A DNA stretch of 32,352 nucleotides from Hydrogenophaga sp. Lineage in GTDB: Bacteria > Pseudomonadota > Gammaproteobacteria > Burkholderiales > Burkholderiaceae_C. The translations under genes were made by a program, and so were the position numbers. The stretch is taken from positions 1 to 32,352 of the forward strand of contig JAGKSX010000056.1 of assembly GCA_018993155.1 (NCBI GenBank). Reading direction: 5' to 3'. Positions 1 through 32,352 of this stretch are shown here, one piece after another (the stretch's first letter is position 1; each line of letters begins with the position of its first letter). Under the pieces are notes generated by a model. It did not search any database. It saw only the letters and a list, made by a program, of their open reading frames with translations, and had not been told where the DNA came from.

Positions 1-735
1 GGCCACGATGCCCACGCCCATGCCCAGTTCCACGTAGGTCTTGATCACGTCCGCGTCCATCGCGGTGATGACCACGTTGGGCTGCACGCCCTGTTTCTTG
101 AACGCGTCGTCGATGTGAGAGCGCCCGGTGTAGCCCAGGTCGTAGGTGATGATGGGGTGCTCGGCCAGCTGCTGCAGCGAGAGCGGGCCCTCCACCCGCA
201 GCAGCGGGTGGCCGTGCGGCACCACCACGCTGTGTGTCCAGCGGTAGCAGGGCAGGGTGACCAGCTGCGGGTAGGTGGCCAGCGCCTCGGTGGCGATGCC
301 GATGTCGGCCTCGCCCGCGATCAGCATCTCGGCCACCTGCTTGGGCGAGCCCTGGTGCAGGTTGAGCGTGACCTGCGGGAACAGCGCGCGGAAGTCGCGC
401 ACGGCGTGCGGCAGGGCGTAGCGCGCCTGCGAGTGCGTGGCGGCGATGGACAGGCCGCCCTCCAGGCGCGAGACGAATTCCTTGCCGGCCGAGCGCAGGT
501 TGTCGGCCTCCTGCAGCAGGCGCTCCACGATGGGCAGCAGCGTCTGCCCCGGCCCGGTGAGGCCGGTGAGGCGCTTGCCCGCGCGGGCGAAGATGGTCAC
601 GCCCAGCTCCTCCTCCAGCTCGCGGATCTGCCGGCTCACGCCGGGTTGCGAGGTGTAGAGCATGGCGGCGACCTCGGTGAGGTTGTAGCCGCAGCGCGCT
701 GCCTCTCGAACCGATCTGAGTTGCTGGAAGTTCAT
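1..735 (-). CDS. cysB: CysB-family LysR transcriptional regulator (partial, C-terminus outside window)
   Basis: The visible 245 residues read as a LysR regulator of the CysB/Cbl type, which senses acetylserine or sulfur intermediates and controls sulfur assimilation. The N-terminus MNFQQLRSVREAARCGYNLT leads into a winged helix-turn-helix (LYTSQPGVSRQIRELEEELG). The effector domain keeps the CysB signature YDLGYTGRSHID followed by TAMDADVIKTYVELGMGVGI. The start is the ATG whose complement lies at 733-735, only 7 bases after the stop of the sulfide dehydrogenase gene, so it is probably co-transcribed with it. The gene runs off the left edge, so about a quarter of a typical 310-320 residue protein is missing. 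Its place at the end of a long sulfur gene block suggests that it regulates that block, which is inference. The family assignment is secure; CysB versus Cbl is not resolved. Confidence 0.93.
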   Translation of the reverse strand, partial: MNFQQLRSVREAARCGYNLTEVAAMLYTSQPGVSRQIRELEEELGVTIFARAGKRLTGLTGPGQTLLPIVERLLQEADNLRSAGKEFVSRLEGGLSIAATHSQARYALPHAVRDFRALFPQVTLNLHQGSPKQVAEMLIAGEADIGIATEALATYPQLVTLPCYRWTHSVVVPHGHPLLRVEGPLSLQQLAEHPIITYDLGYTGRSHIDDAFKKQGVQPNVVITAMDADVIKTYVELGMGVGIVA

Positions 736-742
736 GGTGTTG

Positions 743-2023
743 TCAGAGCAAGGCGTCTGCCCAGATATTGCGGGCCCAGGATCGGGCGTACTGGCCTTCG
801 AGGGCGTTGGCGGTCGGGGTGAGGCCGCCCGCGCCGTTCACGGCCACCAGGGTTTTCTGCTCGGTGTTCCACTTGTGCACCGAGGCGACGTGAACCACGT
901 CGGTGTCGCTGACGAAGCTGTAGCAGGTGTTGGCGATGATGGGTTCGGCGTTCACCGGCCGGCCCTGGATGAGCGCGATCACCGCGTCCGCCGCCACTTT
1001 GGCGTGGTTGTTGGCCATGAAGCCGGACTTGGGCATGCCCGGGGCCGACAGCGTGGCGTCGCCCAGCACGTGGATGCCCGGGGCCACGGTGGACTCGAAG
1101 GTCTGGAAGTTGACGCCGCACCACTTGTTGTTGGCGGTGATGAGCCCGGCGGTCTGTGCGATGCGGCCGGCCTGCTGCGGCGGCACCACGTTGAGCACAC
1201 CCGCGCGCACGGTCTCGAACTGCAGTTCCACCGCGCGGTTGGCCGCGTCCACGCGCACGATCTCGCTGTTGGGCTTGTATTCGACGATGCCGGGGTAGAG
1301 CTCGTTCCAGGCCTTGAGGAACAGGGCCTTCTTGGAGGTGATGTCCGGGTTGGCGTCGAGCACCAGCACCTTGCTGCGCGGCTTGTGCTGCCTGAAGTAG
1401 AAGGCCACTTGCGCGGCGCGCTCGTAGGGGCCGGGCGGGCAGCGGTAGGGCGCCTTGGGGATGTGCAGGGCGTACACGCCACCGTCGGGCAGGGCTTCGA
1501 GCTGTTGGCGCAGGGCCACGGTCTGCGGGCCGGCTTTCCAGGCGTGCAGCACCTGGCTTTGCGCTTCGGCGCTTTGCAGGCCGGGCACCTGGTCGAACTG
1601 GAAGTCCACGCCGGGCGAGACGATGAGGCGGTCGTACTTCAGCGTGTCGCCGCGCGCCAGGCGCACTTCCTTCCGGGCGGCGTCGATGGCGGTGGCTTCG
1701 TCGCGCACCACGCGCACACCGTGCTTTTTCTGCAGGGCGTCGTAGCCGGTGGTGAGGTTCTCGATCTTTTCCGTGCCGCCGAGCACGAGGTTGCTCAGCG
1801 GGCAGGAGACGAAGGCGGCTTCGCGTTCGACCAGCACCACCTCGATCTCGGGCGCCCATTGGCGGATGTACTTGGCGGCGGTGGCGCCGCCGAAGCCGCC
1901 GCCGATGACGACGACGCGGGCCTTGGGGGCGGACGAGACCGAGGCGCAGCCCGGCATGGCGAGGGCGGCCACGGTGCCGCCGGCGGCGGCGAGGAAGTGG
2001 CGGCGTTGCAGCAGTTGCTTCAT
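743..2023 (-). CDS. fccB: Flavocytochrome c sulfide dehydrogenase, flavoprotein subunit
   Basis: This 426-residue protein matches the FAD subunit of flavocytochrome c / SoxF, which oxidises sulfide to sulfur species in the periplasm and passes electrons to the cytochrome subunit. Twin arginines (RRHFLAA, residues 7-13) and a hydrophobic run indicate Tat export, as expected for a protein that folds with flavin; Cys26 in AMPGCAS resembles a lipobox. The FAD-binding GGGFGG lies at residues 41-46. Cys74 in FVSCPLSN and Cys195 in YRCPPGPYERA match the conserved flavin-linking and redox cysteines of the family. I chose the ATG at 2023, preceded by AAGGAG, over an upstream in-frame ATG at 2080 because it starts directly at the Tat signal. 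It lies 16 bases after the fccA stop, so the two subunits form an operon. Confidence 0.93.
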   Translation of the reverse strand: MKQLLQRRHFLAAAGGTVAALAMPGCASVSSAPKARVVVIGGGFGGATAAKYIRQWAPEIEVVLVEREAAFVSCPLSNLVLGGTEKIENLTTGYDALQKKHGVRVVRDEATAIDAARKEVRLARGDTLKYDRLIVSPGVDFQFDQVPGLQSAEAQSQVLHAWKAGPQTVALRQQLEALPDGGVYALHIPKAPYRCPPGPYERAAQVAFYFRQHKPRSKVLVLDANPDITSKKALFLKAWNELYPGIVEYKPNSEIVRVDAANRAVELQFETVRAGVLNVVPPQQAGRIAQTAGLITANNKWCGVNFQTFESTVAPGIHVLGDATLSAPGMPKSGFMANNHAKVAADAVIALIQGRPVNAEPIIANTCYSFVSDTDVVHVASVHKWNTEQKTLVAVNGAGGLTPTANALEGQYARSWARNIWADALL

Positions 2024-2039
2024 GGGGTACTCCTTGTTG

Positions 2040-2348
2040 TTATTTGGGCTGGCGCGAGAAGTGGGCGGCCAGGCGCTCAAGCTCGGTGTCGGTGTAGCCC
2101 TTGGCGTGCTGGTGCATCACGGTGGCGGGCAGGGTGCCTTGCTTGTAGGCCAGCAGCTTCTGCAGCAGCACCGCCTTGTCCTGGCCGGCGATGGCGGGGA
2201 TGGCGCTGTTGCTCTTGCCGTCGGTGCCGTGGCAGGCCGCGCACGAGGCGGCCCAGGCGCGGGCCTGGAGGTCGGGCGCGGTCTGTGCCTGCGCGGTGCC
2301 GCCCAGCAGTGCGAGCGTGGCGGCCGCCAGGCCGAGGGTTCGTTTCAT
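2040..2348 (-). CDS. fccA: Cytochrome c subunit of sulfide dehydrogenase (monoheme)
   Basis: This 102-residue secreted cytochrome has a Sec signal peptide of about 21 residues ending in AQA, followed by one heme-binding motif CAACH (residues 36-40). Met78 in ATVMHQ is a plausible distal heme ligand. The small class I cytochrome fold and the immediate fccB neighbour identify it as the electron-accepting subunit of flavocytochrome c (FccA/SoxE type). It carries a single heme, unlike the diheme subunit of Allochromatium. A CGGAGAC ribosome site precedes the ATG. Upstream of it lies the GC-rich repeat that separates it from the sulfhydrylase gene; I see no convincing promoter, so it may rely on read-through. 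Confidence 0.9.
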   Translation of the reverse strand: MKRTLGLAAATLALLGGTAQAQTAPDLQARAWAASCAACHGTDGKSNSAIPAIAGQDKAVLLQKLLAYKQGTLPATVMHQHAKGYTDTELERLAAHFSRQPK

Positions 2349-2403
2349 CGTGGGGTCTCCGTGTTTTCAGGTGATGGTTGAGTGAGATGTCTTGCTCCTG
2401 GGC

Positions 2404-2481
2404 TCCCGAGGATCCGGCTTTGCCGGTCCCAGGGTGCGCCCCCCTTGAGGGGGGTGGCGCCGAAGGCGACGCGGGGGGTGT
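2404..2481. repeat. GC-rich stop-codon-abutting hairpin repeat, copy A
   Basis: This intergenic repeat lies between the stop of the sulfhydrylase gene (2482-2484) and fccA. It contains three hairpins: CCGGC-TTT-GCCGG (2414-2426), CCCCCC-TTGA-GGGGGG (2439-2454) and CGCC-GAA-GGCG (2458-2468). Its right end reads GGGGGGTGTTCA, where TCA is the complement of the stop codon. The same boundary occurs in copies B and C. It may act as a terminator or as a 3' RNA stabiliser; there is no U-tract, so an intrinsic terminator is not clear. Confidence 0.75.
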
Positions 2482-4044
2482 TCATACGCTTTCCAGGGCC
2501 TGGTCGAGGTCGGCCAGCAGGTCGTCGATGTGTTCGATGCCGATGGACAGGCGCACCGCGTCTTCGGGCACGCCGGACTTGGCCAGTTCTTCGGGCGAGA
2601 GCTGGCGGTGCGTGGTGGAGGCTGGGTGGGTGGCGAGCGACTTGGCGTCGCCGATGTTCACCAGGCGGGTGAAGAGCTGCAGCGCGTCGAGGAAGCGCGC
2701 GCCGGCCGCACGGCCTTCGCCGGCGGCGGCTTTCACGCCGAAGGTGAGCAGGCCCGAGGCATGGCCGCCCAGGTATTTCAGGGCGAGCGCGTGGTCCGGG
2801 TGGCTGGGCAGGCCGGCGTAGTTCACCCAGCCCACCTTGGCGTGCTGTTCCAGGTGCTTGGCCACGCGCAGGGTGTTGGCGTTGATGCGGTCCAGCCGCA
2901 GCGAGAGCGTTTCGATGCCCTGCAGGATCAGGAAGGCGTTGAAGGGCGAAATGGCCGCGCCGGTGTTGCGCAGCGGCACGACGCGCGCGCGACCGATGTA
3001 GGCCGCCGGGCCCAGGGCCTCGGTGTAGACCACGCCGTGGTAGCTCGGGTCGGGCTCGTTCAGGCGCTTGAAGCGGGCCTTGTGCTGGCCCCAGGGGAAC
3101 TTGCCGGAATCGATGATGGCGCCGCCGATGCTGGTGCCGTGGCCGCCAAGGTATTTCGTGAGCGACTGCACCACGATGTCGGCACCGTGTTCGATCGGGC
3201 GCAGCAGGTACGGCGAGGCAACGGTGTTGTCCACGATCAGCGGCACGCCGTGTTTGTGCGCGATGGCGGCGACGGCCGCGATGTCGGTGATGTTGCCCTG
3301 CGGGTTGCCGATGGACTCGACGAAGATGGCCTTGGTGCGCGCGTCGATCAGCGGCTCGAAACTGGTCGGGTCGCGGTGGTCCGCGAAGCGCGTGGTGATG
3401 CCGAACTGCGGCAGCGTGTGCGCGAAGAGGTTGTAGGTGCCGCCGTAGAGCGCGGTGCTGGAGACGATGTTGTCGCCCGACTCGGCGATGGTCTGGATGG
3501 CGTAGGTCACGGCCGCCTGGCCGGAGGCCAGCGCCAGCGCGGCGATGCCGCCTTCCAGCGAGGCGATGCGCTGTTCCAGCACGTCCTGCGTCGGGTTCAT
3601 GATGCGCGTGGAGGGCCTGCTCGCCCCATTTTTCCAAATGCGAGCGAGGTCAAAACAGCGCCAATCGAGGCGCAGCGCGACGGCCAGACTGGAGGTCTGG
3701 CCTAGAGATGCAACGAAGAGTGGCGCTGTTTTGACCTCGCTCCCTTCGGGTTGCGGCCAAAAAAGCCCTGCGCCGCGTTGCGAAGCCTCGCCGGGCCACC
3801 GGCCCGTCTGCGTTTCGCGCCTTGCGCAGGACTTTTTTGATCCGCAACGCATCTTGGAAAAATGGGGCGAGCAGGCCCTGATGTTGCCGGGCACCTTCAG
3901 GTCGAACAGGTCGGCGCCATGCTGCGCGTTGTCGAAGGCGTAGGCGGCGGTCTGGTAGATCGGCACGGCCACGGCCTTGGTGGTGGGGTCGGGCCGGTAG
4001 CCGGCGTGCACCGAGCGGGTTTCGAATTTCCAGTCTGCGGACAT
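2482..4044 (-). CDS. metY: O-acetylhomoserine sulfhydrylase (MetY) interrupted in frame by a palindromic element
   Basis: This 520-residue PLP enzyme of the Cys/Met metabolism family is the O-acetylhomoserine aminocarboxypropyltransferase type, which makes homocysteine from O-acetylhomoserine and sulfide. The N-terminus (KFETRSVHAGY), NNTVASPY-type segment (VDNTVASPY) and the PLP lysine in QSLTKYLGGHG (about residue 297) are intact. Typical members have about 430 residues. The surplus is a 90-residue stretch, residues 56-145, encoded by a 26-bp-ended inverted-repeat element. It sits between VPGNI and TRIMNPT, where the family has GNIYTRIMNPT. The Tyr of YTR, which binds the PLP phosphate in related enzymes, is replaced by Ser at the junction. 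The frame stays open, so a full-length but possibly inactive protein would be made. An AAGGAGA site precedes the ATG at 4044. Confidence 0.88.
   Translation of the reverse strand: MSADWKFETRSVHAGYRPDPTTKAVAVPIYQTAAYAFDNAQHGADLFDLKVPGNIRACSPHFSKMRCGSKKSCARRETQTGRWPGEASQRGAGLFWPQPEGSEVKTAPLFVASLGQTSSLAVALRLDWRCFDLARIWKNGASRPSTRIMNPTQDVLEQRIASLEGGIAALALASGQAAVTYAIQTIAESGDNIVSSTALYGGTYNLFAHTLPQFGITTRFADHRDPTSFEPLIDARTKAIFVESIGNPQGNITDIAAVAAIAHKHGVPLIVDNTVASPYLLRPIEHGADIVVQSLTKYLGGHGTSIGGAIIDSGKFPWGQHKARFKRLNEPDPSYHGVVYTEALGPAAYIGRARVVPLRNTGAAISPFNAFLILQGIETLSLRLDRINANTLRVAKHLEQHAKVGWVNYAGLPSHPDHALALKYLGGHASGLLTFGVKAAAGEGRAAGARFLDALQLFTRLVNIGDAKSLATHPASTTHRQLSPEELAKSGVPEDAVRLSIGIEHIDDLLADLDQALESV
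3612..3879. mobile_element. MITE-like palindromic element with perfect 26-bp terminal inverted repeats inside metY
   Basis: The termini 3612-3637 and 3854-3879 are perfect 26-bp inverted repeats of each other, beginning AGGGCCTGCTCGCCCC. Inside are a second perfect 22-bp inverted repeat (3642-3663 with 3721-3742), a hairpin GGCCAGAC-N5-GTCTGGCC (3682-3702) and a third, imperfect pair centred on GGGCC-ACC-GGCCC, flanked by AAAAAAG and CTTTTTT tracts. It encodes no transposase and is far too short for one, so a non-autonomous element or a large structured repeat fits best. No target duplication can be recognised. The net gain over the expected sequence is 267 bases (89 codons), which preserves the reading frame. 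Confidence 0.85.
3642..3742. repeat. Inner 22-bp perfect inverted repeat with central hairpin
   Basis: The arms 3642-3663 and 3721-3742 are exact reverse complements, beginning GAGCGAGGTCAAAACAGC. They enclose an 8-bp stem hairpin at 3682-3702. This structure is nested within the metY insertion, directly inside its left terminal repeat, giving a stem within a stem if the strand folds. Confidence 0.85.
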
Positions 4045-4073
4045 CGGTTTTTCTCCTTGTGGTGGTGGGACGT

Positions 4074-5441
4074 TCAGGCGGTGGCGGGTTCGCGCGCCGT
4101 TTGAATGGCGGCGGCGGCCGGGTGGGCGGGACGTTTCAGGCCCAGGTGATCGCGCAGGGTGCGGCCGCTGTACTCGGTGCGGAACAGGCCGCGCCGCTGC
4201 AGCTCGGGCACGACAAGCTGCACAAAATCCTTCAGGCCGTGGGGCAGCGTGGGCGCCAGCACGTTGAAGCCGTCGGCCGCGCCGCTGGTGAACCAGTGTT
4301 CGAGCTGGTCGGCGATGGACTCGGCCGTGCCCACCACCGTCCAGTGGCCGCGCGCGCCGGCCACGCGCTCGTAGAGCTGGCGGATCGTCAGGCCGTCGCG
4401 GCGCGCGAGGCCGGCGAACAGTTCCTGGCGGCTCTGCCAGCCTTCGGTCACCGGCAGGTCCTGCGGGAACGGGCCGTCCACCGGGTATTTCGAGAGGTCC
4501 ACGTTGCCGAGGAAGGTGGAGAGCAGGCCGACGCCGAGCACCGGGTCGATCAGGGACTGCAGTTGCTCGAACTTCTCGCGCGCTTCGGCCTCGCTGCGGC
4601 CCACGAAGGGCGAGATGCCGGGCAGGATCTTCAGCGCGTCGGTGGAGCGGCCGTAGGCGGCCAGCTGGCCCTTGAGGCGGTTGTAGAACTGGCGCGCGTC
4701 ATCGGCGGTCTGCTGCGCGGTGAACACCACCTCGGCGCTGGCGGCGGCGAGGTCCTGCCCGTCGCCGGACGAACCGGCCTGCACCAGCACCGGGTGGCCC
4801 TGCGGCGAGCGGCGGGTCTGCAGGCCACCGTGCACCTTGTAGTGCGCACCGTCGTGCGCCACGCGGTGCAGCTTGGCGGGATCGAAGAAGCGGTTGCGGG
4901 CCTTGTCTTCGATGAAGGCGTCGTCTTCCCAGGTGTTCCACAGGCCTTTGACGACCTGCACGTACTCCCGCGCGCGCTCGTAGCGCTGGGCGTGGGCGAT
5001 CTGCTGGTCCAGCCCGAAGCTGCGGGCCTCGAAGTCGCTGCCTGAGGTGACGAGGTTCCAGCCCGCGCGGCCACCACTCAGCTGGTCGAGCGTGGCGTAT
5101 TTGCGGGCCAGGTGGTAAGGGGGCAGGTAGGTGCTGGAGACCGTGGCCACCAGGCCGATGTGCGTGGTGCTCTGCGACAGCGCGGCCAGGGTGAGCAGCG
5201 GATCCAGCGGGTACCAGAGGGCGTTCTTCGCCACCCCTTCGTCGGGCGGGCCGGGCAGGCCCACGTTGTCGGCGAAGAAGATGGCGTCGAACTTCGCGGC
5301 CTCGGCCAGCTGCGTCCACTCGGTGAGCGCGGCGATCTGGCCGCCGGCCGAGGGCACCACGTCCGGGTGCCGCCAGGCGGCCAGGTGGTGACCGGCGCCG
5401 AAGAAGAAGGCACCGAGGTGCATCTGGCGAGGGGAGGTCAT
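4074..5441 (-). CDS. FMN-dependent monooxygenase, NtaA/SnaA/DszA family
   Basis: This 455-residue bacterial luciferase-like flavin monooxygenase uses FMNH2 from a separate reductase to oxidise a small organic substrate. Family marks are the N-terminal LGAFFFGAGHHLAAWRHPD, the segment FDAIFFADN, and GRAGWNLVTSGSDFEARSFG around residue 130, typical of NtaA (nitrilotriacetate), SnaA, DszA and DmoA proteins. The true substrate is not readable. It starts one base after the metQ stop and ends 29 bases before metY, so it is in one operon with a methionine-type transporter and a sulfhydrylase. This context favours cleavage of a carbon-sulfur bond in an imported organosulfur compound, which is inference. 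SsuE at 15118-15702 could supply reduced FMN. Confidence 0.87.
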   Translation of the reverse strand: MTSPRQMHLGAFFFGAGHHLAAWRHPDVVPSAGGQIAALTEWTQLAEAAKFDAIFFADNVGLPGPPDEGVAKNALWYPLDPLLTLAALSQSTTHIGLVATVSSTYLPPYHLARKYATLDQLSGGRAGWNLVTSGSDFEARSFGLDQQIAHAQRYERAREYVQVVKGLWNTWEDDAFIEDKARNRFFDPAKLHRVAHDGAHYKVHGGLQTRRSPQGHPVLVQAGSSGDGQDLAAASAEVVFTAQQTADDARQFYNRLKGQLAAYGRSTDALKILPGISPFVGRSEAEAREKFEQLQSLIDPVLGVGLLSTFLGNVDLSKYPVDGPFPQDLPVTEGWQSRQELFAGLARRDGLTIRQLYERVAGARGHWTVVGTAESIADQLEHWFTSGAADGFNVLAPTLPHGLKDFVQLVVPELQRRGLFRTEYSGRTLRDHLGLKRPAHPAAAAIQTAREPATA

Positions 5442-5442
5442 G

Positions 5443-6240
5443 TCAAAACCCGGCCAGGACCGAGCCCTTGAACTCGGTCTGGATGAAGGCCTTGACTTCG
5501 GCCGACTGGTAGGCCTTCACCAGTTTGGCGACCCAGGGCTTGTCCTTGTCGGCCTCGCGCACGGCGATCAGGTTCACGTACGGGCTCTTGGCGTTTTCCT
5601 GGGCGATGGCGTCCTTGCCCGGGTTCAGGCCGGCGGAGAGCGCGTAGTTGGTGTTGATGGCCGAGGCGTCGAGGTCGTCGAGCGAGCGCGGCAGTTGCGC
5701 GGCGTCGAGCTCCACGAACCTGAGCTTCTTGGGGTTGCTCACCACGTCCAGCGGCGTGGCCTTCAGACCGGCTTCGGGTTTGAGCTTGATGAGGCCCTGG
5801 TCCTGCAGCACCAGCAGCACGCGCCCGCCGTTGGTGGGGTCGTTCGGGATGCCGACCTTGCCGCCTTCGGGCAGGTCCTTCAGGCTCTTGACCTTCTTGC
5901 TGTAGATGCCGATGGGGAAGTTCACCGTGTAGCCGACGGCGGTGAATTTGTAGCCGCGGTCCTTGATCTGGTTGTCCAGGTAGGGCTTGTGCTGGTAGCT
6001 GTTGGCGTCCAGGTCGCCGGCGGCGAGCGCGGCGTTGGGCTGCACGTAGTCGCTGAACTCGACGATCTGGATCTTCAGGCCGTCCTTCTCGGCGATCTTC
6101 TTCACCTGCTCGAAGATCTGCGCGTGCGGGCCGGCGGTGACGCCGATCTTGAGCGGTTTGTCCTGCGCGAGCGCGGGCGCGGCGAAGGCAGCGGCCAGCG
6201 TGAGGGCCAGGGTGGATTGGAGCAGTTGCCGTTTGATCAT
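5443..6240 (-). CDS. metQ: MetQ-type substrate-binding lipoprotein-family protein of a methionine ABC transporter
   Basis: This 265-residue protein is of the NlpA/MetQ family, the periplasmic binding component that delivers methionine or related compounds to MetNI. The signal peptide (about 25 residues ending APALAQ) lacks a lipobox cysteine, so it is likely a soluble periplasmic protein. Family motifs are KIGVTAGPHAQI, DYVQPNAALAAGDLDANSYQHKPYL and GIPNDPTNGGRVL. The ATG at 6240 has an AAGGAA site. It is separated from metI by 180 bases containing hairpin repeat B and a likely promoter, so metQ starts a second transcription unit with the downstream monooxygenase and metY. Confidence 0.92.
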   Translation of the reverse strand: MIKRQLLQSTLALTLAAAFAAPALAQDKPLKIGVTAGPHAQIFEQVKKIAEKDGLKIQIVEFSDYVQPNAALAAGDLDANSYQHKPYLDNQIKDRGYKFTAVGYTVNFPIGIYSKKVKSLKDLPEGGKVGIPNDPTNGGRVLLVLQDQGLIKLKPEAGLKATPLDVVSNPKKLRFVELDAAQLPRSLDDLDASAINTNYALSAGLNPGKDAIAQENAKSPYVNLIAVREADKDKPWVAKLVKAYQSAEVKAFIQTEFKGSVLAGF

Positions 6241-6259
6241 TTCAGGGTTCCTTGTGGTT

Positions 6260-6288
6260 GATAAAAGTTTTCAAAGCGCACGAAACAA
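6260..6288 (-). promoter_or_regulatory. Candidate sigma70 promoter for metQ
   Basis: On the minus strand TTGTTT (6288-6283) and TTTATC (6265-6260) are separated by 17 bases. The predicted start of transcription is about ten bases upstream of the metQ ribosome site. The tract is markedly less GC-rich than its surroundings and lies just downstream of hairpin repeat B. The match is imperfect, hence modest confidence. Confidence 0.4.
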
Positions 6289-6321
6289 CACTTCCGGAGC
6301 GTGTGCCTCGATCCAGAGGCA

Positions 6322-6420
6322 TCAAGGGACGGCTCCGCCGGCCCAAGATGCCGTCCCCCCTCCAAGCGCCGAAGGCGCGCAAGTGAGGGGGGAAGCCGCG
6401 CAGCGGCGCAGGGGGGTGTT
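6322..6420. repeat. GC-rich stop-codon-abutting hairpin repeat, copy B
   Basis: The repeat lies between metI and metQ and touches the metI stop codon (6421-6423). Hairpins: CGGC-TCC-GCCG (6330-6340); a long stem TCCCCCCTC (6354-6362) with GAGGGGGGA (6385-6393) that encloses GCGCC-GAA-GGCGC (6366-6378); and GCCGC-GCA-GCGGC (6395-6407). Compared with copy C, the middle base pair of the long stem changes from C-G to T-A on both sides, a compensatory change. Likely role: transcript 3' end structure or insulation between metI and metQ. Confidence 0.8.
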
Positions 6421-7098
6421 TCATTTCTTGTTCAGGCGGCGCACCAGCCAGTCGCCCAGGCTTTGCACCGCCTGCACGAAGACGATGAGCAGCAGCACCA
6501 CGGCCAGCATCACCTCGGGCAGGAAGCGCTGGTAGCCATAGCGGATGCCGAGGTCGCCCAGGCCGCCGCCGCCGATGGCGCCGGCCATGGCCGAGTAGCC
6601 GGTGAGGCTGACGAGGGTGATGGTGAAACCGGCCACGATGCCGGGGAAGGCCTCGGGCAGCAGCACCTTGAAGACGATCTGCGGGGTGGTGGCGCCCATG
6701 GCTTGCGCGGCTTCGACCAGCCCGCTGTCCACCTCGCGCAGCGAGGTTTCCACCAGGCGCGCGATGAAGGGCGCGGCGGCGATCGTCAGCGGCACCACGG
6801 CGGCGGCCGTGCCGATGGACGAGCCGGTGATGAGGCGCGTGAACGGGATGATCGCGACCAGCAGGATGATGAATGGCGTGGACCGCACGGCATTGACGAT
6901 GCCGCCCACGGTGCGGTTGAAGGCCGCGTTCTGCAGCACGCCGCCGTGGTCGGTGAGGCGCAGCAGCACCCCCAGCGGCACGCCGATGAGCGCACCCACG
7001 GCGCCGGAGATGCCCACCATCACCAGCGTCTCCCAGAAGGAGAGCACGAAGAGGTCGAGCAGGGCCGGCGGGAACCAGGTTTGCAGCTGTTCAAGCAT
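6421..7098 (-). CDS. metI: MetI, methionine ABC transporter permease
   Basis: This 225-residue inner-membrane permease has several hydrophobic segments, beginning with [23 protein letters not shown]. The ABC permease coupling (EAA) region reads [24 protein letters not shown], which contacts Met[25 protein letters not shown] is the usual MetI C-terminal motif. I start at the ATG at 7098 ([11 protein letters not shown]), which overlaps the end of metN by 8 bases and indicates translational coupling. The upstream in-frame ATG at 7131 would add 11 residues without family character. Its stop codon is fused to hairpin repeat B. Confidence 0.92.
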
Positions 7099-8131
7099 GG
7101 GCCACCTCCTGCACCTGCACGCCGGCGCCACGCAGGTGGCTCACGGCGGCTTGCAGCTGCTCTTGCGCGCCACGCGCCAGCACGGCCAGCGTGCCGAAGG
7201 GATGGCCCTGCACCTCGTCGATCTGGCCGTGCACGATGTTCAGGTCCAGCCCGAAGCGGCGCACCAGGTCGGAGAGCAGGGGCTGGTCGGACTCGACGCC
7301 GGCGAACACCAGGCGCAGCAGGCTGGCCGGCGGCTGGCCCGGCACGCCGAGCAGGCCGCGCACGCGCTCCAGCACATTGGCCGGCAGCTCGCGCGGCACC
7401 ACGTCGTCGAGCAGGCTGCGCGTCGTTTCGTTCTGCGGGTCGCTGAACACCTTGAGGGCCTCGCCCTGTTCGACGATCTGCCCGGCCTCCATCACCGCGA
7501 GGCGGTGGGCCACCTGCTTGATCACCTGCATCTGGTGCGTGATGAGCACGATGGTGAGGCCCAGCTCGCGGTTGATCTGCTGCAGCAGCGCGAGGATGGA
7601 GCGGGTGGTTTCGGGGTCGAGCGCGGAGGTGGCTTCGTCCGAGAGCAGCACCTTGGGCTGGCTGGCCAGGGCGCGGGCAATGCCCACGCGCTGTTTCTGC
7701 CCGCCGCTGATCTGGGCCGGGTAGCGGTCGGCCAGCGCGCCCAGGCCCGCGAGTTCGAGCAGCGGGTTCACGCGCGCCTTGATCTGGTGGCGCGAGAGGC
7801 CGGCGAGTTCGAGCGGCAGCGCCACGTTGTCGAACACGGTGCGCGAGGTCAGCAGGTTGAAGTGCTGGAAGACCATGCCGATGTCGCGCCGGGCTTCGCG
7901 CAGGCCGGCGGCGTTCAGCGTGGTGAGGGAGCGGCCGGCGACTGTGACCGTGCCCTGGCTGGGCCGGTTGAGCAGGTTGATGGTGCGCACCAGCGAGCTC
8001 TTGCCCGCGCCGCTGCGCCCGATCACGCCGAAGACCTCGCCGCCGCGGATCTGCAGGTCCACGCCGCGCAGGGCGTGCACCGGCCCCTTGGGGCCGCGGT
8101 AGGTCTGGTGGATGTTGTCGAGAAGGATCAC
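7091..8131 (-). CDS. metN: MetN, methionine ABC transporter ATP-binding protein
   Basis: This 346-residue ATPase powers the MetNIQ importer. Walker A is GRSGAGKSS (residues 38-46); the signature ISGGQKQR and Walker [17 protein letters not shown] follow; the H-loop is LITHQM. The C-terminal roughly 75 residues (from about [13 protein letters not shown]) form the NIL/ACT-like domain that in MetN binds methionine and shuts down transport, so feedback control is expected. The start is a GTG at 8131; no strong ribosome site is visible. It follows hairpin repeat C, 139 bases after the TOBE gene. Confidence 0.93.
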
Positions 8132-8170
8132 GAGGAAATGCCAGGAACGAGGGGGAGTTCGCCAGGGGCA

Positions 8171-8270
8171 CCGCGGAACTGGCTTTGCCAGGCCGCTGGT
8201 GTCGTCCCTCCTCCCAGCGCCGAAGGCGCGCCAGAGAGGAGGGAAGCCGCGAAGCGGCGCAGGGAGGTGT
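8171..8270. repeat. GC-rich stop-codon-abutting hairpin repeat, copy C
   Basis: The repeat lies between the TOBE gene stop (8271-8273) and metN. Hairpins: CTGGC-TTT-GCCAG (8179-8191); the long stem TCCCTCCTC (8205-8213) with GAGGAGGGA (8236-8244) enclosing GCGCC-GAA-GGCGC (8217-8229); and GCCGC-GAA-GCGGC (8246-8258). The order and spacing match copy B. The ends of the first stem also covary with copy A (C-G there, T-A here). Confidence 0.8.
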
Positions 8271-8486
8271 TCACAATTTCGCGATGGAGACTTCGGTGGA
8301 CTTCACGAGCGCGACCACTTCCGAGCCCACCTTCAGGTCCAGGTCGTTCACCGAGCGGGTGGTGATGACGGAGGTGACGATGCCCCAGGGCGTTTCGACA
8401 TCGACTTCGGAGACGACGTCGCCCTTGATGATTTCCTTGACTTTGCCCTTGAACTGGTTGCGCACGTTGATGGCTTGGATGGACAT
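8271..8486 (-). CDS. Small TOBE/Mop-domain molybdate-type binding protein
   Basis: This 71-residue protein is a single Mop/TOBE domain: [29 protein letters not shown], then [31 protein letters not shown]. Such molbindins bind molybdate, tungstate or similar oxyanions as oligomers in the cytoplasm. It lies 41 bases after ssuB in the same direction and is the last gene of the sulfonate unit before hairpin repeat C. Its role there is unclear: molybdate and sulfate are similar oxyanions, so sensing or buffering of oxyanion during sulfate-type uptake is possible, which is inference. AAGGAAA precedes the ATG. Confidence 0.88.
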
Positions 8487-8527
8487 GGTGTTTTCCTTGG
8501 TTTGAATGAAGTGGAGGGAGCAGGGAT

Positions 8528-9334
8528 TCAGACGGCCCAGCGCAGGGCGTGGGCGGGTTGGGTGGGCCAGACCGGGTCGTTCGACGGTGGCGCGCTGTCG
8601 GGCACCTGCAGCACGCGGTCGAGGATGCGTTTCTCGATCGCGGCGAAGGTGGCGTCACCGCGCGAACGCGGGCGCGCCAGCGGCACGCGCTCGTCCAGCG
8701 CGATGGCGCCGTCTTCGATCAGGATCACGCGGTCGGCCAGGGCCACGGCCTCCTGCACGTCGTGCGTGACGAGCAGGGCGGTGAAGCCGTGGCGCTTCCA
8801 CAGGCCTTCGATGAGTTCGTGCATTTCGATGCGGGTGAGCGCATCGAGGGCGCCCAGCGGCTCGTCGAGCAGCAGCAATTGCGGCCGGTGCACCAGGGCG
8901 CGGGCCAGCGAGACGCGCTGGCGCTGGCCGCCCGAGAGCTTGGCCGGCCAGTCGTTGAGGCGGTCGCCCAGACCGACCTGGCCGAGCACGGCCTCGGCGT
9001 CGGCCTTGCGGTCCTTGGGCAGGCCCAGGGCCACGTTGTCGACCACGCGTTTCCAGGGCAGCAGGCGCGCGTCCTGGAACATGATGCGGGTGTCGTCGTG
9101 CAGGCCGTCGACGTTCTTGCCGTCGAGCAGCAGCTCGCCGCCGCTGGCCGGCTCCAGGCCGGCGATGAGGCGCAGCAGCGTGCTCTTGCCGCAGCCGCTG
9201 CGGCCCACGATGGCCACGAACTCTCCGGGCTCGATGGTGAGCTGGTTGTCGCGCAGCACCTCGCGCGCGCCGTAGCGCTTGCTGAGGTGGCGCAGCTGCA
9301 CGCGCACGCCGTGGGTGTCGGTCTTCTCGCTCAT
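8528..9334 (-). CDS. ssuB: SsuB, aliphatic sulfonate ABC transporter ATP-binding protein
   Basis: This 268-residue ATPase of the nitrate/sulfonate/taurine importer family drives uptake of alkanesulfonates. Walker A is GRSGCGKST (residues 44-52), then [21 protein letters not shown] (typical SsuB Q-loop), signature LSGGQRQR, Walker [13 protein letters not shown] and H-loop LLVTHD. The start ATG at 9334 lies 4 bases after the ssuA stop, so the two are tightly coupled. Compared with E. coli SsuB it has a short proline-rich tail. The neighbouring ssuC, ssuA and ssuD support sulfonate rather than taurine or nitrate transport. Confidence 0.93.
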
Positions 9335-9338
9335 GCGT

Positions 9339-10301
9339 TCACCCCTGCGGTTTGAACAGCGCGACGTTCACGGCGTCGACGCGGCGCGGCAGCAGCTTCT
9401 CGGCCAGGAAGGCGTCGGCGATCTTCTGCTGCTCGGTGATGTTCTGCGGCGTGACCGGGCGCACCGCGTAGCTGCGGCGGCCGTTGGCCTGTTCGACGAT
9501 GGCCGCGTCCAGGCCCCAGAAGGGCGCGAGCAGGGCGGCGGCTTCCTTGGGGTTCTGCTTGACCCAGCGGCCGGTCTTCTCCAGCTCGGCGTAGATCACG
9601 CCGAGCACGTCGGGCCGGGCCTGCGCGAAGCGGGTGCTGGCCAGGTAGTAGCGCTGGTACGAGGCCAGGCCGGTGCCGTCGGCGAGCACGCGCGCGCCGG
9701 CCTGCTTCTGCGCGGCGGAGAGGAAGGGGTCCCAGACCACCCAGGCGTCCACGGCGCCTTTCTCGAAGGCGGCGCGGCCATCGGCCGGCGTGAGGTACGC
9801 GGGCTCGATGTCGGCGAAAGACAGGCCGGCTTTTTCCAGCGCGGCGATCAGCAGGTAGTGCGCGCCGGCGGCTTTCGCGAAGGCCACGCGCTTGCCCTTG
9901 AGTTCGCTCACGCTCTTCAGCGGCGAGTCGGCGCGCACCACGATGGCCTGGGCCGTGGGCGAGGGCGCCTCCTGCGCCACGAAGGTGAGCTGCGCGCCGG
10001 CGGCCTGGGCGAACACCGGCACCGTGTCGGCCACGTCGGCGCTGAAGTCCAGGTTGTCGAGGTTGAGCGCTTCGAGCAGCGGCAGGCCGCTGGTGAACTC
10101 GTGCCAGCTCAGCGTGGCGCCCAGCGGCGCGAGGCGCTGTTCCAGCGTGCCCTGCAGGCGCAGCACGGCGATCAGCGTGGACGATTTCTGATAACCCAGG
10201 CGCACGGCGCGTGGCGCGTTGCCCTGGGCCAGGGCGGCACCGGCGGCGAGGGAACCCAGGGCGCCCAGCGCGGCGCGGCGATTGAAGAGGGAGTGCGTCA
10301 T
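9339..10301 (-). CDS. ssuA: SsuA-type sulfonate substrate-binding protein (paralog 1)
   Basis: This 320-residue periplasmic binding protein of the sulfonate/nitrate/taurine class captures alkanesulfonates for SsuBC. The signal [22 protein letters not shown] is twin-arginine-like. Class motifs are [63 protein letters not shown] and [18 protein letters not shown] start at the ATG at 10301; an in-frame ATG at 10379 would put a non-family stretch before the signal. It lies between ssuC and ssuB, so it is the most likely partner of this transporter. Two more paralogs lie upstream at 12856-13821 and 13964-14998. Confidence 0.9.
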
Positions 10302-10326
10302 GGTGGTCGTTCTCGTTGGATGGGGT

Positions 10327-11217
10327 TCAGGGGTTCTGGTAACCGGGGTGCCAGCGCAACCAGTAGCGTTCGAGACCACGGGCGAACACGTCGGCCAGCT
10401 TGCCGAGCGCGGCGTAGAGCAGGATGCCGACGAGCACGATGTCGGTCTGGAGGAACTCGCGGGCGTTCATCGTCAGGTAGCCGATGCCGGCCTGCGCCGA
10501 GATGGTCTCGGCCACGATCAGGATCACCCACATCAGGCCGAGCGAGAAACGCAGGCCGACCAGGATGGAGGACAGCGCGCCGGGCAGGATGATCTGGGTG
10601 TACAGGCCCCAGCGCGAGAGGCCGTAGGTGCGGCCCATCTCGATCAGGCCCGGGTCCACGTTGCGGATGCCGTGGAAGGTGTTGAGGTAGATCGGGAAGA
10701 ACACGGCGACGGCGATCAGGAACAGCTTGGCGACTTCGTCGATGCCGAACCATAGGATCACCAGCGGGATCAGCGCGAGCGCCGGGATGTTGCGCACCAT
10801 CTGGATGCTGGAGTCCAGCAGCGTTTCGAAGAAGCGCACCGAGCCGGTGAGCAGGCCCAGCGCCAGGCCCAGGCCGCCGCCGACGGCCAGGCCGATCAGG
10901 GCGCGGCCGGCGCTCACCTTCACATGGGTCCAGAGTTCGCCGGAGACGGCCAGCGTCCAGAACGCGGCGACCACGTCCAGCGGTGCGGGCAGCACGCGGG
11001 TGGACAGCCAGCCCAGCGAGGACGAGAGCTGCCACAGCACCACCAGCAGCACCGGCACCAGCCAGGGCAGGAAACGCTGCCAGAGGCCGCGCAGCAGCGG
11101 GCCGAGGAAGGCACCGGCGCCACGGCCGGGCAGCAGGCCCCAGCCGGGCGCGTCGATGGTGTCGGGCACCGGGGTCACCGGGGCCTCGCGGAGGGTCTGG
11201 GCCTGGGCTTGCGTCAT
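10327..11217 (-). CDS. ssuC: SsuC, aliphatic sulfonate ABC transporter permease
   Basis: This 296-residue inner-membrane permease has about six hydrophobic segments, beginning FLPWLVPVLLVVLWQLSSSLG, with the binding-protein-dependent coupling region EMGRTYGLSRWGLYTQIILPGAL. Other family marks are IPLVILWFGIDEVAKLFLI and AQAGIGYLTMNAREF. The ATG at 11217 overlaps the VOC gene stop in an ATGA, implying translational coupling; an in-frame open extension to 11853 runs through the VOC gene in another frame and is not used. The N-terminal roughly 40 residues are polar and glycine-rich, longer than in E. coli SsuC. Confidence 0.93.
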   Translation of the reverse strand: MTQAQAQTLREAPVTPVPDTIDAPGWGLLPGRGAGAFLGPLLRGLWQRFLPWLVPVLLVVLWQLSSSLGWLSTRVLPAPLDVVAAFWTLAVSGELWTHVKVSAGRALIGLAVGGGLGLALGLLTGSVRFFETLLDSSIQMVRNIPALALIPLVILWFGIDEVAKLFLIAVAVFFPIYLNTFHGIRNVDPGLIEMGRTYGLSRWGLYTQIILPGALSSILVGLRFSLGLMWVILIVAETISAQAGIGYLTMNAREFLQTDIVLVGILLYAALGKLADVFARGLERYWLRWHPGYQNP

Positions 11218-11594
11218 GTGGCGCTCCCTTGTTGCGAATGGTCGGGTTCGAGGAATTCCAGCGGGTTGCCGGCGGGGTCGTTGACGAAGAAGCGCAGGTG
11301 GCCAGGCAGCGGCCGGCTTTCGTCGATCTCCAGCCCGGCGTCGAGCAGCCTGGCGCGGAAACCGGGCAGGTTCTGCACCTCGAAGGCCAGGTGCGAGGGC
11401 GAGGGCGAAGGGGTCCAGTTCGGCACGGGCACGAGGTCCACGCGCTGCGAGGCGGCGTAGAAGCGCAACGCGTTGCCACCGCCCAGGCGGAATTCCTTCA
11501 AGCCCAGCAACTCGCCGTAGAAATGCCGCACCAGCGATTGCTGGCCAGCCGGGAAGCCGAGCTGCACGTGGTGGATGGAATGGATGGTGCTCAT
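11214..11594 (-). CDS. VOC-superfamily (glyoxalase/dioxygenase-like) protein in the ssu operon
   Basis: This 126-residue protein has two beta-alpha-beta-beta-beta modules of the vicinal oxygen chelate fold. The start SIHHVQLGFPAGQQSLVRHFYGELLGLKE provides a first metal-ligand candidate His, and the C-terminal HLRFFVNDPAGNPLEFLEPDH provides a late His and Glu (GNPLEFLEP), as in metal-dependent members. Function is not identifiable; members include glyoxalases, extradiol dioxygenases and resistance proteins. It is inserted between ssuD (11 bases apart) and ssuC (4-base overlap), so it is co-translated with sulfonate genes. It may handle the aldehyde released by SsuD, which is speculation. Confidence 0.85.
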   Translation of the reverse strand: MSTIHSIHHVQLGFPAGQQSLVRHFYGELLGLKEFRLGGGNALRFYAASQRVDLVPVPNWTPSPSPSHLAFEVQNLPGFRARLLDAGLEIDESRPLPGHLRFFVNDPAGNPLEFLEPDHSQQGSAT

Positions 11595-11605
11595 GGCAGG
11601 GCTCC

Positions 11606-12844
11606 TCAGCTTTGGGCGGTGCGCGGCACGAACACGTTGGCGACCGTCTCGCCGAACGGGCCGGTGAGCGCGGGGCCGGGCAACTTCTCGCGCAGCTTGC
11701 GCGGCAGCAGCGGGAACACGAGTTCGGCGAAGCGGTAGGCCTCTTCGAGGTGCGGGTAGCCGGAGAAGATGAAGTTCTCCAGACCCAGCTCGGCGTACTC
11801 CTGGATGCGAGCGGCCACGGTCTCGCGGTCGCCCACCAGGGCGGTGCCGGCACCGCCGCGCACCAGGCCCACGCCGGCCCACAGGTTGGGGCTGATCTCC
11901 AGGTCGGCGCGGGTGCGTTTGGCGCCGCCGGCGTGCAGCGCGGCCATGCGGCGCTGGCCTTCGGAATCCATCTTGGCGAACGCGGCCTGCGCGCGGTTCA
12001 CCACGTCGTCGTCGAGTTTGCTGATGAGCGCGTCGGCGGCGGCCCAGGCCTCGGCGTCGGTCTCGCGCACGATCACGTGCAGGCGGATGCCGAACGTAAT
12101 CGGGCGGCCGGATCGGGCGCTGGGCCGCCCCAAGCCCGATTGCACCCCCTCGGGGGGCAGCGCAGCGTGGGGGCTGTCGTATTTGGCGGCGCGGGCCTTC
12201 ACGTCGGCCACTTTCTTCGCCACCTCCGCCGGGGGCTCGCCCCAGGTGAGGTAGGTGTCCACCTGTTCGGCCGCGAGCTCGTGCGCGGCTTCGGAAGAAC
12301 CGCCGAAGTACACCGGCGGGTGGGGGTGCTGCAGCGGCGGGAAGAACAGCTTGGCGCCCTTGACCTGCAGGTGCTGGCCGTCGTAGTCGAAGGTCTCGCC
12401 TTCGTGGCTGCGCGTGAGGATCTCGCGCCAGATGCGGATGAACTCGGCCGACTGCTCGTAGCGCTGCGCGTGGTCCAGGAACACGCCGTCGCCTTCGAGC
12501 TCGGCGCGGTCGCCGCCGGTGACGAGGTTGATGAGCAAGCGGCCGTTGGAGAGGCGGTCGAAGCTGGCGGCCATGCGCGCGGCCAGCGCCGGCTGGTGCA
12601 GGCCGGGGCGCACGGCCACCAGGAATTTCAGCCGCTGCGTCACCGGCAGCAGGCTGGCGGCCACCACCCAGGGGTCTTCGCAGGAACGGCCGGTGGGAAT
12701 CAACACGCCTTCGTAGCCCAGGCTGTCGGCGGCTTGCGCGACCTGCTTGAGGTAGTCGTGGTTGAGCTGCCGCCCGCCCTGCGCCGTGCCGAGGTAACGG
12801 CTGTCGCCGTGGGTGGGGATGAACCAGAAGATGTTGAGACCCAT
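11606..12844 (-). CDS. ssuD: SsuD, FMNH2-dependent alkanesulfonate monooxygenase with an in-frame repeat insertion
   Basis: This enzyme converts alkanesulfonates plus FMNH2 and O2 to aldehyde and sulfite. The 412-residue protein aligns by eye with Ssu[88 protein letters not shown] and the C-terminal [20 protein letters not shown]. coli SsuD has 381 residues. The excess is a 23-residue segment ([13 protein letters not shown]...) before [17 protein letters not shown], encoded by the repeat at 12110-12178. The site is a surface-type connection ahead of a core strand, so activity may survive. The gene follows paralog 2 of SsuA by 11 bases. Confidence 0.93.
12110..12178. repeat. 69-nt GC-rich repeat inserted in frame in ssuD (copy D type)
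   Basis: The stretch holds CCCCCTCGGGGG-type self-complementary sequence (12144-12156), then GCAGCGCAGCG, with GGGCCGCCCC at the other side. Its length of 69 keeps the reading frame, adding 23 codons absent from other SsuD proteins. It resembles the GC-rich hairpin repeats between genes in this window in style but not base for base. Exact ends are estimated from where the SsuD similarity resumes. Confidence 0.65.
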
Positions 12845-12855
12845 GGCCGCTCCCC

Positions 12856-13821
12856 TCAGCTCGCGTTCACCGCAGCCTCAAGCACGTTGATCTTTTTCGG
12901 GATCAGCTTGAGGTTGAAGAAGGTGTCGGCGATGACCTGCTGTTCCTGCAGGATGGCCCTGGTGATGGGGCCGGTGCCGTAGACCTGGCGGGTCACGGAG
13001 CGGTCCACCACCGGCTTGGGCAGGCCCCACAGCGGCGCGAACTCGGCGGCGAGTGCATCGCGGTTGGCGCTGCCCCACTGGTCGAGCTTGTTGATCTCCT
13101 CGATCACGATCCTGATCACGTCGGCGTTCTTCGCCGCGTAGTCCAGCGTGGAGAAGTAGTAGGCGCGGTTGTTCACCACGCCGGTGGCGTCGGCCAGGAT
13201 GCGGCCGTTCAGGCCCACCTCGGCGGCGGCCAGGAACGGGTCCCAGATCACCCAGGCGTCGACGGCGCCTTTTTCGAAGGCGGCGCGCGCATCGGCCGGC
13301 GGCAGGAAGACGGACTGCACGTCGTCGTACTTCAGGCCGTTCTTCTCCAGCAGCTTGACCAGGAAGTAGTGCACGTTGGAGCCCTTGTTGTAGGCGACCT
13401 TCTTGCCTTTGAGGTCGGCCACGCTCTTGGTGGCCGAGTCCTTGGGCACGAGCACGGCTTCGGTGGCGGGGCGCGGCACGGTGGCGGCCACGTAGGCCAG
13501 CGGTGCGCCGGCGGCCTGCGCGAAGATGGGCGGGGCTTCGCCCACGTCGCCGAAGTCGATCGAGCCGACGTTGAGTGCTTCGAGCTGCACCGGGCCGGCG
13601 GTGAATTCGGTCCAGCTGATCTTCACGCCCAGGGGCGCGAGGCGCTGTTCCAGCGTGCCCCGGCCCTTGAGCAGGCTCAGGAAGCCCTTCTGGTGGCCGA
13701 CGCGGAACACGCGGTTGGCGGTCTGGGCCTGCGCGGGCAGGCCGGGCAGCGAGGCGAGGGCGGCGGCGCCCACGCCGGTGAGGACGAAGCGGCGGCGGTT
13801 GGAGAAATCGTTGTGGCTCAT
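12856..13821 (-). CDS. SsuA-type sulfonate substrate-binding protein (paralog 2)
   Basis: This 321-residue periplasmic binding protein is of the sulfonate class. A strong Tat signal, [26 protein letters not shown], is followed by [82 protein letters not shown] and [18 protein letters not shown] start at the ATG at 13821, which gives a proper Tat signal. An in-frame ATG at 13953, only 10 bases after the preceding stop, would add a 44-residue leader of unknown meaning. No dedicated permease or ATPase accompanies it, so it probably shares SsuBC and widens substrate range, which is inference. Confidence 0.87.
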
Positions 13822-13963
13822 GGTGGTGGTGTTCTTTGAAAGGGTCAGGACGCTGCGCGCTTTCGCGGCGGCGATGCTCCAGGAGGCCGCGGTGACGGCC
13901 AGCAGCTGGGCGATGTGGCGGCGCAGGTCGGCCGCACTGAAGGGCTTGGACATGGCGGGCGCC

Positions 13964-14998
13964 TCAGGGCTGGGCGACGACGACGGCTTCGTTGACCTTG
14001 ATCGCCTTGGGGATCAGCTTGAGTTCGAAGAAGGTGTCGGCGATCTTTTGCTGGTCGGCGGCCACGGCGGGCGTGATCGGCTTGACGTTGAACTCGTAGC
14101 GCTGCAGCGCGAGCTCGACCACGTCGACCGGCAGGCCTTGCAGCGGGGCGATGAGTTCGGCCGCCTGGCGCAGGTTCTTCTTGAGCCAGATGCCTTGCGC
14201 CACGGAGTCTTCGAACAGGGCTTCGATCACCTTGGGGTTCTTGCTGACGAAGTTGCGCGCGCCCAGGTAGTACTGGTAGTTGTTGACCACGTTGCCCGTG
14301 CCATCGGCCAGCACGCGGGCGCCGGTGGCTTTTTCGGCGGCGGCCTGGAACGGGTCCCAGATCACCCAGGCGTCCACGTTCCTGCTTTCGAAGGCGGCGC
14401 GTCCGTCGGCCGGGGCCAGGTAGACGGGCGTGATGTCGGTGATCTTCAGGCCGTGTTTTTCCAGTTGCTTCACCAGCAGGTAGTGCACGTTGCTGCCCTT
14501 GTTGAGCGCGACTTTCTTGCCCTTGAGGTCGGCCACCGACTTGATGGGCGAGTCCCGGGTGACGAGGATGGCCTCGGCGCGCGGTGCGGCGGGGTCGTGG
14601 CCGAAGTAGACGAACTGCGCGCCGGCGGCCTGCGCGAAGATGGGTGGGGCTTCGCCCACGTAGCCCACGTCCACCGCGCCGACGTTGAGGCCTTCGAGCA
14701 GCTGCGGGCCGGCCGGAAACTCGACCCACTTCACGCCGAAGCCCAGCGGGGCAAGTTTTTTCTCCAGCGTGCCTTGCGCCTTCTGCAGCACGAACAGGCT
14801 GGCCGACTTCTGGTAGCCGATGCGCAACTCGCCCTTTGCCTGGGCTTTGGCCTCGGGCACCGGCAGCAACAGCAGGGCCAGGCCGAAGGCGGCGATGACG
14901 AAGACCAGGAAGCCGATGGCCCATTGCTTCAGGCGGCTGAAGCGCGAGGGCTCGACCGGCACGCCGGCCTCGGGGTGGTGTTGAAACAGTTCACTCAT
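13964..14998 (-). CDS. SsuA-type sulfonate substrate-binding protein (paralog 3) with cytoplasmic N-terminal extension
   Basis: This 344-residue sulfonate-class binding protein has the motifs [75 protein letters not shown] and [17 protein letters not shown]. Unlike its paralogs, about 25 polar residues precede a single long hydrophobic helix (WAIGFLVFVIAAFGLALLLL), ending in AKAQA, with no twin arginines. It could be cleaved or remain anchored in the inner membrane. The ATG at 14998 is preferred, with AGAGGAA seven bases upstream; ATG codons at 15004 and 15046 are in frame. It lies 119 bases after ssuE. Confidence 0.87.
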   Translation of the reverse strand: MSELFQHHPEAGVPVEPSRFSRLKQWAIGFLVFVIAAFGLALLLLPVPEAKAQAKGELRIGYQKSASLFVLQKAQGTLEKKLAPLGFGVKWVEFPAGPQLLEGLNVGAVDVGYVGEAPPIFAQAAGAQFVYFGHDPAAPRAEAILVTRDSPIKSVADLKGKKVALNKGSNVHYLLVKQLEKHGLKITDITPVYLAPADGRAAFESRNVDAWVIWDPFQAAAEKATGARVLADGTGNVVNNYQYYLGARNFVSKNPKVIEALFEDSVAQGIWLKKNLRQAAELIAPLQGLPVDVVELALQRYEFNVKPITPAVAADQQKIADTFFELKLIPKAIKVNEAVVVAQP

Positions 14999-15117
14999 GA
15001 TCATTTCCTCTGTGACGAAGGCGCAGGCAACAGCCGTCCAGGCCACCTGCGCGGTGGCTGAAAAAAACGAATGGGGATGCGGGCGGGATCGGCCGGGTGG
15101 TCCCGGCTCGCAGCGGC

Positions 15118-15702
15118 TCAGACGCTACATCGCACCTGGGCGAACGGCACGGGCGCGAACCCGGCCGCGACCGGCATTCGCAGGCCTTCGTGGAGGAGGG
15201 TGTTCACGGCGTCGTCCAGCCGGTCACCGATCTCGGTGCCGACGTGGTACTGGCCTTCGGTGTCCTTCGGGATCTGCGCATCGGTGGCGTAGACCCCGGG
15301 AAGGATGTGCCGCGCCGCGAGCGACTGCAGCACGGGGCGCAGCGCGTAGTCGAGCGCGAGCATGTGGTGCGGGCTGCCGCCGGTGGCCAGCGGCAGCACC
15401 ACCTTGCCCTTGAGGGCGGATTGCGGCAGCAGGTCCAGGAAGACCTTGAGCACACCGCTGTAGGCGGCCTTGTAGACCGGGGTGGCCACGACCACGGCGC
15501 GCGCGGTCTCGACCTGGCTCAGCGCGGCGCGGATGGACTTGTGGCCCACGTCGGCCAGCAGCAGCGCCTGGGGGGACAGGTCCCGGATGTGCAGGCGTTC
15601 GATCAGCGCGTGGCGCAGGCCCAGCCGTTGTGACACCGCATCGAGCAGCGCCGCCGAGCGCGAGTGCTCGGACGGGCTGCCAGCGATCAGGAGAATGGAC
15701 AC
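15118..15702 (-). CDS. ssuE: SsuE, NAD(P)H-dependent FMN reductase
   Basis: This 194-residue flavodoxin-fold reductase supplies FMNH2 to SsuD and perhaps to the NtaA-like monooxygenase. Family marks are the N-terminal ILLIAGSPSEHSRSAALLD (flavin phosphate loop), VVVATPVYKAAYSGVLKVFLDLLPQ and the SsuE-typical GGSPHHMLALDYALRPVLQSLAA. The start is a GTG at 15702 with AGGGAA upstream. It lies 54 bases after the sulfate-binding protein gene, in the same direction. The 119 bases to the next gene hold no feature I recognise. Confidence 0.93.
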   Translation of the reverse strand: MSILLIAGSPSEHSRSAALLDAVSQRLGLRHALIERLHIRDLSPQALLLADVGHKSIRAALSQVETARAVVVATPVYKAAYSGVLKVFLDLLPQSALKGKVVLPLATGGSPHHMLALDYALRPVLQSLAARHILPGVYATDAQIPKDTEGQYHVGTEIGDRLDDAVNTLLHEGLRMPVAAGFAPVPFAQVRCSV

Positions 15703-15756
15703 GGTGCGGTTCCCTGAGACGTTGTGCGTGCTTGGTGTGTGACAGCGCGAGGCTTC

Positions 15757-16770
15757 TTACTTCTTGGTGTAGATCTGGTCGAAGCTGCCACCGTCGGAGA
15801 AATGGACCTTGGCCGCTTTCTCCCAGCCGCCGAAGGTGTCCTCGATCTTGAACAGGTTGATCTTGGGCAGTTGCTTGGCGTACTTGGCCTGGGCCTTGGC
15901 CGAGGTCGGGCGGTAGAAGTGCTTGCCGATGATGTCCTGCGCCTCTTCGGTGTACAGGAACTCCAGGTAGGCCTGGGCCACGGCGCGCGTGCCCTTCTTG
16001 TCGACGTTCTTGTCGACGATGGTCACGGCCGGCTCGGCCAGGATGGACAGCGAGGGGTAGACGAAGTCGACCTTGTTGCCGAATTCCTTCTCCAGAAGGT
16101 AGGCCTCGTTTTCCCAGGCGATCAGCACGTCGCCCTGGTTGCGCTGCGAGAAGGTGATGGTGGAGCCGCGCGCGCCGGTGTCGAGCACGGGCACGTTGTT
16201 GTAGAGCTTGCCCACGAACTCCTTGGCCTTGTCGTCGCTGCCGTACTTGCGCTTGGCGAATTCCCAGGCGGCGAGGTAGTTCCAGCGCGCGCCGCCGGAG
16301 GTCTTGGGGTTGGGGGTGATGACCTTGACGTCGGGGCGGATCAGGTCGTCCCAGTCCTTGATGTTCTTGGGGTTGCCCGCGCGGGTCACGAGCACGATGG
16401 TGGAGGCGTAGGGCGTGCTGTTGAGCGGCAGGCGCTTCTGCCAGTCCTTGGGGATCCAGTTGCCGTGGTCGTGCAGGGCGTCGGTGTCGCCGGCCAGGGC
16501 CAGGGTGGCCACGTCGGCGTCCAGGCCGTCGATGATGGAGCGGGCCTGTTTGCCCGAGCCGCCGTGGCTTTGCTTGATGCTCACGTCCTGGCCGGTCTTG
16601 GCCTTCCAGAACTTGGTGAAGGCGGCGTTGTACTCGACGTAGAGCTCGCGCGTCGGGTCGTACGACACGTTGAGCAGGGTCACCGGCGCGGGCTGGGCCA
16701 CGGCGGTGAGCGCGCTGGCGGTGAGGGCGGTGGCAGCGAAGGCCTGGATCAGTTGGCGGCGGGTGGTCAT
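15757..16770 (-). CDS. sbp: Periplasmic sulfate/thiosulfate-binding protein
   Basis: This 337-residue binding protein of the Sbp/CysP family captures sulfate or thiosulfate for a CysTWA transporter. Family motifs are [68 protein letters not shown], and [29 protein letters not shown]. The signal [22 protein letters not shown] is Tat-like. I prefer the ATG at 16770, with AGGAAC just before it, over the in-frame ATG at 16782. No sulfate permease or ATPase genes occur in the window, so the partners must be elsewhere. It is the first gene of the long sulfur block. Confidence 0.92.
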
Positions 16771-16861
16771 GTCGTTCCTCATGGGGATGCGTTGAAGGGA
16801 TGCCGGATGATCCTTTCAAAGCCACGGATAAGGAACGAATGGTTTTTTGGTTGTTTATTAC
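16771..16861 (-). promoter_or_regulatory. AT-rich upstream region of the sulfur block (candidate CysB-controlled promoter region)
   Basis: This 91-base gap is one of the few AT-rich tracts in the window (16840-16861 especially). It lies upstream of the first gene of the sulfur block. I cannot assign -35 and -10 boxes with confidence; activator-dependent CysB promoters often lack a good -35. Call rests on composition and position only. Confidence 0.35.
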
Positions 16862-17785
16862 TTAAACATCTGAGCTGACGTTGTCCTCGGCCGATCCACG
16901 CCGGATCGAGCGAAAGCCCTGGCGGATGCGCTCGACCAGCGCCTGTTCCAGCGCCGAGCTGGGGAAGTTCGGGTTGCGCACCATGTACACCTTGCTCGAA
17001 GGCGCTTTCCTGACCGGGCGGAACGCCAGCCGGTCGTGCGGCCAGGCGCGCGCGGTCAGGCTGTCGACCACCGCCACGCCGGCGCCGGCCGCCGCCAGCG
17101 CGCAGGCGACCTGGCCGGAGCGCACTTCGATGCGCTGGCGGCCCGGGTCGATGGCGCGCGGGTAGGCCTGGGCCACCATGCGGCCCTGCGGCGTGTCGGG
17201 GCTGAAGGCGATCAGCGGCTCCTTCACGATCTCGCGCAGCGAGACCGCGCTTTCCTGCTCGAAGCGGTGGCCTTTCTGGAACACGCAACTCAGCGACCAC
17301 GAGCCGATGGCTTCGGTGACCAGGGGCGGGTGGTCGATGGGCAGGCTGCTGAAGCCCACGTCGGCCTCGCCGATGGAGAGCAGGCGCACCATCTCGCGCA
17401 CCAGCTGCGATTCCACATAGAAGCGCGAGTCCGGGTAGCGGGCCGAGAGCGAGGCCACCGCCTCGGGAACGATTTCCAGCAGCAGGCTGGGCGTGGCCAG
17501 CACGCGCACGGCCAGCCCGCCGCCGGACTTCAGGGCCTGGGCCCGCGCGTCGATGCGCTGCACGCCGCGGTAGACCTGCTCGACCTCGGCGTACAGCGCG
17601 TGCGCCTCGGGCGTGGGCTTGAGCCGGCCCTTGCCGCGCTCGAACAGGTTCACGCCGAGCTGCAGCTCGACGTGGCCGATCATGCGGCTGATGCCGGGCT
17701 GCGAGACGTGCAGCAGCCGGGCCGCGTCGGCGGTCGATCCGGTCAACATGGTGGCGCGGAACACCTCGATCTGCCGCAGGTTCAT
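16862..17785 (-). CDS. LysR-family regulator 1 of the mirror island
   Basis: This 307-residue LysR regulator has the N-terminal helix-turn-helix MNLRQIEVFRATMLTGSTAD followed by AARLLHVSQPGISRMIGHVE and LQLGVNLFERGKGRL. The effector domain spans roughly residues 90-300. It is the same length as, and in its DNA-binding half nearly identical to, the regulator at 23829-24752. I start at the ATG at 17785 (ribosome site AAAGGA), not at the in-frame ATG at 17827, which would lie beyond the operator. It is divergent from the Bug gene at 17901, with a TAAC-N5-GTTA dyad between them, so control of that operon and of itself is expected. Confidence 0.92.
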   Translation of the reverse strand: MNLRQIEVFRATMLTGSTADAARLLHVSQPGISRMIGHVELQLGVNLFERGKGRLKPTPEAHALYAEVEQVYRGVQRIDARAQALKSGGGLAVRVLATPSLLLEIVPEAVASLSARYPDSRFYVESQLVREMVRLLSIGEADVGFSSLPIDHPPLVTEAIGSWSLSCVFQKGHRFEQESAVSLREIVKEPLIAFSPDTPQGRMVAQAYPRAIDPGRQRIEVRSGQVACALAAAGAGVAVVDSLTARAWPHDRLAFRPVRKAPSSKVYMVRNPNFPSSALEQALVERIRQGFRSIRRGSAEDNVSSDV

Positions 17786-17802
17786 GGCCGTCCTTTCAAG
17801 CG

Positions 17803-17817
17803 ATAACAGCATGTTAT
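17803..17817. promoter_or_regulatory. LysR-type operator (T-N11-A dyad) of regulator 1
   Basis: The sequence ATAACAGCATGTTAT is a perfect dyad with 6-base arms and contains T-N11-A (17804-17816), the classic LysR box. Its centre is about 64 bases upstream of the predicted start of transcription of the Bug operon and 25 bases upstream of the regulator's own start codon. The same TAAC-N5-GTTA pattern occurs at 23793-23807. Confidence 0.75.
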
Positions 17818-17838
17818 TGCATGCCATCGAATTGGTAT

Positions 17839-17867
17839 TTGCCTGTTAGGGGTGCGGTTTCTACGAT
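17839..17867 (+). promoter_or_regulatory. Candidate promoter of the Bug1-FAD1-AroE-like operon
   Basis: TTGCCT (17839-17844) and TACGAT (17862-17867) are 17 bases apart. The predicted start of transcription near 17874 leaves a short leader containing the GGAGA ribosome site. Geometry relative to the operator matches that of the promoter at 23743-23772. Confidence 0.5.
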
Positions 17868-17900
17868 GCCGGCTTCCGACACCGATCCTGGAGACAACAC

Positions 17901-18914
17901 ATGACCTCGCCTTCCGCTTCTTCCTCGTCCCTCGTGCGCCGCCGCGCGCTGCTCTCGGGCGCTGCCGCATTGGGCTGCGCCGCTGCCGTCTGGCCCCAGG
18001 GTGTGCTCGCGCAGTCGGCCTGGCCTTCGCGCCCGGTGCGCATCATCGTGCCCTTCGCCCCCGGTGGCGGCGCCGACAGCTCGGCGCGCGTGCTGGCCGA
18101 GCTGTTCGCGGCCCAGCTGGGCCAGGGCGTGATCGTGGAGAACAAGCCCGGCGCGGGCAGCGCCGTGGGCGTGAACGCCGCCGCGCAGAGCAAGGACGGC
18201 CACACCCTGCTGATGGGCAGCAACAGCATGGTGATCAATCCCTCGCTGATCCCCAACATCGGCTACGACGTGGCGCGCGACTTCGATGCCGTGGGCATGG
18301 TCTCGGCCCAGCCGCTGGTGCTGGTGGTGCCGGCCAACTCGCCGCTCAAGAGCTTTGCCGAGGTGGTCGCCGAAGCCAAGGCCAAGCCCGGTCAGCTCAT
18401 GGCGGGCAACAGCGGCAACGGCACGCTGGCGCACCTCGCGTCTGAAATCTTCGCCAGCCAGACCGGTACGACGATCACCCCGGTGCCTTACAAGGGCGAG
18501 AGCGCGCTCATGCCCGACCTGATGGGCGGCCTGGTCTCGCTGGGTTTCCTGAACCTGCCCAGCGTGATCGCGAACATCCGCTCGGGCCGGCTGCGCGCGC
18601 TGGCCGTGTCCTCGCCGAAGGAAGTGCCGGAGCTGCCGGGTGTGCCCACCTTCCGCTCGCTCAACCAGCCCAGCCTGGAAGTGCAGGGCTGGGCCGCGCT
18701 GTTCGCGCCCAAGGATTCGATTCCCGCCGAGGGCCTGGCCAGGCTGGAGAAGCTGCTGGCCCAGGCACTGGCCTCGGACGCGGTGAAGAGCCGCTTCGCC
18801 ACGCTGGCCGTGTCGCCGGTGAGCCAGAGCCGCGCGGAGACCGTGAAGTTCATGAAGGCCGAGACCGAGCGCTACGCCGCCGTGATCAAGGCGCGCGGCA
18901 TCAAGGCGGAGTGA
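17901..18914 (+). CDS. Bug/TctC-family periplasmic solute-binding protein 1
   Basis: This 337-residue protein is of the tripartite tricarboxylate receptor (Bug) family, which binds carboxylates and other small acids in the periplasm. A Tat-type signal (VRRRALLSGAAALGCAAAVWPQGVLAQ) precedes the core WPSRPVRIIVPFAPGGGADSSARVLAE, GVIVENKPGAGSAVGVNAAAQSKDGHTLLMG, and VPYKGESALMPDLMGGLV. Membrane partners TctA and TctB are not in the window; Bug proteins are commonly orphans in Burkholderiales. It starts at the ATG after GGAGA and ends in a GTGA overlap with the FAD oxidoreductase gene, so its ligand is probably that enzyme's substrate or a precursor of it. Confidence 0.92.
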   Translation: MTSPSASSSSLVRRRALLSGAAALGCAAAVWPQGVLAQSAWPSRPVRIIVPFAPGGGADSSARVLAELFAAQLGQGVIVENKPGAGSAVGVNAAAQSKDGHTLLMGSNSMVINPSLIPNIGYDVARDFDAVGMVSAQPLVLVVPANSPLKSFAEVVAEAKAKPGQLMAGNSGNGTLAHLASEIFASQTGTTITPVPYKGESALMPDLMGGLVSLGFLNLPSVIANIRSGRLRALAVSSPKEVPELPGVPTFRSLNQPSLEVQGWAALFAPKDSIPAEGLARLEKLLAQALASDAVKSRFATLAVSPVSQSRAETVKFMKAETERYAAVIKARGIKAE

Positions 18915-20221
18915 ACGTGAGCCCTGCCAACGGACGGGCACCGATGACGGTGGATGTGCTGGTGTGCGGCGGCGGTGTCGCCGGCACCATGGCGGCCGTG
19001 GCCGCGGCGCGCCAGGGCGCTTCGGTGCTGCTGGTGGAGCGCTACGGCTTCCTGGGCGGCAACGCCACGGGCGGGGCCGTGGCCCAGTTCAACAGCTGGC
19101 AGACCGAGAACGGCCGCCGCGTGATCGCCGGGCTGGCCAGCGAGGTGGTGGAGCGGCTGCGCGCCTACCAGGCGGCCGGCGAGCACGAGGTCTTCGTGAT
19201 GTCCACCGGCCACCGCATGGACCGCGTGGCGTACGCGCCCGAGGTGCTCAAGCTGGTGCTCGACGACCTCGTGACCGAAGCCGGCGTGCAGCCCATGCTG
19301 CACGCCAACGTGTGCGACGTGGTGCGCGAGGGCGATCGCATTCGCGCCGTGCGCCTGCTCACCAAGAGCGGCGTGATCGAGGTGAACCCGCGCGTGGTGA
19401 TCGACACCTCGGGCGACATCGACGTGCTGCACCGCGCGGGCGCGGACTTCCTGGAACTGGACGCGGGCGATGCCCTGCAGCCGGCCACCATGATGTTCCG
19501 CTTCGGCCCGATCGACTTCGCGCGCTTCGACGCGCTGGCGCCGGCCGAGGTGCAGGCCCTGGCGCGCCAGGGTTACGACAGCGGCGAGCTGGCGCGGGCC
19601 GCGCTGCACTCGTCGCGCGACCCGTATTCCCACGACGGCTGGTTCAACATCAGCCGCCTGGGTATCGATGCCACCGACGCCGGGGCACTCAGCCGCGCCG
19701 AGATCGACGGCCGCCGCCAGGCCTGGAAAGCCGCGGCCTACCTGCGGCGCGCCGTGCCCGGCTGCGAGGGCGGCCGCCTGCAGGCCTTTGCCACCCAGGT
19801 CGGCATCCGCGAGACGCGGCGCGTGCAGGGCGACCACGTGCTCACGGCCGAGGAACTGCTGCAGCCCGCGAGCTTCGCCGACGGCATCGCCTGTGGCGCC
19901 TACCCGATCGACATCCACCCCGCCGCCGGCGGTGAGCTGATCTACTCGGGCCTGGGCGCGGACCACGCCTACCAGATTCCCTACCGCAGCCTGATCCCGT
20001 CGGGCCTGTCGAACGCGCTGGTGGCCGGACGGGGCATCTCGGCCACGCACGCCGCGCTGGCCGCGATCCGCGTCATGACGATCTCGATGGCGGTCGGCCA
20101 GGCCGCCGGCACCGCCGCCGCCATGGCCTGCCGGGCCGAGGGGGCGCCGGATGTGCGCGCCGTGGACGCGGCGGCGCTGCGCGCCAGCCTGGTCGCGCAA
20201 GGTTCGCTGGTGGGCGGTTGA
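18911..20221 (+). CDS. FAD-dependent oxidoreductase 1 (PF12831-type)
   Basis: This 436-residue flavoprotein has an N-terminal Rossmann FAD site, VDVLVCGGGVAGTMAAVAAARQG, then VLLVERYGFLGGNATGGAV, typical of the FAD_oxidored family (PF12831). VVIDTSGDIDVLHRAGA is the second dinucleotide-fold strand, and the C-terminal SNALVAGRGISATHAALAAIRVM with SMAVGQAAGTAAAMA closes the FAD domain. No signal peptide is visible, so it is cytoplasmic. The substrate is unknown. The start is likely a GTG at 18911 in a GTGA overlap with the Bug gene; an ATG at 18944 (MTVDVLV) is an alternative closer to the family start. It ends in a TTGA overlap with the next gene. Confidence 0.88.
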   Translation: MNVSPANGRAPMTVDVLVCGGGVAGTMAAVAAARQGASVLLVERYGFLGGNATGGAVAQFNSWQTENGRRVIAGLASEVVERLRAYQAAGEHEVFVMSTGHRMDRVAYAPEVLKLVLDDLVTEAGVQPMLHANVCDVVREGDRIRAVRLLTKSGVIEVNPRVVIDTSGDIDVLHRAGADFLELDAGDALQPATMMFRFGPIDFARFDALAPAEVQALARQGYDSGELARAALHSSRDPYSHDGWFNISRLGIDATDAGALSRAEIDGRRQAWKAAAYLRRAVPGCEGGRLQAFATQVGIRETRRVQGDHVLTAEELLQPASFADGIACGAYPIDIHPAAGGELIYSGLGADHAYQIPYRSLIPSGLSNALVAGRGISATHAALAAIRVMTISMAVGQAAGTAAAMACRAEGAPDVRAVDAAALRASLVAQGSLVGG

Positions 20222-21060
20222 GCGTGCGCATCGATGGCCGCACCGAGCTGATCGCCCTCATCGGCCACCCGACCCACACGGTCAAGTCGCCGATGATCTA
20301 CAACCCGTTTTTCGAAGCAGCCGGCATCAACGCCCTGGTGATGCCCATGGGCTGCCGGCCCGGGCACTTCGCCGCGCTGATGCGCAGCCTGTTCGCGCTG
20401 GAGAACACGCGCGGCGCGCTGATCACCATGCCGCACAAGGTCGCCACCCTGTCGCTGCTGGACGAGGCCAGCGTGGCCGTGAAGGTGGCGGGCTCCTGCA
20501 ACGCAGTCAAACGCACCGGGGACGGCCGCCTGGTGGGCGACCTGTTCGACGGCGAAGGCTTCGTGCGCGGCGTGCGCCGCAAGGGCCTGGCGCTGGCGGG
20601 TGCGAGCGCGCTGGTGGTGGGCAGCGGTGGGGTGGGTTGTGCCATCGCGGCCTCGCTGGCCGGGGCGGGCGTGGGCACGCTGGCACTGTTCGACGCGAAC
20701 GAAGCCTCGGCCCAGGGGCTGGCCGAGCGCCTGCGCCGGCACCACCCTGCATTGCAGGTGCAGGTGGGCAACAAGGACCCCCAAGGCGTCGACCTCGTGG
20801 TCAACGCCACGCCGCTGGGCATGAACGCGGGCGACCCCTTGCCACTGGACGTGGATCGCCTCTCGCCCCACACGCTGGTGGGCGAGGTGGTGATGAAGGC
20901 CGAGATGACGCCGCTGCTGCAGGCCGCGCGGGCCCGGGGCTGCGCGGTCCAGATCGGCACCGACATGCTGTTCGAGCAGATCCCGGCCTACCTGGAGTTC
21001 TTCGGCCTGCCCACGGCGACGGCGGACCAGCTGCGCGCGACCGCGCGGCTGGCCTACTGA
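20218..21060 (+). CDS. AroE-like shikimate/quinate dehydrogenase family protein
   Basis: This 280-residue protein resembles shikimate dehydrogenase, which reduces 3-dehydroshikimate with NADPH. Visible motifs are IALIGHPTHTVKSPMIYN, the catalytic lysine in ALITMPHKVATLS, GSCNAVKRTGDGRLVGDLFDGEGF, the nucleotide loop VVGSGGVGCAIA, and VVNATPLGMN. Two shikimate-contact motifs deviate: SLSP reads VKSP, and the usual NTD before GxGF reads LFD, although the catalytic Asp remains. This suggests a different hydroaromatic or hydroxy-acid substrate and not a housekeeping AroE role. The start is a TTG at 20218 overlapping the previous stop, or a GTG at 20224. Its stop faces the FAD2 stop, 10 bases away. 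Confidence 0.85.
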   Translation: MSVRIDGRTELIALIGHPTHTVKSPMIYNPFFEAAGINALVMPMGCRPGHFAALMRSLFALENTRGALITMPHKVATLSLLDEASVAVKVAGSCNAVKRTGDGRLVGDLFDGEGFVRGVRRKGLALAGASALVVGSGGVGCAIAASLAGAGVGTLALFDANEASAQGLAERLRRHHPALQVQVGNKDPQGVDLVVNATPLGMNAGDPLPLDVDRLSPHTLVGEVVMKAEMTPLLQAARARGCAVQIGTDMLFEQIPAYLEFFGLPTATADQLRATARLAY

Positions 21061-21070
21061 GGGCCGCCGC

Positions 21071-22711
21071 TCACGCGCGGGCGGCGGCGTGCTGGTAGCC
21101 GGTGCGCAGCAGCGGGGTGAGGGCACCGAAGCGCGGCCACTCCAGCAGCACACCTTGCGCTTGCAGCAGCCGCTGGAAGTCCTGCAGCAGCTCGGGTTGG
21201 GCGCGCACCGCGCGTGGCGGTTCGGCCTGTTGCAAGGCGAAGGCGGCGAGCGAGCCTGCGGCTTCGCCGATGCTCCATTCGGTGGCGTGTTCGCGGTAGG
21301 CGCCGTTGGTCACGCGCGTGGTGCCGAGGTTCTTGCAGGCCGGCAACAGGTTCTCCACCCGCTGCGGCAGCAGGGCGCCCAGCGGAATCTGGAACGGGTA
21401 CGCGTCGATGTCCACCGTGTTGCGCCCGCGCGTGCTGGGGTGCAGGTCGATGCGGTAGGCGCCGATACCCACGCTGTCGAAGAAGCGCTCCGCGCCGTCC
21501 TGCCCCGGCCGCGCGGCCACGCCGATGTGCTGTTCGAGCACCGTGAACTCGGCCTGGATGCGCCGGCCTTCGCGCCAGTAGACCTGCTGGGCCATGCCGT
21601 CTTCGGTGCCCAGCACGTCGCCTCGCAGGCGCAGGCCCGGGTAGCCCACACCGCCGTCGTGGCGCGGGGCCTCGGTCTGCATCCAGTAGAAGAAGCCCAG
21701 GCTGAACTGCTTGGCTTGCCGCAGCGCGTGCTGCTCCTCGGCCTCGGACACGCCGATCAGCGGCTGTTCCCAATAGTCCATCTGCGGCCAGTTGGCCAGC
21801 GTGATGTCGCTCTCGTAGGTGCCGGGCTGGAAGTGGCCACGCCAGGCGATGCGGCGCGCGTGCCAGAGGTCGTACACGCCGGGCGCATCGGTGTCGCCCG
21901 CGAACAGCGCGCGGGTGCGCGGCTGGTGGGTGACGAAGTCCGACAGCGTCCAGCTGTACTGGGCGTTGGGCCAGCAGTCCAGCTGCAGGGTGCGAAAGCG
22001 CTCGTAGCCCTCGGGCTTGTCGATCACGTGGTGCTCGCCGGGGCGGTGCTCCATGGCGAAGCACCAGGTCACGGCCTGCTGGTCCATCGGGTCGGCCTCG
22101 GGCAGGGCATGCGGCTCCTGCGTGACCGACTGCGCCTCGGCGCCCAGCACGTGCTCCGCGCCGGCCTGTTCCAGCAGTTCGCCGGTTTCGGTGGCGTCGA
22201 TGAAGAGTTGCGCCTGCAACACGCCCTCGCGGCCCGTTCGCAGGTCGCGCAGTTCCAGCGCCCTGAGCCGGTCGCCTTCGCTGTGCGCGCGTTGCACGCG
22301 GTGCTGGCGCAGCACGCGCAACCGGCCGTCGTGTTCCCAGGGCGCGAGCAGTTCGTCGATCACCTTGGCGGCCACCCAGGGCTCGTGGCACAGGGTGCTC
22401 ACGTTGCCCTGGCCCGGGTTCAGGCAAAGCGTGCGCCGCGCCTCGGGCGTCAGCGGCAGGTGCAGGCGGTAGTGCTCGCGAATGGCGCGGCGCAGCTGCG
22501 AGTAGCTTTGCGAGGCGTGCAGCGATTCGATCCACGGGTACTCGTCGGGCGGCACGGCCTGGGCCGTGAGCTGCCCGCCGAGCCACTGCAGCGCCTCCAC
22601 CAGCACCACGCGCCGGCCCAGCCTCAGCGCGGCCAGCGCCGCCGACACCCCGCCCAGGCCGCCACCGACGATGGCGACCTCCGTGCTCCAACCGCTTGCC
22701 GTCACCGCCAT
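21071..22711 (-). CDS. FAD-dependent oxidoreductase 2 (PF12831-type, long form)
   Basis: This 546-residue flavoprotein is of the same broad family as the enzyme at 18911-20221 but is longer. The FAD site reads VAIVGGGLGGVSAALAALRLG, followed by VVLVEALQWLGGQLTAQAV. LFIDATETGELLEQAGAEHVLG and IDAYPFQIPLGALLPQRVENLLPACKNLG with NGAYREHATEWSIGEAAGSLAAFAL are typical of the long PF12831 proteins. It carries an extra middle region rich in Trp and Tyr. There is no signal peptide. I start at the ATG at 22711, two bases after the Bug2 stop; the open frame continues to 23644 inside Bug2 in another frame and is not used. The substrate is unknown. Confidence 0.87.
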   Translation of the reverse strand: MAVTASGWSTEVAIVGGGLGGVSAALAALRLGRRVVLVEALQWLGGQLTAQAVPPDEYPWIESLHASQSYSQLRRAIREHYRLHLPLTPEARRTLCLNPGQGNVSTLCHEPWVAAKVIDELLAPWEHDGRLRVLRQHRVQRAHSEGDRLRALELRDLRTGREGVLQAQLFIDATETGELLEQAGAEHVLGAEAQSVTQEPHALPEADPMDQQAVTWCFAMEHRPGEHHVIDKPEGYERFRTLQLDCWPNAQYSWTLSDFVTHQPRTRALFAGDTDAPGVYDLWHARRIAWRGHFQPGTYESDITLANWPQMDYWEQPLIGVSEAEEQHALRQAKQFSLGFFYWMQTEAPRHDGGVGYPGLRLRGDVLGTEDGMAQQVYWREGRRIQAEFTVLEQHIGVAARPGQDGAERFFDSVGIGAYRIDLHPSTRGRNTVDIDAYPFQIPLGALLPQRVENLLPACKNLGTTRVTNGAYREHATEWSIGEAAGSLAAFALQQAEPPRAVRAQPELLQDFQRLLQAQGVLLEWPRFGALTPLLRTGYQHAAARA

Positions 22712-22713
22712 GC

Positions 22714-23697
22714 TCACTCCACCTTGATGCCCATGCGTCGGATCGCTTCGCCGTAGCGCTGCGTGTCCGAGGCGATCAGTTTCTGGAACTCGGCCGGCGT
22801 GCCGCCGCCGGACTCCAGGCCGAGGCCGCTCAGGCGCTCGCGCAGTTCGGGCTGTTGCAGCGCGGCGTTGAGCTCGCGGTTGAGGCGCTCGACCACGGCG
22901 GCGGGGGTGCCTGCCGGCGCGAGCACGCCGAACCAGCCGATCACTTCGAAGTCGCGGATGCCTTGTTCGATCACCGTGGGCACGTCGGGCAGTGCGCTGC
23001 TGCGGGTGCGGGTGGTCACGGCCAGCGCGCGCAGCTTGCCCGACTGGATGTGGGGCAGGGCGCTGGAGGGAATCTCGAAGCCGACCTGCACCTCGCCCGA
23101 CAGCAGCGCGGTGAGCGCCGGGCCCGAGCCTCGGTAGGGCACCTGGACCATGTCGGTGCCGGTGTCCTTCTTCAGGAACTCGGCCGCCAGCGCGGTGGTG
23201 GTCGCGCCACCGCCGCCGGCCGCGTAGTTCAGCGTGCCGGGCGCCTTGCGCGCGGCGTCGAGCAGTTCGCCGAGCGATTTCCAGGGCTGGGCGGCGGGGG
23301 CCACCACCACCACCGGCGTGGCCGCGAGCTTGATCACCGGGGTGAAGGCCTTGATCGGGTCGTAGCGCAGCGTGGGGTAGAGCGCGCCGCTGCCGGCGTG
23401 GCCGCTGGTCACCAGCAGCAGGGTGTGGCCGTCGGGCGCGGCCGAGGCCACGGCGGCGGCGGCGATGGTGCCGCCCGCGCCGGGCTTGTTGTCCACCACC
23501 ACGGGCTGCCCGAGCACGCCGGTGAGTTTCTGCGAGATGGCGCGCGCCAGGATGTCGGCCGAGCCGCCGGCGGCAAAACCCACGGTGAGGGTGACGGGCT
23601 TGGCGGGCCAGGCCTGGGCCTGGGCCAGCAGGGCGGTCGAGCACAGGGCGGCGGCGAGGGCGGGGCGCGCCAGGGCGCGCCGGTGAAGCTTGAACAT
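22714..23697 (-). CDS. Bug/TctC-family periplasmic solute-binding protein 2
   Basis: This 327-residue tripartite tricarboxylate receptor-type protein has a Sec signal (about 29 residues ending LLAQAQA), then WPAKPVTLTVGFAAGGSADILARAISQ, VVVDNKPGAGGTIAAAAVASAAPDGHTLLLV, MVQVPYRGSGPALTALLSGEVQVGFE and the C-terminal GIKVE. It is divergent from regulator 2 and is followed directly by FAD oxidoreductase 2. This repeats the LysR-Bug-FAD arrangement on the left arm of the island. TctA/TctB membrane partners are absent from the window. Confidence 0.92.
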   Translation of the reverse strand: MFKLHRRALARPALAAALCSTALLAQAQAWPAKPVTLTVGFAAGGSADILARAISQKLTGVLGQPVVVDNKPGAGGTIAAAAVASAAPDGHTLLLVTSGHAGSGALYPTLRYDPIKAFTPVIKLAATPVVVVAPAAQPWKSLGELLDAARKAPGTLNYAAGGGGATTTALAAEFLKKDTGTDMVQVPYRGSGPALTALLSGEVQVGFEIPSSALPHIQSGKLRALAVTTRTRSSALPDVPTVIEQGIRDFEVIGWFGVLAPAGTPAAVVERLNRELNAALQQPELRERLSGLGLESGGGTPAEFQKLIASDTQRYGEAIRRMGIKVE

Positions 23698-23742
23698 GTC
23701 TTGTCTCCTGAATGAATCCCGGTGTTCGGGCCGAGTGGGGAG

Positions 23743-23772
23743 ATGCTAGGAGGGGTGCTCCATACGATCCAA
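23743..23772 (-). promoter_or_regulatory. Candidate promoter of the Bug2-FAD2 operon
   Basis: On the minus strand TTGGAT (23772-23767) and TAGCAT (23748-23743) are 18 bases apart. The predicted start of transcription near 23736 places the centre of the operator at about -64, equal to the left-arm promoter. Confidence 0.5.
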
Positions 23773-23792
23773 TACTTTTCTGCCAGTTCTGA

Positions 23793-23807
23793 ATAACACG
23801 GGGTTAT
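23793..23807. promoter_or_regulatory. LysR-type operator (T-N11-A dyad) of regulator 2
   Basis: The sequence ATAACACGGGGTTAT is a dyad with 5-base arms (ATAAC/GTTAT) and T-N11-A at 23794-23806. It matches the TAAC-N5-GTTA pattern at 17803-17817, and the five central bases differ, as expected for a protein-contacted dyad with a free spacer. Confidence 0.72.
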
Positions 23808-23828
23808 GCGTGGGCGACAATGCGGCCC

Positions 23829-24752
23829 ATGAACCTGCGTCAGATCGAGGTGTTCCGCGCCGTCATGACCACCGGCTCCACCACCGAGGCCGCGCGGCTG
23901 CTGCACGTCTCGCAGCCGGGCATCAGCCGCCTGGTGCGCCACCTGGAGCTGCAGCTGGGCGTGGCCCTGTTCGAGCGCCGCAGCGGCCGGCTGGTGCCCA
24001 CCGCCGAGGCGCGCGAACTGCAGGAGGAAATCGAGAAGGTCTACCGGGGCGTGCAGCACGTGCGCGACGTGGCGGCCCACCTGCGCTTCGGCACGCGCAC
24101 CACGCTGCGCGTGCTCTCCAGCGCCAACACCGCGTTGCAGCTGGTGCCGCGCTGCATCGCCGCGCTGGTGGGCCAGGCCACGACCGCGCGCGTGCTGTTC
24201 GAGTCGCTGCCCACGCGCGAGATCGTCAAGCTGCTGGTGACGGAAGAGGCCGACGTGGCGATCTCCAGCGCGCCGCTGGACCACCCTGCGCTCGACATCG
24301 AGGAGATCGGCCGCTGGGAGCTGCTCTGCGCCTTGCCCGCCGGGCACGCGCTGCTGAAGAAGGCCAGGCCGTCGTTGGCCGAGGTGCTGGCCGGCCGCCT
24401 CGTGGTCTACAGCCCGGAGGCGCCGCAAAGCGCGGTGATCGACCACTGGATCGAATCGCACGGCGTGGCGCGCAACGTGGCGGCCGAGGTGCGCTCGGGC
24501 CTGGCCGCGTGTTCGGTGGCGGCCACCGGCGCGGCCGTGGCCTTCGTGGACGACCTCTCGGCCCGCGCCCACCGGCCCGAAGGCCTGGTGTTCACCGCCT
24601 TGCCGGGTTCACCCACCTTTCCCATCTTCGCGGTGCGCAACCGGCACCGCCCGCTCTCGCGGCTGGGCACCGCTTTCCTGCAGATCGCGCGCGAGCAGCT
24701 GGAGGCCCTGCGTGCGGCGCCGCTGCCGCTGCACAAGGCCGCGCTGCGCTGA
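23829..24752 (+). CDS. LysR-family regulator 2 of the mirror island
   Basis: This 307-residue regulator begins MNLRQIEVFRAVMTTGSTTE, then AARLLHVSQPGISRLVRHLE and LQLGVALFERRSGRL, and is clearly a paralog of the regulator at 16862-17785, with the same length. The effector domain diverges more, which suggests different inducers acting on the same operator type. The ATG at 23829 corresponds to the paralog start; an ATG at 23820 would add three residues. No good ribosome site is visible. It ends 6 bases from the convergent CoA-transferase gene. Confidence 0.92.
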   Translation: MNLRQIEVFRAVMTTGSTTEAARLLHVSQPGISRLVRHLELQLGVALFERRSGRLVPTAEARELQEEIEKVYRGVQHVRDVAAHLRFGTRTTLRVLSSANTALQLVPRCIAALVGQATTARVLFESLPTREIVKLLVTEEADVAISSAPLDHPALDIEEIGRWELLCALPAGHALLKKARPSLAEVLAGRLVVYSPEAPQSAVIDHWIESHGVARNVAAEVRSGLAACSVAATGAAVAFVDDLSARAHRPEGLVFTALPGSPTFPIFAVRNRHRPLSRLGTAFLQIAREQLEALRAAPLPLHKAALR

Positions 24753-24758
24753 GGACGC

Positions 24759-25403
24759 TCAGGCCGCCGCGATCGGCAGGCCCACGAGCCTTTCGAGTTC
24801 GGCGTGTTCCAGGCCCTCGACCTTGTCGATCAGCTTGAGGCCTTCGGGCGTGCAGGCCAGGGTGGCGAGGTCGCTGTAGATGCGCTTGACGCAGCCGATG
24901 CCGGTGAGCGGGTAGCTGCATTGCGCCACCACCTTGCTCGCGCCCTGCTTGGTGAGCAGGTCCATCATCACCCAGGTCTGCTTGGCGCCGATGGCCAGGT
25001 CCATCGCGCCGCCCACCGCCGGGATGGAGCCCGCTTCGCCGGTGCTCCAGTTGGCCAGGTCGCCGGTGGCCGAGACCTGGAAGGCGCCGAGCACGCAGAT
25101 GTCCAGGTGGCCGCCGCGCATCATGGCGAAGCTGTCGGCGTGGTGGAAGAACACGCCGCCGGGCAGCAGCGTCACCGGCTGCTTGCCGGCGTTGATGAGG
25201 TCGTAGTCTTCCTCGCCCGCGGCCGGTGCCGGGCCCATGCCCAGGATGCCGTTCTCGCTGTGCAGCACCACCTCGATGCCCGGGGGCAGGTGGTTGGCCA
25301 CCAGCGTGGGCTGGCCGATGCCGAGGTTCACGTAGGCGCCGTCGTGGATGTCCTGCGCCACGCGGTGCGCGAGTTCGTCCTTGGTTCTCCGGGTGTAGCT
25401 CAT
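24759..25403 (-). CDS. pcaJ: 3-oxoadipate CoA-transferase, subunit B
   Basis: This 214-residue beta subunit of a family I CoA-transferase carries the catalytic glutamate in the motif HSENGILGMG, after YVNLGIGQPTLVANHLP. Together with subunit A it moves CoA from succinyl-CoA to 3-oxoadipate (or acetoacetate; sequence alone does not separate PcaIJ from ScoAB). The neighbouring maleylacetate reductase and hydroxyquinol dioxygenase, which form 3-oxoadipate, favour the oxoadipate assignment. It follows subunit A by 10 bases. A thiolase (PcaF) for the next step is not in the window. Confidence 0.87.
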   Translation of the reverse strand: MSYTRRTKDELAHRVAQDIHDGAYVNLGIGQPTLVANHLPPGIEVVLHSENGILGMGPAPAAGEEDYDLINAGKQPVTLLPGGVFFHHADSFAMMRGGHLDICVLGAFQVSATGDLANWSTGEAGSIPAVGGAMDLAIGAKQTWVMMDLLTKQGASKVVAQCSYPLTGIGCVKRIYSDLATLACTPEGLKLIDKVEGLEHAELERLVGLPIAAA

Positions 25404-25413
25404 GGGGTCTTCC

Positions 25414-26130
25414 TCAGGCGGCGGTCTTGAAGCCGCCGGCCTGCGTGGCCACGCGGGGAATGCGCACCACGGCGCTCACGTGAATGCCGGGCGTCACCAC
25501 CGCCTCGGGGTCGAAGCTGCCGAGTTCGGCGAACTCATACACGCTGGCGATGGTGCGCTTCGCGGCGGTGGCCATCACCGGGCCGAAATTGCGCGCGGCC
25601 TTGCGGTAGGTGAGGTTGCCCCAGCGGTCGCCGCGCTCGGCCTTGATGAGCGCCACGTCGCCGAAGATCGGGTACTCCAGCACATAGGCCTTGCCATTGA
25701 TCACGCGCGTTTCCTTGGGCGAACCGTCTGCGTTCTTCGCGAGCTCGGTGCCGAAGCCGGTGGGCGTGAAGAAGGCGCCGATGCCGGCCCCAGCGGCGCG
25801 CAGGCGCTCGGCCAGGTTGCCTTGCGGCACCAGCTCGAGTTCGAGTTTTCCGCTGCGGTAGAGCGCGTCGAACACATGGCTGTCGGCCTGGCGCGGGAAG
25901 CTGCAGATCACCTTGCGCACGCGCCCGGCCTTGAGCAGCGCGGCCAGGCCGGTGTCGCCGTTGCCGGCGTTGTTGTTGACCACGGTGAGCTCGCGCGCGC
26001 CCTGGTCGATCAGGCCGTCGATGAGTTCACCCGGAATGCCGGCGGTGCCGAAACCGCCGATGAGCACGGTGGCGCCGTCTTCGATGCCGGTGAGCGCCTC
26101 GGCGACCGAGGCGGCGATCTTGTTGATCAC
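25414..26130 (-). CDS. pcaI: 3-oxoadipate CoA-transferase, subunit A
   Basis: This 238-residue alpha subunit of a family I CoA-transferase has the CoA-binding motif VLIGGFGTAGIPGELIDGL near residue 22 and VVNNNAGNGDTGLAALLKAG. VLEYPIFGDVALIKAERGDRWGNLTYRKAARNF is typical of PcaI/ScoA. The start is a GTG at 26130 preceded by AAGGAGAA. It is divergent from maleylacetate reductase; the 142-base gap holds a GAAAA-N4-TTTTC motif shared with the hydroxyquinol dioxygenase promoter region, suggesting co-regulation. Confidence 0.87.
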   Translation of the reverse strand: MINKIAASVAEALTGIEDGATVLIGGFGTAGIPGELIDGLIDQGARELTVVNNNAGNGDTGLAALLKAGRVRKVICSFPRQADSHVFDALYRSGKLELELVPQGNLAERLRAAGAGIGAFFTPTGFGTELAKNADGSPKETRVINGKAYVLEYPIFGDVALIKAERGDRWGNLTYRKAARNFGPVMATAAKRTIASVYEFAELGSFDPEAVVTPGIHVSAVVRIPRVATQAGGFKTAA

Positions 26131-26206
26131 GGAAGTTCTCCTTCAGGGGGTGCCCGCGCATTGTGTCAGCGAAAGGACCGCCATTTCGCGCCCACATTTC
26201 CCTCTG

Positions 26207-26222
26207 CGGAAAACTGATTTTC
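26207..26222. promoter_or_regulatory. Putative operator, GAAAA-N4-TTTTC, between pcaI and maleylacetate reductase
   Basis: The sequence CGGAAAACTGATTTTC has a dyad with 5-base arms. It matches, at 13 of 16 positions, CGGAAAAGTCATTTTT at 29337-29352. Both are AT-rich islands in divergent gaps of hydroxyquinol pathway genes. A likely reader is the LysR protein at 28384-29313; that link is inference. Confidence 0.5.
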
Positions 26223-26272
26223 AGGTGCCCCGCCACGCGCCGGGGCCGGCAGACGCTGCCATCATTCGCACC

Positions 26273-27331
26273 ATGAAATCCTTCATCTACCAGAACCTGC
26301 CGGCGCGCGTGGTCTTCGGCGCCGGCTCGCTGGCCCAGCTGCCGCGCGAGATGGATGCCCTGGGCGCGGCGCGCGCGCTGGTGCTCAGCACCCCCGAGCA
26401 GCGCGCCTCGGCCGAGCACGTGGCGGCGCTGCTTGGCGCGCGGGCCACCGGCATCTTCGACCGCGCGGTGATGCACGTGCCGATCGAGACCGCGCGCGAA
26501 GCCCGCGAGGTGGCGCGCCAGCTGGGCGCGGACTGCGCCGTGGCCATCGGCGGCGGCTCCACCACCGGCCTGGGCAAGGCCATCGCGCTCGACTCGGGCC
26601 TGCCCATCGTCGCCATCCCCACCACCTACGCGGGCTCGGAGATGACGCCCATCTACGGCATCACCGAAGCCGGCCTGAAGAAAACCGGCAAGGACCCGCG
26701 CGTGCTGCCGCGCACGGTGATCTACGACCCCGAGCTGTCCCTGGGCCTGCCCGTGGCGATGAGCGTGACCAGTGGCATCAACGCCATCGCGCACGCGGCC
26801 GAAGGCCTGTACGCGACCGACGCCAACCCCATCATCGACCTCATGGCCGAAGAGGGCATCGCCGCGCTGGGCCGCGCGCTGCCGCGCATCCACGCGCAGC
26901 CGACGGACGCCCAGGCGCGCTCGGACGCGCTGTACGGCGCCTGGCTCTGCGGCACCGTGCTCGGCACGGTGGGCATGGCCCTGCACCACAAGCTCTGCCA
27001 TACCCTGGGCGGCAGCTTCAACCTGCCGCACGCCGAGACCCACACCATCGTGCTGCCGCATGCCCTGGCCTACAACGCGGCGGCGGCCCCGCAAGCCATG
27101 GAGCGCATCCGCCGCGCCCTGGGCGGGGCGAGCGCGGCGCAGGCGGTGTACGACCTCGCCAAGATCAACGGCGCGCCCGTGGCGCTGAAAGACATCGGCA
27201 TGAAGGCCGACGACCTCGACAAGGCCTGCGAGATCGCGATGAGCAACCAGTACCCCAACCCCAGGCCGCTGGAGCGGGGCGCGATCCGGCTGCTGCTGCA
27301 GGACGCGTTCGAGGGCGTTCGGCCCGGGTGA
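26273..27331 (+). CDS. Maleylacetate reductase
   Basis: This 352-residue iron-alcohol-dehydrogenase-fold enzyme reduces maleylacetate to 3-oxoadipate with NAD(P)H, the step after ring cleavage of hydroxyquinol. The start FIYQNLPARVVFGAGSLAQLP, the nucleotide-binding CAVAIGGGSTTGLGKAIAL, AIPTTYAGSEMTPIYGITE and the histidine-rich MALHHKLCHTLGGSFNLPHAETH are typical; the length equals the family norm. The ATG at 26273 starts at the conserved N-terminus; the frame is open further upstream into pcaI but is not used. It feeds 3-oxoadipate to the divergent CoA-transferase. Confidence 0.93.
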   Translation: MKSFIYQNLPARVVFGAGSLAQLPREMDALGAARALVLSTPEQRASAEHVAALLGARATGIFDRAVMHVPIETAREAREVARQLGADCAVAIGGGSTTGLGKAIALDSGLPIVAIPTTYAGSEMTPIYGITEAGLKKTGKDPRVLPRTVIYDPELSLGLPVAMSVTSGINAIAHAAEGLYATDANPIIDLMAEEGIAALGRALPRIHAQPTDAQARSDALYGAWLCGTVLGTVGMALHHKLCHTLGGSFNLPHAETHTIVLPHALAYNAAAAPQAMERIRRALGGASAAQAVYDLAKINGAPVALKDIGMKADDLDKACEIAMSNQYPNPRPLERGAIRLLLQDAFEGVRPG

Positions 27332-27335
27332 TGGG

Positions 27336-27854
27336 TTAGCGCAGGGCCTTGGTCAGCAGATCCACATACGCCCCTCCCACCAGCTGCGAGGGCGCGATGC
27401 CGAGGTCGGCCATCAGCCGGTGCGCTTCGCGCACGCCGGCTTCCAGCGGCTCGCCGTCTTCCAGCACCACCTCCAGTTCCAGGAACTCGCCCAGGCCCTG
27501 CACCTTGTCGAGGTGGATGCGGGTGCGCCCCAGCAGGTACAGCGTGCGGTCCTTGACGACGCGGCCGATCTCGCCGTGCGCCAGCGTGAGGGCTTCGCGC
27601 AGGCTGGCCGGGCTGGCGGTGGGCGAGTGCATGTAGAACGATTCCTTGGGGCCTTGCCGGTCGGTGCGGCGGTAGAAGATCAGCTCGCCTTGCGTTTCTG
27701 AAAACACGCGCAGCTTGAGGCGGCCGTTGTCGCAGCGGAAGAAGGTGTCGTCCTGCGCGATGGCGATGGGGCCGTGGTCGGCCAGGGCGGCTGCCTTGGC
27801 GGCGACGGCGCTGAAGTTGTCCAGGCGGGCTTTGATCTCGACGTTTCTCGGCAT
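27336..27854 (-). CDS. CYTH-domain protein (class IV adenylate cyclase / triphosphatase-like)
   Basis: This 172-residue protein has a CYTH triphosphate tunnel fold. The N-terminal PRNVEIKARL supplies the EIK metal and phosphate motif, with Asn in place of the first Glu of ExExK. DDTFFRCDNGRLKLRVF and the late GEFLELEVVLEDGE with an acidic cluster are typical. Members are adenylate cyclases, thiamine triphosphatases or inorganic triphosphatases; the exact activity cannot be told. It is convergent with maleylacetate reductase (4 bases apart) and follows the acetyltransferase by 21 bases. A link to aromatic catabolism is not evident. Confidence 0.85.
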   Translation of the reverse strand: MPRNVEIKARLDNFSAVAAKAAALADHGPIAIAQDDTFFRCDNGRLKLRVFSETQGELIFYRRTDRQGPKESFYMHSPTASPASLREALTLAHGEIGRVVKDRTLYLLGRTRIHLDKVQGLGEFLELEVVLEDGEPLEAGVREAHRLMADLGIAPSQLVGGAYVDLLTKALR

Positions 27855-27875
27855 GGTGGGGCGATGGCGTGTGGG

Positions 27876-28358
27876 TCAGGCCGCAGCCTGGGGTGGTGCA
27901 AGGCGTTTTCGCATCAACGCGTTCGGGATGATGACACCCGCGCGCACGGGAAAGCGCTGCTCCACGACCTCGAACCCGAAGCGGGCGAAGAAGGGCTGCG
28001 CGGTTCGGCTGACGTCCGCCGTGAGTTCGGCGATGCCCTGGCGGGCCGCCTCTTCGTGTATCCGCCGCATGAGACAGCGCCCCACACCCTGGCGAGGAAA
28101 GTCGGCGGACACGAAGAAGTGATCGATGTAGCCGCTGGGTTGCAGGTCGGCATAGCCGGCGATCACGCCGTCGACCTCGGCCACGAAAGGCCGAAGGTGG
28201 CGCATCTTGATGGCCCACGGCCCCGGGTCCTGCCGGTCCGGCGCCCAGGCCTGGACCTGCCCGGGCGTGTAGTCGCGCGACGCCACGCGGTGGATGGCCT
28301 CGCGGTGCACGCGGTAGAGGGCCGCTTCGTCGCCGGGCTGGAAAGGGCGGATGTTCAT
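27876..28358 (-). CDS. GNAT-family N-acetyltransferase
   Basis: This 160-residue acetyltransferase starts NIRPFQPGDEAALYRVHREAIH and has the acetyl-CoA pyrophosphate loop in FVSADFPRQGVGRCLMRRIHEEA (Q/RxxGxG type). The C-terminal FFARFGFEVVEQ is the usual motif B end. The acceptor is unknown. It lies 25 bases after the LysR gene in the same direction and ahead of the CYTH gene, so the three may be one transcript. Confidence 0.87.
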   Translation of the reverse strand: MNIRPFQPGDEAALYRVHREAIHRVASRDYTPGQVQAWAPDRQDPGPWAIKMRHLRPFVAEVDGVIAGYADLQPSGYIDHFFVSADFPRQGVGRCLMRRIHEEAARQGIAELTADVSRTAQPFFARFGFEVVEQRFPVRAGVIIPNALMRKRLAPPQAAA

Positions 28359-28383
28359 CGTGCGATGGCGCTCTGCGAGACGG

Positions 28384-29313
28384 TCAGTAGACGGAGAAGC
28401 GGCCGGTCCACTTGCGCTCGTAGTCCATCTTCTCGAAGTGCGCGGCCATGAAGTCGATGAAGGTGCGCACCTTGGCGCTGAGGTGCTTGCGGCTGGGGTA
28501 GGCCAGGTTGACGGTGAGGCGAGGCAGGTCCCAGTCGTCGAGCATGGGCACCAGGCGGCCGGCGACGATGTCGTCGTAGACGATGTAGCTGGGCTGGACC
28601 AGGATCCCCATGCCGTCGAGCGCGGCGGCGCGCAGGATCTGGCCGTCGTTGCTCTCCAGCAGGCCCTTCACGTTGATGGTCTGCTGCTCGTCGCCGCGTG
28701 TGAAGCGCAGTTCATTGGGGTTGTTGGCGTGCGTGTAGATCAGCAGCTTGTGCCGGTGCAGCTCGTCGATCGTGCGCGGCACGCCGTGGCGCGACAGGTA
28801 GGCCGGCGACGCCGTGAGGATGCGCCGCGTGCCCGCGAGCCGGCGGATGGTGATGTTGGAGTCGGGCTCGTATTCGCGGTTGCGGATCGCCACGTCGATG
28901 TTGTTGTCGATGATGTCCAGGTAGCGGTTGGCCGATTCCACGTGGACCGACACGTTGGGGTAGCGCTCGGTGTACTCGCGCAGCAGCGGTGCGATGTGGT
29001 GCATGGAGAACGAGAGCGAGGCGGTGACGCGCAGCACGCCGGTGGGGTTGAGCGCGGCCGCGTTCACGGTGGACTCGGCGTCGCGCAGGTCGGCCAGGAT
29101 GGCGCGCGAGCGCTGGAAGAACTCCTGCCCCGTGTCGGTGAGGTAGAGGCGGCGCGTGTTGCGCTCCACCAGGCGCACGCCCAGGCGTGTCTCCAGCGCG
29201 GCCAGGTGGCGGCTCGCGCTGGCGTTGGACAAATTGAGCAGCTCGGCCGCGCGGCTCAGGCTGCCGGTCTCGGCCACCTGCACGAACAGTTCGATCTCGG
29301 TCCAGCGGTCCAT
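28384..29313 (-). CDS. LysR-family regulator, probably of the hydroxyquinol genes
   Basis: This 309-residue LysR regulator is of the CrgA-like subgroup: MDRWTEIELFVQVAETGSLS, LLNLSNASASRHLAALETRLG and VERNTRRLYLTDTG. The effector domain includes VTASLSFSMHHIAPLLREY and DNNIDVAIRNREYEPDSNI. It is unrelated in detail to the two island regulators. I start at the ATG at 29313 preceded by AGGAGAC; in-frame upstream codons lie inside the dioxygenase promoter. It is divergent from hydroxyquinol 1,2-dioxygenase, so it is the natural candidate for the regulator of that operon and, by the shared motif, of the maleylacetate reductase and CoA-transferase genes. Confidence 0.9.
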   Translation of the reverse strand: MDRWTEIELFVQVAETGSLSRAAELLNLSNASASRHLAALETRLGVRLVERNTRRLYLTDTGQEFFQRSRAILADLRDAESTVNAAALNPTGVLRVTASLSFSMHHIAPLLREYTERYPNVSVHVESANRYLDIIDNNIDVAIRNREYEPDSNITIRRLAGTRRILTASPAYLSRHGVPRTIDELHRHKLLIYTHANNPNELRFTRGDEQQTINVKGLLESNDGQILRAAALDGMGILVQPSYIVYDDIVAGRLVPMLDDWDLPRLTVNLAYPSRKHLSAKVRTFIDFMAAHFEKMDYERKWTGRFSVY

Positions 29314-29336
29314 GGTCTCCTCTTTGTTGCGCCTGA

Positions 29337-29352
29337 CGGAAAAGTCATTTTT
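29337..29352. promoter_or_regulatory. Putative operator, GAAAA-N4-TTTTT, upstream of hydroxyquinol dioxygenase
   Basis: The sequence CGGAAAAGTCATTTTT stands in the divergent gap between the LysR gene and the dioxygenase gene. It matches the motif at 26207-26222 in core and spacing. Its centre is about 24 bases upstream of the LysR start codon. Confidence 0.5.
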
Positions 29353-29416
29353 GCCGCAGGTCTTTTTCGGGGTCTCCCAAGGCCGTACATTGTGCCGGCA
29401 CTCCCGGAGACCACGC

Positions 29417-30283
29417 TTGAGAAACCTCGACCAGTACAACATCACCCAGGCGGTGCTCGCGCGCATGGCGAACACGCCGGACCCGCGCCTGAAACAGATC
29501 ATGACCAGCCTGGTGCAGCACCTGCACGCCTTCGCGCGCGAAGTGAAGCTGACCGAGGCCGAGTGGAAGGCCGGCATCGACTTCCTCACCGCCACCGGCC
29601 ACCAATGCACCCACCAGCGGCAGGAATTCATCCTGCTCTCGGACGTGCTGGGGCTGTCCATGCTCACGGTGGCGCAGAACAACGACAAGCCCGCCGGCTG
29701 CACCGAGGCCACGGTGTTCGGGCCCTTCCACGTGGAAGGCGCGCCGCACTACGAGCATGGCGCCGACGTGGCCAACGGCGCGGCCGGCACGCCTTGCCTG
29801 GTGCGCGGCAGCGTGCGCGCGCTCGATGGCACACCGGTGGCCGATGCCGTGATCGACGTGTGGCAGGCCGATGCCGAGGGCATGTACGACGTGCAGCGCA
29901 CCGACCTGCCCGAGGCCCAGGGCCGGGGCGTGCTGCGCAGTGGCCCCGACGGCCGCTTTCACTTCCAGAGCGTGGTGGCCGAGCCGTACCCGATTCCCGA
30001 CGACGGACCCGTGGGCGACATGCTGCGCGCCACCGGCCGCCACCCCTGGCGCCCGGCGCACCTGCATTTCATGATCCAGGCGCCCGGCTACGAAACCCTG
30101 GTGACGCACGTGTTCCGCGACGGTGGCGAGTACCTCGACTCGGATGTGGTCTTCGGCGTGCGCCAGTCGCTGGTGGCCGACTGGGTTCAGCAGCCCGATG
30201 GCACCCACACGCTGGACTTCGACTTCGTGCTCAACCGCGCCAAACCCGCCACCGCCACCGCCACCGCCACCCGCGCCACATGA
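29417..30283 (+). CDS. Hydroxyquinol 1,2-dioxygenase (intradiol)
   Basis: This 288-residue non-heme iron(III) enzyme cleaves hydroxyquinol (1,2,4-trihydroxybenzene) to maleylacetate. The iron ligands of intradiol dioxygenases are visible: Tyr157 (GMYDVQ), Tyr191 (EPYPIPDDGPVG), His215 and His217 (WRPAHLHFM). The N-terminal dimerisation helices, including MTSLVQHLHAFAREVKLTEAEW and QEFILLSDVLGLSM, are typical. The start is a TTG at 29417, six bases after GGAGA; there is no ATG in a suitable place. The C-terminus ends in Ala-Thr repeats from a (GCCACC)4 tract. The stop overlaps the next ATG (ATGA). Confidence 0.93.
   Translation: MRNLDQYNITQAVLARMANTPDPRLKQIMTSLVQHLHAFAREVKLTEAEWKAGIDFLTATGHQCTHQRQEFILLSDVLGLSMLTVAQNNDKPAGCTEATVFGPFHVEGAPHYEHGADVANGAAGTPCLVRGSVRALDGTPVADAVIDVWQADAEGMYDVQRTDLPEAQGRGVLRSGPDGRFHFQSVVAEPYPIPDDGPVGDMLRATGRHPWRPAHLHFMIQAPGYETLVTHVFRDGGEYLDSDVVFGVRQSLVADWVQQPDGTHTLDFDFVLNRAKPATATATATRAT
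30248..30271. repeat. (GCCACC)4 hexanucleotide tandem repeat
   Basis: Four exact copies of GCCACC encode an Ala-Thr run at the C-terminus of the dioxygenase, a few codons before its stop. Slippage would change length in units of two residues without a frameshift. Confidence 0.9.
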
Positions 30284-30582
30284 TCAAACACATCGTCATG
30301 TGGAACGTGAGCGGCGAGACCGCCGTGGCCAAGGCGCACAACGCCCAGCGGCTCAAGCGCGCCTTCGAAGGCCTGCGCGAGCAGATCCCCGGCCTGCTGC
30401 GGCTGGAGATCGGCCTGGACGAAAGCGGCGTGGACTACGCCTGCGACGCTGTGCTCTACGCCGAATTCGAGTCGCGCCAGGCCCTCGACGACTACGCCCG
30501 CCACCCTGCGCACACCCGCGTGCGCCACGAGCTGGAAGGCGTGCGCACCGCGCGCCACCAGGTCGACTTCGAAACCCTTTGA
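30280..30582 (+). CDS. Dabb (stress-responsive alpha/beta-barrel) protein
   Basis: This 100-residue protein is a single Dabb domain (dimeric alpha-beta barrel): MIKHIVMWNVSG, REQIPGLLRLEIGLD, DYACDAVLYAEFESRQALDDYARHPAHTRVRHELE and a final VDFETL, all standard family positions, including the conserved His in HPAH. Related dimeric barrels include muconolactone-type isomerases and olivetolic acid cyclase, so an isomerase or cyclase role on a pathway intermediate is possible but unproven. The ATG overlaps the dioxygenase stop, so the two are translationally coupled. The gene is short but its pattern is unambiguous. Confidence 0.88.
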   Translation: MIKHIVMWNVSGETAVAKAHNAQRLKRAFEGLREQIPGLLRLEIGLDESGVDYACDAVLYAEFESRQALDDYARHPAHTRVRHELEGVRTARHQVDFETL

Positions 30583-30611
30583 ATCACCGCAACCCCCCGA
30601 GGAGACAAACC

Positions 30612-31247
30612 ATGATCGAACAACAACTCAAAGACGAACTGCTGATCCGCCAGATGGTGGAGCGCTGGGCCGTGTGGCGCGATGCCGGCGACTGGGACCG
30701 CTTCGCCACCGTGTGGCACCCCCGGGGCGTGATGATGGCCACCTGGTTCCAGGGCCCGTTCGCCGACTTCATCCGCGTCACGCAGGAAGGCTGGGCCAAG
30801 GGCGTGAGCATCCTGCATTTCCTGGGCGGCTCGGCGATCGAGGTGGCGGGCGACCGCGCCATCGCGCAGACCAAGATGACCATCTCGCAGCGCGGCATGG
30901 TCGACGGCGCCAACGGCCCCGTGATGTGCGACGTGGTCTGCACCGGCCGCTTCTACGACTTCGTGGTGCGCGAAAAAGGCGAGTGGAAGCTGCTGCACCG
31001 CCAGCCCATCTACGAAAAAGACCGCATCGACCCGATCGACTCCACCGCCGTGCTCGCGCTCGACCAGCAAGCCCTGGCCAGAATGCCCGAGGGCTACCGC
31101 CACCTGGCCTACATCCAGACCCGCATCGGCTACACGGTGAAGATGGACATGCCCATGCTCAAGGGCCCTGAGGTGGACGAGCTCTACCGCCGTGGCGCGC
31201 GCTGGCTGGCCGGCGGCGAGCTGGAGCGCGAAGTGAACCCGGGCTGA
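30612..31247 (+). CDS. NTF2-like / SnoaL-type protein
   Basis: This 211-residue protein has a cone-shaped NTF2-like fold: KDELLIRQMVERWAVWRDAGDWDRFATVWHPRGVM is the usual SnoaL-like start, and GRFYDFVVREKGEWKLLHRQPIYEKDRI the usual sheet end. It is longer than a minimal SnoaL domain by a C-terminal region of about 60 residues. Such proteins act as dehydratases, isomerases, or small subunits of ring-hydroxylating oxygenases. Here it follows the Dabb gene by 29 bases with an AGGAGAC site, in the hydroxyquinol operon. No large oxygenase subunit is visible in the window; one may follow to the right. Confidence 0.85.
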   Translation: MIEQQLKDELLIRQMVERWAVWRDAGDWDRFATVWHPRGVMMATWFQGPFADFIRVTQEGWAKGVSILHFLGGSAIEVAGDRAIAQTKMTISQRGMVDGANGPVMCDVVCTGRFYDFVVREKGEWKLLHRQPIYEKDRIDPIDSTAVLALDQQALARMPEGYRHLAYIQTRIGYTVKMDMPMLKGPEVDELYRRGARWLAGGELEREVNPG

Positions 31248-31311
31248 GTTTCATGCGGCGGGCGCGGGCCGCCGTCCAACCGCGCCAGACACCACAACAA
31301 GGAGACAAGAC

Positions 31312-32331
31312 ATGAACGCACTCGATCCGACGTGCGGGGGACCGGCTTCGCCGCTTCGCCGCCAACTGCTCGCCGCCGTGCCGGCCGCCGCCCTCGCTTC
31401 CCTGGCCCCGGCCGCCGCCTGGGCGCAGGCCGACTACCCCAACCGGCCCCTGCGCGTGATCGTGCCGCAACCGCCCGGTGGTGGCTTCGACTTCGTGGGC
31501 CGCGCGCTCGCCGACCGCCTGGCCCAGCCGCTGGGCCAGCCCGTGGTGGTGGAGAACCGCACCGGCTCGGGCACCGTGGTGGGCACCGACGCCGCCGCCA
31601 AGGCCGCGCCCGACGGCTACACGCTGCTCACCGGCTCGGTGTCGAACATGGTCCTGAACATGGGCCTGTACAAGAACCTCTCGTACGACAGCCTCAAGGA
31701 CTTCGAACCCGTGGGGCTGGCCGTGAGCTACAGCTACACGCTGCTCGGCCGCAACAGCCTGCCGTTCAACAACCTGGCCGGCCTGGTGGCCTACGCCAAG
31801 GCCAACCCCGGCAAGCTCACCTACGCCTCGGCCGGCAACGGCTCGGGCCAGCACGTGATTGCCGCCGCGCTGTGGAGCCTGGCGGGCGTGGACATCGTGC
31901 ACGTGCCCTACCGGGGCGCGCAGCCGGCGTACGCCGACCTGCTAGGCGACCGCGTGGACCTGTTCTTCGACCTCACGCCCACCACCCGCGCGCACGTGGA
32001 CACCGGCAAGCTCAAGGCCATCGCGGTCTCCAGCGCCGAGCGCAACCCCATGCAGCCCACGGTGCAGACCATCAACGAGTCCGGCACCGTGAAGCTCGAA
32101 CTGGAATCGTGGTTCGGCTACTTCGCGCCCAGCAAAACCCCGCCCGAGGTGCTGGCGCGGCTGCGCGGCGAACTGGCGAAAATCATCGCCACGCCCGAGC
32201 TTCAGGAAACCTTCCGCAAGGCGGGCGGTTCGCCCATGAAAATCAGCGTGGCCGACACCAAGACCATGCTGGCACGGGACGTGCAACGCTGGACCGGTCT
32301 CATCAGAGCCGCCAACATCAGCTTGGACTGA
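31312..32331 (+). CDS. Bug/TctC-family periplasmic solute-binding protein 3
   Basis: This 339-residue tripartite tricarboxylate receptor-type protein has a Tat-like signal (LRRQLLAAVPAAALASLAPAAAWAQA), then YPNRPLRVIVPQPPGGGFDFVGRALAD, VVVENRTGSGTVVGTDAAAKAAPDGYTLLTG, and VHVPYRGAQPAYADLLGDRVDLFFD. It follows the NTF2-like gene by 64 bases with AAGGAGAC before the ATG, and is probably co-transcribed with the dioxygenase. It may capture the aromatic acid that enters this pathway, which is inference. A hairpin repeat begins immediately after the stop codon. Confidence 0.92.
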   Translation: MNALDPTCGGPASPLRRQLLAAVPAAALASLAPAAAWAQADYPNRPLRVIVPQPPGGGFDFVGRALADRLAQPLGQPVVVENRTGSGTVVGTDAAAKAAPDGYTLLTGSVSNMVLNMGLYKNLSYDSLKDFEPVGLAVSYSYTLLGRNSLPFNNLAGLVAYAKANPGKLTYASAGNGSGQHVIAAALWSLAGVDIVHVPYRGAQPAYADLLGDRVDLFFDLTPTTRAHVDTGKLKAIAVSSAERNPMQPTVQTINESGTVKLELESWFGYFAPSKTPPEVLARLRGELAKIIATPELQETFRKAGGSPMKISVADTKTMLARDVQRWTGLIRAANISLD

Positions 32332-32352
32332 CCCCCCGCCGCGCTTCGCGCG
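32332..32352. repeat. Start of a GC-rich hairpin repeat at the stop codon of Bug3 (cut by window edge)
   Basis: Directly after the stop codon come CCCCCC and the hairpin CGCGC-TTC-GCGCG (32340-32352). The position at a stop codon, C-run and TTC/GAA loop match copies A-C. Only 21 bases are visible. Confidence 0.55.

Follow-up and report, generated by a model that had tools for sequence, protein, structure and literature searches.

RUP, Correia/NEMIS and ERIC are small mobile repeats, and in this they resemble the 268 bp palindromic family described here. All three are named in the consulted excerpt of PMC3110155, where BRE, the Beta-proteobacterial repeat element, which is a Bordetella repeat of 75–91 bp with some copies in tandem and some inside genes, was also counted in Polaromonas JS666 (29), Rhodoferax, Acidovorax and Delftia (Hot et al. 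2011). MITEPsy1 of Pseudomonas syringae, which is marked 'IS5?' in PMC3189936, is 100 nt long and has a 4 nt duplication, CTAG or YTAA; the Rickettsia palindromic elements are found in frame in many genes (PMC10969869, in excerpt). The kind of element reported here is already known, both from MITEs with IS5-like ends and from the in-frame palindromes in Rickettsia. A description of the 268 bp family itself was not found in the open-access literature searched.

The window (the whole stretch of Hydrogenophaga sp. DNA that was analysed, 32,352 bp) carries a metY-like O-acetylhomoserine sulfhydrylase frame of 520 residues on the minus strand (2482–4044), which is matched by PF01053 and TIGR01326 in two stretches each. 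The frame is interrupted by an element at 3612–3879 and stays open across it. Judged by comparison of sequences, this segment very probably belongs to a MITE family that occurs in Comamonadaceae and their kin, was mobilised in trans by a transposase of the IS5 family and has left the enzyme inactive or impaired. Beside metY, positions 4074–16782 encode two luciferase-like monooxygenases, an NlpA lipoprotein, an ABC transporter with a NIL domain and three NMT1-like binding proteins; this neighbourhood is probably a sulfur or methionine uptake cluster.

The element measures 268 bp from terminal A to terminal T; these two bases are the inner halves of the expected TA pairs and enclose 266 bp. It carries no gene of its own. 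The perfect 26 bp terminal repeats and the nested inner repeats reported by the initial annotation were recovered by a program search: the 26 nt inverted repeats at 3612–3637 and 3854–3879 are perfect, and an inner inverted pair of 25 nt (3642–3666 and 3718–3742) matches at 96 %. The terminal repeats belong to an outer stem (left half 3612–3641, right half 3849–3879), which encloses arm 1, a hairpin with internal loops (3642–3742), a short linker hairpin CTTCGGG (3743–3749; helix 6 of the consensus structure) and arm 2, a hairpin of 99 bp (3750–3848). A 54-base core of arm 2 (3772–3825) is matched alone in many genomes and also in other hairpin repeats. Folding was compared with dinucleotide shuffles and gave z −12.6 for the DNA plus strand and z −11.5 for the RNA minus strand; in each case 0 of 200 shuffles were as good.

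The element is repeated in its own genome, at five places, two of them at contig ends. At the rank of family, matches were obtained in 92 of 299 genomes (E ≤ 0.001), many of them partial and often to the arm 2 core only; within the genus 35 of 67 genomes were matched at 1e-10, again with many partial or core-only matches. In a sample of the class (274 genomes) the own genome alone was matched, with two candidates scored per genome, a procedure by which weak hits can be missed. A DNA pattern scan returned 71 stretches, from records named Hydrogenophaga, Polaromonas, Ramlibacter, Acidovorax, Simplicispira, Caenimonas and others. Neither plasmids, searched with two versions of the element, nor phages, searched with one, gave a match, and no hit at E 1e-5 was obtained with element queries in three viral contigs that hold an end-like pattern. 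In total 172 places were located, a number that includes duplicates between collections and one non-member (L096); 147 are distinct by their flanks, and 99 measure exactly 268 bp, 31 measure 267 bp and 15 measure 269 bp. Being short and multicopy, with terminal inverted repeats and without a transposase gene, the family has the features of a MITE.

Several other forms were seen. Arm 1 is missing from single-arm forms of 165–171 bp (L025, L149, L150 and L091). Variants of 297–299 bp (L151 in G358:C13, L134 and L135) contain an extra short arm inside arm 2, and L151 carries arm 1 in inverted orientation, as though the arms were exchangeable modules. Arrays with a period of ∼165–167 bp and with the arm 2 core hairpin occur at L152 (G086:C16:241500-243700) and L153 (G263:C6:526500-528000). 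Copies L003, L077, L088, L106 and L111 end at, or at most 2 bases from, CTCCT (a ribosome-binding site when read on the other strand), as though they were placed just upstream of genes.

Ends of the same type were found on autonomous insertion sequences. An 824 bp insertion sequence in two genomes of the genus (L334 and L332, genomes with 11 and 7 element matches) has the ends GGGC[C/G]TGTTAACAC, from which L332 deviates by one base at one of its ends. Three plasmid insertion sequences in Variovorax, Polaromonas and Cupriavidus (L340, L341 and L342), whose annotation is IS5 family transposase, end in a similar way; the lengths range from 813 to 824 bp. The inverted ends of all five fit GGGCNTGTTNACA (L332 and L340 each with a single mismatch at one end), and all five lie between TA dinucleotides, with C or T before and G after. 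Two proteins of L334 match DUF4096 and DDE_Tnp_1, and its two frames scored 105.5 and 103.4 bits against the IS5 family model NF033580, each covering a half and each just under the cut-off of 110. The consensus of the MITE family differs from the insertion sequence ends by 1–2 mismatches in 14 bases (three of the five compared); the metY copy differs by more, at 4–5 of 14 bases, and its two ends have drifted together. As a control, 1.37 Mb of other loci were scanned, and one inverted pair of IS5-type ends was found, in L299. There, on a contig classed as viral, the ends stand 817 bp apart (∼8443–9260); they perhaps mark a further insertion sequence of the partner family.

The own genome was searched for the partner with 0 matches to PF13340, 0 to DDE_3 and two PF01609 hits that lack an inverted pair of such ends; since no such insertion sequence was seen there, the partner has been lost, is unassembled or is too divergent. 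Exact 14-base ends were sought in 40 genomes, and among the matches listed there was no opposed pair at the distance of an insertion sequence. A partner of the IS630 type with DDE_3 was rejected: 5 of 13 genomes contained a match, but matching ends in an inverted pair accompanied none of them.

The target was surveyed at 288 ends, of which 236 have T/A as the outer base and 269 a pyrimidine as the next base; the inner A/T is better kept, at 279, and 95 of 144 copies stand between two TA dinucleotides, as a 2 bp duplication would leave them. Like the five insertion sequences, the MITE goes preferentially to YTAR targets, most often CTAG. Where an empty site was available for comparison (metY, L118 and L069/L072), the bases adjoining the element differ from those of the empty site, and no clean target duplication was seen. 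Copies L028, L020 and L017 fit either no duplication, with insertion between C and A or between T and G, or a TA duplication with one copy mutated.

From these comparisons we infer mobilisation in trans and the following order of events. An IS5-family transposase would recognise ends like AGGGC[C/G]TGTT[A/C]ACAC and move the MITE in trans into YTAR targets around a TA, which in metY would be the TA of the TAC (Tyr) codon. A full, regular insertion at this TA would add 268 bp and would give a stop at the first codon (ATC TAG) and a +1 shift, because 268 = 3 × 89 + 1. Removal of the T would take away the in-frame TAG and restore the reading frame, leaving 90 foreign residues in place of the Tyr.

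The junctions were compared with the empty site of the nearest relatives, two members of the same genus with proteins of 431 residues and 94 % and 90 % identity. On the coding strand the empty site reads ATC TAC AC., and the occupied site reads ATC AGG GCC ... CCC TCC ACG, with two differences: one T is missing and TAC (Tyr) has become TCC (Ser). The missing T belongs to the N-terminal-side junction (3879–3880), at which the TA expected from the target survey would be short by one base. The change to TCC lies at the C-terminal-side junction (3610–3612, minus strand); without it, a duplicated TA would presumably have remade the Tyr codon. The protein junction reads ASRPSTRIMNPT. All 29 other fetched metY loci have G[N/H]xY[T/S]R..NPT and no insert (a match in a different frame of L040 was set aside as due to chance), with the Tyr two residues ahead of the Arg of RxxNPT where Ser stands here. 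The proposal of the initial annotation that a palindromic element had been inserted into metY with loss of the Tyr is thereby borne out, and the possibility it had raised that all orthologues carry the segment does not hold. Its estimate of 520 residues instead of about 430 also agrees with the relatives: the net gain over 431 is 89 residues (267 bases), since one Tyr has given way to 90 foreign residues.

The open frame through the element had been called noteworthy. It is indeed open, but it is unremarkable, because the frame used in metY is free of stops in 85 of 156 located copies, a count that includes duplicate records, compared with 1610 of 7800 resamples from a first-order Markov model. 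Openness of this frame characterises the family, and the in-frame junction is particular to the metY copy. Nor does the element as such retain the frame: an insertion of 268 bp shifts it, and the genic copies L028 and L020 are, by our reading, frameshifted. The gene interrupted by the L028 copy (G194:C16) is presumably a sulfatase, as judged from motifs in its translation. A coding-phase test was passed by 8 of 145 copies, six of which were read: the metY copy and the frameshifted L028 copy interrupt a gene, and the other four lie, by our reading, between genes (L003 and L219 were left unread, and L020 is outside the eight). Fourteen frames, in 12 of 144 copies, are open through the element with 50 codons on each side; by eye, the metY copy alone among these 12 has flanks that both show the GC pattern of coding sequence in the frame concerned. 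Genic copies are too few for a test of in-frame bias across the family.

Two other origins for the repeat were weighed. Among 66 genomes searched within the genus, 57 have a Y1_Tnp gene, and all but two of these gave a single match; this would suit a repeat of the REP/REPIN type moved by a Y1 (RAYT) transposase. In the 30 Y1 loci that were fetched (L269–L298), however, the best match to the element reached only E 0.07, and at least 14 of the 30 have inverted GGGGTCAGATTCC-like repeats instead, mostly ∼820 bp apart; as the element ends match those of IS5-family elements, the Y1 partner was rejected as largely refuted, and this origin is extremely improbable. The other origin follows from co-variation of the arms. 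In an alignment of 42 copies, hand-chosen from 66 references, 97.1 % of cells were paired (84.3 % in shuffles), double changes were found in 76 of 101 pairs (33.3 in shuffles, 31–42 when slid) and the covariation score was 0.357 (0.112 shuffled, 0.05–0.06 slid); these controls favour the structure, because it was built on the alignment on which it was tested and because relatedness among copies is lost in the shuffles. Among 104 copies, the arms within a copy mismatch by 2–6 %, copies differ from one another by 11–24 %, and where they differ both sides do so in 57–79 % of cases. Such pairing, together with some invariant loop motifs, would fit a structured functional RNA or regulatory hairpin for which spread by transposition is secondary. 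Yet Rfam covariance models gave 0 matches up to E 5 (window 3500–4000), and the unpaired columns as a whole diverge by 0.211 over 72 columns, no less than most of the arms. Three mostly G–T columns are left unrepaired in the arms; outside these, G–T mismatches exceed A–C mismatches modestly (126 versus 87), so that no clear transcribed strand is indicated. The matching of the arms could result from selection on a folded RNA or DNA, or from repair of one arm from the other, although the unrepaired G–T columns somewhat favour selection. A functional RNA as the primary identity of the repeat is quite unlikely.

At metY itself, an assembly or sequencing artefact and a working enzyme have to be set against inactivation by a MITE. 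The genome is a draft of 176 contigs with two copies, neither of them that in metY, at contig ends, and the single-base state of the junction, taken alone, could still be an error. The assembly error considered by the initial annotation is nevertheless very improbable: both flanks belong to one metY, the outer arms match perfectly over 26 nt, and the copy was not borrowed from elsewhere in the genome, where its closest counterpart reaches only 90 % identity. A protein of 520 residues that works fully or partly, the in-frame deletion having been selected and the MITE now encoding a tolerated segment, would correspond to what has been proposed for Rickettsia palindromic elements; in-frame fusions by these and by MITEs are described in the excerpt of PMC10969869. 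It would fit the single missing T, which both removes the TAG and restores the frame. It would also fit the 375 codons downstream of the insert, which look constrained and without decay. Compared with G300 they contain 71 synonymous and 21 non-synonymous differing codons, the residues private to this copy number 8 (11 and 29 in two relatives), and one change was found at 187 columns that are invariant in 14 relatives. This pattern does not favour an old pseudogene and fits a recent insertion as well as continued selection. A recent insertion is also what the perfect 26-pair ends point to, and this alone might account for the lack of decay. The insert replaces the conserved Tyr just ahead of RxxNPT, and paralogues among the Cys/Met PLP enzymes of the same genome (C100, 49 %; C22, 39–41 %) may cover a loss of MetY. 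A working enzyme is considered unlikely. A shallow AlphaFold model (12 sequences) gave pLDDT 20–28 for the insert, but the 55 residues before it score equally low, so that the model is uninformative.

Inactivation is preferred to a tolerated insert. In Cys/Met PLP enzymes the Tyr and Arg of the Y-x-R-x-x-NPT motif bind the PLP phosphate; since the foreign segment directly precedes this Tyr-x-Arg position, the 520-residue MetY is likelier to be inactive or impaired. The cryptic pseudogene suggested by the initial annotation remains the likelier reading, with the qualification that the 375 downstream codons are without decay, and for its suggestion that the element is removed in some way the sequence offers no sign of a self-removing mechanism. 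A more elaborate account, in which the family is a composite structured mobile element with IS5-type ends around hairpin modules that are possibly BRE, its pairing being maintained by selection that acts on folded nucleic acid and not on sequence, and in which the metY copy has been captured as a coding part of an enzyme still under selection, is likewise unlikely.

On the preferred reading, in which an IS5-family transposase mobilised this MITE copy in trans, a palindromic repeat that is widespread in Comamonadaceae is linked to a concrete candidate family of insertion sequences and to a target. Through the compensatory changes in its arms, the question why elaborate folds persist in some bacterial MITEs becomes testable. 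Should the enzyme just be dead, which we consider likelier, the metY gene itself is ordinary; the copy in it is nonetheless a natural case in which to ask if a MITE can become part of an enzyme.

Compared with the systems named at the outset, as far as the excerpts of their sources go, the metY copy shares with the Rickettsia palindromic elements a palindrome that is read in frame within a metabolic gene. It differs in that frequent in-frame residence in genes was not seen here: there is one clear case, and two genic copies are frameshifted. With MITEPsy1 the family shares small size, the lack of a transposase, inverted-repeat ends like those of an insertion sequence and the preference for CTAG/YTAA targets, whereas MITEPsy1 has 100 nt and other ends, and the present family has 268 bp, two long co-varying arms and no clean duplication in the comparisons made. 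BRE was compared by its description rather than by its letters, and the excerpt of that description contains neither IS5-type ends nor a composite. Like BRE, however, the core of the 99 bp arm 2 recurs alone and in arrays, those at L152 and L153 recalling the tandem BRE of Bordetella, and a record of Polaromonas JS666 (L253) contains the end pattern of the element. As a lead, BRE may be arm 2 of the 268 bp element.
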